64,000 bases of DNA, taken from NCBI GenBank assembly GCA_028282545.1, contig JANQHT010000018.1, positions 1-64,000 on the forward strand. Reading direction: 5' to 3'. Positions 1-64,000 of the stretch are shown in pieces. The notes under the pieces were generated by a model, which was given only the letters and a program-made list of their open reading frames with translations, searched no databases and was not told the DNA's origin. This DNA comes from Spirochaetales bacterium. GTDB lineage: Bacteria > Spirochaetota > Spirochaetia > DSM-27196 > Alkalispirochaetaceae. Numbering within the stretch: position 1 is the stretch's first letter; each line of letters begins with the position of its first letter. A program made the position numbers and the translations under genes.

Positions 1-702
1 GCACTCGAGGGAGGTATCGGGAAGTTCTTCACACACCGGGCGGCGGAAATCACCGTGGATCTGGGGACGCGGCCGGGCGACCTGCTGCTCTTTGTCGCCG
101 CTCCCTGGAAGACCGCTACAACCGCCCTGGGAGCGGTACGGAGTCAACTGGGACGCGACCTGGAACTGGCCAAGCCGGGAACGTTTCGCTTCGCCTGGGT
201 TATCGACTTTCCGCTCTTCGAATGGGACGAGGACGACGAGCGTTGGGAAGCGGCGCACCACATGTTCACGATGCCCCAGGAACGCTATCTCGACACGCTC
301 GAAGAGGACCCCGGCGCGGTCAAGGGCGACCTCTACGACTTGGTCTGTAACGGCCTCGAACTCGCCTCGGGATCGATCCGAATCCACAACGCGGAACTGC
401 AGCAGCGCATCTTTACCATCGTCGGCTTCTCGACCGAGGAGGCGCAACGCCGCTTCGGGTTCCTCCTGGAAGCGTTCAAGTACGGCCCACCCCCGCACGG
501 CGGGATTGCCCCCGGGCTGGACCGCCTGGTGATGATCATGTCCGGTGAGGAGTCGATTCGGGAGGTCATTCCGTTTCCGAAGAGCGCCACCGGCGTTTCC
601 CCCATGGACGAATCACCGAGCCCGGTGGACCAGGCGCAACTGGACGAACTGGGATTGCGGCTCGCACCGCGGAGCCCCAATGACGCCGGTGACAAACCGT
701 GA
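1..702 (+). CDS. aspS: Aspartyl-tRNA synthetase, C-terminal part (5' end outside window)
   Basis: The frame is open from the first base and ends at TGA 700-702, giving 233 residues of a class II aminoacyl-tRNA synthetase. Visible are FPLFEW at about residue 70, a HHMFTMP segment after it, and the motif 3 stretch GGIAPGLDRLVMIM at about 165-180, followed by SIREVIPFPK. This is the bacterial-type AspRS, normally about 590 residues, so roughly the last 40 percent is present: the end of the GAD insert and the catalytic core. It charges tRNA-Asp in the cytoplasm. The tail beyond DELGL is short and hydrophilic. Identity is secure; whether it is discriminating or non-discriminating cannot be judged from this part. 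Confidence 0.95.
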   Translation, partial: ALEGGIGKFFTHRAAEITVDLGTRPGDLLLFVAAPWKTATTALGAVRSQLGRDLELAKPGTFRFAWVIDFPLFEWDEDDERWEAAHHMFTMPQERYLDTLEEDPGAVKGDLYDLVCNGLELASGSIRIHNAELQQRIFTIVGFSTEEAQRRFGFLLEAFKYGPPPHGGIAPGLDRLVMIMSGEESIREVIPFPKSATGVSPMDESPSPVDQAQLDELGLRLAPRSPNDAGDKP

Positions 703-778
703 GCGCGGCGGTCACGAAAAACGAGCGCCGTCAGACGGCGGAAACCACGCGATTGCGGCCGGCATCGGCCGGTGGGAA

Positions 779-2008
779 CTATCGTGGGACCGTTCCGGTA
801 ACGACTCGATTCCTCCCAGCATCCTTGGCCGTGTAGAGCGCGCCGTCGGCGGCACGAAGAACATCGGTCAGCTCCTGTTGGCGCTCCTGCCGTTCGGCTA
901 CGCCGACGCTCATCGTGATGGGAATGCTCTTGCCCCGGTGTTCGATGGGCGATGAGGACACGGCCTCGCGAGTCCGCTCGAGAATTGACTGTGCCGCATC
1001 CAGGCTCGTATGGGGAAAGAAAACGACCAGCTCTTCTCCGCCGTAGCGCGCGACGGTTCCGTCGGGGATCACGCTTTTCTGAACCCGTTGAGCGGCGGCG
1101 ACGAGAACGGCGTCGCCGGCGTCGTGGCCGTGCGTGTCGTTCACGCTTTTGAAGTGATCCAGGTCAATAAGGGCAATGGAAAAAGGCGGACGGACGTTCA
1201 TCCGGCTCCGACCCTGAATGACCGAATCACAAAAGCTCCGGTTGTAGATGCGAAGCAAGGGATCGTAGGAGGCGCGATTCTCCACCCGGAAGAGCCAATG
1301 GGCGAGGATCGCGATCAGAAGATAGAACGGAAGTACCGTGAGGACGAACATGTGACGTTCCAGCGGCGCCTCGATCGCCAACCAACCGGACGCCATGATC
1401 GCCACTGCACCGGAGTGCATCCCTCCGAGACCAAAACTCTGCCGTTCCTGGAGAAGGCTCAACACGACGACAAGGACGGAGGCGACGACAAACCCCCAGA
1501 ACTCCGCCGTCCCGGGCACGGCAACCGCTTGCAGGCGCGAAACCATCTCGGCGCGCATTTCGAAGGGCGCCAGCAATCCCACGAACAGGAGTCCGATGAC
1601 CGCGACGGTGATCTCGGCCACGAGCATGGTGGCCCGGTATCCCACAAAGGCGGGAACCATAATCACCACCGCGGTCAAGAGGATGATTATCGCGTAGCTC
1701 ACAAAGGCCGCGGCAAAGGGCATCGCGTCGCCGGCGCTCTGTGTCAGGACGAGAGCGTTGAAAAACACCGTGGTCACCGCCACGCCGTAGCCGTACATGG
1801 TAACGCGAAGGCTGTGGACCCGTGGGTACGAGACGTGGGAGAGGATGCCGGTGATCAGTGCGAGTCCCACCGCAACGATGATGAGCGTCCGTTGGGTGGT
1901 CCGCGATTGGAGAACATCAGCGGCACCGGCCCACGCTGCATAGACCCCGGCCGCCACGAGAAGGGCCAACAGAAATAGGACGACCCCCCAGGTGGAACGG
2001 GTGTTCAT
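779..2008 (-). CDS. Membrane-anchored diguanylate cyclase (GGDEF protein)
   Basis: 409 residues. The first ~250 are mostly hydrophobic, with about seven membrane segments. A GGDEF domain follows, with YNRSFCD, DLDHFKSVNDTHGHDAGD and RYGGEELVVF at about 323. The GGEEL signature is catalytically competent. The position for an inhibitory RxxD site five residues upstream reads VIPD, so product inhibition through the I-site is unlikely. It should make c-di-GMP at the inner membrane in response to an unknown signal. I chose ATG 2008 because a better in-frame start is not seen and because a seven-codon ORF stops on it. The gene is divergent from serA. Confidence 0.9.
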   Translation of the reverse strand: MNTRSTWGVVLFLLALLVAAGVYAAWAGAADVLQSRTTQRTLIIVAVGLALITGILSHVSYPRVHSLRVTMYGYGVAVTTVFFNALVLTQSAGDAMPFAAAFVSYAIIILLTAVVIMVPAFVGYRATMLVAEITVAVIGLLFVGLLAPFEMRAEMVSRLQAVAVPGTAEFWGFVVASVLVVVLSLLQERQSFGLGGMHSGAVAIMASGWLAIEAPLERHMFVLTVLPFYLLIAILAHWLFRVENRASYDPLLRIYNRSFCDSVIQGRSRMNVRPPFSIALIDLDHFKSVNDTHGHDAGDAVLVAAAQRVQKSVIPDGTVARYGGEELVVFFPHTSLDAAQSILERTREAVSSSPIEHRGKSIPITMSVGVAERQERQQELTDVLRAADGALYTAKDAGRNRVVTGTVPR

Positions 2009-2025
2009 AGAGCTGCCACCGCCAT
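2005..2025 (-). other. Seven-codon upstream ORF (MAVAAL) coupled to the GGDEF gene
   Basis: An ATG lies six bases after a TATACT box on the minus strand and starts an ORF reading M-A-V-A-A-L-stop. Its TGA overlaps the ATG of the diguanylate cyclase gene (CTATGA). No good Shine-Dalgarno stands before either start. A leaderless initiation at 2025 followed by termination-reinitiation at 2008 would explain how the cyclase is translated. This is inference from spacing only. Confidence 0.4.
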
Positions 2026-2031
2026 GGCGCA

Positions 2032-2037
2032 AGTATA
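2032..2037 (-). promoter_or_regulatory. -10 box (TATACT) for the GGDEF gene
   Basis: TATACT on the minus strand ends six bases before ATG 2025. The -35 is weak. It matches the leaderless arrangement seen at several other operon starts in this window. Confidence 0.4.
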
Positions 2038-2073
2038 GCGATTCGCCCGTGGATAGTGTACGGTACCGGTTCT

Positions 2074-3249
2074 ATGGCTCGTATCAAGACGCTCAACAAG
2101 ATCGCGGCACCGGGAATCGAGCTGCTCGAGGGCCGGGGACACCACGTCTCCGGGGACGGCGATAACCCGGATGCGATCCTTCTCAGGAGCGCCACGCTCC
2201 ACGAACGGGAGTTCGGTCCGGGTATCAAGGCGATCGGGCGCGCCGGCGCGGGAGTGAACAACATTCCCGTTGACCGCTGTACCGAGCGGGGCATCGTGGT
2301 CTTCAACACGCCCGGCTCAAACGCCAATTCCGTGAAGGAACTGGTGATCGCGGGACTGATGCTTTCATCCCGCAAAATCATCGACGGCTACAACTGGTGC
2401 CAAACCCTCACGGAGGGCGATGCCGGTGTCGCCGCCCGGGTCGAGGCGGAAAAAAACCGCTTCGCCGGTCCCGAGGTGTTCGGCAAGACCCTTGGAATCG
2501 TGGGGCTCGGTGCGATCGGCGTGATGGTCGCCAACGCCGCCGAGGCGCTGGGGATGGATGTCCTGGGATTTGACCCGTACCTGTCCGTTGAACGCGCCTG
2601 GGGGCTTTCCCGAACGGTCAAGCGCGCCCGGACACTCGAGTCGCTGCTGGCCGACTCGGACTACGTGAGTCTCCACACGCCACTGAACGACTCGACCCGC
2701 GATACGATCTGCGCGAAAACACTGGCCGCCGCGCGCCCGGGCGTCCGTATCCTCAACTTCGCCCGGGGCGGTCTGGTCAATACGAAGGACGTGGTTGCCG
2801 CACTCGAGTCGGGACGCGTGGAAGCGTACGTTACCGACTTCCCCGAAGCGGCGTTACTCAGAAACGAGCGCGTGATCACGGTTCCGCACCTGGGGGCGTC
2901 CACGCCGGAGGCGGAAACGAACTCCGCCGTGATGGCGGCGCGGCAACTCGCAGACTACCTGGAGTTCGGGCATATCACCAACTCGGTGAACTTCCCGGAC
3001 TGCGCGCTCACGATGAGTGCCGACACGCGAATGACGATCGCCAACCGGAACGTTCCCAACATGGTGGGGCAGATCAGCGCTATCCTGGCGGAACACCAGA
3101 TCAACATCGCCGAGATGGTGAACATGAACCGCGGTGACCTGGCGTATAACATCATCGATATGGACGGCGACGTAGACGACGCCGTGTTCGAACGAATCCG
3201 CGCGATCGACGGCGTCCTCTTTGTCAGATCCCTGGATGGATCCCGATGA
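2074..3249 (+). CDS. serA: D-3-phosphoglycerate dehydrogenase
   Basis: 391 residues with the three parts of SerA: a substrate domain, a Rossmann domain with GIVGLGAIG around 145-155, and a C-terminal ACT domain from about 325 ([15 protein letters not shown]). Catalytic landmarks are present: the Arg in NFARGGLVN and the His in PHLGAST. It oxidises 3-phosphoglycerate to 3-phosphohydroxypyruvate, the first step of serine synthesis, and the ACT domain suggests feedback by serine. The length fits the short SerA type without the intervening domain. ATG 2074 (MARIKTL) is preferred over the upstream in-frame GTG because it begins at the expected family N-terminus. Its stop overlaps the start of the next gene. 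Confidence 0.93.
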
Positions 3250-4241
3250 GAGCACTGTTCCCGCGAATAACGCTCCCCGCTGTACTCGCCCTACTCGCCC
3301 TCGCAGCGACCGCGCCGGCACAATCGCTCGCGGACGGTATGTACGCGCGGATCGAGACGAACCGCGGCGAAATCGTCCTCTCCCTCGACTACGAGCGCGT
3401 TCCGATGACCGTCATCAACTTCGTCCGCCTGGCGGAATCGGGATACTACGACGGCATCGTTTTCCACCGCGTGATCGACGACTTCATGATTCAGACCGGG
3501 GATCCCGAGGGAACGGGCCGCGGCGGCCCCGGGTACCGATTTCCCGACGAGTTCCACCCGCAGTTACGACACGACGGGCCCGGCGTTCTCTCCATGGCGA
3601 ACTCGGGTCCAAACACGAACGGCAGCCAGTTCTTCATCACCCACGGGCCGACCCCCTGGCTCGACGATCGCCACAGCGTCTTCGGACGCGTGGTCACGGG
3701 CCAGGATGTGGTGGATGCGATCCGTCAGGGCGATCGCATGGTTCGCGTGTGGATCGATCGGCGCGGATCAGACGCGACGCGTTTCGCCACCGACCAGGCG
3801 GCGTTTGATCGCGCCGTGGCACACGCCGCCGATAGGGCGGCCGCACTGGAGGAGGAGCGCCGTGAACGGCTCTTCGCGACGATCGCGCAGCGCTGGCCGG
3901 GAGCCGAACGCGACGCAAACGGTATATGGGCGGTGATCGATCGGCCTGGGAGCGGACCAAAACCGGAGCGGGGGGATACCGTGCGCGTCCATTACACCGG
4001 GATGCTCATGGACGGCCGTGTCTTCGATACGTCGGCCAATCGCGGTCCCATCGAAGTTCCAGCCGGGGTCGGGCGCCTTATTCGCGGCTGGGATCTTACG
4101 CTCACGCAGATGAACACCGGTGAGAAGCGAACCATCGTGGTGCCGCCGGAACTCGCCTACGGGAGTCAAGGCGCCGGAAACGGCATAATTCCGCCCAACG
4201 CGTATCTGGTGTTCGAGATGGAGCTGCTTGAGGTCAAGTAG
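3246..4241 (+). CDS. Secreted dual PPIase: cyclophilin-FKBP fusion
   Basis: 331 residues: a signal peptide (about 1-27, ending at APAQS), a cyclophilin domain (about 32-175, with [18 protein letters not shown] and [15 protein letters not shown]), a charged alpha-helical linker (about 175-225), and an FKBP domain (about 235-331, with [18 protein letters not shown] and PPELAYG). Both domains keep their usual active-site residues. It should catalyse prolyl cis-trans isomerisation of exported proteins in the periplasm. Cyclophilin-FKBP fusions are known as dual-family immunophilins in Treponema and some flavobacteria. ATG overlaps the serA stop (ATGA), so the two are translationally coupled. Confidence 0.92.
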
Positions 4242-4247
4242 GCGAGA

Positions 4248-5633
4248 TCACTCGATCTCGTCGTAGCCGTCCCGGAGATCGGAGAGGTACTGTCCCAGGT
4301 CTTCCGTCCGGGACCGCAAATTCTCCAGCGCCTCTTCGCCCTCCGCGGGTGTCATACTTTTCATGCGCGTCAGGTCCAGATGCAGTTGACGGAGGGAGTT
4401 GATCGCGTTTGTGACGCGCAGGTCGGCCATTTCCTCTTCCGCCTTGAGTTCGGCGTAGGATTGCTTCTGCCGGTCGATCTGGTCGATGCTTCGATTGTAC
4501 TCGGCGCGTATCCGTTCGCTCGTCGCGGTTTCCCGCCGGCTTACCAGCCGCTCCCGATCGTGGTCGAGCGCCGCCATCGGGATTGACCCGATGGCGTGGC
4601 GGAGTTCCTCTTTCACGGACGAAAGACGCGTTACCTGTTCAACGTACCGAGTAAGACTCGCGTGAAAACCGCCGTCAAACATCGCGGTTTCGCCGGGCAG
4701 CGACTCGAGTTGTTCAAGGATTGCCTCACGAAGCTGTTGTGCCTGCTGCGTGTCTGAGGCGGACGCGTCGATGCTGGGAACGGCGGCTCGTCCCGGTCCC
4801 CCGCCCGTTCCGAGTTCATCCATCTGCTCCCGTAGGCGCCGTTCGCGCGCGCGATACGCGCCCAAATGGCTGAAGACTCCGACACCCATCCCGGCGATCG
4901 GAATCAGCGCCCAGGGGAAGCCGCCGCCGGTGACGATATTAATGGTCGCCAGGAGGACGGAGGTCATGGCGGTGGACGCCAAGTGTCCGCGAAAGGAGCG
5001 ACGGTTCTTCCAGAGGCGCTTGTGAAGCCCCAGGAAGGCCAGGGAGGGACGCCGGATCTGTTCAAGCTCGCGGTGTTCCGCCTGGTGCGCCCGGGCACCC
5101 GCCTCGTGCGAGACGAGGCCGATACCCCAGCCGGCCAGGGGAATCAGGAACCACGGGAACGGGTGTGGGCTGCCGCGACTCGTGAGGAACCAAACCACGA
5201 ACAGCATCGCCTGAACGCCGAAAAAGGAAGCGCGGTGACCGCGGAGACCCGCCATCTCCTTGTTCGCCTTCCGCCCCACCCGGCGTCGATGCTGCTCTAT
5301 CGCCTCGGCTTCCGTCAGTTCGGTTTCGCCGCCGGCGAGGCTCGTGAACCACCGCTCCGCCTTGTCAGCCCAGCGTTCGAAGCGTTCTTCCCACCGCTCC
5401 TCGCGCGATTCGCGGTCTACGGATGGTCCAACGCGGGGCCTTGGCGGTTCAGCGGCGCCCGGCGGTGCCGAACCGCGTGCCACCAACCCGCGCGCCACGA
5501 GAGCGGCGATCTCCGCCTCGGAACCGGGGCCGGCCCTGCTACGAAGTTCATCAACAGTTACACGGCGACCGAGCCGACGCGTCATCTCGAGAGCTATTGT
5601 GCGGACGGAATCGCCGGACCCTTCGGTACTCAT
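4248..5633 (-). CDS. Uncharacterised protein with two 2TM modules and a C-terminal coiled coil
   Basis: 461 residues. The N-terminal ~60 residues look like a small helical domain. Then two copies of a 2TM module appear, each with a pair of membrane helices and a shared WFLIPLAGWGIGLVSH / WALIPIAGMGVGVFSH pattern (about 150-215 and 230-285). The rest is long amphipathic helix and coiled coil rich in Glu, Arg and Gln. The 2TM pattern resembles the short 2TM domain found in many bacteria; I know no activity for it. Start ATG 5633 follows GGAAAGGG with good spacing. It is divergent from radA with a 39-base gap, so the promoters must be back to back. Confidence 0.75.
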   Translation of the reverse strand: MSTEGSGDSVRTIALEMTRRLGRRVTVDELRSRAGPGSEAEIAALVARGLVARGSAPPGAAEPPRPRVGPSVDRESREERWEERFERWADKAERWFTSLAGGETELTEAEAIEQHRRRVGRKANKEMAGLRGHRASFFGVQAMLFVVWFLTSRGSPHPFPWFLIPLAGWGIGLVSHEAGARAHQAEHRELEQIRRPSLAFLGLHKRLWKNRRSFRGHLASTAMTSVLLATINIVTGGGFPWALIPIAGMGVGVFSHLGAYRARERRLREQMDELGTGGGPGRAAVPSIDASASDTQQAQQLREAILEQLESLPGETAMFDGGFHASLTRYVEQVTRLSSVKEELRHAIGSIPMAALDHDRERLVSRRETATSERIRAEYNRSIDQIDRQKQSYAELKAEEEMADLRVTNAINSLRQLHLDLTRMKSMTPAEGEEALENLRSRTEDLGQYLSDLRDGYDEIE

Positions 5634-5672
5634 CGAAAACCCTTTCCGGTATGGTATACGCGGAGCTTTTGG

Positions 5673-7037
5673 ATGAGCAAGCAGAAGCGAGTTTACGTCT
5701 GTTCCTCCTGTGGTCACAGAGAAGCGAAATGGCTTGGGCAATGTCCCTCCTGCAACGAGTGGAACACCATGGAGGAGCAAAAGCGTCACCCCGCCGGAAA
5801 AACACCGATCGGCGCGGAACCCCTCCAACCGGCTCCGCGCCTCTCTGAGATCGCAGGCAACACAACGGACCGGATCACCAGCGCGATCGGTGAGTTCGAT
5901 CGCAGCCTGGGCGGCGGTTTTATGCCGGGTTCCACCGTCCTGGTCGGGGGTGAACCGGGAATCGGCAAGTCGACGTTGCTTCTTCAGGCGGTGGCGGCCA
6001 TGCGGACGGTCCTCTACGTGTCGGGTGAGGAGGCGGCGGCCCAGATCCGGGCCCGGGCGGACCGTCTGTCGGTTCCCGGCGACAACGTTACGCTCCTGTG
6101 CACGACCGATTTTGACGACGTGATGGCGCGCCTCCGATCGGAATCGCCGGAGGTGGTCGTCATCGACAGTATCCAGACGCTGGTGGCCGCTGAGGCGGGG
6201 ACCGTTCCGGGCACGCCCAACCAGATCAAGTACGTATGCCACGAGATCGGCGAGTGGATCCGCGCCGCCGGGGCCGTGGGAATCCTGGTAGCCCACGTCA
6301 CCAAGGAGGGCCAGATCGCAGGCCCCAAGGTCGTCGAACACATGGTGGACGCGGTTTTGCTGTTTGAACACGCCGCCGGTGAACTCCGTTTTCTCCGGGC
6401 CGCCAAGAACCGGTTCGGCGCGATCGAAGAGGTGGGCATATTCACGATGGGCGAAACGGGCCTGCGGGAAGTGCGTGACCCCTCGGGGATCTTTCTTACC
6501 GCCGCCGGCCAGGAGCGCCCCGCCGGTGTGGTGGCGGCACCGTGCTACGAAGGGAGCCGCGTCCTGGTGGTGGAGATCCAGGCGCTCACCGTCCCCGCCA
6601 AGGGATCGGTCTCCCGCACCTTTTCGGATCGCGTGGATCCCCGGCGGATCTCCCGTATCGCCGCGGTTCTGGAGAAGCACCTGGGCCTGCAGTTCAGTGA
6701 CCAGGACGTCTACGTCAACGTGGCCGGCGGCATCCGGCTCAGCGACGTGGCTACCGATCTGCCCCTGGCAATTGCACTCTACTCGGCGCGAACGGGAATC
6801 GCCGTTCCCGCGCGGCTCCTTGCCACGGGCGAACTCACCCTGGCGGGGGAGATTCGCTCCGTGGAGCATCTGCTCAGGCGGCTCCGTGCGGCAGTGGACT
6901 TGGGGTTTGCCCGCGTCGCGGCCCCCTATCCGTCGGGTGAAGAGGGGCACCCCGCGCTGATTCCGCACGGCTCTATCGTTGAGGCGATCCGGACGGTGTT
7001 CGGCTCCGGCGACGGGAATGGCCCAAAAGGGGGCTAA
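5673..7037 (+). CDS. radA: DNA repair protein RadA
   Basis: 454 residues, full length for RadA. It starts with a four-cysteine zinc finger (CSSCGHREAKWLGQCPSC, residues 10-27). A RecA-like core follows with Walker A GGEPGIGKST at about 97, Walker B VVVIDS, and the RadA-specific KNRFG motif (AAKNRFGAIEE). The C-terminal third is the Lon-protease-like domain. It is a branch-migration helicase acting on recombination intermediates. ATG 5673 places the zinc finger at the expected distance. The last four bases overlap the convergent TraB gene: TAA of radA and TAG of the other share CTAA. Confidence 0.95.
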   Translation: MSKQKRVYVCSSCGHREAKWLGQCPSCNEWNTMEEQKRHPAGKTPIGAEPLQPAPRLSEIAGNTTDRITSAIGEFDRSLGGGFMPGSTVLVGGEPGIGKSTLLLQAVAAMRTVLYVSGEEAAAQIRARADRLSVPGDNVTLLCTTDFDDVMARLRSESPEVVVIDSIQTLVAAEAGTVPGTPNQIKYVCHEIGEWIRAAGAVGILVAHVTKEGQIAGPKVVEHMVDAVLLFEHAAGELRFLRAAKNRFGAIEEVGIFTMGETGLREVRDPSGIFLTAAGQERPAGVVAAPCYEGSRVLVVEIQALTVPAKGSVSRTFSDRVDPRRISRIAAVLEKHLGLQFSDQDVYVNVAGGIRLSDVATDLPLAIALYSARTGIAVPARLLATGELTLAGEIRSVEHLLRRLRAAVDLGFARVAAPYPSGEEGHPALIPHGSIVEAIRTVFGSGDGNGPKGG

Positions 7038-8191
7038 GAGAAGAGCAGCGGAATGGCGATGAAGGTGCCGATCGAACTTCCCACACTGGAGAAGAAAAAG
7101 ACCAGCAGGATGTGGGTCAAACGATTCCGGAAGAAGCCGCGGATGCTGAGGATGTCCGTATTGAGGTTCTCGAAGTCCTGCACGCGGGGTTTCCGGAACA
7201 CCGCCTCGAGAATGCCGGTCACAAAGCCCACTCCTATGGTCGGATTCATCGACGTGATCGGCGCCGCCAGAAAGGACGCGACGATCGTGAGGGGATGGGC
7301 AAGCGCCGCGGCGGCGCCGATCGCGGACAACGTTCCGTTCACCAGGACCCACCGCAGAAGAGATTGAAGCCCGCCCTCCAGGCCGCCGCGGAAGAACCCC
7401 CAGATGATGAGCGACGCCACAACGGCGGGGATGAGGTAGGGAAGGGCCTTTTTGACCGGTCCCGGCGGGGGAATCCGCTCCAGCTCGGCCGTGGTCGTGA
7501 CCTCCTCGCCCTCTTCCATTCGCGAAAGCCAGGTGATGATGCCGGGCACGTGCCCAGCCCCGACCACGGCGAGAACGCGGGCGCCCGGCGAGCGATATAT
7601 CTTCTGTGCCAGGTACTGGTCGCGTTCGTCGATGAGCACGGATTTCACGGACGGAAGGTAGTCCGCAAGCTCTCCCATCATCTGTTCCAGTTCGCTCCGA
7701 CTCTTGAGTCGGTCCAGGTCCTCCTCGGAGAGCTTCTCGTTGGAGAAGGCGCTCGAAATGAGCGCCGCCAGCAGCTTGTTCTTGCCCCAGAAGCCCGTCT
7801 TGGCCCAGGCACGGCGCAGCGTTGCCTGGACGGGCCGGTCCGCCAGGGTAAACTCGATCCCCTTGGCCCGGCACACCTGGACGGCGGCGAGCATCTCCGC
7901 CCCCGGGGTTACACCGGTTCCGGCACCCATGCGCCGCTGAAAACTCGTGAGAACCAAGTTGCTCAAGAGGAGGAACGCCTGCCGCTTCCGTATGATTTGA
8001 AAAATGTCCAGGCTGGACCAGTCGCGTCTCTTCTGAATGGAACGAAACCGTTGTTCGTCTATCTCGATGCAGACGTGATCGGGCTGCACCGTTTCGATCT
8101 GTGTTCGCACGTCGTCCACGCTGTTCTGCGACACGTGCGCCGTTCCTACCAGGACGAATTCGCGTTCCCCCAGCCGTACCGTTTCGATCAT
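7034..8191 (-). CDS. TraB/PrgY family membrane protein
   Basis: 385 residues. The N-terminal two thirds carry the TraB/PrgY (TIKI-like) signature: GTAHVS at 17, HVCIEIDEQRF, LADRPVQATL, and GAGHVPGI near 230. The C-terminal ~140 residues contain about four membrane helices. The family is named for enterococcal pheromone shutdown and is related to metal-dependent peptidases of the TIKI/GumN fold. In most bacteria outside plasmids its substrate is unknown. It overlaps the DHH gene upstream by four bases (ATGA), so it belongs to the TPR lipoprotein - DHH - TraB operon on the minus strand. Confidence 0.88.
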   Translation of the reverse strand: MIETVRLGEREFVLVGTAHVSQNSVDDVRTQIETVQPDHVCIEIDEQRFRSIQKRRDWSSLDIFQIIRKRQAFLLLSNLVLTSFQRRMGAGTGVTPGAEMLAAVQVCRAKGIEFTLADRPVQATLRRAWAKTGFWGKNKLLAALISSAFSNEKLSEEDLDRLKSRSELEQMMGELADYLPSVKSVLIDERDQYLAQKIYRSPGARVLAVVGAGHVPGIITWLSRMEEGEEVTTTAELERIPPPGPVKKALPYLIPAVVASLIIWGFFRGGLEGGLQSLLRWVLVNGTLSAIGAAAALAHPLTIVASFLAAPITSMNPTIGVGFVTGILEAVFRKPRVQDFENLNTDILSIRGFFRNRLTHILLVFFFSSVGSSIGTFIAIPLLFS

Positions 8192-9165
8192 TCGCTGTCC
8201 TGTTCTTCGTCCAACCAGCCAAAGGCGGCGAGAAAGCGCTTCCGCAGACCCTCATTGCCGGGGTAGAGGTCTTCGGGGATAGTGCCGCCGCCCATGTGCG
8301 TGTGCCCACCGCCGGATCCGATGCCGTCCAGGGCCGCGCGGATGATAGCGTCCGTGGGGCGTTCCGGATCTTCGCTCCGGACGGAGAGACGGTGCTGATC
8401 GCGGTCGTTGGTTACGACGGCGACGAATTGAATTTCCCGCAGGCCGAGGAAGAAGTCCGCCACCAGAGCGGCCACCTCGGCCGAACACTCCCCCTCGAGC
8501 TGCACGTAACAGAAGTCGCGCGCCACAACGCAGCCGAGGATCGCCTCCCGAAAGGTTGCCAGGTCCGCGAGCGAAAGGGAGTTTCGGAGCAGCTTGGCCG
8601 CGATCTCCCACTCGCCTGCGAAAAAGAGTTCGGAAAACGCCGCGAGGTCTTTGTGGCTGACGCCGCGCGTCATAAAGGCGGTATCCATCATGAGCCCAAT
8701 CAGGAGCGCCGTGGATTCCACCTTCGTCGGATCAACGCCCGCCTCGTGGTAGTACTCGAAGACGATCGTCGCGCAGGAACCGTACTCTTCGCGAATATCG
8801 AAAAAGGGGCACGCCGGTTCGGCCGGTGGCCGGTGGTGGTCGAGGACGCCCACGACGCGTCCGGGGAGCCCCACCATGTTCGAGTTGCCTACGAATCCGT
8901 CTACCACGACAATCTGCGCACCCTCGCCCGTGTCCAACTCGGCGCACGTGGAAATGGGGATGTCCAGGTGGTCGATAGCGACACGGAGACTCTCACTCTG
9001 GATCGTTCCCCCGTAGCAAAGGCGACAGGAGTAACCGCGCCGTTCCAGGAGCCGAGCGAGCGCAAAGGCCGACCCTACCGCGTCGTGATCGGGAAAATCG
9101 TGGGCCTGCACGACAACGGGCCGGGCCGGATCGAGCGCGGCGCATAGCCCGGAGAGATTACCCAT
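8188..9165 (-). CDS. DHH/DHHA1 family phosphoesterase (NrnA-like)
   Basis: 325 residues. DHH-family metal ligands are visible: HDFPDHDAVGS at 22-32, VVVDGF around 88, GVLDHHRPP around 109, and DTAFMTRG around 161. The DHHA1 signature GSGGGHTHMGGG is near 290. The layout is that of NrnA-like oligoribonucleases and pAp/c-di-AMP-related phosphodiesterases acting in the cytoplasm. The GGDEF genes in the window make nanoRNA or pGpG turnover an attractive role, but the substrate cannot be read from sequence. It overlaps the upstream TPR gene by eight bases and the downstream TraB gene by four. Confidence 0.87.
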   Translation of the reverse strand: MGNLSGLCAALDPARPVVVQAHDFPDHDAVGSAFALARLLERRGYSCRLCYGGTIQSESLRVAIDHLDIPISTCAELDTGEGAQIVVVDGFVGNSNMVGLPGRVVGVLDHHRPPAEPACPFFDIREEYGSCATIVFEYYHEAGVDPTKVESTALLIGLMMDTAFMTRGVSHKDLAAFSELFFAGEWEIAAKLLRNSLSLADLATFREAILGCVVARDFCYVQLEGECSAEVAALVADFFLGLREIQFVAVVTNDRDQHRLSVRSEDPERPTDAIIRAALDGIGSGGGHTHMGGGTIPEDLYPGNEGLRKRFLAAFGWLDEEQDSE

Positions 9166-10576
9166 CTCGTTCCTCGATCAGGAGCCCATAGCGGTGCGCC
9201 GCCAGGCGCGTTTCAAAAAAGCCGTCCGCCTCGGAATCGGTAACTTCACGATAGAGCGCGAGGGCGCTGTTTCGCCGGCTGAGCAGTTCCGATTGAACCC
9301 CAACGTAGAAGTACATTCGCGCCCGCAGAAACGGATCCTCTTCCCGTGAGATCTGGGCGAGGACGTAGGCGTCGTTGCCGGGGGCAACGTAGTATCGAGC
9401 CACGTCGTAGGCGATCCCGGGACGCTGCATTCGAATCGATTCGCGTTCCAGGAAAGACCGGGCCTCCCGTTCGCGGCCGTCGAGTTTTACGCTCAACGTC
9501 GCCGCAAGCAGGAGCGCATCGTCCGGGGGGATACCGGGACCACCCGACGTTTCATAGGCCCGTTGAAAGTAGACAGAGGCGTCGGCGTACCGCTCAACCT
9601 CGAAGTAGAGCGTTGCCAGGGGCAGATAGGCGCGATCGTAGCCGGGCTCCATGGAGAGCGCCAGTTCATAGTCCGCTACCGCCTCTGTACGCGATCCGAT
9701 CGCATCGTACGCCCGGGCTCGAAAAACGTAGGTGAGGAAGATGTCGCCGTCCGTATCGATGACACGGGTGAAGTCGTCGATCGCTTCCCGGTGATTGCCC
9801 CGTTCCGCCCGTACCTTCCCGCGGTCGAAGTAGTTCCAGACGTAGTCCGGCTCCAGCTCGATCGCCCGATCGAGATCGCGTTCCGCCCCCGCAAAGTTGT
9901 ACTCCAACAGGTGGGCTCTACTGCGATCGGCGTAGGCGAAGGAGTACTCCGGCTGGACTTCGATGGCGCGGTTTAGGGCGTCTCGGGCACGCTCCGGTGC
10001 GTCCGTGCGGAGGTGAACGTTCCCGAGGCCAATCAGGGCCACGAAGTTGTCCGGATCGTGGTCGAGGGTCGTCTCGAACTCTTCGGCGGCCCGCGCGTAC
10101 TCCCGTTCCTGAAGGTACGCTTCTCCGAGGGCGGCGCGGGCAACGGCGTTTTCCGGATCCTCCGCTACCGCCTGCGTCAGGAGATCCTCCCGGGCGTCAT
10201 CGTTTCCCTGGGCGCCCTCGATGAGCGCCAGCGCGTACAGCGCGTCGGCATAGTCTGGAAAGACCGCAAGAACGCCCTCAAGGACGTCTCGTGCCGCCGC
10301 AAGGTCTCCGGCGGACATGTAGAGGTTTGCAAGCAGAACCTGAGTGCCCGGGTTGTCGGGGCGCGATAGTTGCGCCTCTTCGTAGGCTCGAATCGCCTCT
10401 TCCGGATCGCCGAGCGAAACGGCCAGGCTGATGGCCTGGTACGCCTCCTCCTCGGGATCGATAAGCGGCTCCTCCACTGGCGGTGGTTCAGGCGGCCGTT
10501 CGACCTGGGTTTCTCCGAGGGTGGAGCAACCGGCAAACACCGCCGCAATCGCGGCGATGGTGAACGCGCGTCGCAT
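9158..10576 (-). CDS. TPR-repeat lipoprotein
   Basis: 472 residues. A lipoprotein signal (MRRAFTIAAIAAVFAGC) ends in a lipobox Cys at 17, followed by a Pro/Glu-rich spacer to about 45. From there to about 430 the protein is TPR repeats with the usual A-x2-G-Y-A / P pattern, at least eight of them (for example YADALYALALIEGAQG). It is likely anchored to the periplasmic side as a scaffold. It leads the operon with the DHH phosphoesterase and TraB. A TATAAT box ends nine bases before its ATG, so the mRNA leader is only a few bases. Confidence 0.85.
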   Translation of the reverse strand: MRRAFTIAAIAAVFAGCSTLGETQVERPPEPPPVEEPLIDPEEEAYQAISLAVSLGDPEEAIRAYEEAQLSRPDNPGTQVLLANLYMSAGDLAAARDVLEGVLAVFPDYADALYALALIEGAQGNDDAREDLLTQAVAEDPENAVARAALGEAYLQEREYARAAEEFETTLDHDPDNFVALIGLGNVHLRTDAPERARDALNRAIEVQPEYSFAYADRSRAHLLEYNFAGAERDLDRAIELEPDYVWNYFDRGKVRAERGNHREAIDDFTRVIDTDGDIFLTYVFRARAYDAIGSRTEAVADYELALSMEPGYDRAYLPLATLYFEVERYADASVYFQRAYETSGGPGIPPDDALLLAATLSVKLDGREREARSFLERESIRMQRPGIAYDVARYYVAPGNDAYVLAQISREEDPFLRARMYFYVGVQSELLSRRNSALALYREVTDSEADGFFETRLAAHRYGLLIEERDG

Positions 10577-10585
10577 AGGAGGCGG

Positions 10586-10591
10586 ATTATA
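10586..10591 (-). promoter_or_regulatory. -10 box (TATAAT) for the TPR lipoprotein operon
   Basis: A consensus TATAAT on the minus strand ends nine bases before ATG 10576. No strong -35 is seen at 17 bases. Transcription from here would leave a leader of two or three bases. Confidence 0.5.
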
Positions 10592-10606
10592 GCAAAGGGT
10601 TCTCGC

Positions 10607-10634
10607 TTGTTCTACCGCGCCATTCTGATATCAT
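10607..10634 (+). promoter_or_regulatory. Promoter of the ABC importer operon, leaderless spacing
   Basis: TTGTTC (10607-10612), a 16-base spacer, and TATCAT (10629-10634). Six bases then separate the box from ATG 10641, so +1 would fall on or next to the start codon. There is therefore no room for a cobalamin riboswitch. Confidence 0.5.
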
Positions 10635-10640
10635 TGAACC

Positions 10641-11750
10641 ATGCGGACGCCGCAATGTACGCGCTTCATCGCGTTCTCTCTACTCCTGAGCCTCCTGCCC
10701 CTCGCATTATTCGCCAACCCGCGGTTCGCATCGCGTTTCACGGTGGAAAGGATGGGCAAATCGACTCTGCTGACGATTACGGACGCCTATCCCGGCGCAG
10801 CGGGCGCCCGGTTCCTCTTTGTGCCCCGGGGCGCGCCCGTCCCGCCCGTTGCGGCCGACGATGTGATCCACACGCCCGTTCGCCGCGTCGTTTCGTTGTC
10901 CACCACGAACCTCTCCCATTTCGAGGATCTCGATGCGATCGACACAATTGTCGCGGTGGATTCGGGCGTGTACGTCTACTCGCCGCAGGTCCGGCGGCGA
11001 ATCGCTTCGGGACAAGTCATCGAGGTCGGCAGTCCCCCCTCAACCGATATCGAGCGAATCATTACCGTGGCGCCGGACCTTGTCCTGGTCTCGGTGGTTG
11101 CCCCGGAGGATCCGACGGTGGAACGACTTCGCCGGGCGGGAGTCCCGGTCGTAACCGTTGCGGACTGGCGGGAAGGGACACCCCTGGGACGCGCGGAGTG
11201 GATACTCGTGGCCGGGCTGGCCCTTGACCGCGAAGCGGAAGCTGAGGGCGTGTTCCGCGAACGCGCCGAAGCGTACCGGGCGCTGGCGCGGCGCGCCGCG
11301 GATGTGCCGGAACGCCCGGAGGTCCTGGTGAACGCGCCGTACCGGGGAACGTGGTCGGTACCGCAAGGCGACACGTACGTGGCGCAGATAATCGCCGACG
11401 CCGGGGGCGACTACCTGTGGCGCGATTCCCCCGGCACGGGGTCGCTGTTCCTGGATATCGAAGAAGTCGTCTCTCGTGGAGCCGCCGCGGACGTCTGGAT
11501 CAATCTGGGATACGGATGGAGAGGCCGGGCGGACGCCGCGGCGGCGGATCCCCGTTTCGCCGCGCTCCGGGCGTTTCGATCAAACGCGATGTTCAACAAC
11601 GACCGGCGCATGGGCGCTTCCGGCGGGAACGACTACTGGGAATCGGGGGTCGCCCGTCCCGACCTGGTCCTGGCGGACATGATCTCGATCTTTCACCCCC
11701 ACCTCATTCCAGACCATCGGAGAGTCTACTATCGACGGCTCGACCCGTAA
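10641..11750 (+). CDS. ABC importer substrate-binding protein, BtuF/FecB type
   Basis: 369 residues with a signal peptide (about 1-25, ending LALFA). The mature part has the two-lobed class III binding-protein pattern: RRVVSLSTTNLSHFEDL, a middle helix region, and VLVNAPYRGTWSVPQGDTYVAQIIADAGGDYLW. It should capture a metal chelate (cobalamin, haem or a siderophore) in the periplasm for the permease and ATPase that follow. No feature fixes which ligand. The N-terminal ~85 residues before RRVVSLS are longer than usual for BtuF. The downstream permease start probably lies inside its 3' end. Confidence 0.85.
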   Translation: MRTPQCTRFIAFSLLLSLLPLALFANPRFASRFTVERMGKSTLLTITDAYPGAAGARFLFVPRGAPVPPVAADDVIHTPVRRVVSLSTTNLSHFEDLDAIDTIVAVDSGVYVYSPQVRRRIASGQVIEVGSPPSTDIERIITVAPDLVLVSVVAPEDPTVERLRRAGVPVVTVADWREGTPLGRAEWILVAGLALDREAEAEGVFRERAEAYRALARRAADVPERPEVLVNAPYRGTWSVPQGDTYVAQIIADAGGDYLWRDSPGTGSLFLDIEEVVSRGAAADVWINLGYGWRGRADAAAADPRFAALRAFRSNAMFNNDRRMGASGGNDYWESGVARPDLVLADMISIFHPHLIPDHRRVYYRRLDP

Positions 11751-12759
11751 TGCCGCCGCCCGTACGTTATGGCTCGTTCCGTTGCTGTGCGCCGCGGGAG
11801 TCGCTGAAATCTGGCTGGGTTCGGCGTCCGTGGAAGCGGTGGAGATATGGCGTTCCCTCTTCACCCCCGCCACCGCCGATCCCGGAGCGCTGGTCATCGT
11901 CCGCGCCTTCCGCCTTCCACGACTTGTAACGGCGGTGGCGGCCGGATCGGCCCTCGCCCTCTCGGGCCTCCTCATGCAGACGGTCTTTCGCAACCCCCTG
12001 GCGGGCCCCTTTGTTCTCGGTGTCAGTTCCGGCGCCGGCCTCGCGGTTGCGCTCCAGGTACTCATCGTCGGGGGCGGGGCTACGCTGTTCGCGCCGCTCC
12101 TGGGCGTGTCGTCGCTCTTTGCGGCAATCCTGGGATCCGCCGCCACGCTCTTCCTCGTCCTCGCCGTAGGTAACGCGATCTCTCAACCGGCGACGTTGCT
12201 GATCCTGGGACTGCTCTTCAGCTACGCCGGCAACGCGATCGTCCAGATCCTCAGTTCTCGCGCCCAGGCGGAGTCCATTCAGCGTTTTGTGGCGTGGTCC
12301 TACGGTAGCTTTGACGCGCCCCAACCGGCCTACGCGCTTGCGCTGCTGGGTATGACCGTTGTCTCCGTAGCGGGGACGTACGTATCGGGGGCGCGTCTCG
12401 ACGCGCTCCTCCTGGGGCCTCGCTACGCGGAAACGATGGGCGTCCCGATTCGGCGAAACCGGGTGCTGCTGATCGGGACGGCCGGTGTACTCGCCGGCAC
12501 GACGACCGCCCTGTGCGGGCCCATCGGCTTTGTCGGCATAACGGCACCCCACATCGCCCGCGCCTACCTGCGCCGTTCCGACCATCGAGCGGTCGTCATC
12601 GGGACGGTCCTGGTAGGGGCGATCCTGGCGACCGTAGCCGATCTCGTGAGCCACCTTCCGGGGAGCGCCGGTGTCGTTCCGGTCAACGCCGTGACGGCGT
12701 TGATCGGTGTGCCGGTGGTGGTGATCGTCCTCTTCAGAGCGCGGGGGGTGGCCGTGTGA
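11731..12759 (+). CDS. ABC importer permease, FecCD/BtuC type (unusual start)
   Basis: About 342 residues from 11731. FecCD landmarks include FRLPRLVTAVAAGSALALSGLLMQ, NPLAGPFVLGVSSGAGLAV, and CGPIGFVGITAPHIAR, with nine to ten membrane segments. The frame is open back to 11683 but contains no ATG or GTG before the first helix. TTG 11782 would cut that helix in half and has no ribosome site. An ATC at 11731 has GGAGAG six bases upstream and restores the full helix (TLWLVPLLCAAGVAEIWLG). I therefore place the start there; an AUC start is rare, so confidence in the start is low. The family call is secure. The stop overlaps the ATPase start (GTGA). Confidence 0.85.
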   Translation: MDGSTRNAAARTLWLVPLLCAAGVAEIWLGSASVEAVEIWRSLFTPATADPGALVIVRAFRLPRLVTAVAAGSALALSGLLMQTVFRNPLAGPFVLGVSSGAGLAVALQVLIVGGGATLFAPLLGVSSLFAAILGSAATLFLVLAVGNAISQPATLLILGLLFSYAGNAIVQILSSRAQAESIQRFVAWSYGSFDAPQPAYALALLGMTVVSVAGTYVSGARLDALLLGPRYAETMGVPIRRNRVLLIGTAGVLAGTTTALCGPIGFVGITAPHIARAYLRRSDHRAVVIGTVLVGAILATVADLVSHLPGSAGVVPVNAVTALIGVPVVVIVLFRARGVAV

Positions 12760-13532
12760 CTCCCCTGACGCGAACTTCGAACGTCGCCCTCACCTACGGT
12801 CGCAGGGCGGTGCTTGAAGGTGTATCGCTGCAGGTAGATCCCGGGATGTTCATCGCGTTGATCGGGCGGAACGGCTCGGGGAAAAGCACCCTTGTACGCG
12901 CCCTGGCGGGGCTGCACCGCCCCGCACAGGGCACAATCGAGTGCAACGGTCGTCCCTTGTACGGCCGTGGTGCGCCGTCCGCCACGACGCGCGGGCAGGA
13001 GATTGCGACGGTCCTCACCGACATTCCCCACACGGGGTACCTGACCGTTCGACAAGTGGTCAACCTGGGACGGATTCCCTACCATCCCGTTGCTCTGGGC
13101 CCCCGTCCGGAGGACGGGGCAATCGTCGAACGGGCGAGCCGCGAGACGGGAATCGAAACGATCGGTGACCGGATCGTCGATACGCTCAGCGACGGGCAAC
13201 GGCAGCGCGTCATGGTGGCCAGAGCCCTCGCCCAAGAACCGGATCTGCTTCTTCTGGACGAACCGGCGTCGTTCCTGGACCCGCCGCACCAGGTCGATCT
13301 TTTTGTGCGCCTGGGCCGCCTTGTGCACGACCGCGACCGCTTTGCCGTGGTGGTAGCGACGCATTCGGTACAGCTTGCACTGGAGTTTGCCACGCACGTA
13401 TGGCTCATCGTCGACGACACGGTGGTAACGGGGACGCCGGACATGATCAGCGACCCCGATCTCATGTCCGCCGCGTTCCCCCACGAGACGATCCGCTACG
13501 ACCCATCGCTCCACCGCTTTCGGCCGGTCTAG
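12756..13532 (+). CDS. ABC importer ATPase, BtuD/FecE type
   Basis: 258 residues. Walker A is GRNGSGKST around 33, the signature motif is LSDGQRQR (Asp in place of the usual first Gly), Walker B is LLLLDEPASFLD, and the switch His is in VATHS. It powers the BtuCD-type permease encoded just upstream. GTG 12756 overlaps the permease stop, giving tight coupling. The LSDGQ variant is tolerated in several FecE-type ATPases. The gene ends directly before a copy of the dispersed repeat. Confidence 0.9.
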   Translation: MTPLTRTSNVALTYGRRAVLEGVSLQVDPGMFIALIGRNGSGKSTLVRALAGLHRPAQGTIECNGRPLYGRGAPSATTRGQEIATVLTDIPHTGYLTVRQVVNLGRIPYHPVALGPRPEDGAIVERASRETGIETIGDRIVDTLSDGQRQRVMVARALAQEPDLLLLDEPASFLDPPHQVDLFVRLGRLVHDRDRFAVVVATHSVQLALEFATHVWLIVDDTVVTGTPDMISDPDLMSAAFPHETIRYDPSLHRFRPV

Positions 13533-13536
13533 TATT

Positions 13537-13780
13537 CAGCCGGTGTAGCAATTCTCAGTATTGTCTCCAGCCAAACACCCAGCAGTTCGCATGGTGGGAA
13601 CCACATTGCCAATAGTTAAAGATCACATCCCCAGGCGCGCCCGGAAGGAAGAGCAAAACGCGTCTCTGCAGCGTAGCGAAGCCAAGCGTTTTGTTCTTCG
13701 TTTCGAAGGCAGCTGGAGAGAACCATCCCACGGCTATGTGATTCCCACCATGCGAACTGCTGCAGCCGGTGTAGCATTCT
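13537..13780. repeat. Dispersed structured repeat, copy 1 (long inverted repeat)
   Basis: No gene lies between 13533 and 13814. The stretch holds a perfect 21-bp inverted repeat (13580-13600 with 13742-13762). It is extended inward by a 9-bp near-match (13602-13610 with 13732-13740). Nested inside is a second 14-bp hairpin (13648-13661 with 13686-13699, one mismatch) whose 24-base loop is conserved in the other full copies. A near-identical 18-19-bp direct repeat sits at 13537-13555 and 13763-13780. The small GGAGGG hairpin found in the other copies is missing here. Confidence 0.8.
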
Positions 13781-13808
13781 TGTCTGCCACCATCCTTCCT
13801 GTTAGATT
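13780..13808 (+). promoter_or_regulatory. Promoter of the 614-residue membrane protein gene, leaderless spacing
   Basis: TTGTCT (13780-13785), a 17-base spacer, and TAGATT (13803-13808), with six bases to ATG 13815. The -35 box overlaps the end of repeat copy 1. Confidence 0.5.
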
Positions 13809-13814
13809 GTGCCA

Positions 13815-15659
13815 ATGCATACGCGGAAGATCCGGCGCTACTTCATCGTACCGGTGGTGTACGTCGGGGTTATTCTGGGTCTTCTGTATCTCCAGTATTC
13901 GGGAACGCTGACGATCCGCCGGTCCATCGACGGCATCGATTTCAGCGCCTCCATACTCCCCGGCGGCGACGAATCGAGCGATAGAATATCGTCCGCCCGA
14001 ATCGCCTTTGACGGTCTCGTCCTCGATGTGAGCGAGGAGACCCCGATCCGCCTGGTCGCCGAGGAATCACCGGACCAGGCACTAATACCCGCGCGCTACG
14101 AGGAACTGGAGAACGGTGTGCGTGTTATCCTCTCCGACGACAGTTCCCTCGTTGTCACCGTGACTGAGGGCAATCCTCCGGAGTTGCACGTGATCCCTCG
14201 GGGGGGTGCAACGTGGAGCGCGGAGCAATTGCTGGTTGTTCCGCTGGACTTCGACGGCGACGCGGTTGCCGAACTGCCCCGGCCCGGAACGCCCGAGTCC
14301 GTTCACGTCTCGTACGGCGGTCGCGACTACTTTCTGTCGGCTCCGCCGCGAACCCAGTTCGATCTTGACCAGGGGACGTTGCTCGTCCCCCTTGCCGGCA
14401 CGAGTCGCCTCATTCGTTACGCGGAGCTGGGCGATCGACGACTCGACGTGGTGAGCGTCGCCTTTGCCGATGACCAGCGGTGGATCGGCGACGCGTTCTA
14501 CGAGTCGAGCCTGTCGGACTTTTTCGAGGTTGCCTACCGCGGCTGGGCGGTGTCACGGTTCAACGGTGGTTCCGGTACCTGGGACCGACGCGACGGATCG
14601 CCGCTCTTCTCCGAGGAGATTCTGGTTGCGTACCTCGCTGAAGCGTGGCAGCGAAACGAATACACTCCGGCGTTCAACCGGATGCGTCGAGCCGCTGATC
14701 TGCACCCCGACGAAATAGGTATCCGCTCCACCGTATTCCTTGGAAATTTGCGTGAAGTAACGCAGCAGTCCGTTACGAACGACATACAACGCGCGCGGAG
14801 TGACCTGGCCAGGGTTCGTTCCGGGGATCCTACCGTTTTCAGGCAGGAGGATCTGCTGACATTTGCCGCCCTCCGGGGTGGCGACGAGCTCTTTCGCGAA
14901 GTCGTGGAGTTTGCCGGCCTTGTTGATTTTCGAAACGTGGCCATTCCCACGGCGGTGGGCATGCTCGCCAACGCCTTCGACTCCGAATTTGCCCCGGCAG
15001 AGGCGCTGGAGGCGACCGAGCGCTTTGCCGCAATCATCGAAGAACGCATCTACCCGGCTATCGTTCAGTTCGACGACTACTTCTTCCTCGAGTCCGGCCA
15101 GGGAGAAATCGACGTACGGTACTCGATCCGCGCCGGTCAGCTACTCGAACTGATCGGGGGGACCCGAGGAGATCGAACGGTGGTTGCCATAGGACGAAAC
15201 CTAGTTCTATCCGCCCTGGCCCTGGCAGATGACGCCGGGTATCTTCCGGCCCGCCTCGTTTTTGGTGATAGCGGGATTCAGGGGCAGGAGGGAAGTTTCG
15301 GTCCGGAGGCGATCTACGCCTTCTTCACGGAGAATCCATCCTACCCGCGGTACGTACCGCTCTACGACGAAATCGGACCGGGTACGTATATCTACACGGT
15401 CGCCGACTTCACGACGGTCGATATCTCGCCCGAGCGCTTCTATTTCACACTCCGCTATCCGGAAAACCGCACGCACTACGTGATTTTCCAAGGAGTGCCG
15501 CAGTTTGACACGATGGAGCTTTTCGGCCTCGTGTGGCGCGACGACCCGACCTTCGAAGCGTACATCAAGGGGCGTCACTACAACGAGGAGACGGAAACGC
15601 TCATGATCAAATATACGGACGATTCCATCCAGGGTGAGATCATCCTGAACTACTCCTAA
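13815..15659 (+). CDS. Uncharacterised single-pass membrane protein, 614 residues
   Basis: I do not recognise the family. The protein starts with a basic stretch and one membrane helix (about 8-24, YFIVPVVYVGVILGLLYL). The remainder looks extracytoplasmic. Residues 30-220 are beta-rich with many Asp and Glu. Residues 230-614 look helical and mixed and contain FFLESGQGEIDVRY and a C-terminal beta region. There are no cysteines in obvious motifs and no catalytic signature. It is probably a periplasmic envelope protein anchored by its N-terminus. The histidine phosphatase gene follows after 15 bases and may be co-transcribed. Confidence 0.7.
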   Translation: MHTRKIRRYFIVPVVYVGVILGLLYLQYSGTLTIRRSIDGIDFSASILPGGDESSDRISSARIAFDGLVLDVSEETPIRLVAEESPDQALIPARYEELENGVRVILSDDSSLVVTVTEGNPPELHVIPRGGATWSAEQLLVVPLDFDGDAVAELPRPGTPESVHVSYGGRDYFLSAPPRTQFDLDQGTLLVPLAGTSRLIRYAELGDRRLDVVSVAFADDQRWIGDAFYESSLSDFFEVAYRGWAVSRFNGGSGTWDRRDGSPLFSEEILVAYLAEAWQRNEYTPAFNRMRRAADLHPDEIGIRSTVFLGNLREVTQQSVTNDIQRARSDLARVRSGDPTVFRQEDLLTFAALRGGDELFREVVEFAGLVDFRNVAIPTAVGMLANAFDSEFAPAEALEATERFAAIIEERIYPAIVQFDDYFFLESGQGEIDVRYSIRAGQLLELIGGTRGDRTVVAIGRNLVLSALALADDAGYLPARLVFGDSGIQGQEGSFGPEAIYAFFTENPSYPRYVPLYDEIGPGTYIYTVADFTTVDISPERFYFTLRYPENRTHYVIFQGVPQFDTMELFGLVWRDDPTFEAYIKGRHYNEETETLMIKYTDDSIQGEIILNYS

Positions 15660-15674
15660 GAGGTCTCCAAAGCG

Positions 15675-16394
15675 ATGCGGCACTTCCCCGATATCCTCAG
15701 CGACCTGGCCGGTCCCGCGCACTTCTTCTTTCTCCGCCACGGGGAGAGCGAGGGAAACGTGGTGGGAATGATGCAGGGCAGGCGCGACGCTCCCCTGACC
15801 GAACGCGGGCGCGAACAGGTCCGCAAGACAGCCGCGTGGTTTGGTGAACAGCGGATCGAGATCGACGCCGTATTGACCTCACCCCTGGTGCGAGCCTCGG
15901 AAACTGCATCGATCATCGCCGCGGCCAACGCCTATCCCGAACCGGTTCCATCGGATCCCCTGACGGAGCTCTACATGGGCCCCTTCTCCGGCCTGACGCT
16001 TCACGAGATCCGCGAACGGTACCCGGAAGAATACGCGGCGTTTACCGTGGGCAGTTGGGAAGCGGTGCCGGGGGCGGAACCCGTTCGGTCGCTTACAACG
16101 CGGGCGATCGAGTGCTGGGAGGCGCTGGTACACACGGCAAACAGCGGCACCCCGCGGGTGTTGTCCGTCTCCCACGGCGGGATGTTGCAGTGGATCATTA
16201 AGGCGAGTTTCGGCGCAACGGCGGAGTCGGATACCACCTGGATGCCGCTGATCAAGACGTCAAACGCGGCGGTTTCCCTCTTTACGGCCCGTCCGGCCGG
16301 AGACGAGTGGTATTACGGTCAATGGTCGCTCGTGAATTTTGTCCCCGGTGAGACGCCCGAAATGGGCGAGCAATTCTACACATCCGCCCGCTAA
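15675..16394 (+). CDS. Histidine phosphatase (phosphoglycerate-mutase-like)
   Basis: 239 residues. The family motif is FFLRHGESEGN near 20, followed by LTERGREQ, VLTSPLVRASETASIIA, a catalytic Glu region (LTELYMGPFSG), and SVSHGGMLQW near 165 with the second active-site His. It is a cytoplasmic phosphohydrolase of the RHG clan. Members include cofactor-dependent phosphoglycerate mutases and CobC-type phosphatases; the sequence does not single one out. Its TAA and the TAG of the convergent downstream gene share CTAA. Confidence 0.85.
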   Translation: MRHFPDILSDLAGPAHFFFLRHGESEGNVVGMMQGRRDAPLTERGREQVRKTAAWFGEQRIEIDAVLTSPLVRASETASIIAAANAYPEPVPSDPLTELYMGPFSGLTLHEIRERYPEEYAAFTVGSWEAVPGAEPVRSLTTRAIECWEALVHTANSGTPRVLSVSHGGMLQWIIKASFGATAESDTTWMPLIKTSNAAVSLFTARPAGDEWYYGQWSLVNFVPGETPEMGEQFYTSAR

Positions 16395-17965
16395 CGTGGT
16401 TCCTTCTCGATTTCGATGTTGAGCAGGTTGATAATCCGGGTACCCATGACAAGCCAGGAACGTTCGATCACCTCCAGGTACGCGTCGATCTTCCGCGGAT
16501 TCTTGACACCCTGGATCGTCAGGTCATCGTCATAGGTGATCGTGCCGAACTCTTCGGTTCCGCTGCGTCGCGCCTTGATTACGCGACTTGCGCGGATCAG
16601 ACCTTCACCAAAGGAAACCACAATCGGCATCAGCTTGGTATGGAGTGAGTCGAAGTACTCCTGCTGCTTGGCACGGCTCACCAAAACCGATCCGGCGCTC
16701 GATTCGATCTTCGCGATGTAGTCCCAGGCGACACCGGGCCCCCCGTCTTCATCCGGCAGAAAGAGCTCCGAAACCTCTTTGAGACCCGCTTCGATGCCGG
16801 TCATCGCCTGGTGGAGCATCGATCTCCCGTCGTTCCGACTGAAAACGCCGTCTATGACAAGTTGCAGCGCTGCTCGCTGAACATTCGCAAAGGTCTTGTT
16901 GCCGGACAGGACACACATGATTCCCAGGGAAATGGTCGACAGCGCGGGGGGTATCTGGGGAAGCTCCGTGATGTCGGTCTCGTAGTCCTGCAAAAGGAGC
17001 GACTGGATCTCACCGCGGCACGTGCGCGAGGCCCGCCGGGCGAGGTACGGCCAGATCTGCCCCAGGTAGGCGTCGAGGGTGTGCTCGAACCACTCGGCCA
17101 ATACGGGGGGGCTACTCAGCTTGAGAAGGGGGTCTTCCATCCCAATCTGGATAAGTTCCCGGACGTGGCCCCGTTTTTCCAGGCTCTGAACCGATGACAC
17201 GACCAGTTCAATCTGGCCGGGACGAAGAGGCTGCACGTTCCGGCTGTAGTCGGCGATGTAGTCGGAGGTTTGCGGCTGCCAGTAGCGGTCGAACTGCCGG
17301 CGCATCTGGTCCAGACGGATGAGGTTGGGAACGACGGTTTTCAACGGGATCGTTCTATTTCCCGCGGGACCCGCCGCCTTTTCGAGTACCTGGTCATACG
17401 ACATCGTCACGGCCGCGTGGAGGAGCGCCGCGCACCGCCAATGGGGTGTCAGGGTCTTTACGATATCGCCGTTATGCCGGCGAATCTCCTGCTGAACGCG
17501 CTCGGAAACGATCTCCACCGCGTCCGCCACCGGTGTGGAGGTGATCTGACCAAAATCGAAGTCGTACTTCATCGCGACGGTGATCTTCTGGTCTACCTCC
17601 AGCAGGAGGTGTGCGATGAGAAATCGCAGATACCCGTATGGTTCGGGCCACAGAATCGCGTCGACCGCGGTTCGCACCGTCCGGCAGTGGTTTTTTAACT
17701 GCGTGACAACCTGTATCAGCGTCTCGCCCACCATGTCCGTCTCGATGTCGTACAGGTTTGGTTCCTCCCCGACGACCGACCCGGCGATTTCCGCGATCAT
17801 CTTGCGTTTCGCCAGCGTCGTGAACGATCGGCCCTGGAGAACGGACGAGAGCCACAGGAAGAAGCGCGACCATATGGACCATTTGCTCGCGACTTTGGCG
17901 TATTCTTCCTGCGGAGTTTCCCGGATCGAGGGTCCTGGAACGGTGTAGTGTTTGCCGCGACGCAC
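16391..17965 (-). CDS. Uncharacterised helical protein, about 524 residues
   Basis: I do not recognise this protein. It is soluble-looking and largely alpha-helical throughout, without signal peptide or clear membrane segment. It has few cysteines and several Arg/Leu-rich helices (for example LRFLIAHLLLEVDQKITVAMKYDF). I chose GTG 17965 because AAGAGGAG stands seven bases before it; ATG 17986 is also in frame but has no ribosome site. It is divergent from the K+ channel gene and converges on the histidine phosphatase. It looks like a lineage-specific conserved protein, which is inference. Confidence 0.6.
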   Translation of the reverse strand: MRRGKHYTVPGPSIRETPQEEYAKVASKWSIWSRFFLWLSSVLQGRSFTTLAKRKMIAEIAGSVVGEEPNLYDIETDMVGETLIQVVTQLKNHCRTVRTAVDAILWPEPYGYLRFLIAHLLLEVDQKITVAMKYDFDFGQITSTPVADAVEIVSERVQQEIRRHNGDIVKTLTPHWRCAALLHAAVTMSYDQVLEKAAGPAGNRTIPLKTVVPNLIRLDQMRRQFDRYWQPQTSDYIADYSRNVQPLRPGQIELVVSSVQSLEKRGHVRELIQIGMEDPLLKLSSPPVLAEWFEHTLDAYLGQIWPYLARRASRTCRGEIQSLLLQDYETDITELPQIPPALSTISLGIMCVLSGNKTFANVQRAALQLVIDGVFSRNDGRSMLHQAMTGIEAGLKEVSELFLPDEDGGPGVAWDYIAKIESSAGSVLVSRAKQQEYFDSLHTKLMPIVVSFGEGLIRASRVIKARRSGTEEFGTITYDDDLTIQGVKNPRKIDAYLEVIERSWLVMGTRIINLLNIEIEKEPR

Positions 17966-18105
17966 TGAGATGCTCCTCTTATGCATAATTGTCGTGTGAG
18001 GACGACCGCCTTGCAAGGGCCCAATCGACAACTTGAAAACGGGAAGCCCTGAATATTCGCCTCCCAGGCGCCGATAACGTATAGGTAGGTACGTAGTGTC
18101 ATTTC

Positions 18106-18134
18106 TTGATGATTTGGGTGGGCCGAAGTAGACT
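18106..18134 (+). promoter_or_regulatory. Promoter of the K+ channel operon
   Basis: TTGATG (18106-18111), a 17-base spacer, and TAGACT (18129-18134). Nine bases separate the box from GTG 18144, so the mRNA leader would be two or three bases. Confidence 0.5.
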
Positions 18135-18143
18135 GGAACGAAC

Positions 18144-19499
18144 GTGTCGGATAGTGCAAATCTGGTCGGATTAGCCGGCGAAAACCGGTACAGACAAGCG
18201 GAACTCGCCAACCAGGCGCAGGAACTGGTCAACAAGGACCAGGGTATCTCGCTTCTCGAACGCGCAGCGGAACGACGGAAGAAGGACAGCAAGTTCCGAA
18301 GTTTCTGGGAGAAAACGAAGACATTCTGGGAGTGGTTCCGCGGCAACGAGCTCATTCGGTACGCGCGCTGGGCGATCGTTATCCTCCTCATCTCTGCAAT
18401 AGCGCAGACCTTTGTAGAATGGGACACTTTTTCGGCAAGCGTGGCCGGTCACCTTGGAAAGGACGATGCAACCCGGGGAGAGACGTTCTTTCACGCCTTC
18501 TGGTGGTCGGTGGTTACCTTCACCACGGTAGGGTACGGCGATGTCAGCCCCACGTCGCCGCTCGGCAAATCACTGGCGATGGTGATGATGCTGGTCAACT
18601 TGGGGTTGGTTACCGTCCTGAGCGGTACCATCGCATCGGTCTTGGTTGCCCGACGTCTGCAGGGAGGCACGAAGTTGGACGCAGAAAAATACAATCAGCA
18701 CCTGGTGATCTGTGGCTGGAACCACATGGTAAAAGAGATCCTCGAGATGATTGCGGGCGCGCACCCGACGAACAACCTCATCGTCCTCGTAAACGAAGCG
18801 GATGAAGACCAGGTCAGTCGCGTCGCGGCGGAATTCAAGGCACTGGACGTAACCCACATCAGCGGGAACTTTACCGAGGAATCGGTACTTCGCAGCGCCT
18901 TTGTGGACCAATCGCGCATGTGCCTTATCCTTCCCGACACGAGCAAGCTCGGCTCCGGTGAGGCGCCGGACGAGCAGCGCACGATCCTTGCGACGCTCAC
19001 CGCCAAGGGCATCTCGGAGGAACTCTTTGTGGTCGCCCACGTTCTCGAGGAAGGGACGGTGCCGCACCTAAAGCGCGCCAACGCAAACGACGTTGTCTTT
19101 GTCGATCCGCACGTGCCCTTTATGCTGGCGAACCACGCCGTCCGGCCGGGCGTACCGCAGTTGTTGCGGATGCTTGTTGAGGAGTCGGCCGACGCTGAGC
19201 ACGCGCTTTCGGTCACCACGGTACCGGAGGAACTGGCCGGTCAACGACACGACATGGTCTCGGCCTTCTACCGGGCGACGCACCAATGGACGGTCCTGGG
19301 CTACGCCTTTTCCCAAGCCGGGTTTGACCTGGAAAAACAGATGGCCGAATCCGGAAGCCCGCTCATCCGAGCCATGATCAAGGAACAACTCGAAGATGCG
19401 GGTATCAAGCTCTCAATGGACGAACAGGTAGCGATTACGCTCAACCCGGCCGACGAGTTCGTTGTCGAGTCGGGGTACAACGCCGTCGTGCTTACGTGA
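18144..19499 (+). CDS. Two-helix K+ channel with RCK/TrkA-N domain
   Basis: 451 residues. A helical cytoplasmic N-terminus is followed by one membrane helix (about 77-92), a pore loop with the selectivity filter TTVGYGD (about 130), and a second helix. From about 180 there is a TrkA-N/RCK Rossmann domain starting HLVICGWNHMVKEIL, then a C-terminal regulatory part. The layout is that of MthK/Kch-like channels. The RCK Gly motif is GWNHM rather than the classic GxGxxG, so nucleotide binding may be altered. The next gene, 10 bases after the stop, encodes a cyclic-nucleotide-binding domain, suggesting a partner that gates or reports on the channel. Confidence 0.9.
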   Translation: MSDSANLVGLAGENRYRQAELANQAQELVNKDQGISLLERAAERRKKDSKFRSFWEKTKTFWEWFRGNELIRYARWAIVILLISAIAQTFVEWDTFSASVAGHLGKDDATRGETFFHAFWWSVVTFTTVGYGDVSPTSPLGKSLAMVMMLVNLGLVTVLSGTIASVLVARRLQGGTKLDAEKYNQHLVICGWNHMVKEILEMIAGAHPTNNLIVLVNEADEDQVSRVAAEFKALDVTHISGNFTEESVLRSAFVDQSRMCLILPDTSKLGSGEAPDEQRTILATLTAKGISEELFVVAHVLEEGTVPHLKRANANDVVFVDPHVPFMLANHAVRPGVPQLLRMLVEESADAEHALSVTTVPEELAGQRHDMVSAFYRATHQWTVLGYAFSQAGFDLEKQMAESGSPLIRAMIKEQLEDAGIKLSMDEQVAITLNPADEFVVESGYNAVVLT

Positions 19500-19509
19500 G
19501 GAGAGGTGT

Positions 19510-20097
19510 ATGGCAACAAAGAGCGACGTCAAGATAGACGCCGACGCGATTTCGCGGATCAACCTCTTCCAGGGCCTCTCCGAAACGCAGTGCGCGGCGA
19601 TCGCACAGGCCGTTGAACAAACCACGTACAGTCCCCACGGCATCATTCTCAACGAGGGCGACCAGGGCGACACGATGATCCTGGTGTTCCAGGGGCAGGT
19701 GGAGGTCACCAAACGCGTCCTCATCCGGACGTCGAGCGGGATCAGTGAATCGAAAAAGGCGATCATCCGCCTGGAGACGACCAATCCGCCGCCTGAGGAG
19801 GATCCCGTCACGGTACCGACGGTCCACGTTGTCAAGATTCCCGCCTTTGGTGTGGGTGAGTTCTCGCTCGTTGCGGAAAACGCGATTCGGACGGCGACGG
19901 TCGTGGCGATGACCCCGATCCAGGCGGGAATCATCACAATCGACGCATTCAACAAGCTCGCGGAGGAAGACCCGACGATCGCCGCCCCGGTTTTCCGGGA
20001 AGTGGCGAAATCGGCGGTTCAGAACCTCGCCACGGCGACCCAGGATATCTCGAACCTTACACAGGCGTTCTTCTTCGCCCTCTCGACGGGAAACTGA
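19510..20097 (+). CDS. Stand-alone cyclic-nucleotide-binding domain protein
   Basis: 195 residues, essentially one Crp-like cNMP-binding fold: NLFQGLSETQCAAIAQ, ILNEGDQGDTMILVFQGQVEV, and a core ending FGVGEFSLVAENAIRTATVVA. There is no DNA-binding domain. An insertion of about 35 residues (SSGISESKKAI to VPTVHV) separates two halves of the beta roll. GEFSL plus RTATV correspond to the phosphate-binding cassette. ATG 19510 has GAGGAGAG upstream; an earlier in-frame start would run into the channel gene. Co-transcription with the K+ channel suggests the two work together. Ligand identity is unknown. Confidence 0.82.
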   Translation: MATKSDVKIDADAISRINLFQGLSETQCAAIAQAVEQTTYSPHGIILNEGDQGDTMILVFQGQVEVTKRVLIRTSSGISESKKAIIRLETTNPPPEEDPVTVPTVHVVKIPAFGVGEFSLVAENAIRTATVVAMTPIQAGIITIDAFNKLAEEDPTIAAPVFREVAKSAVQNLATATQDISNLTQAFFFALSTGN

Positions 20098-20105
20098 CCG
20101 CGCCT

Positions 20106-20180
20106 GGCAATTCTCAGTATAGCCGGAGGGCGGCGAGCCCTCCGACGACTGTGTCTATGGCAAACGACAAGCAGTTCGGA
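20106..20180. repeat. Dispersed structured repeat, copy 2 (left part only)
   Basis: It carries the conserved GCAATTCTCAGTAT start, the small hairpin CGGAGGGC-loop-GCCCTCCG, the GTGTCTATGGCAAACGACAA spacer, and the beginning of the outer arm (AGCAGTTCGG). The rest of the element is absent. The hairpin lies just past the stop of the cNMP protein and could act as a terminator. Confidence 0.65.
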
Positions 20181-20207
20181 CGTAGGCATCGGTGCACCCT
20201 TTTGTGG

Positions 20208-20213
20208 TAGATT
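20208..20213 (+). promoter_or_regulatory. -10 box (TAGATT) for the GAF-GGDEF gene
   Basis: TAGATT ends seven bases before ATG 20221. No convincing -35 is visible. It fits the leaderless spacing seen at other operon starts. Confidence 0.4.
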
Positions 20214-20220
20214 GGCCGCC

Positions 20221-21288
20221 ATGGAAGGCCCGACCGACGACACATCCGATGTGGAAGAGTTCGTTCGACTCGATTTTTTTACGGAGATCGGCAAGGCGAT
20301 AGCCGCGGCAAACTCCCTGCAAGGCACCATGAAACAGGTCATGTATCACATCGGGCGAGTGTTTGCACCGGAACACTGGTCTCTAATGTTGCGCGACCAG
20401 AAGAGTGGTGAACTCACGTTCCACCTGGTAACGGGGAGCGCGGCGAACCAGCTTATCGGAAAAAAGCTCGCCCGCGGGACCGGGGTCGCCGGTTGGATCG
20501 CAGAGAACGGGCTGCCGCTGATCGTTGCCGACGTTACGACGGACAAACGCTTCGACCCGCAGATGGATCGTATTGCCAACTTCGAGACGAAATCGATCAT
20601 CGGCGTGCCCCTGGTCAATCGTGACCGCGTTTTTGGCGTGATCGAACTTATTAACAAGATCAACGGCAAAGCCTTCACACCGCTCGAGTTGAAAATCCTC
20701 ACGGTAATAGCCGATTTCGCAGCCATTGCGATTGAAAAATCGTACTACTTTCGGGCGCTCCGAGCCGTCGCGCTGTTGGACCCGCTAACCAACCTCTACA
20801 ACCGTCGCATCGTGACGCGGTACCTGACACGCGAACGCGATCGCGTTATCCGCCATGGAACGCGCTTCTCGGTGTTGCTTCTGGATGTCAACGACTTCAA
20901 ATCGATCAACGACACCTACGGTCACGTTGTAGGAGACACCGTCCTGCGAACCGTCGCCGAGATAATCAAAGAGTCGGTGAGAAAAATCGATATCGTCGCG
21001 CGATACGGCGGGGACGAGTTCCTTGTGCTGCTGACCGACTCGGGAATCGAGGCTGCAGACGCGGCACGGGCGCGAATTCTCGAGAATCTGGCGGAGTACA
21101 ACCTCGAGGCAAATCCCAAGATCAAATGCAGTATAGGTACACACGAAGCGGATAGCCAAAACGTCGACAACATACTCGAGTTGGTCGACCAGGCGATGTA
21201 CCGAGACAAGGCGAGGCACGAAGACCCGGAAGCCTCGTACGGAGACATGCTCGGTCATCTTGACGAGTTTATCGAATCGGACGATTGA
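20221..21288 (+). CDS. GAF-GGDEF diguanylate cyclase
   Basis: 355 residues: a GAF domain at about 20-170 (GTGVAGWIAENGLPLIV, SIIGVPLVNRDRVFGVIEL) followed by a GGDEF domain with DPLTNLYNRR, DVNDFKSINDTYGH and RYGGDEFLV. RKID stands five residues before GGDEF, so an intact inhibitory I-site is present, unlike the first cyclase in the window. It is soluble, so the GAF domain probably senses a cytoplasmic ligand or redox signal. It sits alone after the channel operon. Confidence 0.92.
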   Translation: MEGPTDDTSDVEEFVRLDFFTEIGKAIAAANSLQGTMKQVMYHIGRVFAPEHWSLMLRDQKSGELTFHLVTGSAANQLIGKKLARGTGVAGWIAENGLPLIVADVTTDKRFDPQMDRIANFETKSIIGVPLVNRDRVFGVIELINKINGKAFTPLELKILTVIADFAAIAIEKSYYFRALRAVALLDPLTNLYNRRIVTRYLTRERDRVIRHGTRFSVLLLDVNDFKSINDTYGHVVGDTVLRTVAEIIKESVRKIDIVARYGGDEFLVLLTDSGIEAADAARARILENLAEYNLEANPKIKCSIGTHEADSQNVDNILELVDQAMYRDKARHEDPEASYGDMLGHLDEFIESDD

Positions 21289-21309
21289 TCCGGCCCACCT
21301 CGATCGGCT

Positions 21310-22521
21310 CTATCCTGTGAGCGTCTCGTACAAAGCGAGCGTCTTTTCAGCGATTGCCCGCCAACTGAAGTGTTTCTGCGCGCGTTCACGCCCCGCCTCC
21401 CCGTACGTTCGCGCGAGGTCCGAGTCGAGGGCCACACGATTGATCGACTCCGCCAACGCCCCGGCGAACGCCTCCGGGTCCGCCGGATCAAACGTTCCCG
21501 GTCGTAGTGCCGGATCAACCAGTTCACCCGTTTCACCGGGGACAACCACCTCCGGAATGCCACCCACCGCCGACGCCACAACCGCGGTCCGGCACGCCAT
21601 TGCCTCCAGGTTGATGATGCCAAACGGCTCGTACACGGAGGGACACACAAAAACCGCCGCGTTCGAATAGAACTCGATCGCTTCTGCGCGCGGAACCATA
21701 TCCTCCACCCAGATGACGCCGTCCCGGTGGCTTCGCGCCGCTTCCACGCTCGCTTTCATCTCCGTTGCGATTTCCGGCGTATCCGGCGCGCCCGCCAGGA
21801 GGACAACCTGGATACCCGGGTCAATAAGACGGATCGCGTTCACCAGGTGAATGATGCCTTTCTGGCGCGTGATCCGACCGACAAAGAGGGCATAGGGCCG
21901 CGACGGATCAACGCCGTGACGTTTTATCGATACCGTCTCCGAGACGGGTCGGTACTCGTCCAGGTCGATGCCGTTGTGGATCACGTGTAGACGCGATGGA
22001 TCAACGGCAAAATTCTCGCGAACGTCCCGCTCCGTTTCCCGGGAGACCGCGATGACCGCGTCGGCGCTCTCTATCGCCGTCTTCTCGATCCAGGAACTCA
22101 GATGGTACGCATTCCCCAGTTGTTCTTCTTTCCACGGTCGGAGCGGTTCCAGCGAGTGAGTCGTCAAAACAAACGGTACGCCCCAGAGCTGTCGCGCGAG
22201 AAAACCGCCCATCTGCGTATACCACGTGTGGCAGTGGACAACGTCCGCGTCCATGTGATCCTTTGCCATGGCAAGGCTGCGGGAGTAGGCGCCCAGGGCG
22301 CTGACAAAGCGGGAATCCGTGTTGGACGCGAGTTCATCCCAGGCCCGGTAACCGTGGACCGACAAGGGCCCTACCTGCACATCCTGGTCGCCGAAACACC
22401 GGACGTCGACCTCGACAAAATCGGCGAGGGCCCGACTCAGATACTCCACGTGGACCCCGGCGCCGCCGTACACGTTCGGCGGATACTCGTTGGTAAAGAG
22501 CGCAACCTTGTTGATTCCCAT
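21310..22521 (-). CDS. GT4 glycosyltransferase, GlgM/actinobacterial glycogen-synthase type
   Basis: 403 residues, GT-B fold: FTNEYPPNVYGGAGVHVEYL at 9-28, HCHTWYTQMGG, VIHNGIDLDEY, LFVGRITRQKGI, and the donor-binding EPFGIINLEAMACR. It resembles the family once annotated as corynebacterial GlgA, now GlgM, which makes alpha-maltose-1-phosphate from ADP-glucose; direct glycogen synthase activity is the alternative. ATG 22521 has GGGGAGG nearby. TTGACA lies about 50 bases upstream, so this gene has an ordinary leader. No other glycogen gene is adjacent. Confidence 0.82.
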   Translation of the reverse strand: MGINKVALFTNEYPPNVYGGAGVHVEYLSRALADFVEVDVRCFGDQDVQVGPLSVHGYRAWDELASNTDSRFVSALGAYSRSLAMAKDHMDADVVHCHTWYTQMGGFLARQLWGVPFVLTTHSLEPLRPWKEEQLGNAYHLSSWIEKTAIESADAVIAVSRETERDVRENFAVDPSRLHVIHNGIDLDEYRPVSETVSIKRHGVDPSRPYALFVGRITRQKGIIHLVNAIRLIDPGIQVVLLAGAPDTPEIATEMKASVEAARSHRDGVIWVEDMVPRAEAIEFYSNAAVFVCPSVYEPFGIINLEAMACRTAVVASAVGGIPEVVVPGETGELVDPALRPGTFDPADPEAFAGALAESINRVALDSDLARTYGEAGRERAQKHFSWRAIAEKTLALYETLTG

Positions 22522-22614
22522 AAGACCTCCCCTGCTACCGTCACCCGAGCGTGCCGCTCTGTCAAGGAAAAAACGTGAAGAGCGAGCCCTGCAGGTAGAA
22601 AACGGGCGTATCGG

Positions 22615-24270
22615 CTACGCCTGTGATCGGTTAAAGGCGCTCACCAGGGCGCTGATCCCGGCGGTGTCGATATTGGAGTGAATCCCGGTTCCCCAGAATT
22701 TCCGTCCCCCGTGCCGCTCGATTTGTACATAGGCAACCGCCTCTGTGTCGGCCCCGGTACCGATGGCGTGCTCGTGAAAGTCCGTCAGGTCAAAGTCTTT
22801 CCAGCCCTGCTCCTCCAGGGCGTGAACAAAGGCGCTGATAGGACCGTTCCCGATCCCCGTGATGACCACTTCTTTTCCATCCATCTTCACGGTTGCCCTG
22901 CACGAGAGGCGGCTCTCACCGTTCTCGACGTACGCGAAGGAAGTCCTGGCGACTTCCAGGGGCGTCCGCAATTGGATGAACTCCCGGTTGAACGCTTCGT
23001 AGATCTCGTGGTTGGTGAGTTCCCGTCCCTGTTCGTCGGCGATCCGGTTGATCATCTCGCCCACCTGGGGATGCATCGATTTCGGGAGTTCGAACCCGAA
23101 ATCGCGGGACATCACGTAAGCGACGCCGCCCTTCCCGCTCTGGCTGTTGATCCGGACGATTGCGTCGTAGGTACGCCCGATGTCCTGCGGATCAATGTGC
23201 AGATACGGGACTTCCCAGCGCACATCGCGATCGTCGGAACGGCGGTCCATGCCCTTTTTGATCGCATCTTGGTGGGATCCGGAAAAGGCGGTGAAGACCA
23301 GTTCTCCGGAATAGGGCTGTCGCGCCGGGACGGTCATTCGCGTTGTCCGTTCGTACACGCGCCGAATCCGGGGAAGATCCGTGAAGTCGAGTCCGGGGTC
23401 GATACCGTCGGCCATCCGGTTGAGCGCCACCGTCACGATGTCGAGGTTTCCCGTGCGCTCGCCGTTCCCGAAGAGCGTTCCCTCCACGCGTTCCCCGCCG
23501 GCCATCAAGCCCAGCTCCGTGGCGGCCACGCCGGTACCACGATCGTTGTGCGTGTGGAGACTGATGATGGCGCTGTCGCGGCGACTCATATTCCGGCAGA
23601 ACCACTCGATCTGGTCGGCGTGCTTGTAGAACGGTATCCACTCGACGGTGTCGGGGAGGTTGAGAATGATCTTCTCCTCCCTGGTAGGCCCCCACTCATC
23701 CATGACCGCCTCGCATACTTCCAGGGCGAAGTCGGTTTCCGTGTCGGAAAAGCTCTCCGGCGAGTACTCGAATCGCACGTTTGAACCGGTCAACGTGGGA
23801 ACGAGTGATTTCACCAGGCGCGTTCCGTCCACTGCAATCTGCTTGATCTGGACGCGCTCCATGCCGAAGGTGACCTTTCGCTGCAGTGCCGACGTCGAGT
23901 TGTACATGTGGATGATAACGTTCGGGGCACCGCGGACGCTTTCGAAGGTTCGCTCGATGAGGTGATCCCGCGCCTGGGTCAGTACCTGAATGTACACGTC
24001 ATCGGGAACGATCTTATCGTCGATCAGGCGCCGGACGAAGTCGAACTCGATCTGTGAGGCCGACGGGAACCCCACTTCGATCTCCTTGAACCCGATCGCC
24101 ACCAGGAGTTCGAACATCTCGAGCTTCTCCTTGACGCTCATGGGGATCGCCAGCGCCTGGTTCCCGTCCCGCAGGTCCACGCTGCACCAGGTGGGCGCGG
24201 ACGTGATCGCTTGATGCGGCCACTGCCGGTCAGGAAGATCGACCGTATGAAAGGGTTCGTACTTCGCCAT
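22615..24270 (-). CDS. leuA: 2-Isopropylmalate synthase (LeuA2 type)
   Basis: 551 residues. The DRE-TIM catalytic part shows CSVDLRDGNQAL near 33 and the metal-binding HTHNDRG around 240. A C-terminal LeuA dimerisation and leucine-binding domain follows (about 425-551, RLSCRATVKMDGKEVVITGIGNGP). It condenses acetyl-CoA with 2-oxoisovalerate, the first committed step of leucine synthesis. ATG 24270 has GGAGGAG before it. The gene is preceded by a Leu-rich leader peptide and a terminator hairpin, so it is controlled by transcription attenuation. No other leu gene is nearby. Confidence 0.95.
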   Translation of the reverse strand: MAKYEPFHTVDLPDRQWPHQAITSAPTWCSVDLRDGNQALAIPMSVKEKLEMFELLVAIGFKEIEVGFPSASQIEFDFVRRLIDDKIVPDDVYIQVLTQARDHLIERTFESVRGAPNVIIHMYNSTSALQRKVTFGMERVQIKQIAVDGTRLVKSLVPTLTGSNVRFEYSPESFSDTETDFALEVCEAVMDEWGPTREEKIILNLPDTVEWIPFYKHADQIEWFCRNMSRRDSAIISLHTHNDRGTGVAATELGLMAGGERVEGTLFGNGERTGNLDIVTVALNRMADGIDPGLDFTDLPRIRRVYERTTRMTVPARQPYSGELVFTAFSGSHQDAIKKGMDRRSDDRDVRWEVPYLHIDPQDIGRTYDAIVRINSQSGKGGVAYVMSRDFGFELPKSMHPQVGEMINRIADEQGRELTNHEIYEAFNREFIQLRTPLEVARTSFAYVENGESRLSCRATVKMDGKEVVITGIGNGPISAFVHALEEQGWKDFDLTDFHEHAIGTGADTEAVAYVQIERHGGRKFWGTGIHSNIDTAGISALVSAFNRSQA

Positions 24271-24284
24271 TGTTCTCCTCCTAC

Positions 24285-24321
24285 AAAAAAAGCCCGCTAC
24301 CGAGGGTTCTCGATAGCGGGC
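24285..24321 (-). terminator. Attenuator terminator of leuA
   Basis: On the minus strand a 13-bp stem (GCCCGCTATCGAG paired with CTCGGTAGCGGGC, one wobble pair) with a short AACC loop is followed by seven T residues. It lies between the leader peptide and leuA and ends about 15 bases before the ATG. It is the classic attenuator position. GC-rich stems between 24322 and 24348 could supply the competing antiterminator. Confidence 0.85.
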
Positions 24322-24347
24322 ATCTGCCGCCTTGGAAGGCCGGCGAA

Positions 24348-24455
24348 TCAACGCCGGGGCCGTTCCCCGAAATCCCCCGATTTCGCTCTCCCATCGAGAG
24401 CGAGGAGTAGATCGAGAAGAAGCCCCAGTCCGTTGCGGCCGTTGGATTTCACCAT
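24348..24455 (-). CDS. leuL: Leucine leader peptide (attenuation)
   Basis: A 35-residue ORF reads MVKSNGRNGLGLLLDLLLALDG and continues to a TGA at 24348-24350. Residues 10-20 contain eight Leu codons (CTG, CTT, CTT, CTC, CTA, CTC, CTC, CTC). The stop comes about 25 bases before the attenuator stem. A ribosome stalling on these codons when Leu-tRNA is scarce would favour an antiterminator and let leuA be transcribed. The promoter places +1 at or next to the ATG, so the peptide is probably translated from a leaderless mRNA. It is too short for usual gene callers. Confidence 0.85.
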   Translation of the reverse strand: MVKSNGRNGLGLLLDLLLALDGRAKSGDFGERPRR

Positions 24456-24462
24456 CGAGGAT

Positions 24463-24491
24463 ACATTAGTCGGCCACCGACCGATTGTCAA
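24463..24491 (-). promoter_or_regulatory. leuL-leuA promoter
   Basis: A consensus -35 TTGACA (24486-24491), an exact 17-base spacer, and TAATGT (24463-24468), all on the minus strand. Seven bases remain before the leader-peptide ATG, so there is no room for a Shine-Dalgarno. Confidence 0.75.
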
Positions 24492-24563
24492 GTACTTTCA
24501 CCGGTACGCAACCGCATCTTTCAAACGTGCCTTGCCGACTACCGGACGCGCCGGCCGAGATTC

Positions 24564-25253
24564 TCAGGCGGAAGCGAGGCGCCCGGCAAACGAGATGCAA
24601 TGCTCGATGTCCCAGAGCGTTGCGGCGGGACCGTGGTAGCCCTGGGCTTCGATCGCCTCATTTACCCGTTCCAGGAGGCGTTTCGCATCGCGTCGAACGA
24701 GATCACCCAGGCCTTTTACGCCCGCTTCAATGAAGAGGCGCGCGAAGACGGGACCCACGCCGTTGATACGGACAAGGTCGGTCATGACGAGCAGCTCGCG
24801 AAGATCGTCCGGTTCCACGCCGATCGATTCCGATAGGGCGTGGTCCGACGCGGCCGCCTGTCGCGCCTGGTATAGCTGTTTCGTCTGGGTGATGCCCTGT
24901 GCCTTTAGCGCCTTGAGAACGGCCGGCTGGACGCCCTCGAACCGCCCCAGCGCCACCGGTGCCGGGACGTATGAGCGCGCCTGCCGACCCAGGATGGTGA
25001 GGTACTCTTCGTCGATTCCCGTTTCACCCGCCAAGACAGTCAGTCGCTTTTTGGTCTTGAGCGCGTCAACCAGGTCGGCAAGTGTCGAGATACCGCGATC
25101 TTCGAGAGTCTTCCGGCGACTCTCCTTTTCCTGGAGGAGGATGTGTCGTCCAGGCGAGATGTTGCCGTCAAAGAGGGTGTCGTAAAACTCCGATAGGGGG
25201 ATCTTTGCCAAATCAAGATGGTACGTGGTAGCCACGGTTCCATGGTACCACAC
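24564..25253 (-). CDS. Helix-hairpin-helix protein (DUF4332-like)
   Basis: 229 residues from GTG 25253, or 223 from GTG 25235; neither start has a clear ribosome site. The C-terminal half has the helix-hairpin-helix pattern of DUF4332 proteins, with two repeats: LVRINGVGPVFARLFIEAGVKGLGDL (about 160-185) and an earlier one around 45-60 (RGISTLADL). Such proteins may bind nucleic acid or pack helices, but no activity is established. It has no signal peptide. It is divergent from the CPBP gene, with 23 bases between. Confidence 0.7.
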   Translation of the reverse strand: MWYHGTVATTYHLDLAKIPLSEFYDTLFDGNISPGRHILLQEKESRRKTLEDRGISTLADLVDALKTKKRLTVLAGETGIDEEYLTILGRQARSYVPAPVALGRFEGVQPAVLKALKAQGITQTKQLYQARQAAASDHALSESIGVEPDDLRELLVMTDLVRINGVGPVFARLFIEAGVKGLGDLVRRDAKRLLERVNEAIEAQGYHGPAATLWDIEHCISFAGRLASA

Positions 25254-25261
25254 CCAGGTGG

Positions 25262-25267
25262 TAGACT
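25262..25267 (+). promoter_or_regulatory. -10 box (TAGACT) for the CPBP gene
   Basis: TAGACT ends nine bases before ATG 25277. The -35 is weak (TTCCAT at the expected distance). Confidence 0.35.
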
Positions 25268-25276
25268 ACGCGAAAA

Positions 25277-26014
25277 ATGGGGCTGGAAGTCGTTTTTGCC
25301 TACCTGGAGCGTCTCGCGGTACCGCTTGTACTGACCGCGGCGGTCTTCGCTCTTATCCGGCCCGACCGTGACACTCGTGTCGTTCTCTACCTGGTAGTAT
25401 TTGTCCTTGTTCGCGACGCGATGACACCGGTTGGCCTCTGGTCCTTTGGAACGGAAGGGTTCTTCTGGTTGCGGTTTCACGGAACGCCGCTTGTCCTGAT
25501 AATCCTGGGGATCTCTTCGGCGACGATGGTGGCTGCGTTGTACCTGTTCGACACCGAAAACCGGAAGCGCCTGCCGCTTTTCCTGAAATCTCCCGTTGCG
25601 GGAATCGTCGCAGGAACCGTCGGAGCCGTCGTTGTCGTAGCACCGATAGCGGCGTTCTACCTCTCGGTACCGATCGAATCGCGGGGCGGACCCGTTCCAT
25701 CGTCGCTGCTTCCCGCCGTGGCGGCGATCGCGTTCCTCGGTAACTTCCTTGAGGAAGCGCTTTTCCGAGGATTGGTCCTCGATGTAGTCAGTGCAGGTCG
25801 CTCGCGCCTGCATGGCGGCGTTCTCTCCGGGGTCCTCTTTGCCTTCTGTCACATCTTCCTGGCCGCCACCGTCACCGACGTGGGTCTGCCCCTGCTCGCT
25901 TTCACGCTCTGGGAGGGGGTCATCGCGGGAATGGTCGCCGGCCGGTACGGCGTCGTGCCGGCAACCGCCACGCACGGCGGCGCGATTTTCCTGCTTTCCT
26001 CGGGGCTCTTGTAA
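25277..26014 (+). CDS. CPBP-family intramembrane metalloprotease
   Basis: 245 residues with about seven membrane helices. The CPBP (Abi/Rce1) motifs are present: FLEEALFRGLVLD around 156-168, with the EExxxR core, and FAFCHIFLA around 194-202 with the second-motif His; a third motif His occurs in ATATHGG near the end. It is probably a glutamic-type intramembrane protease or related hydrolase. The substrate is unknown. The gene stands alone. Confidence 0.82.
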   Translation: MGLEVVFAYLERLAVPLVLTAAVFALIRPDRDTRVVLYLVVFVLVRDAMTPVGLWSFGTEGFFWLRFHGTPLVLIILGISSATMVAALYLFDTENRKRLPLFLKSPVAGIVAGTVGAVVVVAPIAAFYLSVPIESRGGPVPSSLLPAVAAIAFLGNFLEEALFRGLVLDVVSAGRSRLHGGVLSGVLFAFCHIFLAATVTDVGLPLLAFTLWEGVIAGMVAGRYGVVPATATHGGAIFLLSSGLL

Positions 26015-26220
26015 GGGCAATCGCGGTACGCACGGAAGCGGTGATTCGTTTTGCCACGATTCCGTCCGGCAACCAATCGCAAAACGTGTCAAATCGATAC
26101 GATATCGCGCGTTACCTGCCGCCGGGACTGTGTCATTTTGCGACGGAAAATCGTCTCTCGACACCATGGCATCCGTTCATAAATCCATTTAATACAAAGA
26201 ATTATTCGGCAGTATAGACT

Positions 26221-26235
26221 TGGCACACCTGTTGC
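26221..26235 (+). promoter_or_regulatory. Sigma-54 promoter upstream of the hsp20 pair
   Basis: TGGCAC (26221-26226), five bases, and TTGC (26232-26235) match the -24/-12 consensus exactly, including spacing. It lies about 65 bases before the first hsp20 ATG. An AT-rich stretch (26180-26220) stands just upstream. The rest of 26015-26220 has no gene; it could hold enhancer sites for an activator, but I cannot identify one. Confidence 0.65.
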
Positions 26236-26300
26236 GTTCTGGTTAACGAAAACCAATCGGACCCGGAACCTCAATGAACAACGGGTCAAAGGAGCTGTGT

Positions 26301-26756
26301 ATGAAATATCGGATGAACGGAGGTGATCTGTGGCCGTTTCCTGAAATCGAGCGGCTTCGATCTCAGATCAACCAGATCCTCGATGAGGACTCCGGAGTGT
26401 GTTCGACCGGCCTCTTCGATCGATCGGCATCGCCCCGCCTCGACGTTGTCGAAACCGACGATGCGATCCTGGTGGCGTGCGATCTCCCCGGAGTGGCGGC
26501 GGACGACATCGAACTCGACGTGGTGAACAACGTCCTGACGATTCGCGGCGAAAAACGTCCCAGGAACGGAGTCGACGAGAACTACAAGAACTACCGTCGC
26601 GAAACGTGGTATGGGTCGTTCCAGCGCACAATCTCGCTCCCGGAGTCAATCGACGCGGACAACGTTTCGGCGGAACTCACCAACGGCGTGCTCTCGATTC
26701 ATATCGCCAAGCGGGAAGAACACAAACCGAAGCGCATCGGCATCAAGGTGAAGTAG
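26301..26756 (+). CDS. Small heat-shock protein, Hsp20/alpha-crystallin family
   Basis: 151 residues: a variable N-terminus of about 45, then the alpha-crystallin domain (PRLDVVETDDAILVACDLPG, VLTIRGEKR, ELTNGVLSIHIAKRE) and a short tail ending RIGIKVK with the IxI-type motif. It is an ATP-independent chaperone that holds unfolded proteins. ATG 26301 has AAAGGAG nine bases upstream and is preferred to ATG 26274. The second Hsp20 gene follows after 11 bases. Confidence 0.93.
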   Translation: MKYRMNGGDLWPFPEIERLRSQINQILDEDSGVCSTGLFDRSASPRLDVVETDDAILVACDLPGVAADDIELDVVNNVLTIRGEKRPRNGVDENYKNYRRETWYGSFQRTISLPESIDADNVSAELTNGVLSIHIAKREEHKPKRIGIKVK

Positions 26757-26767
26757 GGAGGAAGAAG

Positions 26768-27166
26768 ATGAAAACGGATGTACAGAACACGAACAAGGGA
26801 GAGGTCCAAGACCAGCAGCGCCCGCCCGAATCGACGCAACCGCGCATCTACCCGGCCTACGAAGTCTGGGAAAGCGCGGAGGCCATTCACCTTCGCTTGG
26901 AAATGCCTGGACTGGATCGGAGCGACGTGGAAATCAGCGTCGAGAACAACGAGTTGACAATCACCGGGTCGCGACCCGATTGGAACGTCAACGGGACGGT
27001 GCTGTTGCGCGAACGACGCGTCGGTGACTACTATCGAGTGTTTACGCTCGACAAGACGGTCGATATGGACGCGATCACCGCAACCATGAAAAACGGCACC
27101 CTGGATCTCGTGCTGGGTCTCGCCAAGGAGGCCAAACCTCGTCGTATCGAAATCAAGACCAAGTAG
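26768..27166 (+). CDS. Second small heat-shock protein, Hsp20 family
   Basis: 132 residues. A Gln/Pro-rich N-terminus of about 28 is followed by an alpha-crystallin domain (AYEVWESAEAIHLRLEMPGLD, NELTITGSRPD, ATMKNGTLDLVLGL) and a tail ending RRIEIKTK. It is shorter and quite different from the upstream copy, as in hetero-oligomeric IbpA/IbpB-like pairs. GGAGGAAG precedes the ATG. It is probably co-transcribed from the sigma-54 promoter. Confidence 0.92.
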   Translation: MKTDVQNTNKGEVQDQQRPPESTQPRIYPAYEVWESAEAIHLRLEMPGLDRSDVEISVENNELTITGSRPDWNVNGTVLLRERRVGDYYRVFTLDKTVDMDAITATMKNGTLDLVLGLAKEAKPRRIEIKTK

Positions 27167-27180
27167 TAGTGTTGTCCCGT

Positions 27181-27206
27181 GCGGGCCGGCCGCGTCGTCG
27201 GCCCGC
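27181..27206 (+). terminator. GC-rich hairpin after the hsp20 pair
   Basis: A perfect 8-bp stem, GCGGGCCG with CGGCCCGC, stands 15 bases after the stop. No T-run follows, so it may stabilise the 3' end rather than terminate. The whole gene-free stretch 27167-27497 holds this hairpin, repeat copy 3 and the srkA promoter. Confidence 0.45.
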
Positions 27207-27227
27207 GGTGCAGAAGCGTTCCGCTGT

Positions 27228-27455
27228 TCTCATTATGACCGGAGGGCGACGAGCCCTCCGGTGACTTCGTCTCTGTAAAGCGGCGTGCAGGTCTCACTAT
27301 CGAGATAACACAGCCGATTTGGAGTGAACATCACCAGCCGCGCCCGGGAAGGAGAACAAAACGCGTCTCTGCAACGCAGCGAAGCCAAGCGTTGTGTTCT
27401 TCGAACCGTGCCAAGGTCATGTAACATCGATGGTGAGACCTGCTGGGAACTCCCT
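27228..27455. repeat. Dispersed structured repeat, copy 3
   Basis: It has the small hairpin CCGGAGGGC-loop-GCCCTCCGG at 27240-27262. The conserved inner hairpin follows (GAGAACAAAACGC ... GCGTTGTGTTCTT) with nearly the same 24-base loop as copies 1 and 4. The outer arms (GCAGGTCTCACTATCGA near 27288 with TCGATGGTGAGACCTGC near 27428) differ in sequence from copies 1 and 4 but still pair with each other. Confidence 0.75.
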
Positions 27456-27462
27456 ATCAGTT

Positions 27463-27491
27463 TTGACACAACGGCGTGAATACACGACGAT
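27463..27491 (+). promoter_or_regulatory. Promoter of the srkA-like operon, leaderless spacing
   Basis: TTGACA (27463-27468), a 17-base spacer, and GACGAT (27486-27491), with six bases to ATG 27498. Confidence 0.45.
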
Positions 27492-27497
27492 GCCGGC

Positions 27498-28472
27498 ATG
27501 GAAGAGTTCCGGCTGTTGAACCCGGACGTTGTCTTAAGCTCGGTTGAGGAGTCTTTTGGAGTTGACCTCAACGGTGTCATCACGCCGTACACGAGCTACG
27601 TAAATCGCGTCTACGGGCTGGAAGCCGCCGATGGACGGGAGTTTGTCGCCAAGTACTACCGCCCCAACCGCTGGACGGAGGAAGCGATCCTCGAGGAACA
27701 CCAGTTCTGCTGGGACTGCGCCGACGCGGAGCTGCCGGTTGTACCGCCCATCCCCGACGAAGAGGGCGCCACGCTCCAATCGGTCACCGTGGAGGGCGAC
27801 GGGACGCAGGAGTTCCTCTTTGCTCTCTACCCTCGCCGGGGCGGCCGCACCTTCGATACGGATCGCGACGAGGACTGGCTGAGAATCGGTGCCATGCTGG
27901 GTCGCCTGCACGGGGTGGGCGCGGATAGGCCGGCGCCGTCCCGGTTACGATGCCATCCCGCTGAGGCGACGCGCGCCTTCCTACAAGAAATTCGCGCCTC
28001 CGGCACCGTCCATCCGGACGTGGCGGAACCCTTCTTCACGGAAACCTCAGCGGCACTCGACGCGGTAACGCCGCTGTTTGCCGGTGTTGAGGAACATCGC
28101 GTCCACGGCGATTGTCACCGGGCAAACATCCTCGAACGGGGAGAAGAGGGACTCCTGCTCATCGATTTCGACGACATGATGGCGGGCCCGGCGGTTCAGG
28201 ACATCTGGCTCCTCTTGCCGGACCACGCACACAACAGCACCCGGGAAATAGCACTGCTCCTGGAAGGCTACGAGACCTTCCGGCCCTTCGACCGGGAAAC
28301 GCTGGCACTGATAGAACCGCTCCGGCTCATGCGTATCATCTACTTCCTGGCCTGGTCCGTCAGGCAGAGCCGGGACCACCAGTTCCTGCGTCAGTTTCCC
28401 GATTGGGGTACGGAAGCGTTCTGGATCAAGGAACTCGAGGACGTCCGGACGCAGATCGGAGTGTGCCTATGA
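27498..28472 (+). CDS. SrkA/RdoA-like stress-response kinase
   Basis: 324 residues with the APH-type kinase fold: VNRVYGLEAADGREFVAKYY (ATP-binding Lys), the catalytic loop HRVHGDCHRANIL near 200, and the metal site LLIDFDDMMAGP. This is the SrkA (YihE) pattern, a Ser/Thr protein kinase that in E. coli limits damage from envelope and oxidative stress. ATG 28469 of the response regulator overlaps its stop, so kinase and two-component system form one operon. The neighbouring exported MsrA and MsrB fit the same theme. Confidence 0.85.
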   Translation: MEEFRLLNPDVVLSSVEESFGVDLNGVITPYTSYVNRVYGLEAADGREFVAKYYRPNRWTEEAILEEHQFCWDCADAELPVVPPIPDEEGATLQSVTVEGDGTQEFLFALYPRRGGRTFDTDRDEDWLRIGAMLGRLHGVGADRPAPSRLRCHPAEATRAFLQEIRASGTVHPDVAEPFFTETSAALDAVTPLFAGVEEHRVHGDCHRANILERGEEGLLLIDFDDMMAGPAVQDIWLLLPDHAHNSTREIALLLEGYETFRPFDRETLALIEPLRLMRIIYFLAWSVRQSRDHQFLRQFPDWGTEAFWIKELEDVRTQIGVCL

Positions 28473-29197
28473 GCCCCGCCGCCCGGATCCTGATCGTGGA
28501 AGACGATCCCGCCATCGTGGAAGTCGTCTCGCTTCACCTCCGCGACCAGGGATTCCACGTGCACGCCGAATCAGAGGGCGAATCGGCGATGCGCCGGATC
28601 GAACGGGGCGATCACGACCTGGTGATCCTGGATCTGATGCTCCCCGGAATGGACGGTCTGACAATCTGCAGGCGCATCCGTGAGAACGATCCGTATCTCC
28701 CGATTCTCATTCTATCGGCGAAATCGGACGAGGTCGATCGGATCGTGGGGCTCGAGTTGGGGGCGGACGACTACATCACGAAGCCCTTCAGCGTTCGCGA
28801 GTTGGTGGCACGAATCAGGGCCATGCTTCGACGGACGCAGGATCGTTCCGTGAAAGGCGATCGCGGCGCCACGCAGCGGCGAATCGGTGACCTATTGGTC
28901 GACACCGGGCAGCGGGTCGTTCTTGCCGGATCGCGCCGAATCGAACTGACCGCCAAGGAGTTCGATCTGCTCGTCACTCTCTGCGATGAGCCGGGGCGCG
29001 CTTTCAGCCGCCGGGAATTGCTCGAGTTGGTATGGGGGTACCACTACGCGGGGTACAGCCACACCGTGAACAGTCACATCAACCGGCTCCGCGCCAAAAT
29101 CGAACCGGACCCTGGGCATCCACGGTATATCGAAACGGTCTGGGGGTTCGGGTACCGATTCGCACCGGAAGCCGCGAGCACCGAGGATGCGCGGTGA
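28469..29197 (+). CDS. OmpR/PhoB-family response regulator
   Basis: 242 residues. The receiver domain (ILIVEDDPAIVE, phospho-acceptor Asp in LVILDLMLPGMDG near 56, Lys in YITKPFS) is joined to a winged-helix effector ending HINRLRAKIE and ETVWGFGYRF. It should bind DNA as a dimer after phosphorylation by the kinase encoded next. Stop and start overlap with both neighbours (ATGA before, GTGA after). Confidence 0.93.
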   Translation: MSPAARILIVEDDPAIVEVVSLHLRDQGFHVHAESEGESAMRRIERGDHDLVILDLMLPGMDGLTICRRIRENDPYLPILILSAKSDEVDRIVGLELGADDYITKPFSVRELVARIRAMLRRTQDRSVKGDRGATQRRIGDLLVDTGQRVVLAGSRRIELTAKEFDLLVTLCDEPGRAFSRRELLELVWGYHYAGYSHTVNSHINRLRAKIEPDPGHPRYIETVWGFGYRFAPEAASTEDAR

Positions 29198-30618
29198 AGA
29201 CACTCAACAGCTTCTTTGTAAAGATATCCGTGGTCTTCCTGGCGTCGATCGTGGCCCTTGCGGCGCTGCAGGTACGTATCGTCTTTGCCCTGGTGGAACG
29301 CCAACGGGACGAGGTGGACCAGCGGGCCAACGTGATGCTCGCCGCCGACATGGCTCTGGAGATTGAACCGTACCTCCAAAGCGGCAACGCCGAAGCGGAG
29401 ATCGGGTCCGCCATCCACTTCATGATGGTGTTGAATCCGCTCATCGAGATATACCTGCTCGGACCGGACGGGACGATCCGCGCCTTCTTCGCGGACTCGG
29501 CGCCGGCGGTTGCAACGGACCGCGTGGACCTGGAACCGGTCCGGCACTTCCTTGAGGGGACGAGTCCGTTCCCGATCTACGGTGACGATCCCCGGCGGCC
29601 CGACCGGCCCAGTACCTTTTCCGTGGCGGATCTGGTGAACGATGCGGGCTATCTCTACGTGATCCTGGGAAGCAGCCTCTACGAAACGGCCAGGAGTGAG
29701 ATCGAAGACGCCTACGTCCGGGCGGCTCTCAGGCGGGGCGTGCTGGTGACGCTGCCCTTCGTGGCGATCGTGGGCCTGGTGGCGTTCTTCTTGCTGACGG
29801 TGCGGCTACAGCGCCTCACAACGGTGGTCCGCGCCTTTGGTTCGGGGTCGTTCGACGCGCGGGCGCCAACCGGATCACGCGACGAGGTGGGAACCCTGGC
29901 GCGGAGTTTCAACACCATGGCGGACACCATCGAGGCCAACGATACGGAGCGCCGCGACTTGGTTGCGAACATCTCCCACGACATTCGGACGCCCCTTGCG
30001 GCGATCCGCGGTTACACCGAAACACTGCTCGAGAAGGGTGCCGCCGTCGGACCGGAAGAGCGCCGCCGTTACCTGGAGACGACGCTTGGATCGATCGACG
30101 CGGTGAGTTCCCTGGTGGACGATCTCTTTGAGCTGTCGCGCCTGGAGGCGCCGGACCATTCGCTGACGGTGGAAGAGTTCTCCCTTGCCGAGCTGTGCCA
30201 GGACGTAGTGATGCAGCTCTCGTCGCTGGCGGGGCAGAAAGGCGTCACCCTTGTCCTGGCGGAACCGGACAATCTGGTACACGTCCACGGCGACATCAAG
30301 ATGATCGAACGGGTCCTCTCCAACCTGATCGACAACGCGATTCGGTACGCCCCGCAAGGGACGGCGGTTGATGTCCAGATCGATCGGGTACCGGGATTCG
30401 CGGGCGTTTCGGTCGGCGACGGCGGGCCAGGGATCGCTCCGGAGCACCTGCATCGCGTGTTCGACCGGTTCTACACGGGTGATCCCAGCAGGTCCGCCCG
30501 CCGGAGCGGGTTGGGACTCGCGATCGCTCGGAGGATCGTGGAACTCCACGGCGGCTCCATCAGCGTGGAGAGCGAACCCGCCGTACGGACCGTTTTCTCC
30601 TTCAAATTGCCGATGTGA
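29194..30618 (+). CDS. Membrane sensor histidine kinase
   Basis: 474 residues: two membrane helices (about 9-28 and 180-202) enclosing a periplasmic sensor of about 150 residues. Then come a HAMP domain, a HisKA domain with NISHDIRTPLAAIRGY near 262, and HATPase_c motifs (NLIDNAIRYAPQG, VGDGGPGIAPEHL, SGLGLAIARRI). It is the partner of the OmpR-type regulator. GTG 29194 overlaps the regulator stop. The loop has no recognised fold; with srkA and exported Msr genes around it, an envelope stress signal is a reasonable guess. Confidence 0.92.
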   Translation: MKTLNSFFVKISVVFLASIVALAALQVRIVFALVERQRDEVDQRANVMLAADMALEIEPYLQSGNAEAEIGSAIHFMMVLNPLIEIYLLGPDGTIRAFFADSAPAVATDRVDLEPVRHFLEGTSPFPIYGDDPRRPDRPSTFSVADLVNDAGYLYVILGSSLYETARSEIEDAYVRAALRRGVLVTLPFVAIVGLVAFFLLTVRLQRLTTVVRAFGSGSFDARAPTGSRDEVGTLARSFNTMADTIEANDTERRDLVANISHDIRTPLAAIRGYTETLLEKGAAVGPEERRRYLETTLGSIDAVSSLVDDLFELSRLEAPDHSLTVEEFSLAELCQDVVMQLSSLAGQKGVTLVLAEPDNLVHVHGDIKMIERVLSNLIDNAIRYAPQGTAVDVQIDRVPGFAGVSVGDGGPGIAPEHLHRVFDRFYTGDPSRSARRSGLGLAIARRIVELHGGSISVESEPAVRTVFSFKLPM

Positions 30619-30675
30619 CCGTATGTGCACCGCTTTGTGACACTTTTGTGATGCTTTGCGTCTTTTTTTGAGCGA

Positions 30676-30681
30676 TATTAT
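30676..30681 (+). promoter_or_regulatory. -10 box (TATTAT) for msrA-msrB
   Basis: TATTAT ends five bases before ATG 30687. A T-rich run lies between it and the histidine kinase stop, with no strong -35. Confidence 0.4.
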
Positions 30682-30686
30682 CAACT

Positions 30687-31304
30687 ATGAAACGGAATAT
30701 AGCGATTGGCGCAGTAATCACTGCCTTCCTGGCGCTCCCGTTCACGATAACGGCGCAGTCACAGCGCGCCTACGCGACCTTTGCGGGCGGGTGCTTCTGG
30801 TGCATGGAAAAGCCCTTTGACATCATGGATGGAGTCATCTCGACCACGTCGGGCTTCTCCGGCGGAACGGTGGAAAACCCCACCTACCGCCAGGTGGTCC
30901 GCGGCGGCACGGGGCACATAGAGGTGGTTCAGGTCGAGTACGATCCAACCCGCGTCTCCTACGAGGAACTGCTCTACGTGTTCTGGCGGAACGTCGATCC
31001 CTTCGACTCGGGAGGTCAATTTTGCGACCGGGGCGGCACGTACGCGACGGCGATCTTCTTCCACGATGACGCCCAGCGAAGGGCGGCGGAGATGGGTAAA
31101 CGTGAGATTCGGACCTATCTGGGGCGCACCATCGTGACCGACATACGCCGGTTCGAGGCGTTTTACGCCGCTGAGGACTATCACCAGGACTACTACAAGA
31201 AGAACCCCGTTCGGTACAACTACTACCGGTCCGGATGCGGTCGGGACGCGCGGCTGGACACCATTTGGGGTGACGAAGCGCGAGCGGAGGATATCTATGG
31301 GTAA
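30687..31304 (+). CDS. msrA: Exported peptide-methionine (S)-S-oxide reductase
   Basis: 205 residues: a signal peptide (about 1-23, ending ITAQS) and an MsrA domain starting [15 protein letters not shown], with the catalytic Cys in GCFWC, then [15 protein letters not shown] and [13 protein letters not shown]. It reduces methionine-S-sulfoxide in envelope proteins. A resolving Cys may be in YRSGCGRD near the C-terminus. MsrB starts inside its last codons (8-base overlap), so both are co-translated. Confidence 0.92.
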
Positions 31305-31935
31305 GCAGGCACTTGTATTGGGGATGATGCTCCTGGCAATGGCAACGACTGCGTCGGCCGAGTCGTTTCGGACGTGGCAGGAGTCGGCGGGCCGCGCGAG
31401 CGAGCTCGTTCGCGGCATCGACTTCAACGGGAAGACGCTGGTGACGGAGGTGAACCGATACGACCCACGGCGGCGCGTAATCCACGACAGCCATCGGGGC
31501 GTCTCATTCCCCGTCAGTATGTCCGATGAAGAGTGGCAGGACCGCCTCTCGCCCGACGAGTTCTACATCATTCGCCGCGCCGGAACGGAGAGGCCCTTCT
31601 CCGGCGAACTCAACGACAACAAGGATCGTGGTATCTACTACTCCCGCGCCACCGGGCAGCCGCTCTTCAGCTCCGAAGACAAGTACGATTCCGGCACCGG
31701 TTGGCCGAGCTTCACCAGGCCGATCAGTCCCGACGCCCTGGCGTACTTCTCCGATACCAGCCTCTTTATGCGACGCGTAGAGGTTGTGGACTCCCTTTCC
31801 GGGGCGCACCTGGGCCATGTATTCAACGACGGCCCCGGGCCGACGGGGCAACGATACTGTATCAACTCGGCATCGCTCATCTTTGTACCGGAGGGCGGTA
31901 CGCCGCCGCCGTTGCTCGTACCCGGGGAGATGTAG
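31297..31935 (+). CDS. msrB: Exported peptide-methionine (R)-S-oxide reductase
   Basis: 212 residues with a signal peptide (about 1-22) and an MsrB domain: [52 protein letters not shown] with the catalytic Cys in RYCINS. The two CxxC zinc motifs of many MsrB proteins are missing (the first site reads ATGQPLF), so this is a non-zinc form. About 45 residues between the signal and the domain are extra to the usual core. Together with MsrA it repairs both sulfoxide isomers outside the cytoplasm. The reductant source is not encoded nearby. Confidence 0.92.
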
Positions 31936-31947
31936 CACACTGTCGTC

Positions 31948-33105
31948 GTGAAAACGACGACACAAGAGAACGAACTGCGCGGTGGAATGATCGGCGGGGC
32001 TCAGGGATCGATGATCGGGCCCGTCCACCGTGGCGCCATCGAAGCCGACGGGAAAGCCCGCCTTGTGGCGGGTCTCTTTTCGCGTTCACCGGAGAAGAAC
32101 CGTGCCACGGCGAGTGAAGCGGGCGTACCGGCGGACCGTGTATATGACACGCTACAGGCCTTTCTTGAAGGCGAAACGGCGCGCCCCTCCTCACAGCGGC
32201 TCGACTGGGTTTCCGTGGTGACGCCGAACGTGGGCCACTTTGAACAGATCCGTCGCCTGGTCCAGGCGGGTTTCAACGTCATCGCCGACAAACCGCTCAC
32301 CGCAACGCGATCGGAAGCGGAGGAGCTCTACCGGATCGTCGCCGAGAGCGGGCGGTTTTCCGCCCTTACCCACACGTACGTGGGCTACGACGCCGTCCGA
32401 GAGGCGCGGCGAATGGTTGCCGCCGGTGAGCTTGGGCGCCTCCACAAAGTCGTGGTGGAGTACTTCCAGGGGTGGATGCTCGACTACCTCGCCTCCGGCC
32501 GGGCGGCGGAGATGCCATGGCGTACCCGCCGCGCCGTGAGCGGCGACTCGTGCACCACCGCCGACATCGGAACCCACGCGGCCCATCTAATCCGGTACGT
32601 CACCGGCCTGGAGATAGAGCGCCTGCTCGCGTCAAATCGAACCTACATCCCGGCCAACGAGCTCGAAGACGACGTGTCGGTCATCATCGACTACGAGAAC
32701 GACGTTCGGGGCGTTCTCCTGGCATCGCAGTGCTCGACCGGGGAGACCAACAGTCTGGTTCTCCGCGTCTACGGTGACGCCGGTGCACTAACGTGGCGGC
32801 ACAACCATCCGGGACAGCTCGTTTTCACCGGTGTGAACAACGACAGGCGTGCGATCGATGTCCCGCAGCATTCGCAGGGCGCAGCGGGTACAAAAGAGAT
32901 GCAAGAGCCCGGCGGGGCGGACGCCTTCGCCTCCCTGTACGGCCGTTCCTTTGGGGCAATCCGGGCGATGCGCGCCGGTACCGACCCCGGCGACGTGGAC
33001 GTTCCGGGTATCGACGACGGCCTCTTCGGCATGCGCTTTGTCGATTGCGTTCTCGAAAGCGACCGCCGCGGTTCAACGTGGGTTACCTGGCCCGGGCGTT
33101 CGTAG
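31948..33105 (+). CDS. Gfo/Idh/MocA-family oxidoreductase
   Basis: 385 residues. An NAD(P)-binding Rossmann domain (MIGGAQGSMIGPVHRGAI, VVTPNVGHFEQI, ADKPLTATRSEAEELY) is followed by the alpha/beta domain with GDSCTTADIGTHAAHLIRYV. It should oxidise or reduce a sugar or inositol-type substrate. GTG 31948 has no ribosome site; ATG 31987, just before the glycine motif, is an alternative. Its stop codon is the mirror of the stop of the convergent GH13 gene; the two TAGs sit back to back in an 18-bp palindrome. Confidence 0.85.
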   Translation: MKTTTQENELRGGMIGGAQGSMIGPVHRGAIEADGKARLVAGLFSRSPEKNRATASEAGVPADRVYDTLQAFLEGETARPSSQRLDWVSVVTPNVGHFEQIRRLVQAGFNVIADKPLTATRSEAEELYRIVAESGRFSALTHTYVGYDAVREARRMVAAGELGRLHKVVVEYFQGWMLDYLASGRAAEMPWRTRRAVSGDSCTTADIGTHAAHLIRYVTGLEIERLLASNRTYIPANELEDDVSVIIDYENDVRGVLLASQCSTGETNSLVLRVYGDAGALTWRHNHPGQLVFTGVNNDRRAIDVPQHSQGAAGTKEMQEPGGADAFASLYGRSFGAIRAMRAGTDPGDVDVPGIDDGLFGMRFVDCVLESDRRGSTWVTWPGRS

Positions 33106-33114
33106 CTACGAACG
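33097..33114. terminator. Perfect 18-bp palindrome across two convergent stop codons
   Basis: CGTTCGTAGCTACGAACG is its own reverse complement and is centred exactly on the junction of the oxidoreductase TAG and the GH13 TAG. It could end both transcripts, though no T-run is present and there is no intergenic base at all. Confidence 0.45.
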
Positions 33115-34557
33115 GACCACGATCCTAACACCGAAGGGCGGTATCTCTAGTCCGCCCTGCGTCACGTTCACGGGATCACCGGAGAAGGCGCAGTGCCACC
33201 GGTCGTCCGAAACCGGGGTTGGAACCGTTTCCGGCGAATCAGACGCGTTGACCGCAACGATCACCTGCTGATCACCGGTGGTACGGGCATATACAAATTG
33301 CTCGTGTGCCACGTGTAGCTCTTGGTACGTTCCGTACCGTATCGCCGGGTACTCACGGCGAAGGCGGGACAGTTCACCGATGTACCAACACAACGAATCG
33401 TCCGTCCTTTTGATGTCTCTGTAGACGGGACGGAGGGCCGCATCGCCGTCGCGCTTTGCACCGGGAGTCATCCACTCGCTGCCGTAGTACACCGAGGGGA
33501 CCCCGGGCATGGTGAAAAGCAACGTGTAGAGTCCGTAGACGTGGCGCCGGTCGCGGAGCGATTCGACTACGCGATCCACGTCGTGGTTGTCGGCGAAGTT
33601 GTATGCCGCCGCCGGTGAGGATGAGCCGGCCGGACCGGCTTCGCCACTCAGCCCTCCTCCACCGCTCGGCCCCCGACCCAGACCGGCTCCGCCAACCGGC
33701 GAATATCCGCCGGTTGTTGGCGTCAGGGACCCGTCCTCTCCGAACAACCGTTTGAACGACCAAGCGATCTCAAAGAAGTTAGCATCGACAAATGACGACC
33801 AGAGGCCTTTGTAGCACTCGTAGTTGGTTACGGCGTGGAGAAGGCCGGGCTGTACAAAAGCGGCGTAGTCGCCGTGGATGACCTCGCCCATGAGCCACGT
33901 ACCGGGCCGGACCGCGTCCATGCGAGCGCGTAAATCGCGGAGGAAGTGCTCCGGGAGCAGGTAGGCGACGTCGAGACGGAGCCCGTCAACGCCGAGTTCC
34001 GTCACGGCCCACTCCGCCGCGGCAAGGATCGCGTCTTTGACCTCGGGATTGTCCAAGTTGAGTGAAACGAGCTCGTCGTTGCCCTCCCAACCGGCGTAGA
34101 CAAAACCATCTCCCCAGTGATTGGGGCCCGCGAAGCTAACGCCGCGAAACCAGTCGCGGTACGGTGATGAGGCTCCCCGATCGCGGAGATCGCGAAACGG
34201 TGCGTAGCCACGCCCAACGTGGTTGTACACGCCATCCAGGACGATGCGTACTCCCGCGCGGTGGGCCTGCGCCACCAGTTCACGCAGATCGTCATTCGTT
34301 CCGAGGCGCCGATCGACGGTACGATAGTCCGTGGTGTCGTAGCCGTGCGTCAGCGACTCGAACATCGGCCCCAGGTAGATGGCGTTGCATCCGAGTTCCA
34401 CGATGTGCGGCAATTGTTCCGCGATCGCCTTGAGCCGGTTGACCGCCGGCGTGTGGCCGTCATTGGCCGGCGGCGCGCCGCAGTACCCCAGCGGGTAGAT
34501 GTGATAGAAGACGGCGTCGTCCCACCACTGTGGGCCGCCAACTTCCGTAGTTTCCAT
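33106..34557 (-). CDS. GH13 alpha-amylase-family glycosidase with a Gly-rich insertion
   Basis: 483 residues. The GH13 barrel shows AVFYHIYPLG, GVYNHVG, the nucleophile Asp in GLRLDVAY near 197, the acid Glu in LMGEVIHG near 225, and the third Asp in FADNHDVDR near 325. The family specificity (alpha-amylase, neopullulanase or trehalose-related) is not clear. A low-complexity stretch of about 38 residues rich in Gly, Ser and Pro interrupts the barrel right before the third catalytic segment. ATG 34557 has AGGAGGG. The promoter contains an operator matching that of the adjacent tetR gene, so the enzyme is probably repressed by it. Confidence 0.88.
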   Translation of the reverse strand: METTEVGGPQWWDDAVFYHIYPLGYCGAPPANDGHTPAVNRLKAIAEQLPHIVELGCNAIYLGPMFESLTHGYDTTDYRTVDRRLGTNDDLRELVAQAHRAGVRIVLDGVYNHVGRGYAPFRDLRDRGASSPYRDWFRGVSFAGPNHWGDGFVYAGWEGNDELVSLNLDNPEVKDAILAAAEWAVTELGVDGLRLDVAYLLPEHFLRDLRARMDAVRPGTWLMGEVIHGDYAAFVQPGLLHAVTNYECYKGLWSSFVDANFFEIAWSFKRLFGEDGSLTPTTGGYSPVGGAGLGRGPSGGGGLSGEAGPAGSSSPAAAYNFADNHDVDRVVESLRDRRHVYGLYTLLFTMPGVPSVYYGSEWMTPGAKRDGDAALRPVYRDIKRTDDSLCWYIGELSRLRREYPAIRYGTYQELHVAHEQFVYARTTGDQQVIVAVNASDSPETVPTPVSDDRWHCAFSGDPVNVTQGGLEIPPFGVRIVVRS

Positions 34558-34569
34558 TGTTCCCTCCTC

Positions 34570-34598
34570 AATGTACCGATCGGTATAGTACGAGTAAA
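34570..34598 (-). promoter_or_regulatory. GH13 promoter with embedded TetR-family operator
   Basis: On the minus strand TTTACT (34593-34598), a 17-base spacer and TACATT (34570-34575). The palindrome ATACCGATCGGTAC at 34573-34586 lies over the spacer and -10. It is nearly identical to the operator in the tetR promoter. A short leader with AGGAGGG follows. Confidence 0.75.
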
Positions 34599-34622
34599 AA
34601 ACTCGGTACGAAAAAACTCGCT

Positions 34623-35183
34623 TTACGAGTAGATACCGTGACTGAACGTGTGCATGACTCTGAACGCCAGATCGTCCCCCGGTTCGATCTCTCCGTCGGC
34701 AATGCGAAGTGCGTACCAAGTCAGCACCGCCACGAGAGTCCGCGACAGTTCGACGTGACGGCCCCGCATGTTTCCGTGGTCCTCCGACGCGCGGGCAAAA
34801 AGCGTCTCAAAGGTGGTTACAAAGCCGCGCTCCAGGGGGCCCACCACCTCACGCGCTTCGCTTTGTGGCGGTGCGTTTAAGAGCGTAACCACCAAGCGCA
34901 TCTCCACCGGAAATCGCGCCGCAAAAGCAAAGACCGCCGCGATCGCCCGGGTCAGCGTCCGCGGCAGATCACCTGAGTAGGGTTCCACCGGTGCGGACGC
35001 AAAATCCCTCTGAATCCGGCCGCAGATGTCTGTGAGCAGTCCCCGTTTGTTTCCGAAGTGGTGGTACAACGTCGGTTTGGTGACGCCCGCAGCCTCGACG
35101 ATTTCTTGGACACCAACGCCCTCGTACCCACGCTCCGCAAAAAGTCGGACAGATGCGCCGATGATTCGGTTTCGTGTCTCCAC
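34623..35183 (-). CDS. TetR-family repressor
   Basis: 186 residues. The N-terminal HTH is typical: LFAERGYEGVGVQEIVEAAGVTKPTLYHHFGNKRGL. The C-terminal ligand domain has no recognised signature. GTG 35183 lies six bases after the -10 box, so its mRNA should be leaderless. The two palindromic operators, one in its own promoter and one in the GH13 promoter, indicate autoregulation and control of the sugar enzyme. The inducer is presumably a glucan-derived molecule, which is inference. Confidence 0.9.
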   Translation of the reverse strand: METRNRIIGASVRLFAERGYEGVGVQEIVEAAGVTKPTLYHHFGNKRGLLTDICGRIQRDFASAPVEPYSGDLPRTLTRAIAAVFAFAARFPVEMRLVVTLLNAPPQSEAREVVGPLERGFVTTFETLFARASEDHGNMRGRHVELSRTLVAVLTWYALRIADGEIEPGDDLAFRVMHTFSHGIYS

Positions 35184-35189
35184 GACGCC

Positions 35190-35218
35190 AATATACCGAT
35201 CGGTATAATTAGGGTCAA
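35190..35218 (-). promoter_or_regulatory. tetR promoter with embedded operator
   Basis: On the minus strand TTGACC (35213-35218), a 17-base spacer and TATATT (35190-35195). The perfect 16-bp palindrome TATACCGATCGGTATA (35192-35207) covers the spacer and most of the -10, so the bound repressor would block polymerase. Six bases separate the -10 from GTG 35183. Confidence 0.8.
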
Positions 35219-35275
35219 CAGGAGCAAGTCACGCGATATCGGTGACCTCCCGGCGATTCCTGCGCTGGATCACCG

Positions 35276-35928
35276 CTATCCGGCTGCGCCGATCGCCCTT
35301 GCCAACGCCAGGGTCGCATCGAAAACCCGCCGCCGCGCGCCGTCGTCATTCCCTACAGAACCGGCGTCAAAGTGCCCGGTGATTGCAACCTGGTCTACCA
35401 CGTGGTACCCGATGACCGACATGGCGTCACTCATGACCGGCAGCGTATACCGCATGTCCGCCGGATCGTGCTGCTCGCAGATCCCGATTGCCACGAGCTT
35501 GCGGCCCTGGCCGGCGAGTCTCGAAACGTACGGCCCCGGACGCGGCTCGACAAAGTCGAAGTACGGGTAAAGGCGGTCGATGAAGGTCTTCGTTTCCGGC
35601 GTGATCGTGTAGTTGTACGTTGGGGAAGCGAGAACGAGTCCGACGGAACGCTCAATCACCGGGTAAAGGTCGTTCATTCCGTCGGAAAACCGCGTACACG
35701 TACCGGTGGTTCTGCACGCCTCACACCCGGTACACGGGTGGATATCGATATCGGCCAGGCGGGACGAGGCGCACTCAACACCGTGCTCGACGAGGAATCC
35801 GGCAAACATCTCGAGCACGGCATCCGTGTTGCCTCCGCGCCGGGGACTCCGCTCACCAGGAGGACGCGCTGTTCGGGAATCAGCGGGTCAGGTCCCCAGG
35901 GCCGGGGCGTGTCGGTTTGCAGTGCCAT
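35276..35928 (-). pseudogene. Flavodoxin-fold NAD(P)H/FMN reductase, broken by a one-base frameshift
   Basis: Two frames together make one protein of about 217 residues. The first (ATG 35928) reads to RVLLVSG; the second continues with NTDAVLEMFAGFLVEHG and ends at 35276. Adding one base near 35848 restores the FMN loop GSPRRGGNTDA exactly where the family has it. The rest has the cysteine cluster HPCTGCEACRTTGTC, LASPTYNYTITPETKTFIDR, and LVAIGICEQHD, as in iron-sulfur-flavoprotein-like reductases. No ribosome site for an internal start is obvious in the second frame. It is a recent pseudogene or a sequencing error; the intact remainder favours a recent event. Confidence 0.8.
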
Positions 35929-36100
35929 GGCGCCATTGTGGGCGGTACCCGGCGGCGTGTACAGGGCCTGCTACGACGCCCGGGCGGCAATGATGAAAAG
36001 AACGTCGCGTCAGGGAAACACGTATTTTGCGAAGGTGTAGCCCGCAAGCCCGCAGCTACTATATTGATGTTCGCTTTTTCACAATTATGCCCAAAATGGG

Positions 36101-37900
36101 TCATGATACCGAAGAACGTTCGAGTCGAGCGAGCGCATCAACCACCGGCGATGTCGTCGTTGCGATTCCTCGCATCGCCGCCTCACGACGCGCCTCACTA
36201 CTGAGAAACAACTGAAAACACGCTTCGGCGTAGCCGATATCGGCAATCTGGGCGATGATTCTGCTCCCGCGATCGAGAAGCTTCTTATTTGTCGGGTCCA
36301 CCTGGATCATCCAGTTCTTGCGGATCCGTCCGAGCATCGCCATGCTGCCGGTGCTGATCGTATTGAAGATCAGCTTGATCGCAAGGTGGTGAAACAGCTT
36401 GATCGGCGAAGCGGCGATATCGATCGAGATAGAAAACTCCGCGTCCCGTCCCCCTGCCGGGGAAGGTCCGTGCTCGTGCGCCCCCGTCGCCTCGATGCGC
36501 AACCGTTTTGTCACACCCCCGGTCTCGATCGGTTCGTCCTCCATGCTCCCTTCAACATCGACGAGGAGCGTCAGGTGCGGAGTCCGATGGAGTCGTTCCG
36601 CGATCGGCTCGTTTCCGATCGGGTAGCGGTAAATCTCCTGCAAACCGAGTTCCGGCGGATTGTCGACCAACTCGCACGGCGCCGCCAGGGAGCGATAATC
36701 GTCGGCGCTCCAATCGATCCCGCGCGGGATACGACGCAGCATCGTCCGCCACGCATCGGGACCGGGAAAACGCGGATCCTTTGCAAACGCCCACGAGAGC
36801 GGCGCCGTTTGATCGCCGAGCCTGCGAAAGGGCGGCAACATGAAGGTCGGTGAGCGCTCGGTTGTGTCGCAAAAGATATCCAAGAGGTGATCCGTTGCGT
36901 AGTAGGTTACCAGACCGTCGGATCGGTATATGTCGGTTTCCTCACGGGCAACCGAAGCAAGAGTCGTCCGATTCCGAGTTTGCAGAAGCGAACCCAATAA
37001 GCGTGCGAAACGATCGACCCGCTCGAGCCTCCACGCCGCGATCGGGCCGGACGGTTGTATAAGCGCTTCCTCGAGGGCGATCCCGAGCACCAGCATCTCG
37101 ATCGTCGTCGCCTGCATACGAGTGCTCCCGGCGAGCGCCATCGAACCGGTGTAGAGATCGATCGTCGTGACGTTCGGATCCTCGATCAAGTCGCGGGAGC
37201 GCCGGATCTTCGCGGTCAGAATCGAACGCGGATTGTTGAATACGAAGAACACCCGGCATCCTCGCCTCCGCGCCTCGCGCGCGGTGCCGATCACCGATGA
37301 GGTTTCGCCGCCCTCGCTGATCGCGATGCATACGTCCCCCGAGCCGATGTTGAGATCCGCGACTTGGCGCGCGCCGAACGCCTCGTAATCTTCGAAGTTC
37401 TCAACCGATCGGATGAGCGCGCGATCGCCTCCCGTCATGATGCTGCACGCACGATCCGCCGTCGCCTCGTCTCCCGCGTCGGCCCAGAAATGCCGCCACA
37501 TCTCCTCGAGCATGATCGCGAGCCGCCCGGTGCTCCCGCACCCCGAAAAACAGATCCTCGGCGCGGGGTCCTCATCGTGCGGGCGCGACCCGACGACCGC
37601 TCCAAGCGCGGCCACCAATGCGTCGTACTCGGGGCTCAAAACGCTTCGTCGCGCAACGGGAGGGATATCGGCGTCTGTCTGAAGGAGGAGAGCGATTCCC
37701 TCTTCCGGCTCCGCCTGCATGCGCTCGGCAAAATCGGATGTATATGGGTGCGGTTGTTCGGTCGGGAGAAAACCGAGGTGGAACTCCCCTTCGTTCGCGA
37801 CGAATGCGGCGCTCAGTTCGCGTGCCCTCTCCCGGATCGCGCGGTCGTCGGTGAAATGTGAGTACGAACCATCGGTGTTGTGTCGTGTGTGAGGACGCAT
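36101..37900 (-). CDS. Double-SIS MurQ/GCKR-family protein, probable MurNAc-6-phosphate etherase
   Basis: 599 residues. The first SIS domain (about 110-280) carries MurQ-type elements: CFSGCGSTGRLAIMLEEMW, MTGGDRALIRSVENFEDYEAFG with the catalytic-type Glu, and AISEGGETSSVIGTA. The C-terminal part repeats the fold and ends with the MurQ tail signature STGSMAMLGRIRKNWMIQ and DPTNKKLLDRGSRII. MurQ is normally about 300 residues; the doubled length is like animal GCKR, which arose from the same family. It should cleave the lactyl ether of MurNAc-6-P to give GlcNAc-6-P. Neighbouring genes for NamZ, an AmiE-like hydrolase and an epimerase support this. Confidence 0.78.
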   Translation of the reverse strand: MRPHTRHNTDGSYSHFTDDRAIRERARELSAAFVANEGEFHLGFLPTEQPHPYTSDFAERMQAEPEEGIALLLQTDADIPPVARRSVLSPEYDALVAALGAVVGSRPHDEDPAPRICFSGCGSTGRLAIMLEEMWRHFWADAGDEATADRACSIMTGGDRALIRSVENFEDYEAFGARQVADLNIGSGDVCIAISEGGETSSVIGTAREARRRGCRVFFVFNNPRSILTAKIRRSRDLIEDPNVTTIDLYTGSMALAGSTRMQATTIEMLVLGIALEEALIQPSGPIAAWRLERVDRFARLLGSLLQTRNRTTLASVAREETDIYRSDGLVTYYATDHLLDIFCDTTERSPTFMLPPFRRLGDQTAPLSWAFAKDPRFPGPDAWRTMLRRIPRGIDWSADDYRSLAAPCELVDNPPELGLQEIYRYPIGNEPIAERLHRTPHLTLLVDVEGSMEDEPIETGGVTKRLRIEATGAHEHGPSPAGGRDAEFSISIDIAASPIKLFHHLAIKLIFNTISTGSMAMLGRIRKNWMIQVDPTNKKLLDRGSRIIAQIADIGYAEACFQLFLSSEARREAAMRGIATTTSPVVDALARLERSSVS

Positions 37901-37907
37901 ACGGTGT

Positions 37908-37936
37908 ATGATAGCCGGGCTTTGGTGGGACTACAA
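37908..37936 (-). promoter_or_regulatory. Promoter of the murQ-like gene, leaderless spacing
   Basis: On the minus strand TTGTAG (37931-37936), a 17-base spacer and TATCAT (37908-37913). Seven bases remain before ATG 37900. It lies just after the ROK regulator stop codon. Confidence 0.5.
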
Positions 37937-37959
37937 CAAACAATTTTCCTCGCGGTCAG

Positions 37960-39009
37960 CTACGCGATCGGCAGGAGGCGGCGACGAAAGATATGCTCCG
38001 TTGCGGCGTGGCTTGCACCGATTACCACCGCCTGTTCTCCGAGCTGCGGTTGCAACACGACCGGGCACGCGTTTTCGAGCCACGGATCGCCTGCGTGCGT
38101 ATGAATGCTGTCGGAGACGATCTCGTACACGTCGTCGATGTCACCCGCGAGCACGATCCGATCGATTCCACCCGCGTTTGCGATGAGCGCGAGGCTCCGC
38201 CCCAACTCCGTGCTGAGGACGCGCCGATCGTGTCGCCCGTCGGCGGGACGGAGGATGTGGGTGATCGCGCGCCCGTGCAGGAGCCGGCCGTTCATGATCA
38301 TACCGACACCGATGCCGATATCCTCTGCGGTTCCACCGGGTCGAAAACGGATCAACGCGGTGAGAAGGTCCGCACCCCCGAGAAGATGGTGCTCACCGAT
38401 CGCGCACGTTTGAGCGTCGTTGAGGAGCCGGACCGGTACGGTTTCATCCACCGTACCGGTGGTACCGTTCTCGAACGTCGGGCGCAGCGGGGTGGGCGTT
38501 TCGATCGTGAGCGCGTACGAGCGGACGATCGTCGCCGTTTCGGTATCGACGACCGCGCTCGCGCCGATACCCACCGCCAACAAGCCGTGGCGCGTCTCCG
38601 AGGTCGCTGCGGCCTCCCCGGCGATCGTGGCGATCCCTTCTCCTACGTGTTTTGAGAGATCATCGATCGACCGGCGGGTGGGGACCTCACGATACGCGAT
38701 CGTCCTGCCCGAGAGATCGACCGCCGCGAGCCGCATGACGGGGTAGGTCAATTCCAATCCGATCGTGTACGCGTATCCCGGACGAATCCGCAGTTTGACC
38801 GGCGGCCGCCCTCCGTTGGGGCCGCTCTCCACTTCGGGCGACTCCTCGTGAACGCCCCGTTCCAGCAGCGTATCCGCCAGTTGCCCGCTCGTAGAGCGAT
38901 CGATACGCAGACGCCGCGCCAAGTCGGCGCGGCTCAAACCGGGAGACCGCCACAAGGCGTCCAGAAAACGAGTCAGGTTGTCTCTTCGCAATCGGTTTTG
39001 CACCGCCAT
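37960..39009 (-). CDS. ROK-family transcriptional regulator
   Basis: 349 residues: an N-terminal winged helix (LSRADLARRLRIDRSTSGQLADTLLERG, about 25-55) and a ROK sugar-binding domain (TIGLELTYPVMRLAAVDL, LLNDAQTCAIGEHHLLGG, IGVGMIMNGRLLHG). The zinc motif GHxxxxxxGxxCxCG of ROK kinases is absent, but the catalytic-type Asp in LNDAQ remains. As in NagC-type regulators it probably senses an amino sugar. It starts divergently from the epimerase and sits upstream of the murQ-like gene, so it is the likely local repressor. Confidence 0.87.
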   Translation of the reverse strand: MAVQNRLRRDNLTRFLDALWRSPGLSRADLARRLRIDRSTSGQLADTLLERGVHEESPEVESGPNGGRPPVKLRIRPGYAYTIGLELTYPVMRLAAVDLSGRTIAYREVPTRRSIDDLSKHVGEGIATIAGEAAATSETRHGLLAVGIGASAVVDTETATIVRSYALTIETPTPLRPTFENGTTGTVDETVPVRLLNDAQTCAIGEHHLLGGADLLTALIRFRPGGTAEDIGIGVGMIMNGRLLHGRAITHILRPADGRHDRRVLSTELGRSLALIANAGGIDRIVLAGDIDDVYEIVSDSIHTHAGDPWLENACPVVLQPQLGEQAVVIGASHAATEHIFRRRLLPIA

Positions 39010-39112
39010 AGGTCGTTCGTCACTCCCGCCTACCGATCCTACGTCCCTCCACGGAGGGTGTCAAATCCGGTTGTGCCGTATCACGATCGGCACGGACGGA
39101 GTACGATACCGC

Positions 39113-40162
39113 ATGCGCTTGCTGTTTCACCGCGAACGGTTGCGTCTGCGTTCGCTCTTTGCGCTCTCCCACGGCACATCGACCTCACGAGAAACGGTGC
39201 TCGTCGCCTTGGAGGATGCGGGGGTAAGGGGATACGGAGAGATCCCGATCGTACCGTATTACGGAATTGATCCGGACATGGTGACGGACCAACTCCGGGA
39301 GATCGCGACGCTTCTTCGAGGCCGATCCCTACGCATCGCTACCGCCGCACGGATCGAAAAGACCGACGCGTGGCATCCGTTTGTGCGGGCGGGCGTCTCG
39401 GAAGCGCTCGTCGAACGTATCGCCGCGATCGAGAAACGAAGCCGCGCCTCCGTGCTGGGACAACGGTCGGTTGTGCGGTGCCTCTCGTCGTGGACGATCG
39501 CCGAGCGCGATCGGCAACGGGCGCTCTCCTTGTTGCGCTCGGTGGATACGCACACGATAAAGGTCACGATAAAGGTAAAGACGGGATTCGCCGGAGATGT
39601 GGAGCTGGTGCGCGCGCTCGTAGACGCCGATCCCGCGCGTACCTACTGGATCGATTGCAACGGCGGCTGGGAGGGCGCGGAAGCGGCCGATCGGGCCCGC
39701 GCGATGGAACGGCTCGGGGTCGCTCTGATCGAGGAGCCGGTGAAGCACGATTTTGCCGCGTTGCAACGTGTCGCCGAGGCGGTTACGGTACCCGTTGTCG
39801 CCGACGAGAGCGTCCGGACCGTAGCCGACCTGCGCACGATGCTCTCCGATGCACCCGCCGCCGGCGGGATCGTCGTCAAGATCGCCAAACACGGCGGACC
39901 GCTCGCGACGCGGGAGATCGTACGTACCGTGCGCGACGCCGGCAAAGAGTACCTGCTCGGCCAGATGGTGGAAAGCTCGGTCGGTACCGCTCGCGCGCTC
40001 GATTTCGCCGGCTTTGCAAGCTGGGTGGACCTCGATGCGCCGCTCCTCGTCGAGAACGATCCGGGAACGGGCCTCGATATGCGCCCCGGGTACGTATCGA
40101 CCGTGGGCGCACACGGGGGGAGTGTACGCCCTTCGATCGCGTTTATGCCGATCGACGCGTAA
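39113..40162 (+). CDS. Enolase-superfamily L-Ala-D/L-Glu epimerase
   Basis: 349 residues. The muconate-lactonising subgroup residues are visible: the KxK of IKVTIKVKTGF near 145, the metal ligands in DCNGGW, LIEEPV and ADESV, and the second acid/base Lys in VVKIAKHGG near 265. This is the dipeptide epimerase pattern (YcjG/YkfB), acting on the L-Ala-D-Glu stem peptide of peptidoglycan. Other enolase-superfamily substrates are possible, but the neighbours favour murein recycling. ATG 39113 is chosen as the start of the conserved domain. Confidence 0.82.
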   Translation: MRLLFHRERLRLRSLFALSHGTSTSRETVLVALEDAGVRGYGEIPIVPYYGIDPDMVTDQLREIATLLRGRSLRIATAARIEKTDAWHPFVRAGVSEALVERIAAIEKRSRASVLGQRSVVRCLSSWTIAERDRQRALSLLRSVDTHTIKVTIKVKTGFAGDVELVRALVDADPARTYWIDCNGGWEGAEAADRARAMERLGVALIEEPVKHDFAALQRVAEAVTVPVVADESVRTVADLRTMLSDAPAAGGIVVKIAKHGGPLATREIVRTVRDAGKEYLLGQMVESSVGTARALDFAGFASWVDLDAPLLVENDPGTGLDMRPGYVSTVGAHGGSVRPSIAFMPIDA

Positions 40163-40184
40163 CGGCTCCCCGTTCAGCGCCTGA

Positions 40185-41282
40185 CTACGCCGTCTCCAGA
40201 TCCTCGACAACAGCGGCGTGGAGTTCCCGGCGAAAACTCTTGATCGACTCCGCCGTCTCTTCTCGTCCGTACTGGAGTCTGCTCGATAGCGTGACGATCG
40301 TGAGGTCGCGCTCCGGATCGATCCAAAAACTGGTACCGGTAAAACCGGTGTGCCCGTACGCGCGTTGCGAGAGTGCAGGACCGGCGGAGGCGTCGTCACT
40401 GTTGAGTTGGACACTCAGTCCCCGCTGCTGCGCGTACCCGTCGGTCCAGCTACGGGTGGCATCCGCGAGCGTATCGCGCGAGAGAAGGCGCTCTCCGTCG
40501 TGATGGGGGTTCCACACCGCGGTCAACGCAAGAGCGTCGTCCAGGGTCGCAAAGAGACCCGCGTTTCCCGCCTCGCCGCGGAGGCACCAAGCGCTCTCGT
40601 CGTGGACCTCGCCGCGCACCCAGCGCTTTCTCCAGGGGCAAAACTCGGTCGCCACGGCGCGACGCGCACGGTGTGTGCTTTCGTTTCCCGGCGCACCGGA
40701 GAGCGCCACGAAACCGGCGCTTTTCAGACCGAGCGGGAGCGCAATCTCTTCGGCAAAGGATCGTCCGATCGACCGTCCGTAGAGATGTTCCGCCACGAGA
40801 CCGAGAAGCTGGAATCCGGTGCAACTGTAGACGACCGCCTCACCCGGTCGCGCCTCCGGTGTGATCCGTTTCAACGCGTCCAGTGCCGCGGTACGCCGTA
40901 CCGACCGCGGATCGGGAAAATTGCTCTGGAGCATCGGGATCGCGGGCAGTCCGGCGGTATGGGTGAGTAAGCGCTCGATCGTGATCGCACCGGTCGAGGC
41001 GTGCAGGTCGGGGACGAGATCGCCGATCGTCGCGTCCATTTCCAGGCGTCCCCGATCGATCAGGCGCAGGATGAGGACACCCGTCGCGAGCGGTTTCGTC
41101 ATCGAGGCGAGATCAAAGACGCTCTCCTCCGAGAGCGGGCTCCGCTCCGGATGGACCGCGCCGGCGCCTAGGAACGCACGAAACGGCTCTTCCCGTCCCG
41201 GCTTGACCGCAACCGCCACACCGGGAAACGCACGACCAATCCAGCGCGTGATACACGCATGTGTACGGCGAAATCGATCCAT
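40185..41282 (-). CDS. Serine hydrolase of the beta-lactamase class C fold (AmiE-like)
   Basis: About 365 residues without signal peptide. Penicillin-binding-type motifs are present: FDLASMTKPLATG with the nucleophile Ser and Lys, VVYSCTGFQLLGLVAEH (YxN-like position reads YSC), and GHTGFTGTSFW. GTGGAG stands before ATG 41282. B. subtilis AmiE, a MurNAc-L-Ala amidase, belongs to this fold and is encoded with murQ and namZ, so a similar amidase or esterase role is likely here. The lack of an export signal means it would act on imported muropeptides, or that export is by another route. Confidence 0.78.
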   Translation of the reverse strand: MDRFRRTHACITRWIGRAFPGVAVAVKPGREEPFRAFLGAGAVHPERSPLSEESVFDLASMTKPLATGVLILRLIDRGRLEMDATIGDLVPDLHASTGAITIERLLTHTAGLPAIPMLQSNFPDPRSVRRTAALDALKRITPEARPGEAVVYSCTGFQLLGLVAEHLYGRSIGRSFAEEIALPLGLKSAGFVALSGAPGNESTHRARRAVATEFCPWRKRWVRGEVHDESAWCLRGEAGNAGLFATLDDALALTAVWNPHHDGERLLSRDTLADATRSWTDGYAQQRGLSVQLNSDDASAGPALSQRAYGHTGFTGTSFWIDPERDLTIVTLSSRLQYGREETAESIKSFRRELHAAVVEDLETA

Positions 41283-41301
41283 CAATTCTCCACATTTTAC
41301 T

Positions 41302-41330
41302 TTGACATTCGTTGCAATGCGAGGGAAAAT
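41302..41330 (+). promoter_or_regulatory. Promoter of the island's ABC importer
   Basis: TTGACA (41302-41307), a 17-base spacer and GAAAAT (41325-41330). A leader of about 20 bases with AAAGGAG follows, so this one is an ordinary led mRNA. Confidence 0.55.
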
Positions 41331-41358
41331 GTAGGAAAATCAACAAAAGGAGATGGAG

Positions 41359-42645
41359 ATGCATAATCCGAATCGTTTTTTTGTTTCCCTTTTGGCGTTG
41401 TTGACCGTTATCGCAGGCGTGGCGATGGCCGGCGGAGGTCAGGAGGACGCGACCGGCGGCGATGAAGCGCCGCTTGTGGAGATTTGGGGTTGGCGAACGC
41501 AGGATGCGCCCGTTTGGGAGCAGGTTGAGGCGGAGCTTCAGGCGCACGGCGAGAATATCGAGATCAACTACCGCGCCTTTCCTCCCACCGAGTATGACTC
41601 CAAGCTGCTCGTATCGCTTCAGGGTGAGTCGGGACCGGATATTATGTATACGCGTCGGTTGCCGGGCGCACGCACCCAAGCGCTTATCGACGGCGAGTAT
41701 ATGATCCCGCTGGACGGACAAGTCGACTTCGGAAACTTCACCCAGGCGACGCTGAACTTCATCCAATCCAACGGAAACACGTGGGGAGTACCGTTTGCAA
41801 ACCAGATCATCGGAATCTTCTACAACACGAGCATATTCGATGAATACGGGTTTGAAGAACCGGAAACGTGGGACGAGTTGGTCGAGATCGCCGAGACGTT
41901 ACAGGCGGACGGGGTCACGCCGTTCTTTATTCCGGGGAAAGAAGCGTGGGCGCTCGCGATGCAACACGCGATGGTAGGGGTCAGTATTCCCGGTGTGGAT
42001 TGGATCCAACGGTTACTCGTGGGCGACACCAACTTTCTCGATCAAGAGCTTGTCGATCTGAATACACGCCTCAACGATCTCAAGCAGTACTACCAGGCCA
42101 ACTTCATCGCAAACTCCACCGCGGAGCAGGACGCCGCGTTTGCACTCGAGGAGGCCGCGATGGTCTTTTACGGGATTTGGGGCACGACCAACTGGACCGA
42201 ACTCAACCCCGATTTTGAGTTCGGGTACTTCCCGATTCCGACCGTCGACGACAGTGATCCGGCGCGCGCGTACGTGTACATGGACGGGTCGTACGCGCTC
42301 AACTCGATCTCCGATGTACCGGAAGCGGCGTTGACGGTGCTCCAGTTCTCCGCGACGCCGGAGTTCGGAGAGATCTTCTCGGCGGCGACCGGTGAGATGA
42401 CCGCGGTCGCCAACGTATCGATGCCGGCGGATCGCCCCATTTTGGTAGAGGCGTACGGCCTCTCCACCACGATCGCGGCGGAGTATATCTACTGGGTCGG
42501 CTCACCCATGGGAGCCGGTACTCCAAGCCCGTACGATATCCTGCGTGAGGGGATGCAGGCGATGTACCTTGACGAGATCACGCCGCTGGAGCTTGCGCAA
42601 CGGCTCCAGGAGGGGGTATCTACCTGGTACGCGCCGCTGCAATAA
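41359..42645 (+). CDS. Sugar ABC importer solute-binding protein (family 1)
   Basis: 428 residues. A signal (about 1-25) ends AGVAMAGGGQED. The mature protein has the family 1 pattern: VEIWGWRTQDAPVWEQVEAEL, LQGESGPDIMYTRR, GVPFANQIIGIFYNTSIF, and FYGIWGTTNW. It should deliver a sugar or muropeptide to the two permeases that follow. AAAGGAG is six bases before ATG 41359, whereas ATG 41353 is too close to it. A strong terminator follows the gene, which would give excess binding protein over permease. Confidence 0.88.
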   Translation: MHNPNRFFVSLLALLTVIAGVAMAGGGQEDATGGDEAPLVEIWGWRTQDAPVWEQVEAELQAHGENIEINYRAFPPTEYDSKLLVSLQGESGPDIMYTRRLPGARTQALIDGEYMIPLDGQVDFGNFTQATLNFIQSNGNTWGVPFANQIIGIFYNTSIFDEYGFEEPETWDELVEIAETLQADGVTPFFIPGKEAWALAMQHAMVGVSIPGVDWIQRLLVGDTNFLDQELVDLNTRLNDLKQYYQANFIANSTAEQDAAFALEEAAMVFYGIWGTTNWTELNPDFEFGYFPIPTVDDSDPARAYVYMDGSYALNSISDVPEAALTVLQFSATPEFGEIFSAATGEMTAVANVSMPADRPILVEAYGLSTTIAAEYIYWVGSPMGAGTPSPYDILREGMQAMYLDEITPLELAQRLQEGVSTWYAPLQ

Positions 42646-42677
42646 TGTAAGCGGACACGATCACGCGTCGAACCGGA

Positions 42678-42706
42678 GCGGGGGGATGAAGTCCCCCCGC
42701 CTTTTT
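42678..42706 (+). terminator. Rho-independent terminator between binding protein and permeases
   Basis: A perfect 9-bp stem, GCGGGGGGA with TCCCCCCGC, a TGAAG loop and a CTTTTT tail. It comes before the first permease ATG by 10 bases, so permease expression must depend on read-through. Confidence 0.8.
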
Positions 42707-42716
42707 GATTAAAGGT

Positions 42717-43613
42717 ATGAAGAAGTACCGCTTTTTATGGATGCTGCTGCCGGCAGTCCTTTTGTACACCGCGTTTATCGCGTATCCCTTTGCGCGGAGC
42801 CTTCTGCTCAGTTTGTACGACTGGCCGGGAATCGGACCGAAGACGTTCGTAGGATTTGAAAATTACCGCAACGTCCTGACCGGCTATATGTCGCGCGAGT
42901 TTTTCCGGGCCTTGGGTCATAACGCCCGCTTTTTCGTGCTCTCCTGGCTGATGAGTATGATCCCGGGATTTCTGCTCGCCCTCGCGTTGTCGGTCGGCTT
43001 GCGGGGGACAAATATCCTCAAGGTTGTGTACTTCATTCCCAACACGCTGTCGATCGTCATCGTCGGGTTCCTCTGGGGGTTGCTCCTCAATCCGCAGTGG
43101 GGGATCGTCAACCAAACGTTGCGCGCGATCGGGCTCGAAAGCCTTACACGCCCGTGGCTCGGAAGCACCGAGACCGCGCTCCCGACGATCATCGCAGTCA
43201 CCGCGTGGCGCGGCATGGGGTTCTACATCCTCGTCTTTCTCGCCGCGATCGTGGGGATCAACCGCAACATGTTCGAGGCGGCGCGGATCGACGGTGCATC
43301 GGAGGTACAGGTCGTAACGCGGATCATAGTGCCTCAGTTGCTTCCGATCGTCTCGACGCTCACCGTGCTCAAAGTGATCTGGAGCTTTAACGTCTTTGAT
43401 ATCGTCTTTGCGATGACGGGAGCGCAAGCGGGTCCGGCGGGTTCCACCGATGTGTTGGGTACCCTGTTTTATCGGATTGCCTTCGGCGGGCTCGGGAGCA
43501 GCGACGTGGGGATGGGACTCGGAGCGACGGTCGTTACGCTCATCTTCGTGATCGTGTTGCCCGTTTCGATCTTCTACGTCTTCATTCTCGAACGTCGGAC
43601 GGAGACGCGCTGA
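42717..43613 (+). CDS. Sugar ABC importer permease (MalF type)
   Basis: 298 residues, six membrane helices. The ATPase-docking EAA loop reads EAARIDGASEVQVVTRIIVPQL near 190-210. ATG 42717 follows AAAGG closely; an upstream in-frame TTG is less likely. The stop TGA touches the ATG of the second permease (TGAATG). No ATPase gene is in the cluster, so a shared MsmK/UgpC-type ATPase encoded elsewhere must energise it. Confidence 0.88.
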   Translation: MKKYRFLWMLLPAVLLYTAFIAYPFARSLLLSLYDWPGIGPKTFVGFENYRNVLTGYMSREFFRALGHNARFFVLSWLMSMIPGFLLALALSVGLRGTNILKVVYFIPNTLSIVIVGFLWGLLLNPQWGIVNQTLRAIGLESLTRPWLGSTETALPTIIAVTAWRGMGFYILVFLAAIVGINRNMFEAARIDGASEVQVVTRIIVPQLLPIVSTLTVLKVIWSFNVFDIVFAMTGAQAGPAGSTDVLGTLFYRIAFGGLGSSDVGMGLGATVVTLIFVIVLPVSIFYVFILERRTETR

Positions 43614-44441
43614 ATGCTCAAGCTGAAGGTCGTACAAAAAAGCGTCGTCGCGCTTCTGCTCCTCCTCTGGGCGTGCATCAACCTCTTCCCGGTCGGAATC
43701 ATGCTTGTTTCCGGTTTCAAGGATACACGGGAGATCTTTCAAAACCCCTTCGGTTTGCCGCAATCGTGGAGCCTCGAAAACCACCTCGAGGCGTGGACCC
43801 AGGCGAACTTTGCCGGTTACTTCACCAATTCCGTTGTCGTGACGGTGTTCTCGATCGTTTCGATCATCTTCGTTTCGTCGATGGGAGCGTTCGTGATCGC
43901 GCGCTTCCGCTTTCCCGGACGGCGGCTTATCTACCTCTTTCTCATCTCCGGTCTGGCGCTCCCCGTCCGGTTGGCGATCATTCCGATCTTCCTCATAGTT
44001 CGCGATCTGGGCATCCAGGATACGCTGTTCAGCCTCGTCGTCGTGTACACCGCGGGCGGGATCGCGTTTTCGATGTTCCTGCTTACCAACTTCTTCCGCT
44101 CGATACCCGGGGATTTTCACGATTCGGCACGGATCGACGGCGCCGGCGATTTTCGTATCTATCGCTCGATCTACCTACCGCTGTTGCGCCCCGCCTTGGC
44201 GACCGTTGCCGTGTTCAACTTCATCAACGTGTGGAACGACTTCTTCTTTCCCCTGATCTTTATCAACGACGAGTCGAAGATGACGATACCGCTGGGCATC
44301 CAGTCGTTTTTCGGCGAGTACACCGTCAGATGGGACCTGCTTTTTTCCGCCTTGAGCATCTCGGTGATCCCGATGATCCTCTTTTTCATTCTTTTGAGTC
44401 GCCAGTTTATCTCCGGATTGACCGAAGGAGCGATCAAGTAG
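43614..44441 (+). CDS. Sugar ABC importer permease (MalG type)
   Basis: 275 residues, six membrane helices. The EAA loop reads HDSARIDGAGDFRIYRSIYLPLL near 165-185. It partners the upstream permease. The last eight bases overlap the end of the convergent namZ gene. Confidence 0.88.
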   Translation: MLKLKVVQKSVVALLLLLWACINLFPVGIMLVSGFKDTREIFQNPFGLPQSWSLENHLEAWTQANFAGYFTNSVVVTVFSIVSIIFVSSMGAFVIARFRFPGRRLIYLFLISGLALPVRLAIIPIFLIVRDLGIQDTLFSLVVVYTAGGIAFSMFLLTNFFRSIPGDFHDSARIDGAGDFRIYRSIYLPLLRPALATVAVFNFINVWNDFFFPLIFINDESKMTIPLGIQSFFGEYTVRWDLLFSALSISVIPMILFFILLSRQFISGLTEGAIK

Positions 44442-45603
44442 AGGCGTCGACGACGCTCCCGTAGTGGAGGTACCGCGCCCGGCGCTCCTCAAAATCCTCG
44501 GCGCCGCTCACCAAAAATGCGCGGAGCCCCTCCAACGACGCATCGGCCTCGAGACGTTCGCGAAGCGCAGGCCCGCCTGCGAGGCGATCGAAGAAGTACC
44601 CGTCGCCCTCCCACAGTTCGCGCCACTCGAAGGCGGACCGATCGAACCGCCGCGCTTCGCGCAGGATCGCCGCGCCGACCGCGAGCGCATCTACCGCCGA
44701 TCGGTCGACCACGTGGACGAGCACACCCCGGCAGAGAAGACCGGCGTGCTTCGAAAACGTGGGGGTGAAGAAGATCGAGGAGAATACCACCCCCGGCAGA
44801 TCGTAGGCGGCGAGGCGCTCGCGCAGGATCTCGCCGTCAAGCCACGGCGCTCCGCATATTTCGAATGGTCGCGTCGTCCCCCGCCCCTCGGAGAGGTTGG
44901 TGCCCTCCAAGAGGCACGTTCCCGGGTAGAGGATCGCCGTATTGAGACTCGGTAAGTTGGGTGAAGGAAGCGGCCAGGGGAGCCCGGTCTCGTCAAAGAA
45001 CGACGATCGGTCGTACCCCTCCATCCAGATCACCGACAGTTGCACGTCGGAAAAGTACTCTCCCTTGAGGTACTCCGCAAATTCGCCCACCGTCATCCCG
45101 TATCGCGGCGAGAGGCCGTACCCTCCGACAAAGCTGTCGAACGCCGCGGAGATCGCGGTACCCTCCACGCGGTCGGCGCGTATCGGGTTGGGACGGTCGA
45201 GGACGATCACCTCGGCTCCCGCTTTTTCGCACGCCTCCATCACGTAGGCGAGGGTGTACAGATACGTATAGTAGCGACACCCCACATCCTGGATATCGTA
45301 CACGACCGCGTCGAGCGGACGGAGCATCTCGGGCGTGGGGCGCAAACGGCTCCCGTACAGCGAGTATACCGGAATACCGCGAAACTCCTCGTCCACCACC
45401 TGGACCGCGTCTTGCGCCTCGCCGCGAAAACCGTGTTCCGGCCCGAACAGCGCCGCGACGCGCAGCCTACGCTCGAGAAACGCGCGCCACGTCGGTACCC
45501 CGGTGGACGTGAATCCGGTTGCGTTCGTCACCAGACCAAGTGCTTTGTTCCGTGCTTCCGGAAGTTCAAGAAAACGATCGACCCCGAGGTGTACGGCAGA
45601 CAT
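44434..45603 (-). CDS. namZ: Exo-beta-N-acetylmuramidase NamZ family (DUF1343)
   Basis: 389 residues with the DUF1343/NamZ pattern: LGLVTNATG, FGPEHGFRGEAQDA, VYDIQDVGCRYYTYLYTLAYVMEA, VLDRPNPI, PSPNLPSLNTAILYPGTCLLEGTNLSEGRGTTRPFE. NamZ removes MurNAc from non-reducing ends of peptidoglycan fragments (GH171). The protein has no signal peptide, so it would act on imported fragments. It stands at the far end of the island with murQ-like, epimerase, AmiE-like and ABC genes. Confidence 0.9.
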   Translation of the reverse strand: MSAVHLGVDRFLELPEARNKALGLVTNATGFTSTGVPTWRAFLERRLRVAALFGPEHGFRGEAQDAVQVVDEEFRGIPVYSLYGSRLRPTPEMLRPLDAVVYDIQDVGCRYYTYLYTLAYVMEACEKAGAEVIVLDRPNPIRADRVEGTAISAAFDSFVGGYGLSPRYGMTVGEFAEYLKGEYFSDVQLSVIWMEGYDRSSFFDETGLPWPLPSPNLPSLNTAILYPGTCLLEGTNLSEGRGTTRPFEICGAPWLDGEILRERLAAYDLPGVVFSSIFFTPTFSKHAGLLCRGVLVHVVDRSAVDALAVGAAILREARRFDRSAFEWRELWEGDGYFFDRLAGGPALRERLEADASLEGLRAFLVSGAEDFEERRARYLHYGSVVDAST

Positions 45604-45661
45604 TGTTGGACCTCAAACATAATCGTACACCAAGTGGGTGCGATGAGCAAAGGCTCGGGAT

Positions 45662-45870
45662 AGCAATTCTCAGTATGGACGGAGGGCGATAAGTCCTCCG
45701 ACGACCTTGTCTATAGCCAACCAACCAGCAGTTCGCATGGTGGAGACCACAGTGCCGATAGAAAGAACAAAACGCGTCTCTGCAGCGTAGCGAAGCCCAG
45801 CATTTTGTTCTTCCTTCCGGAGACAGCCGTGCCAAGGGTATGTGATCTCCACCATACGAACCGCTGCTCC
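45662..45870. repeat. Dispersed structured repeat, copy 4
   Basis: The stretch 45604-45911 holds no gene. It has the GCAATTCTCAGTAT start, the small hairpin near 45679-45700 (CGGAGGGC-loop-GTCCTCCG), and the outer arms 45727-45746 and 45846-45865 (18 of 20 paired). The inner hairpin pairs 45763-45775 with 45800-45812 (one G-U pair) and has nearly the same loop as copies 1 and 3. It lies directly upstream of the LuxR/radical SAM cassette. Confidence 0.8.
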
Positions 45871-45911
45871 CGCTACCCTATCCTCGTCTCCGTGTTAGAA
45901 TAGCCCCTCAC

Positions 45912-46031
45912 ATGAAGCTCCATTTCGTGCCGGTCGAGCCGCTGGTGCCCGAGAACGTGGGAGCCGCCGATCGGGTCATCAAGACCATGGGATTCGATTC
46001 TCTCCGTTTAGGCGTTGAGGAGCGGTCGTGA
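45912..46031 (+). pseudogene. 5' remnant of a SpoU/TrmJ-type RNA methyltransferase gene
   Basis: A 39-codon ORF begins MKLHFVPVEPLVPENVGAAD and runs to TMGFDSLRL before ending GVEERS-stop. The first ~34 residues match the start of SpoU-family 2'-O-methyltransferases (xxVLVEPxxPxNVGAxARxxKxxGF). The remaining ~120-200 residues and the knot are missing, and I do not find them elsewhere in the window. Its TGA overlaps the GTG of the LuxR-family gene, with GAGGAG in its last codons, so the remnant now acts as a coupled leader ORF for that gene. Confidence 0.7.
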
Positions 46032-48664
46032 GTATAGAAGATGCCGGCGAGATAATCAGAACCAAAGTGATCCGTCCTCGGGTGCGGGACGTGGTGGCGC
46101 GGGAGCGGCTCTACGGCGAGTTGGACAGAGGAGCCGAGCGCAAGCTCACCGTCGTGTCCGCCCCGGCGGGGTGCGGCAAGACCACCCTCGTCGCCGCCTG
46201 GCTATCGGAGAGAGAGAGAGATTCCTGCTGGATCAGCCTCGATCGTTCCGACGGTTCTGGTCACCGGTTTCTCAGGTACCTGGAAGCCGCCGTCGACGCC
46301 GTTCTGGAGCCTGAGGCCTCAACAAAGGCGAGCCTCGGCCTGACGGCCCTCATCAACAGGCTCGCCACCTGTGGAAAAGAGATGATCATCGCCCTCGACG
46401 ACTACCACCTCGCCGCGGGGGGCGAGATCCACGAAATCGTCAACTTCCTGTTGGATCGTTTGCCCCAGAACGTTCACCTGATGGTCCTCACCCGTGCGGA
46501 CCCCCCCCTCAGACTGGCCAAGCTCCGCGGGCAGGGAGAGCTGGTGGAGCTTCGCGTGGGGGAGCTTCAGTTTACCGTCGAGGAAGCCGCCGGATTCCTG
46601 TCGTCGGTCATGGGCCTCTCACTCGCAGCGGAGGACATCGCCCTCCTGACCGCCCGCACCGAGGGGTGGATCGCCGGCATCCAGATGATCGGAGCATCGC
46701 TCCGCGGGTATGACCGTCCCTCCGAGTTCCTCAAGAATCTCACCGCCGACAACCGGCACGTCTTCGATTACCTGCTTGAGGAGGTGCTGAATCGCCTCGA
46801 CGATGGAATGCGCGTGTTTCTCCTGAAGTGCTCGATCCTGAGCCGTCTTACCGCGAATCTCTGCGAGGCGGTAACCGACCGAGCCGACGCACAGGAGTTA
46901 CTCGAGTACGCCGACAGGAACAATCTTTTCGTAGCCCCTCTCGACGAGGAACGGCGATGGTTTCGCCTCCACCACCTGTTCTCCGATATTCTCTGTTCCC
47001 GTCTCGTTGCCGATGCCGAGGGAATGCGGGATCTGCACCGGCGTGCGGGCCGGTGGTTCGAAGACGAGGGCCTCTTCATAGAGGCGATAGATCACCTGAT
47101 CGCGGCGGGCGACTTCGAACGGGCCGCGGAGCTGTTGGATCGCCAGGGCGACGCGATCATGATGCGAAGCGAGGTCGAGGCCATACTTCGGTGGGTAGAC
47201 GTCATCCCCCCGGAGATCGCCGGGCGATATCAGTCGATCCACGTCTATCACGCCTGGGCCGCCCTCGTGAGCGGACGCCCCCTGGAGGCGGTGGAGCAGG
47301 TAGTGGGAGTGGTCGGCTCGGGGAGGCTCTCCGGCATCGCCTCCAGCATTCGGGCCTTCGTCGCCATGATTCAGGGACGATCCACCGAGGCGATGGAACT
47401 GGCGGATCGCGCGAGCAGGCAGATTCCGGGGAATCGGCATCTCCTCCACGGCCTGTCCGCCTGGACAAGCGCCCTCGCCCTCATTACCGCCGGCGATATC
47501 GAAGGCGGAGAGGCGGCCCTCGACGAGGCGTATCGAGACGCCCTCGACGTAGGTAACGTTCTGGTGGCGGTGCTTGCGCTTTCGAATCGTGGGGAAACCC
47601 TCGCGTTCCGGGGGAACCTCCTGGAGGCGGAGGCCACCTTCAGGCGGGCCCTGAGTCTGTCCGTGGATTCAGAGGGGCGAAGCATGCCGGTAGCCGGAGC
47701 AGCCCACCTGGGGTTGGCTGAGATAGCGCGATTACGGGGCGACGGTGAGGAGGCCCTCAGGTTCTATCGTGCGGGGATCGAATCCTTCCAGGGCTGGTTC
47801 GACATGGGCATAATGGACGGCTACGTAGGAGTGGCACGGGTTCTGCTCTCCCAGGGACAAACCGCCGAGTCGGACGCGGCCGTTGCCGAAGCCGAGCGTC
47901 TGGCCCGGGGCTTCGACGTAACGGAGTTCGACGACAGGCTGGTCGAGGCGTTGCGGTGCAAGATGCTGCTGCTGGCCGGACGGATAGACGAAGCGCGCGT
48001 CCGGATGGAGAATAGGGAGCCGCGGCCGGAGCCGGAGAGCTCGTTCCTCGTCTCTTACGTCAACGAAATGGAGGCCCTCATGCGGGCGCGACTCGATCTG
48101 GCGCAGGGCGACCTCGACTCGTGCATCGGTACGACGGATCGAATCGTGGACATGGCGCGGCGAAAGGAGTTGTTTCTCCTGTTGATAGATGCCCTGCTCA
48201 TATCCGCCCGAGCGAACTGGAAGGCCGGCAACTTCGACCGCGCCTTCGCAGATATCGTAACCGCGGTGGAACGGTCCGCGCCCCAGCGCTGCGTGCAGCC
48301 CTTCGTCGACGAGGGCGAAGAGATGGCGAGGATTCTCTACGAGGTCCGCAAGGCGGGTTTTGAAAACGACTTCATCGGTATCCTTCTGTCCGCCTTCCCC
48401 CTCCAGGAACGGAGCGAGGCGGCGGCGGTGGTCTCCGCGACGGCCTCCGACGAGTCCGGTTCGGTCGCCCCTCTCAGCCCCCGGGAGATCGAAGTTCTGT
48501 CCCTGCTTTCCGAAGGTATGTCGAATAAGGAGGTTGCTGCGGCGCTGTTCGTGTCGGAACGGACGGTCAAGTGGCACACTTCGAACATCTACGGAAAACT
48601 CAGTGTAACGAGCCGTACCCAGGCCCTCGCCAAGGCCCGCCAACTCGGAATACTCCCCACCTAA
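46028..48664 (+). CDS. LuxR-family LAL/MalT-like regulator
   Basis: 878 residues: a short N-terminus (TKVIRPRVR as in MalT), an STAND ATPase with Walker A APAGCGKTT at 46-54 and IIALDDYH, a winged-helix region, and a long TPR-like array (about 340-790). The C-terminal LuxR helix-turn-helix reads LSPREIEVLSLLSEGMSNKEVAAALFVSERTVKWH (about 815-855). It should activate transcription on binding an inducer and ATP. It is the first gene of the cassette with the 80-residue protein and the radical SAM enzyme, so those are likely its targets or partners. GTG 46028 has GAGGAG five bases upstream. Confidence 0.92.
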   Translation: MSIEDAGEIIRTKVIRPRVRDVVARERLYGELDRGAERKLTVVSAPAGCGKTTLVAAWLSERERDSCWISLDRSDGSGHRFLRYLEAAVDAVLEPEASTKASLGLTALINRLATCGKEMIIALDDYHLAAGGEIHEIVNFLLDRLPQNVHLMVLTRADPPLRLAKLRGQGELVELRVGELQFTVEEAAGFLSSVMGLSLAAEDIALLTARTEGWIAGIQMIGASLRGYDRPSEFLKNLTADNRHVFDYLLEEVLNRLDDGMRVFLLKCSILSRLTANLCEAVTDRADAQELLEYADRNNLFVAPLDEERRWFRLHHLFSDILCSRLVADAEGMRDLHRRAGRWFEDEGLFIEAIDHLIAAGDFERAAELLDRQGDAIMMRSEVEAILRWVDVIPPEIAGRYQSIHVYHAWAALVSGRPLEAVEQVVGVVGSGRLSGIASSIRAFVAMIQGRSTEAMELADRASRQIPGNRHLLHGLSAWTSALALITAGDIEGGEAALDEAYRDALDVGNVLVAVLALSNRGETLAFRGNLLEAEATFRRALSLSVDSEGRSMPVAGAAHLGLAEIARLRGDGEEALRFYRAGIESFQGWFDMGIMDGYVGVARVLLSQGQTAESDAAVAEAERLARGFDVTEFDDRLVEALRCKMLLLAGRIDEARVRMENREPRPEPESSFLVSYVNEMEALMRARLDLAQGDLDSCIGTTDRIVDMARRKELFLLLIDALLISARANWKAGNFDRAFADIVTAVERSAPQRCVQPFVDEGEEMARILYEVRKAGFENDFIGILLSAFPLQERSEAAAVVSATASDESGSVAPLSPREIEVLSLLSEGMSNKEVAAALFVSERTVKWHTSNIYGKLSVTSRTQALAKARQLGILPT

Positions 48665-48738
48665 AACCCTACTTTCGTCCAGTACCGTCGCCGGTCCCCA
48701 TGCACTACCTTTCACGCAACACAGATCAGGACGGGACT

Positions 48739-48981
48739 ATGGACGGACCGGCGGTGTTCCGAATTACGGTGGCGGAGATTCTTGGTGAGCATTGGTCGCC
48801 ATGGCTCTACGATATGGCGATCACCCACCGTGTCGGTGAAGCCGGAGAGCGTTTGACGGATCTCGAGGGAGTCGTTCGGGATCAGGCGGCGCTACGCGGG
48901 CTTCTGGATCGCATCTGGAACCTGCACCTCCGAATCGTATCGGTCGTCGAAGTCTCGAGAGGAGAGGACAGCCATGCATAA
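48739..48981 (+). CDS. Small 80-residue protein between regulator and radical SAM enzyme
   Basis: 80 residues, no signal peptide or Cys. The pattern is FRITVAEILGEHWSPWLYDM, then a Leu/Gly/Glu region, and RDQAALRGLLDRIWNLHLRI followed by VSVVEV. I recognise the DQAALxGLLxRIxxLxLxxxSV ending from many small uncharacterised proteins in other phyla but know no function. ATG 48739 is chosen on the AGGA upstream; ATG 48700 is also in frame. The radical SAM gene starts inside its last codons. It could be a substrate-binding or carrier partner of that enzyme, or a regulator; this is inference. Confidence 0.75.
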   Translation: MDGPAVFRITVAEILGEHWSPWLYDMAITHRVGEAGERLTDLEGVVRDQAALRGLLDRIWNLHLRIVSVVEVSRGEDSHA

Positions 48982-50455
48982 TAATCGGATGACCGTGCGA
49001 GATCGCCTCGTCCGGGAGTCATTGATCCGCGTGGCGGATAGGAGCCTTACCGGACGCGTGAATGACCTGAAGGGGCTCCTCTCGATAGCGCGATCTCCCG
49101 TATCGAACCCGGGATTGCGGGCTTTCCTAAAGGCGCTTAAGCGGGATATCGCCGATGAGAGCGGCCTTGCTCGCCTGTTCGCGCGGGTGGGCGCTGCCAC
49201 GAACTCCCGTTGTCGTCGTGCGCTGGTGGGGAACCTCGTATACAACTGGGGCGTCCTGGGAACGCGGATCAGGGAGTCCCTGATCCGGGACGACCGGTGG
49301 GTGCCCGCCCTGGCTGTCATCAGCCCGACCATGCGCTGCAACCTTGTGTGCACCGGGTGTTACTCCGCTCTCTATACCAAAGGAGGGGAACTTACCGACG
49401 AAGAGGTCGACCGCATATTGGCGGAGTTGCGGAGTCTCGGCTGCTACTTCGTCGTCGTCTCGGGGGGCGAGCCCTACGTGCGCAAGGAGATGTGGCTCCG
49501 ACTCTTCCGAAAGTACCGGGACATGTACTTCATGACCTATACAAACGCCACCCTCCTCGATCAAGCGACGGTCAATGAGATTGCGCGCCTCGGAAACGTC
49601 GCTCCGGCCATCAGTGTGGAAGGCTACGGGGAGGAAACCGACGCGCGGCGAGGCAAGGGCACCTATCGCCACATCGAGAACGCCATGGCGCGGCTCCGGT
49701 CGGCGGGCGTGCTCTTCGGCATCAGCGTCACCTACACGAGGCAAAACGTCGACCTCGTCACGACCGACGAGTTCGTCGAGCATTACATCGATCGCGGAGC
49801 GATCTTCGCCTGGTACTTCATGTTCATGCCCGTCGGGAAGGACCCGATACTCGACATGGTTCCCACACCGGAGCAGCGGTTCGAATGTGGAGAGCGTATT
49901 AGCGATCTGAGATCGCGCCATCCGATCTTTCTTGCGGACTTCTGGAACGACGGCCCCGCGGTCGGCGGATGTCTGGCGGGCGGGCGGAGCTATCTTCATA
50001 TTCTGAACGACGGGCGGATCGAACCCTGCGTATTCGCACACTTCGGCGTAGACAACGTGCGAAAAACCTCCATACTGGAGGCTACGAACTCGCGGTTCTT
50101 CCGAGGAATACGGGGCGAGTTTCCGTACAACGACTCGGGAAACCTCATGCGCCCCTGTATGATCGTCGACAACCCGGATGTTCTGAGAACCCTGGTGCAA
50201 CGCTACGTCGTACCGTCAGGTCACAAGCACTCGGAAGACCTGATACACGACCCCGATGTCGTGGAGTGGATCGATCGGTACGCGGAGCGGTATCGACAGA
50301 TCGTCGATACCGTGTGGGAGCGCTGTATAGAGGACCCCGACCACCGGTGGTACAGACACGGACCGGAGTATCGAGATCTGTTCAGGTTTAGAAAGTCGAA
50401 AACCGAACCACCGGTAGCCGCGAGCGCGAAAGAGGAAACGATCAGTTCAGGCTGA
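48974..50455 (+). CDS. Radical SAM enzyme with C-terminal Cys region
   Basis: 493 residues. A helical N-terminal extension of about 110 residues precedes the radical SAM core with the cluster motif CNLVCTGC (Cys 122, 126, 129), VVVSGGEPYVRKEM, and AISVEGYGEETDARRG. The C-terminal part has GGCLAGGRSYLHILNDGRIEPCVF and RPCMIVDNP, which look like a reduced SPASM-type cluster site. It should generate a 5'-deoxyadenosyl radical; the substrate is unknown. ATG 48974 has GAGAGGA upstream and overlaps the previous gene by eight bases. A repeat fragment follows 30 bases after the stop. Confidence 0.9.
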   Translation: MHNNRMTVRDRLVRESLIRVADRSLTGRVNDLKGLLSIARSPVSNPGLRAFLKALKRDIADESGLARLFARVGAATNSRCRRALVGNLVYNWGVLGTRIRESLIRDDRWVPALAVISPTMRCNLVCTGCYSALYTKGGELTDEEVDRILAELRSLGCYFVVVSGGEPYVRKEMWLRLFRKYRDMYFMTYTNATLLDQATVNEIARLGNVAPAISVEGYGEETDARRGKGTYRHIENAMARLRSAGVLFGISVTYTRQNVDLVTTDEFVEHYIDRGAIFAWYFMFMPVGKDPILDMVPTPEQRFECGERISDLRSRHPIFLADFWNDGPAVGGCLAGGRSYLHILNDGRIEPCVFAHFGVDNVRKTSILEATNSRFFRGIRGEFPYNDSGNLMRPCMIVDNPDVLRTLVQRYVVPSGHKHSEDLIHDPDVVEWIDRYAERYRQIVDTVWERCIEDPDHRWYRHGPEYRDLFRFRKSKTEPPVAASAKEETISSG

Positions 50456-50483
50456 TCAACGTCGTAACTGGGAGGGCAAGACC

Positions 50484-50555
50484 TAGCAATCCTTATTATG
50501 GACGGAGAGCGACAAGCCCTCCGACGAAATTGTCTATGGCCAACCAACAAGTGGG
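50484..50555. repeat. Dispersed structured repeat, copy 5 (left part only)
   Basis: It carries a diverged start (GCAATCCTTATTATGG), the small hairpin CGGAGAGC-loop-GCCCTCCG, and TTGTCTATGGCCAACCAACAAG. The outer arms and inner hairpin are absent. It lies right after the radical SAM gene, so the cassette is flanked by copies 4 and 5 in the same orientation. Confidence 0.65.
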
Positions 50556-50570
50556 CAAGACCGGGATGCA

Positions 50571-50600
50571 TTGTACCACGGAGGGGGGCGCAACTATGAT
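50571..50600 (+). promoter_or_regulatory. Promoter of the CstA/ArsA cluster, leaderless spacing
   Basis: TTGTAC (50571-50576), an 18-base spacer and TATGAT (50595-50600). Six bases separate the box from ATG 50607. Confidence 0.5.
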
Positions 50601-50606
50601 AGATGT

Positions 50607-51254
50607 ATGTGGCCCGCACTCCTCGTGGGAATCGTCGCTGCGTCGGTGTACGCGTACGAGCGCGGCAGACGGAGAAACCGTGCAATCGACGCCGCCACGG
50701 TGGCGGTGCTCGAACGGGAAATAAGCCCGACAAAGAAGCAGTACGTCGCGACGGACACCGGCGTCGCCCGTCGCTTTGAGTTCGCGTCGGAGTCGCGCTT
50801 TCCCATCGTCCGGGGGATGCTCACCCTCCTGCCGCGGTACGCGTTCCTCTATCTGCCTATCGCCCGGGCGCTGCGACGGCGCGACCTCCTTACGATCACC
50901 TTTCTGTCGGAGAGTTTGCCGGTTGGCAACGGCCACATCGTCAGCGCGCGGGCACTCTCCGACGGCTGGCACTTCGCCCGCGATATCGACGAGATGCGCC
51001 CGTACGAGACGGCCGATGGCGCCGCCGCCGCAACGGTGTTCTGTTATAATAGAACCGTTGCAGAGCGGCTGCGGAGCGTCGCGACGGAGGTGGTCGCGAT
51101 TCCCGGTTTCCGGTCGCTCTCGTGCAGCCACGATCCACGGTCGATCACGATCGCCTTCGAACCGAAGATCGCGACGATCGGTGAGTCGGTCTGGGGCGCG
51201 ATAGCGGCCGCCGATCGTTTGGCCGAGGAAGGGGAAGCATGGAGGGAACGTTGA
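50607..51254 (+). CDS. Membrane-anchored protein, paralogue of 56771-57457
   Basis: 215 residues. One N-terminal membrane helix (about 2-14) is followed by a GRRRN stretch and a cytoplasmic domain. The segment GMLTLLPRYAFLYLPIARALRRRDLLTITF is shared with the protein at 56771 (TLLPRQSWLYLPFSILVRKFDRLFLTF). No known family is recognised. It leads the cluster and overlaps the histidine kinase by 16 bases. Having one relative at each end of the cluster suggests both interact with the products in between. The leaderless promoter fixes ATG 50607. Confidence 0.72.
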   Translation: MWPALLVGIVAASVYAYERGRRRNRAIDAATVAVLEREISPTKKQYVATDTGVARRFEFASESRFPIVRGMLTLLPRYAFLYLPIARALRRRDLLTITFLSESLPVGNGHIVSARALSDGWHFARDIDEMRPYETADGAAAATVFCYNRTVAERLRSVATEVVAIPGFRSLSCSHDPRSITIAFEPKIATIGESVWGAIAAADRLAEEGEAWRER

Positions 51255-52948
51255 TACTGTCGCTCCTCAAGAGTCTTGTGAGCCAGGGGGGCATGAGCGT
51301 TATATTCGCCTTCCTCGTCACCCGTTCACGGCACCTGCGCGGAATCCTGGCAAAGGAGAGGGCGAGCGTGGCCGACACCGCCCTGATGATTCTCTTTTTT
51401 GCTTCGATCGGTATCCTCGGCACCTACACGGGAATCCCCGTCCACGGTGCGATCGCAAACGCGCGCATCGTCGGCGTCTTCGTCGGCGGGTTGCTCGGTG
51501 GACCGGTGGTCGGGATCGCCGCGGGTATTATCGCCGGGTTTCACCGGTGGGCGATCGATATAGGCGGCTTCACGGCGCTGGCGTGCGCCGTGTCCACCGC
51601 GGTAGAGGGTGCCATGGCCGCGGCCCTCCACCGCCGTTTCTCACGCGCCCGGGACAAGTGGCTCTTTGCGACGGTTACGGTCGCTATTGCGGAGGCGGTT
51701 CAGATGGCGATCATCCTGCTCATCGCGCGGCCCTTCGCGGACGCGGTGGCGCTGGTACGGATCATTGCCGTCCCGATGATCGTGGGAAACGCCTTTGGTG
51801 TCGGTATGTTCATCGCCGTCTCCGAGAGTCTCTACCGCGAGAAGGCGCGTGTCGCCGCGACGCAGGCGCAGGAAACGCTCCGGATCGCCAACCAGACGGT
51901 CGAGATATTCAGAAAGGGGCTGACCCGCGAGAACGCCGAAGCGGCCGCCCACATCATGATGGAACACCTCGACGTCACGGCCGTTTCCTTTTCGAGCACC
52001 GATATCGTCCTGGCCCACGTCGGCGAGGGGCAGGACCACCACCGGCCCGGAGAACCGCTGCGTACGCGCCTCACCCGGCAGGTGATACGAACAAAACGAC
52101 ACGCTACCGCCCAGAATCCGGAACGAATCGGGTGTAACGACCCCGACTGCCCGCTCGGTTGCGCGGTCATCGCCCCGCTATTCGACGGCGAGAGCGTCGT
52201 TGGTACGTTAAAACTCTACCGGCGGCGCGGCGAGACGCTCACGACGCTCGATACCGAGTTGGGTTTGGGTCTCGCCGGTCTCTTCTCCATCCAGCTCGAG
52301 TTAAGCCGTATCGAGGTACAGCGTCAGCTCGTTACCAGAGCGGAGTTGGATGCGCTGCAGAGCCAGATCAACCCGCACTTCCTCTTTAATGCCCTCAACA
52401 CGATCGGTTCGCTGATTCGCACCAACCCCGACCGAGCGCGGCAACTTCTCGTTCGCCTGAGCAACTTCTTCCGGCGCAACTTGGCGACCCACGATGAGGT
52501 ATCGCTCGAACAGGAGATAGACCATATCCGCGGATATCTCGAGATCGAGAAGGCGCGTTTCGGCAATCGGTTGACCGCCGTGTTTGACATCGACCCCGAG
52601 GCTCACGTGAAAATTCCCCCGCTTATTCTGCAGCCGATCGTGGAAAACGCGGTGAAACACGGGCTCCTGCCGCAGGTAGAGGGCGGGACGGTGACCGTGA
52701 CGGCGCGTACAAACGGGAAATCGGTGCAAATCAGCGTTGCCGACGACGGTGCCGGCATACCGCGCGACAAACTCAAATCGCTGCTTGAAATGGGGACGCG
52801 GACCGATTCAGTGGGCCTCCAAAACGTAGACCGCCGCCTCCGCGCGCTCTTTGGGACGGGCCTCGAAGTCGTCAGTTCGGTGGGCCGCGGCACAACGGTC
52901 ACCATGAGTGTACCCAGAGCTGAGGATCTCCTCGATTGCGTGTCATGA
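51239..52948 (+). CDS. LytS/BtsS-type sensor histidine kinase
   Basis: 569 residues: an N-terminal 5TMR-LYT membrane domain (about 1-195, including GVFVGGLLGGPVVGIAAGIIAGFHRW), a GAF-like region (about 225-350) with CNDPDCPLGCAV, and a LytS-type kinase core with the phospho-acceptor His in QINPHFLFNALNTI near 380 and ILQPIVENAVKHG, SVADDGAGIP. This architecture is that of LytS and BtsS, the latter a pyruvate sensor controlling a CstA-family transporter in E. coli. GGAAGGGGAAG precedes ATG 51239. Confidence 0.92.
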   Translation: MEGTLILSLLKSLVSQGGMSVIFAFLVTRSRHLRGILAKERASVADTALMILFFASIGILGTYTGIPVHGAIANARIVGVFVGGLLGGPVVGIAAGIIAGFHRWAIDIGGFTALACAVSTAVEGAMAAALHRRFSRARDKWLFATVTVAIAEAVQMAIILLIARPFADAVALVRIIAVPMIVGNAFGVGMFIAVSESLYREKARVAATQAQETLRIANQTVEIFRKGLTRENAEAAAHIMMEHLDVTAVSFSSTDIVLAHVGEGQDHHRPGEPLRTRLTRQVIRTKRHATAQNPERIGCNDPDCPLGCAVIAPLFDGESVVGTLKLYRRRGETLTTLDTELGLGLAGLFSIQLELSRIEVQRQLVTRAELDALQSQINPHFLFNALNTIGSLIRTNPDRARQLLVRLSNFFRRNLATHDEVSLEQEIDHIRGYLEIEKARFGNRLTAVFDIDPEAHVKIPPLILQPIVENAVKHGLLPQVEGGTVTVTARTNGKSVQISVADDGAGIPRDKLKSLLEMGTRTDSVGLQNVDRRLRALFGTGLEVVSSVGRGTTVTMSVPRAEDLLDCVS

Positions 52949-53673
52949 TCGTCGAGGACGAGCTACCCGCCGCGAGCGAACTGGAACACCTGCTCGCTCG
53001 CTGGCCGCCGATAACGGTAGCGCACGTCGTCCACCACGGGCAAGACGCCCTTCGCCTCCTCGACGAGTCGACGGTGGATGTCGTCTTCCTCGACGTCGAG
53101 ATGCCGGGGCTCTCGGGATTCGAAGTCGCCGAAGAGATACGGGTAAAGCCCTCCCCGCCGGAGATCGTGTTCGTGACCGCCTTTGACCGCTACGCGATCG
53201 ATGCATTCACCGTGCGCGCCGCGGACTACTTGCTAAAACCGATCGACCCGGCGCGTCTCGCGGAGACGATAGAGCGCCTGGTAGGCGCCGCAGATCGGGT
53301 ACCGGTGCTTCGTGCACCGCCGGAGGGAGGGGCGGCGCCGCTGCTGTCGGTCCCCGCGGGGGGGCGCTTTGTGCCGCTCTACCCGGAGAACATCGTCTTC
53401 GCCACCGCCGAACGGCGCGGGACGACGCTGGTCACCGATCAGGGCGAGTTCCACGTGGCGGAACCGTTCGGGCTCATCGTCGACCTTATGCAAAAGGACG
53501 ATCGCTTCTACCGTTCTCACCGCTCGTTCGTGGTCAATATCCATCGCGTCGTCTCGGTCCACATCTCGCGCTACGGCACGTACGATCTGTGCGTTGAGTG
53601 CACCGAACGGACCGTTCCGGTATCGCGCGGTAGCGCACCGGACTTCCGGAAGCGAATGAAAATCAGTCGCTGA
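52936..53673 (+). CDS. LytTR-family response regulator
   Basis: 245 residues. The receiver domain (MRVMIVEDELPAAS, Asp in VVFLDVEMPGLSG, Lys in YLLKPIDP) is joined to a LytTR DNA-binding domain (FYRSHRSFVVNIHRV). TTG 52936 restores the full first beta strand of the receiver and is preferred to ATG 52945, which overlaps the kinase stop. It is the partner of the LytS-type kinase and probably regulates the cstA gene that follows. Confidence 0.9.
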   Translation: MRVMIVEDELPAASELEHLLARWPPITVAHVVHHGQDALRLLDESTVDVVFLDVEMPGLSGFEVAEEIRVKPSPPEIVFVTAFDRYAIDAFTVRAADYLLKPIDPARLAETIERLVGAADRVPVLRAPPEGGAAPLLSVPAGGRFVPLYPENIVFATAERRGTTLVTDQGEFHVAEPFGLIVDLMQKDDRFYRSHRSFVVNIHRVVSVHISRYGTYDLCVECTERTVPVSRGSAPDFRKRMKISR

Positions 53674-53715
53674 GTGCAATTCGTGCGCCAATTCGAGCAT
53701 CCCGCGACTTCCGGC

Positions 53716-53743
53716 TTGCGCGGCTCACCGGCCGTGCTACGAT
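53716..53743 (+). promoter_or_regulatory. Candidate cstA promoter
   Basis: TTGCGC (53716-53721), a 16-base spacer and TACGAT (53738-53743). A leader of about 65 bases with GAGGAGG follows. It is the only ordinary led promoter in the cluster, giving room for LytTR sites, but I cannot identify the binding repeats. Confidence 0.45.
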
Positions 53744-53815
53744 TAGCCATCCACGAACGCCCTTTTCTCGCCAAAGGAATTTCGCGGAAAACCAATTCTC
53801 TGTGAGGAGGCTCAC

Positions 53816-55543
53816 ATGACCACGATTGTTGTCATTGTCGGCGTCGCAGTCTACATCGCTCTCTACTTCTTTTACGGTAAGAAGCTGGAGACCGACGTAG
53901 TCAAGGCTGACGACGGCCTCGAGACGCCTGCCAATCGGCTCTATGACGGCGTGGACTACATCCCCGCCAAGGCGCCGGTTCTCTTCGGCCACCATTTCGC
54001 GTCGGTTGCGGGCGCGGCGCCGATCATCGGACCGGTCATCGCCATGGCGTGGGGCTGGGTACCTGCGCTGGCGTGGATTTGGTTCGGCAATATCTTTATC
54101 GGCGCCGTCCACGACTATCTGGCGATCATGGCCAGCGTCCGGTACGACGGGAAGTCGATCCAGTTCGTTGCGTCCGACCTGATAACAAACCGGACGGGGA
54201 AACTCTTCTACTGGCTCGTCTTCCTGATTCTGATTCTGATCGTCGGCGCATTCGGCGCGGTCCTCGGCAGGATGTTTGTCGGCGACCCGGCGGTCCCGTC
54301 AAGCTACATCTTGACGCTGGTAGCCGCACTGATCCTGGGCGTCCTGCTCTATCGCGTCAAGATGAACTTCACGCTCGCAACGATCATCGGTATCGTCATG
54401 CTCGGGCTCGCCGTCTGGGGCGGAACCGTGATGCCGTTCGTGGCGCCGAAAGGCGTCTGGTTTGTCGTCATGTTCTTCTACATCATCATCGCGGCGGCGA
54501 TACCGGTAAACGTACTGCTCCAGCCGCGGGACTACCTCAACAGCTGGCTGCTCTACCTCGGACTCGCGATCGGTGCGATTGCGGCGATCTTCAGCGGTGC
54601 CGAGTTTTCCGCCCCCGCCTTCACGAGCTTTTCACCGATCGTCTCAGGCGGCAAGCCGAGCCCCTTCTGGCCGGTCATCCCGTTGATCGTCGCCTGCGGT
54701 AGCTTGAGCGGATTCCACGCGCTCGTCGGTTCCGGAACGACCAGCAAGCAGCTCGACAAGGAGAGTTCCGGTCTCAAGATCGGCTACGGCGGAATGCTCT
54801 TCGAAGGGTTCCTTTCCACGATCGTCGTCATCGCCGTTGCGGGCTACGGAATGCAACTGCTCGTGAACGCCGGACAGTCGATTGACGCCTCCTCCTGGGG
54901 GTACGGGTACATCGCCCCTTCGGGCGCGGCCGGCATCGGCGGAGCGGGCATGTTCACCGCGGCGTACGCTGAAATGGTTGCCGACACGTGGCTCGGCTTC
55001 CTGCCGACCACGATCGTCAAGACGATCGCCGGTATGTGGGTCGCATCCTTTGCGATGACGACGCTGGACACGACCAACCGCCTGGCGCGCTACACCGTGT
55101 CCGAGATCGCACTCCCGCTCAAGGAGAAGAACGCCGGGGCGTATAACTTCCTCACCAACCGGTGGGTCGCCTCCGTTATTCCGGCTGCGATCGGTATCTA
55201 CCTCGCGTGGAGCGGTACGTTCAGCATCCTGTGGCCGGCCTTCGGCGCCGGTAACCAGTTGATCGCGTCGATCGCGTTGCTCACCGGCACCGCCTGGGTA
55301 ACGAAGCGTCTGAAGTCAAAGGCGAGCATGGCGCTTATACCGGCGTACCTGCTCTGGATAACGGTGACCGCGGCGATCCTCTGGCACATGTTCGTCGTCG
55401 TGCTGCCGGCCATTAGCAGCAACCCGCTGACCAACACGGTAGTGTTTATCGTCGAAGCGGTCATGCTCATCCTGAACATCGTCTTTATCATCGATTTCCT
55501 GCGTACGCGCAACGAGCCGGTTTCCGAACCGAGCCAGGCGTAG
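53816..55543 (+). CDS. CstA-family transporter (carbon starvation, peptide/pyruvate type)
   Basis: 575 residues with about 15 membrane helices. Family landmarks are YDGVDYIPAKAPVLFGHHFASVAGAAPIIGP, WGWVPALAWIWFGNIFIGAVHDYL, GFHALVGSGTTSKQL and TTLDTTNRLARY. It is shorter than E. coli CstA (about 700) and lacks its long C-terminus. E. coli CstA and BtsT take up peptides and/or pyruvate. GAGGAGG stands before ATG 53816. Regulation by the LytS/LytTR pair just upstream is like BtsSR-BtsT. The small protein and ArsA-type ATPase that follow are unusual companions. Confidence 0.92.
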   Translation: MTTIVVIVGVAVYIALYFFYGKKLETDVVKADDGLETPANRLYDGVDYIPAKAPVLFGHHFASVAGAAPIIGPVIAMAWGWVPALAWIWFGNIFIGAVHDYLAIMASVRYDGKSIQFVASDLITNRTGKLFYWLVFLILILIVGAFGAVLGRMFVGDPAVPSSYILTLVAALILGVLLYRVKMNFTLATIIGIVMLGLAVWGGTVMPFVAPKGVWFVVMFFYIIIAAAIPVNVLLQPRDYLNSWLLYLGLAIGAIAAIFSGAEFSAPAFTSFSPIVSGGKPSPFWPVIPLIVACGSLSGFHALVGSGTTSKQLDKESSGLKIGYGGMLFEGFLSTIVVIAVAGYGMQLLVNAGQSIDASSWGYGYIAPSGAAGIGGAGMFTAAYAEMVADTWLGFLPTTIVKTIAGMWVASFAMTTLDTTNRLARYTVSEIALPLKEKNAGAYNFLTNRWVASVIPAAIGIYLAWSGTFSILWPAFGAGNQLIASIALLTGTAWVTKRLKSKASMALIPAYLLWITVTAAILWHMFVVVLPAISSNPLTNTVVFIVEAVMLILNIVFIIDFLRTRNEPVSEPSQA

Positions 55544-55552
55544 CACGAACCG

Positions 55553-55849
55553 ATGCCGGGGAAGCTGATGAAGCGCGCATGGGGAGCCGTGCGCGGCTTC
55601 CTCGGCGCGATGGACCAGGCGCACCGCGAGAAGGTCGTCGCGCTCACAAACTACGAGGCGCGGGAACTCGAGAATATGTTCGTCGTGTTGCTGCTCGGTT
55701 CATTTACGGGACTACCCTCTCCACCGTCGTTTCTGGCGGTGGAGCTTCTACCCTACCTGGAACACGAGGTCAAGGTTCTCAACCGGCGCGCACAGGATAC
55801 CACCGACTCGCTCGCCGAGATCATGGGTGTACTGGACGCGGACGGATGA
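55553..55849 (+). CDS. Uncharacterised 98-residue protein following cstA
   Basis: 98 residues. A basic amphipathic N-terminus is followed by KVVALTNYEARELENMFVVLLL, one or two hydrophobic segments (about 42-66, FVVLLLGSFTGLPSPPSFLAV) and an acidic helix (VKVLNRRAQDTTDSLAEIM). It does not match YbdD/YjiX, the small partner encoded next to E. coli cstA. ATG follows the cstA stop by nine bases, and its TGA overlaps the ArsA-family start, so the three genes are tightly coupled. A membrane adaptor linking the ATPase to the transporter is a plausible role; this is inference. Confidence 0.7.
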   Translation: MPGKLMKRAWGAVRGFLGAMDQAHREKVVALTNYEARELENMFVVLLLGSFTGLPSPPSFLAVELLPYLEHEVKVLNRRAQDTTDSLAEIMGVLDADG

Positions 55850-56766
55850 GAACGATCTTCTTTACCGGCAAGGGCGGTGTCGGTAAGTCGACGATATCCG
55901 CCGCCACCGCATTTCAACTTTCGGAAAAGGGGTACACCGTCCTGGCCGTATCGTTTGACCCGGCGCACAATCTGGGTGACATATTCGGCGTACGCCTCGG
56001 GCACCGAACGAAGAAGTTCAGCTCGACGCTCCATCTTCAGGAGGCCGACCTCGAAAAGGCGGCCGCCGAGTACATCAAAACCAACACCGATATCCTCACC
56101 GAGGTGTACAGTTACACCAAAGCGTTTAACCTCGACATGTACTTCAAGGTGCTGCGCTACGCTCCCGGCGTCGAGGAGTACGCGGCGTTGACCGCACTCG
56201 AGAGCGTGCTGAAGAACGAGCACGCGTACGATTACATCGTGATCGATACTCCCCCGACGGCGCTCACCCTGAGGATACTCGCGCTGCCGCGTATTACGAT
56301 CACCTGGATCGACCGTTTACGGCGAATCAGACGCGACATTCTCGACAAGCGGCACACCGTCCACAACATCACCGGAGCGTACGTCGAAGACGGCGTCAAA
56401 CTGGCGTACAACGCGAACGAGGACCCCGTCATGAGCAAGCTCCGCGAGCTCTTCGATCGCTACGTGAGCGTGGCCAAGTACCTGGAGAGTACAAACAACA
56501 AGATCGTCGTCGTGTTGAACCCCGACTACCTCAGCCTGCGCGAGAGCGAGCGCATTTTCAAAGGGCTCACCGACCTCAACCTGCCGCTCACCGCCACGCT
56601 CACCAACAAGTACACCGACGAGAAAGCCGGTGTGGCGGACGAGATGGAGGCGGAATTGTTCAAGCTACGGGACGACGACGTCAGCCACGCACGCGTGAAG
56701 TTGCAGCCGTACACCCGTGACGATTCGTATATGATCGACTACGACCTCGCAGGTCTGCTACTCTGA
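55846..56766 (+). CDS. ArsA/Get3-family ATPase
   Basis: 306 residues. The deviant Walker A is GKGGVGKST at 8-16, with switch I-like SFDPAHNLGDIFG and IDTPPTALTLRIL. The mid-region helices are in the position of the Get3 client-binding region but differ in sequence. Family members move arsenite (ArsA) or tail-anchored proteins (Get3); no ars gene is nearby, so arsenite is unlikely. It is a single-domain form. Sitting between the 98-residue membrane protein and the paralogue of the first cluster gene, it may act on the CstA transporter or its partners. Confidence 0.9.
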   Translation: MRTIFFTGKGGVGKSTISAATAFQLSEKGYTVLAVSFDPAHNLGDIFGVRLGHRTKKFSSTLHLQEADLEKAAAEYIKTNTDILTEVYSYTKAFNLDMYFKVLRYAPGVEEYAALTALESVLKNEHAYDYIVIDTPPTALTLRILALPRITITWIDRLRRIRRDILDKRHTVHNITGAYVEDGVKLAYNANEDPVMSKLRELFDRYVSVAKYLESTNNKIVVVLNPDYLSLRESERIFKGLTDLNLPLTATLTNKYTDEKAGVADEMEAELFKLRDDDVSHARVKLQPYTRDDSYMIDYDLAGLLL

Positions 56767-56770
56767 CGCC

Positions 56771-57457
56771 GTGTTTGCATACTCACACGTAACGTCCCAA
56801 CCCGCCTTTTATCTCCTGATCGCGGTAACGGTCATCCTGACGCTCGGTTTCTCGTGGGGACGGCGCCGCAACCTGCGCATCCTCCACGGCACCCTCGACG
56901 CGATCTCCGCAGTGCTCAAGCCGCGCGACCAACGGTACACCAACATCGGCGGCCAGACGGGCTACCACGCCAACTTCGTCCCGGGCGCGTTCAAGTCCGT
57001 TCGCCGTGTCGACGCGACGATGACGCTGTTGCCGCGCCAGAGTTGGCTCTACCTGCCCTTCTCCATTCTCGTTCGAAAGTTCGATCGCCTCTTCCTCACC
57101 TTCGTCGTGAACAAGCGGGCGCGCGGGAGCTTTTCGGAGGGGCACTTGATCGAACAACGCTTTGAAAGGTTGCGCGGTAACGCAATTGCCAACGCGGCGA
57201 CTCTCGCATCGGAGGAGATCCAGTGGGGCCCGATGACCTTCCGCCTCTACTACGAAGACGATGAGGCGCGATTAGCGCTGCTTGACCTCAAGTCGCGCCT
57301 CGGCGAACCGGACACGGTCCGACACGCGGCGCTGGTACCGGCGCAAGATGCGCTCTACCTCTTCCAGATCCCACGGCCCGAGAGCGCGAGACGCGTGGTG
57401 GCGACGTTCCGCGACTGGTTCGACGAGTTTGTGAGCGGGAAAGAGGCGGCGGAATAA
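56771..57457 (+). CDS. Membrane-anchored protein, paralogue of 50607-51254
   Basis: 228 residues from GTG 56771. An N-terminal membrane helix (about 11-27) is followed by GRRRN and a cytoplasmic domain, with TLLPRQSWLYLPFSILVRKFDRLFLTF as in its relative at 50607. It is slightly longer and has a C-terminal DWFDEFVSGKE. No known family. It ends the cluster and converges with the aldehyde dehydrogenase gene, whose stop begins at the next base. Confidence 0.72.
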   Translation: MFAYSHVTSQPAFYLLIAVTVILTLGFSWGRRRNLRILHGTLDAISAVLKPRDQRYTNIGGQTGYHANFVPGAFKSVRRVDATMTLLPRQSWLYLPFSILVRKFDRLFLTFVVNKRARGSFSEGHLIEQRFERLRGNAIANAATLASEEIQWGPMTFRLYYEDDEARLALLDLKSRLGEPDTVRHAALVPAQDALYLFQIPRPESARRVVATFRDWFDEFVSGKEAAE

Positions 57458-58957
57458 CTACGTCGGGTAAGGATCCTTGAGGGTCGACGTCTCGACCATC
57501 ACGCTCTTCAGCTCGGTGTAATGATCGATAGCCGCCAGGCCGTTCTCCCGGCCGAACCCCGACATCTTCGTGCCTCCGAAGGGAACTTCCACCGGTGTTT
57601 GATTGAACGTGTTGACCCAGCAGACTCCCGCCTCCAGGGCTGCGGCGACCCGGTGTGCCCTACCCGAATCACGGGTAAAGAGTCCCGCCGCGAGGCCGTA
57701 GGGCGTCGCATTCGCCCGCGTAACCGCCTCCACCTCGTCGTCGAATCGCAGAATCGACAGAACGGGGCCGAAGATCTCATCGGTCACAATCGGCATCCCG
57801 TCGTCGCATCGGTCGAATATCGTCGGTGCTATGAAGCGGCCCCCGAGACCGTCAAGGGCAACTTCGACACCGCCGGCTACACACTCCGCGCCGGCAGCGA
57901 TTCCGGCGTCGATATACCCCATCACCTTCCGGGCGTGGTTGTCCGAGATCATCGCACCCACGTGAGTGGTCCCATCGAAGGGATCGCCGATCCTGAGCAT
58001 CGCCGTGCGATCCACCAGCCGTTGTGTAAATCGGTCCGCGATTTCGTGCTGGACAAAGACACGGGTTCCGTTGGAGCAGATCTCGCCCTGGGTGTAGAAG
58101 TTTGCCAGCATTGCGCCGCTGACCGCCCGTTCCACATCGGCATCGTTGAAGATGATCAGCGGACTCTTCCCGCCCAGTTCGAGGGTGACGCGCTTGAGCG
58201 TCGCCGCAGCCTCCCGCATGATCTCGATACCGGTCGATACTGAACCGGTAAGCGAGACCTTGCGTACATCCGGATGGCGAACGAGGGCGCGGCCGGTCTC
58301 GCCGCCGCCCTGGACAACGGAAAAGGCGCCGGGCGGCAGGCCGCAGTCGATCAGGATCTCCGCCAGAAGGACCGTTGACAGCGGCGTAAGCTCCGACGGC
58401 TTGTACACCATCGTATTGCCGGTGGCGAGTGCCGGCGCCGCTTTCCACGCCGCGATCTGTAACGGATAGTTCCAGGCACCGATGCCGACACAGACCCCGA
58501 GGGGTTCCCGGCGGGTGTAGGTGTGGAGGCTTCCCAGGTCGCGGTGGGCCGATTCCAGACCCGTTATGGCGCGGCCGAAAAAGTCGAGGCAGTCCGCCGC
58601 CGAGTCGACATCGACCTCCAGCGCTTCCCGGATCGGTTTGCCGGTGTCGAGCACTTCGACCGCTGCCAGTTCCAGCTTCCGCTCCCGCAGTCGGTTCGCG
58701 GCGCGAAGAAGCACCCGCCCACGGTCGCTCGGAGGGGTTGCCGCCCACCGGGGGAACGCGCCCAGCGCCGCGCCAACCGCGGCATCCACGGTCGCATCAC
58801 CCGCTCCCGCGACGCTCCCGATGACGCATCCGTCGCCGGGATAGCGGATCTCGAACTCGGCTCCGTCGGACGGACGCGTTCGTGTACCGGCGATGGAAGA
58901 TACCCCGATCGTCTCCCGAACCGCGGCGAGTGCGCTCGCCTTTGTGGGTTGCCTCAT
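57458..58957 (-). CDS. Aldehyde dehydrogenase (BetB-like)
   Basis: 499 residues. NAD-dependent ALDH landmarks are PLGVCVGIGAWNYPL, SLTGSVSTG, LELGGKSPL with the catalytic Glu, and GEICSNGTRVFV with the nucleophile Cys, then PFGGTKMSGFGRENG. The GEICSNGT pattern is closest to betaine-aldehyde and related aminoaldehyde dehydrogenases, but the operon context (sugar permeases, ROK kinase) suggests a sugar-derived aldehyde. ATG 58957 overlaps the stop of the upstream permease (ATGA). Confidence 0.88.
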   Translation of the reverse strand: MRQPTKASALAAVRETIGVSSIAGTRTRPSDGAEFEIRYPGDGCVIGSVAGAGDATVDAAVGAALGAFPRWAATPPSDRGRVLLRAANRLRERKLELAAVEVLDTGKPIREALEVDVDSAADCLDFFGRAITGLESAHRDLGSLHTYTRREPLGVCVGIGAWNYPLQIAAWKAAPALATGNTMVYKPSELTPLSTVLLAEILIDCGLPPGAFSVVQGGGETGRALVRHPDVRKVSLTGSVSTGIEIMREAAATLKRVTLELGGKSPLIIFNDADVERAVSGAMLANFYTQGEICSNGTRVFVQHEIADRFTQRLVDRTAMLRIGDPFDGTTHVGAMISDNHARKVMGYIDAGIAAGAECVAGGVEVALDGLGGRFIAPTIFDRCDDGMPIVTDEIFGPVLSILRFDDEVEAVTRANATPYGLAAGLFTRDSGRAHRVAAALEAGVCWVNTFNQTPVEVPFGGTKMSGFGRENGLAAIDHYTELKSVMVETSTLKDPYPT

Positions 58958-59844
58958 CGTTCGGCGACCCATCCGACCGACCCCAACACGTAGTATTTTT
59001 GCAGCCCCATGAACAGAACGAACGGCACCAGCGTCACCAGCACCGATGCCGCCGACAGGTCGCCCCAATTGGCCACGAACTGGCCACGCAGAAGCGGGAT
59101 CACCTGGACCGCAACGAACTTCCACGGTGTATAGAGAAACACCAGGGGAAGGAAGAAATCCACCCAGCACCATACGAACTGGAGGGTGAACACCGACAGG
59201 AGCGCCGGCACCGACTGCGGCATCGAGATACGGGTGAAGATCTGCCAATCGGTGGCGCCGTCGATCTTAGCCGACTCGTCGATCTCGTACGGCTGGGACT
59301 TGATCGTGTTCATCATGAAGAAGGTTATCCAGGGAACCGCGGTAGCGGCGTTCAGGATGATCACCGCCCACAGCGAGTCGAGAAGCCGAATCGCATTCAT
59401 GATTCGATAGAGCGGCACCACGATCATCTGGAGGGGAATCGCGAGAAGTGAGAGCAGCAGCACGATAATCGCGCCCTTGAACGGAATCCGATGGCGCGCA
59501 AACGCATAGCCTGCCATCGCTCCAAGCAGCATCGGTGTGAGCGTTCCGAGCGCGGAGACGACAAAGGAGTTAACCATCGGCCGGATCAAGGGAATACTGG
59601 TGTCGAAGAGTACCTTGGCGTAGTTGGCGAGCGTCGGGGTAAACTCGCGCATCACCCACCAACCGTCGATCAGCTCCGCGGATGGACGAATCGATGCCAT
59701 CACAAGACCGATAAAGGGAAGAGCCCACAGCGCTCCCGCAATCCAGGCGATCAGTGTCACTACTACGCCGGTGCCGCGGGCGCGTCGCGATCGTGCGAGC
59801 TTCGCAGTGGGTGGACGGGCGGATGCCGTCGGAAGCGCGTTCAT
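58954..59844 (-). CDS. Sugar ABC importer permease (MalG type)
   Basis: 296 residues, six membrane helices after a basic N-terminus. The EAA-type loop reads YEIDESAKIDGATDWQIFTRISMPQS near 190-215. Overlaps of four bases join it to the upstream permease (ATGA) and the downstream aldehyde dehydrogenase. No ATPase is encoded in the visible operon. Confidence 0.88.
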   Translation of the reverse strand: MNALPTASARPPTAKLARSRRARGTGVVVTLIAWIAGALWALPFIGLVMASIRPSAELIDGWWVMREFTPTLANYAKVLFDTSIPLIRPMVNSFVVSALGTLTPMLLGAMAGYAFARHRIPFKGAIIVLLLSLLAIPLQMIVVPLYRIMNAIRLLDSLWAVIILNAATAVPWITFFMMNTIKSQPYEIDESAKIDGATDWQIFTRISMPQSVPALLSVFTLQFVWCWVDFFLPLVFLYTPWKFVAVQVIPLLRGQFVANWGDLSAASVLVTLVPFVLFMGLQKYYVLGSVGWVAER

Positions 59845-60713
59845 GCGGGTTTCACCGAATCGCGTACCATAGCGACTATCGGAACCATCGTCAGGAGAGT
59901 CAGAATCGTTGCAATCGCGGTTCCCTCGCCGAATTCGAAGAATCGAAACGCCTTCTGGTACATCTCCAGCGCCATGACGTTGGACGAACCACCCGGCCCG
60001 CCGCCGGTTGACGCGTAGACGATATCGAAGATCTTCAGCTCCCAGATCACGGTCATGATCACGACGACCCGGGTGGCCGGTTTCAACAGCGGTACCGTGA
60101 TGCGTCGGAAGCGCGCCAGCGGACCGGCACCGTCGATTTCGGCGGCCTCATAGAGACTGACCGGGATCATTGCCAGCGCCGAGACATAGACGACCAGGCT
60201 GTACCCGGCCCAGAGCCACACCGATGTGAGAATCAGCGACGGCAGCGCGGTCTGCGGGTGGGCCCCCCAGGTACCACTCAGTACCTCGACCCCGACGGCC
60301 GCGAAGAAACGGCTCACCATCCCGGCATCTTGGGAGAAGAGGAAGCGTACCAGGATGCCGGCGACGATCATGGGAACGATCATCCCAAGAAAGACGATCG
60401 TTCGGATGACGCCGCCGCCGCGGACGCCCTTAAGCAGTACCGCCAGCACCATTCCGATGGCAACGGTTGCCGGCAGGTGGATCGCGATCCAGATGAAGTT
60501 GTGGATCAGCGCCCCGTACGGCGGGAGTCGCGGCAGATCGCGTAGATTGATCACGCGGGTATCCGAGAGCACTTCAACGTAGTTGGCCAGTCCGACGAAC
60601 TCACCGTCGTTGGAGAAGAAGCTGAGGTAGACGCTGGAAAGAACCGGCACTACCAGGAAGACGGTAACGGTGAGCAGCGCCGGAAGGATGAAGAGCAGGG
60701 TAGAGCGTTTCAT
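59841..60713 (-). CDS. Sugar ABC importer permease (MalF type)
   Basis: 290 residues, six membrane helices. The EAA loop reads YEAAEIDGAGPLARFRRITVPLL near 190-210. ATG 60713 (MKRSTLLF) is preferred over the upstream in-frame GTG 60731 because the first helix starts properly there. A hairpin lies between it and the binding-protein gene. Confidence 0.87.
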   Translation of the reverse strand: MKRSTLLFILPALLTVTVFLVVPVLSSVYLSFFSNDGEFVGLANYVEVLSDTRVINLRDLPRLPPYGALIHNFIWIAIHLPATVAIGMVLAVLLKGVRGGGVIRTIVFLGMIVPMIVAGILVRFLFSQDAGMVSRFFAAVGVEVLSGTWGAHPQTALPSLILTSVWLWAGYSLVVYVSALAMIPVSLYEAAEIDGAGPLARFRRITVPLLKPATRVVVIMTVIWELKIFDIVYASTGGGPGGSSNVMALEMYQKAFRFFEFGEGTAIATILTLLTMVPIVAMVRDSVKPA

Positions 60714-60741
60714 ACGAGCCGAAGCGATCACAGGTCAACGA

Positions 60742-60767
60742 GGGGGAGCACACCGCGGTGCTCCCCC
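60742..60767 (-). terminator. Hairpin between binding protein and permease genes
   Basis: A perfect 10-bp stem, GGGGGAGCAC with GTGCTCCCCC, and a 6-base loop. There is no T-run. The position matches intercistronic hairpins that stabilise binding-protein mRNA over permease mRNA. Confidence 0.55.
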
Positions 60768-60781
60768 GTCGCAACCGTAAT

Positions 60782-62020
60782 CTACCCGGCGAGCGTCTCC
60801 TCGAGTGCCGCCTGAATTTCCTCAAGCACGCGATCGAGCGTCTCCTCGGAGGGATCCGACCAGATCAATCCAAGCTGATCCCATATCGTCGACTGAAAAA
60901 TACCGCCTACGGTGTCGTCCATGTCCGAGACTACCTCGGCGCTCTGGATAACTTCAAACACCTCGCGCTCGGGAGCGGGGTATAGATCGAGGGAGATACC
61001 GGTGTACGTGCCGATTCGCCCGCCCCGCTCTACCTGAATGCGCTGGCCTTCGGTGGCGAGGAAGCGCAAGAGCCGGCGCGTTTCCTCGGGGTGGTCGGTA
61101 TAGCGTGGAGCAAACCAGTAGTCGTACCAGAAGACGGTTGCGTTCTGTCCCGGCAGCAGGAAGACGCCGCGATCCTCCGGGGTGTCAACCATCAGAGAGT
61201 CGGTGCTGTCACCGATGAACAGCCCTGTGCGCCCGTTCCACATCTGCTCAAAGGCAACCTGGAACTCGGCGGGCTCACCGAAGTACCCCTGCTGTAGCAG
61301 CGGAAGGAGTCGATCCGCCAGGATCGAGCGTACCTCGGAGTCTGTCCAGGCGATCTCGCCGCGGGTCAACTGCCGGTGCATCTCGGCGCCGCCGAAGGTC
61401 AGGATGAACGTTTCCACGACGCTGGTGAAGGGCCAACCGATACCCCCACCGCTCGCGATCGCCGCATCGACGCCGTCGATCGCCTCGATCCGTCCCAAGA
61501 GGTCGACGAACGCCTCGAACGACTCGAGCTCGCCGGGGTTCGGCAGACCGTTCGCCTCAAAGAACGACTTGCGGAACTCCGGCGTAGTGACACCGCCGAC
61601 ACTTGAGACGCCGTAGAGCTTGCCCCCAACGGTTACCCGATCGAGCGCGCCCGCCAGGAACTCGTCCTCTTCAAAGAGATCAGAGACGTCCATGATGTGG
61701 CCGGCTCGCGCCTGTTCGGCGATATACCACGCCCACGGCGTATCGATAACATCAACGGTGGTTTCGCCGACTGCAAACTGGCCCTGCAGGATCGTCGCGA
61801 CATCCTCCGGACGCCCGGTCCGATACTCCAGCCGGATATCGGGATTCTCCGCTTCGAAGCGCTCCATGACCGGACGGAACCCCTCGAGTTCCTCCTCCGC
61901 CCAGGGCGCCATGATGGTCAGCGTAACGACGCCGTTATCATCTTCCTCGGCCCCACCGCCCGCGAACACAAATGCGACAGTAAAGATGAGACCCAGCACG
62001 ATCAGTAGGTGCTTTTTCAT
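60782..62020 (-). CDS. Sugar ABC importer solute-binding protein (family 1)
   Basis: 412 residues. A signal peptide (about 1-20) ends FVFAGGGAEED. The mature part shows LTIMAPWAEEELEGFRPVMERFEAENPDI, GRPEDVATILQGQFAVG and VDVIDTPWAWY, as in family 1 sugar-binding proteins. GGAGGT precedes ATG 62020. It starts four bases after the ROK kinase gene ends. Confidence 0.88.
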   Translation of the reverse strand: MKKHLLIVLGLIFTVAFVFAGGGAEEDDNGVVTLTIMAPWAEEELEGFRPVMERFEAENPDIRLEYRTGRPEDVATILQGQFAVGETTVDVIDTPWAWYIAEQARAGHIMDVSDLFEEDEFLAGALDRVTVGGKLYGVSSVGGVTTPEFRKSFFEANGLPNPGELESFEAFVDLLGRIEAIDGVDAAIASGGGIGWPFTSVVETFILTFGGAEMHRQLTRGEIAWTDSEVRSILADRLLPLLQQGYFGEPAEFQVAFEQMWNGRTGLFIGDSTDSLMVDTPEDRGVFLLPGQNATVFWYDYWFAPRYTDHPEETRRLLRFLATEGQRIQVERGGRIGTYTGISLDLYPAPEREVFEVIQSAEVVSDMDDTVGGIFQSTIWDQLGLIWSDPSEETLDRVLEEIQAALEETLAG

Positions 62021-62024
62021 TATC

Positions 62025-62993
62025 CTACCTCCTTCTGGTGTTGTGTGAGGGCAACGCCCCCGTTCGATTTCCGTCTGTTCTCGCGATCCGTTGCTCCGCC
62101 GCGGCGAGTGCCGCACCCACGATTCCGGCATCCGGTCCGAGTGACGCCGTCACCACCGGAATCCCCCGTGCCGCCGGAAGCCAGATTCGCTCGCGCATCC
62201 CTGCGACCACCGTCTCACGGAATAGGTCCGACCCGATTCCGAGCCCCCCTCCGATGACGATACGACCGGGGTCGACAAGATCCACCGCACGGGCGATCGC
62301 CTGCCCGAGGAGCAGTGCAGCGCGCTCCACCACCCGCGCGGCGAGACGGTCGCCGCCGGTATAGCGGGCAAACACATACTCGGCGGTTACACCGGCCTCA
62401 CCGCTCACTCGAGCGTATTCCCGGGCAATCCCCAGCCCCGACGCGACCTCCTCTATCACGAAGGAACGCTTCTGTTCGCCGTTGCACCACTCCGTGGTAG
62501 TGCCCGACGTCAGAACCAGTGCGGCCCCGTGGATACCCACGAGGGGAGCGCCGTCGATCACGACGGCACTGCCGACCCCGGTACCGATCGAAACGTAGAG
62601 AAAGAGCGGACACTCGGTGCCGGCACCGAAGCGCGCTTCGGCGAGAGCCGCCCCACGGACGTCGCTCTCCACGATGACCGGAAGATCGAGGCCCGGGAGA
62701 CGCGAAAGGTCGACACCCAGCCAGGGAAAGGTCTGGTCGCTTCTAATCGTCCGGTCGGGGGCTACGATTTCGGGTACCCCGAGACCTGCGATCGTTACCG
62801 GCGTCCCGGCGGCGACAGCCTCTGCGGCAAGCGCAGACACGAGGGCTCCCAGGGATGTTGCGATCTCTTGGGCGGTACGGTGTGGCTCGGAGGGGTGTGA
62901 ACGGCGATTGGAGATCTCACCGGTGGAGAGATCCACCAGACCGGCGGCCGTCTTCGTGCCGCCCACGTCGATTCCAATCACCAGGTCGCTCAC
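62025..62993 (-). CDS. ROK-family sugar kinase
   Basis: 322 residues. The ATP site reads VIGIDVGGTKTAAGLVDL at the N-terminus, the catalytic Asp lies in VESDVRGAALAEARFG, and the second nucleotide motif is VSIGTGVGSAVVIDG. No DNA-binding domain is present, so this is a kinase, not a regulator. A Cys/His zinc motif is not complete (EWCNGEQKR). GTG 62993 overlaps the bicupin stop (GTGA). It probably phosphorylates the sugar imported by the next genes. Confidence 0.85.
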   Translation of the reverse strand: MSDLVIGIDVGGTKTAAGLVDLSTGEISNRRSHPSEPHRTAQEIATSLGALVSALAAEAVAAGTPVTIAGLGVPEIVAPDRTIRSDQTFPWLGVDLSRLPGLDLPVIVESDVRGAALAEARFGAGTECPLFLYVSIGTGVGSAVVIDGAPLVGIHGAALVLTSGTTTEWCNGEQKRSFVIEEVASGLGIAREYARVSGEAGVTAEYVFARYTGGDRLAARVVERAALLLGQAIARAVDLVDPGRIVIGGGLGIGSDLFRETVVAGMRERIWLPAARGIPVVTASLGPDAGIVGAALAAAEQRIARTDGNRTGALPSHNTRRR

Positions 62994-63847
62994 GGCCGCT
63001 CTTCCCGATACTCCGGAGCGACGCCGAATAGAATCTCGGCGCTTTCGGAACTCATGCTCCGCCATTCGTACGAATAGCCCTCCGGGATGTAGAATCCGTC
63101 ACGCGCTTCCAATTCAAACCACTTCGTTCCCGGGCTGTCGGGGACGTGTACAAACAGTGTGCCCGACTCCAGGAACATGCTGATATCACCGGCATGGCGC
63201 CGGAGCCCGGAGCGCCGGCCGGGCAGAATGCGCGCCCGACCGACCGTCAACTGCTCCGTGGAAGCGATCAGGCCGATGAGCACGCGGCCGTCACCCTCCA
63301 GGCGCCAGAGGCAGTCGGCGGGGCGGCGAACGCGAATCGTCTCTGTATCTCGAATTCGGCTCTCCTCCATAGGCCACCTGCCGATGTCCTCGTCCCGTTC
63401 GTAGCGCGACTCCTTCAAGTTGTCCTTGGTTCGCGCGTAGCTGCCGGAGGTGCCCTGGGACGGCGGAGGGGCAAACAGTTCGAGTACCCGAAGGGTATCG
63501 GTGCTGTAATTCTGTGCGTGGTGCCACGTATCGCGTCGGAAGAACGCCGAAGAGCCGCATTCAACGATCTGGACCTCTCCGCGCTCGGGATTCATGAGGG
63601 CCAGGGTTCCACTGAGGACGGTGAGGACCTCGTCGGCGGCAAAAATCGTGCGGAATTCGTTGGAATGGGTAAACCCGGCGCCCGGCGGCAATCCGAACAT
63701 GAGTTGATGAATCTGCCCGCTCGACACGTATATCCAGTCACTGACGTGTCCCGCTTCCTGATCTCCCCACAGGTGGCGCGTAACCGAGCGGTAGGGGATA
63801 TGCGTCGGGATATCGAAGTTCGGGCGTGGAGAGGGCGCGTAGCTCAC
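62990..63847 (-). CDS. Bicupin protein, probable sugar-related isomerase or regulator
   Basis: 285 residues with two cupin barrels: the first at about 40-130 (LMFGLPPGAGFTHSNEF, LTVLSGTLALMNPERGEV, WHHAQNYSTDTLRVLELFAP) and the second at about 190-275 (LTVGRARILPGRRSGLRRHAG, EARDGFYIPEGYSYEW). Metal-ligand His residues are partly kept in the first barrel. Such bicupins are often encoded with sugar-acid catabolism genes, with unclear activity. GTG 63847 overlaps the oxidoreductase stop (GTGA). Confidence 0.75.
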   Translation of the reverse strand: MSYAPSPRPNFDIPTHIPYRSVTRHLWGDQEAGHVSDWIYVSSGQIHQLMFGLPPGAGFTHSNEFRTIFAADEVLTVLSGTLALMNPERGEVQIVECGSSAFFRRDTWHHAQNYSTDTLRVLELFAPPPSQGTSGSYARTKDNLKESRYERDEDIGRWPMEESRIRDTETIRVRRPADCLWRLEGDGRVLIGLIASTEQLTVGRARILPGRRSGLRRHAGDISMFLESGTLFVHVPDSPGTKWFELEARDGFYIPEGYSYEWRSMSSESAEILFGVAPEYREERP

Positions 63848-64000
63848 GATGCATAGCTCCTATCGTGGACCCGGTGGGCGGCCTCGTCATGGTCGTCCCT
63901 GTCGGGAAAGACGATCGGCTCAAAATCGCTCTCAACCGGCAGCGTCGTGCCGGTGCGCGCCGCCTCTCCGGCTCTTATCATGATCTCGAGTACGTGGTAG
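63844..64000 (-). CDS. Oxidoreductase, C-terminal end (Gfo/Idh/MocA type; start outside window)
   Basis: The last 51 codons read YHVLEIMIRAGEAARTGTTL and end DRSYAS-stop. The stretch HVLEIMIRAGEAARTG followed by a charged acidic tail matches the C-terminus of Gfo/Idh/MocA oxidoreductases. The rest is beyond the window. It leads into the bicupin gene with a GTGA overlap, so it is the next member of the operon. Confidence 0.7.
   Translation of the reverse strand, partial: YHVLEIMIRAGEAARTGTTLPVESDFEPIVFPDRDDHDEAAHRVHDRSYAS

Follow-up and report, generated by a model that had tools for sequence, protein, structure and literature searches.

In the window, a 64,000-nt stretch of a Spirochaetales genome, seven co-directional genes on the plus strand (50607-57457, in the order YpA–LytS–LytTR–CstA–CstX–ATPase–YpB) place a CstA-family carrier next to three proteins that may act together on it. 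We tentatively suggest that the small protein CstX, a Get3/ArsA-type ATPase and the membrane-anchored protein CstY (YpB) constitute an ATP-driven module assembling or stabilising a pyruvate-responsive carrier, a reading that we regard as possible rather than probable. The first-pass annotation had described the seven genes as running in one direction, which they do, and its recognition of the first and last genes as paralogues stands, both being members of one family. Its statement that most junctions overlap has to be narrowed: only three of the six overlap (by 16, 13 and 4 nt), the others being gaps of 9 and 4 nt and one of 142 nt upstream of cstA.

The association of CstA with CstX and an ArsA homologue is not new, and what is provided here is its confirmation on a larger scale. 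The first-pass annotation had noted that the small protein and the ATPase lie outside the BtsSR-BtsT picture; they are not novel company for CstA, since operons in which CstA comes with a CstX of ~90 aa and with an ArsA homologue that has one domain and ~300-330 aa, and in which there are no ars genes, were described in 2010 by Castillo and Saier, so the link between ATPase and transporter was already published (PMC2963123). In those operons, CstY, a protein of ~210 aa with a single TMS to which no fold was assigned, was reported from five archaea only, Thermococcales (PMC2963123). The window likewise holds a CstA homologue, a CstX-sized gene and a single-domain ArsA homologue in one operon, and YpB, with 228 aa and one hydrophobic segment, conforms to the description of CstY. 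Thermococcus operons carry a member of the YpB family of 217-220 aa, and YpB is equated with the published CstY on its size, place and taxon rather than on an accession. The gene set of the cluster is like that of the 2010 operons, but CstY is duplicated in the window, and we found CstY in Spirochaetota, Chloroflexota and others too, with a predicted fold resembling CCDC47. The wide occurrence of the CstY family, to which YpA and YpB belong, in bacteria as well as archaea is new here.

In the named loci, which were found through CstX alone with a narrow CstX alignment as query and with Asgard archaea outside the sample, CstA lies directly upstream of CstX in all 75 assessable cases and the ATPase downstream of CstX in all 78. 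These loci span Spirochaetota, Thermococci, Archaeoglobi, Bacteroidota, Chloroflexota and others, and the linkage of the trio spans two domains of life. Both the small protein and the ATPase thus stay beside CstA in related genomes, so the outcome that the first-pass annotation had named as refuting its view did not occur. Since the identical order of the trio was found in every assessable relative, the cluster is not a chance arrangement; this invariant linkage argues for the assembly module. Apparent fusions of CstX with CstA and with the ATPase are artefacts of stop-to-stop reading frames, and a tblastn search of plasmids with CstX gave no matches. The carrier of the window (53816-55543; PF02554, 2.2e-124) falls within a single clade of CstY-linked CstA proteins that has full SH-aLRT support in the tree, which again favours an assembly role.

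The ATPase (55846-56766, 306 aa; PF02374, 6.1e-51) scores 168.3 bits against the GET3/ArsA/TRC40 model TIGR00345, over the cut-off of 135. It shares with Get3/TRC40 and ArsA the GKGGVGKS P-loop with its signature lysine, the DPAHN switch I and the DTPPT switch II, and the motifs GKGGVGK-T, DPAHN--D and DTPPT are invariant in alignment A5. In contrast to ArsA, whose hallmarks are two ATPase domains and metalloid-binding cysteines, it consists of one domain, and its score of 103.9 bits against the arsenical pump model TIGR04291 does not reach the cut-off of 650. Because none of its 306 residues is a cysteine, it has neither the CXXC zinc site of the Get3 dimer interface, a difference that counts against the assembly module, nor the metalloid thiols of ArsA. 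Arsenic resistance is ruled out by this Cys-free ATPase and by the lack of ars genes in the cluster, in agreement with the first-pass annotation. Get3 is a membrane-protein targeting factor, and membership in its family is in favour of assembly. Models of the ParA/MinD-type superclass also matched the ATPase in profile searches; the deviant Walker-A ATPases, including ParA, MinD and their kin, are nucleotide switches, and cytosolic switch proteins are known to act on membrane partners.

These properties may be read in other ways. On the model of ArsA, thought to energise ArsB, Castillo and Saier proposed in 2010 that transport is powered by the ATPase itself and that CstX couples the hydrolysis of ATP to CstA; they also found that the CstA, CstX and ArsA trees co-evolve (PMC2963123). 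The inseparability of the trio in the loci surveyed here fits their proposal as well. However, E. coli CstA and BtsT are carriers without need of an ATPase, YbdD of 65 aa being the only partner with which E. coli CstA works (PMC5847655), other CstA clades of the same class have neither CstX nor the ATPase, and the CCDC47-like subunit described below would be left unexplained; direct energisation therefore seems unlikely to us. The small requirement of E. coli CstA is equally a point against the assembly module, yet the fact that it needs a small partner at all is consistent with a different role, in which the ATPase and CstX would be an energy- or ligand-sensing gate switching the activity of mature CstA. 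Such a gate accords with the nucleotide-switch character of the ATPase superclass, but a CCDC47-like subunit is not predicted by it, and we consider it, too, unlikely.

CstX itself (55553-55849, 98 aa) had been called a membrane protein, which it is not clearly, as its top 19-residue hydrophobicity window is 1.43. Its AlphaFold model (pLDDT 83) is a helical hairpin of helices 2-52 and 59-96 with a GLPSPPS turn between them, and a fold search with it gave no significant match in the PDB. CstX appears to be a distant relative of the NCBIfam family cory-CC-star (NF041419): it occupies the same slot between CstA and the ATPase, and the profile match is weak but significant (26.8 bits, E 3.7e-6). 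However, the curated cut-off of 80 is not reached, and CstX ends in ADG, without the C-terminal Cys-Cys of the true members at L086 and L087, a criterion inferred from the family name. None of the 148 relatives has a member of the YbdD family (PF04328), nor does CstX match any Pfam family, so that CstX is rejected as a form of YbdD; with YbdD missing and CstX and the ATPase present instead, CstX may fill the place of YbdD, in line with the gate reading.

YpB (56771-57457) is predicted to consist of one transmembrane helix and a cytosolic domain of CCDC47-like fold. YpA (50607-51254), its divergent paralogue with an N-terminal membrane anchor and a cytosolic domain, was matched by the family profile A6 at 3.2e-26 in a whole-genome search, and in relatives its gene adjoins cstA or stands after YpB. 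In human cells, CCDC47 is a subunit of the machinery for building multi-pass membrane proteins, the ER multipass translocon (PAT complex), which prokaryotes lack according to papers of 2022 and 2026. When the confident AlphaFold model of YpB (pLDDT 92.4) was searched with Foldseek against 350,542 PDB chains, the top three matches were the three CCDC47 structures: 7tm3_4 (E 1.7e-8), 9i78_4 (E 7.4e-7) and 6w6l_7 (E 0.012), with probabilities of 1.00, 1.00 and 0.99 and a TM-score of 0.64 on the query. The next match followed at E 0.079 and probability 0.30. That the only strong fold matches are to CCDC47 supports the assembly module. It also lends new indirect support to the proposal of the first-pass annotation, which had treated the seventh gene only as a paralogue of the unknown first one, that an ATP-driven device may assemble or regulate the transporter. 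A weak but independent sequence hint is given by the Pfam CCDC47 model (PF07946), which matches 13 of 31 CstY-family members (best E 4.3e-4). In 148 spirochaete genomes, 11 of its 13 matches fall on the YpB gene; no match in these whole-genome searches was over the cut-off, and YpB itself scores 10.9 bits, short of the gathering score of 27.7.

The resemblance could instead be convergence on a common alpha/beta fold, silent on membrane-protein biogenesis. With the human CCDC47 sequence alone there was no significant profile match to the CstY family (hhalign probability 1.5%; human CCDC47 ranked 62 against 5000 shuffles), a result that also speaks against the assembly module, and the YpA/YpB profile A1 found no CCDC47 among PDB sequences. 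We nevertheless think convergence quite improbable, considering that nothing else comes near the three CCDC47 chains, that the Pfam matches concentrate on the YpB gene, and that in YpB and CCDC47 alike a single membrane helix is directly followed by a G-x-x-x-N motif and then by the cytosolic globular domain. Unlike CCDC47, YpB has no lumenal domain and no C-terminal coiled coil of the kind that latches Sec61, its model ending in one helix (203-227), which weakens the case for assembly. In a weak test, neither CstX nor the 4-TM protein had a Pfam match, and no counterpart of Asterix, the partner of CCDC47, was recognised. A second CstX lineage is without CstY, most of its members carrying an unrelated membrane protein of ~155 aa instead; therefore CstY is not universally needed, another difficulty for the assembly module.

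The carrier is probably under pyruvate control. The first-pass annotation had drawn an analogy with BtsSR-BtsT, in which BtsT is a proton symporter, and the analogy holds at the residue level. The LytS-type kinase (51239-52948; Pfam 5TMR-LYT, GAF, His_kinase and HATPase) is 36% identical to E. coli BtsS and conserves H382 and R72, R99, C110 and S113, the last four being the pyruvate-binding residues of BtsS (PMC10653868). Since all four are kept, pyruvate is likely both signal and cargo, and LytS is a probable pyruvate sensor; mutants in Desulfovibrio cstA and the adjoining two-component system show pyruvate-specific phenotypes (PMC10102598), lending further support to the pyruvate part of the assembly explanation. 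A LytTR regulator (52936-53673; Pfam Response_reg and LytTR) and a CstA-family carrier complete the likeness to BtsSR-BtsT, but both are far below the equivalog cut-offs: the best named model of the regulator is BtsR with 134.7 bits (cut-off 246), and CstA scores 188.4 bits (cut-off 1188). A YbdD-type partner is also absent. A candidate LytTR operator precedes cstA (53676-53705) in the form of imperfect direct repeats at a distance of 21 bp; the repeats were recognised by eye alone when the stretches between LytTR and CstA were compared in nine loci, and are clearest in L100 and L078 and weak in the window. The LytS/LytTR pair is an occasional neighbour and not a member of the conserved unit: of 44 loci in relatives, only 6 have a LytS on the same strand. 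Although this low frequency would suit a unit of CstA-CstX-ATPase-YpB only, with LytS/LytTR, YpA and the rest as chance neighbours, the recurrence of the LytS-LytTR-CstA order and of the spacer repeats, the former in several spirochaete families, and the BtsS-type pyruvate site of the kinase make this very unlikely.

According to the assembly explanation that we infer, LytS would bind external pyruvate and, via LytTR, induce cstA together with the genes that follow, as in BtsSR-BtsT. The CstX hairpin would draw the ATPase, probably a nucleotide-switched dimer, to the membrane, forming a complex in which the anchored CstY, through its CCDC47-like cytosolic domain, may hold or shield the carrier helices during folding, a chaperone action; ATP hydrolysis would then let the finished carrier go.

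It is conceivable, if somewhat doubtful, that CCDC47 has a prokaryotic relative in CstY (YpA/YpB) and that CstX, the ATPase and CstY represent an ancient ATP-driven intramembrane chaperone for one carrier family, one that would correspond in prokaryotes to a part of the eukaryotic PAT complex and may even have given rise to that part. If so, bacteria would possess a counterpart to a part of the PAT complex that current reviews say they lack, and the ArsA-family ATPase, whose partnership with CstA was known but unexplained since 2010, would gain a concrete role. A prokaryotic protein of CCDC47 fold in one operon with a Get3-type ATPase and a single multi-pass carrier would also be a simple genetic system, in which the role of CCDC47-like domains could be probed, for example in Thermococcus kodakarensis.

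The source genome (4.3 Mb) is incomplete, and the window lies within a single contig; the relatives compared with it are Spirochaetota metagenome assemblies. Gene calls and domain matches agree with the first-pass annotation in placing seven co-directional genes on the forward strand at 50607-57457. Their order also stands; however, the overlaps said to join most of them occur at only three of the six junctions, and the sole sizeable intergenic gap, of 142 nt, lies 5' of cstA. The first and last genes, YpA and YpB, belong to the same family. The gene for the 98-residue small protein (CstX) was called correctly, but for its product, taken for a membrane protein, "helical hairpin" is the better description. 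Just 5' of the cluster, at 48974-50455, a Radical SAM/SPASM protein is encoded (PF04055, 9e-20, with every NCBIfam match under its cut-off).

The core CstA-CstX-ATPase association and the idea of an ATP-driven transporter are not new, since both were described by Castillo and Saier in 2010, who counted 26 cases in which cstA is accompanied by a one-domain arsA homologue, 24 of these also having CstX (~90 aa), with the single-TMS protein CstY (~210 aa) present in five archaea (PMC2963123). We searched 148 related genomes by a single component and then inspected the neighbouring genes. The small protein was detected in 45 of them with the NCBIfam model for cory-CC-star, a CstX-like family to which the window CstX has a weak match (26.8 bits; cut-off 80); true members have a Cys-Cys C-terminal end, and these too lie between CstA and an ArsA-family ATPase (L086 and L087, two spirochaete genomes). 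In the 44 relatives' loci with longer flanks, CstA is directly 5' of CstX in 43/43 assessable cases and the ATPase directly 3' in 44/44. A scan of ~85,000 species genomes with an alignment of the small protein gave 79 named loci, from Spirochaetota, Thermococci, Archaeoglobi, Bacteroidota, Dehalococcoidia, candidate division KSB3 and one deltaproteobacterium, with CstA upstream wherever this could be assessed (75/75) and likewise the ATPase downstream (78/78); the two sets have some genomes in common and are not independent. Because the same neighbours of CstX recur in both sets, the ATPase and small protein are clearly kept beside cstA, the point on which the first-pass annotation had staked its reading. 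Variants were also seen: an extra, divergently oriented ATPase gene just 5' of cstA in two relatives (L077:6488-7465, L079:4227-5153); a tandem pair of CstX copies in Thermococcus-type operons (L185, L189, L191), two copies having been noted in T. kodakarensis in 2010 (PMC2963123); and, in two genomes, an additional cstA with a YpA-type gene behind it, apparently directly 3' of YpB (L069/L122 and L070/L121, joined only via matching contig ends).

The ATPase scores above the cut-off of the Get3/ArsA/TRC40 subfamily, and an alignment of twelve relatives shows essentially no variation in its P-loop (GKGGVGK-T), switch I (DPAHN--D) or switch II (DTPPT). The window protein has no cysteine, so neither the metalloid thiols of ArsA nor the zinc clasp of Get3 is available to it.

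The window LytS shares 36% identity with E. coli BtsS; the phospho-acceptor H382 is conserved, as are R72, R99, C110 and S113, the residues shown to bind pyruvate in BtsS (PMC10653868). Since pyruvate-specific mutant phenotypes are also known in Desulfovibrio vulgaris for a cstA and an adjoining two-component system (PMC10102598), pyruvate is most likely the signal and cargo, judging by residue conservation and analogy. The LytS/LytTR pair is a local regulator outside the core, as it adjoins the trio in only 6/44 relatives' loci. By eye, TTTCAT-like direct repeats ~21 bp apart recur in the lytTR-cstA spacer of several relatives (L078, L100, L103, L104, L119, L125-L127); the candidate LytTR operator in the window, at 53676-53705, is weak.

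A gene of the CstY family, to which YpA and YpB belong, lies directly 3' of the ATPase gene in 67 of the 79 named loci, bacterial and archaeal, and in every Thermococcus operon with downstream sequence, the same place as the published CstY. Among the 148 relatives, 34 genomes contain 50 CstY-family matches; each is either within a CstA cluster or at the end of a contig, and not one was shown to lie elsewhere. Most operons without CstY have, between cstA and cstX, an unrelated protein of ~155 aa with about four hydrophobic segments and no good Pfam family match (L080, L081, L083, L085, L090, L096, L099, L102, L104, L105, L124, L125, L126, L166, L169-L171, L179, L180, L184); the two co-occur in 0/123 loci. 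On a CstA tree, built by a quick method and with some long branches, one branch with full support sets off every CstY-linked carrier, archaeal or bacterial; the carriers with the ~155-aa gene cluster elsewhere, and CstA proteins lacking CstX stand apart again. Because the tree groups carriers by helper set, the helper genes track carrier subfamily rather than host. CstA is present in 68 of the 148 relatives, and YbdD (PF04328), the partner family of E. coli CstA, in none.

The AlphaFold2 model of YpB has a mean pLDDT of 92.4. When it was compared by Foldseek with 350,542 PDB chains, the first three ranks were three structures of CCDC47, a subunit of the PAT complex of the ER multipass translocon (7tm3_4, E 1.7e-8, probability 1.00; 9i78_4, 7.4e-7, 1.00; 6w6l_7, 0.012, 0.99), and the fourth match had E 0.079 and probability 0.30. 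YpB and CCDC47 share a membrane helix, then a G-x-x-x-N motif, then a globular domain; however, the CCDC47 coiled coil is missing from YpB. The Pfam CCDC47 model agrees weakly, matching 13 of 31 CstY-family members (best E 4.3e-4). Run over the 148 spirochaete genomes in full, it has 13 matches, of which 11 are YpB genes; in 20 further genomes three of five are the CstY gene (one contig being assigned from length and position), two of these being in Thermococcus, on another part of the model. No match exceeded the Pfam cut-off among the family members or the 148 and 20 genomes, and tests of the family against the human CCDC47 sequence alone were not significant. Because of these scores and tests and the missing coiled coil, we call CstY only CCDC47-like, on its predicted fold and sequence, and not a PF07946 member. 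Papers of 2022 and 2026 report PAT components to be absent from prokaryotes (PMC9630114, PMC13261788), and the literature searched contained no mention of CstY as CCDC47-like.

Gene identity, linkage, pyruvate-site residues and predicted folds are what is observed of the cluster, and on these data assembly, energising and activity control of CstA are not separable. Our tentative preference is for a helper module by which CstA is assembled or stabilised and in which CstX would recruit the ATPase, CstY may shield the carrier helices and ATP would drive release. Castillo and Saier, who showed that the trees match, put forward direct energising of CstA by ArsA via CstX (PMC2963123), which we consider rather unlikely; that the helper module controls CstA activity seems equally doubtful. 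The operon itself is of a known type and the CCDC47-like CstY is its novel part, which would be of larger significance if the homology of CstY to CCDC47 and the corresponding function hold.
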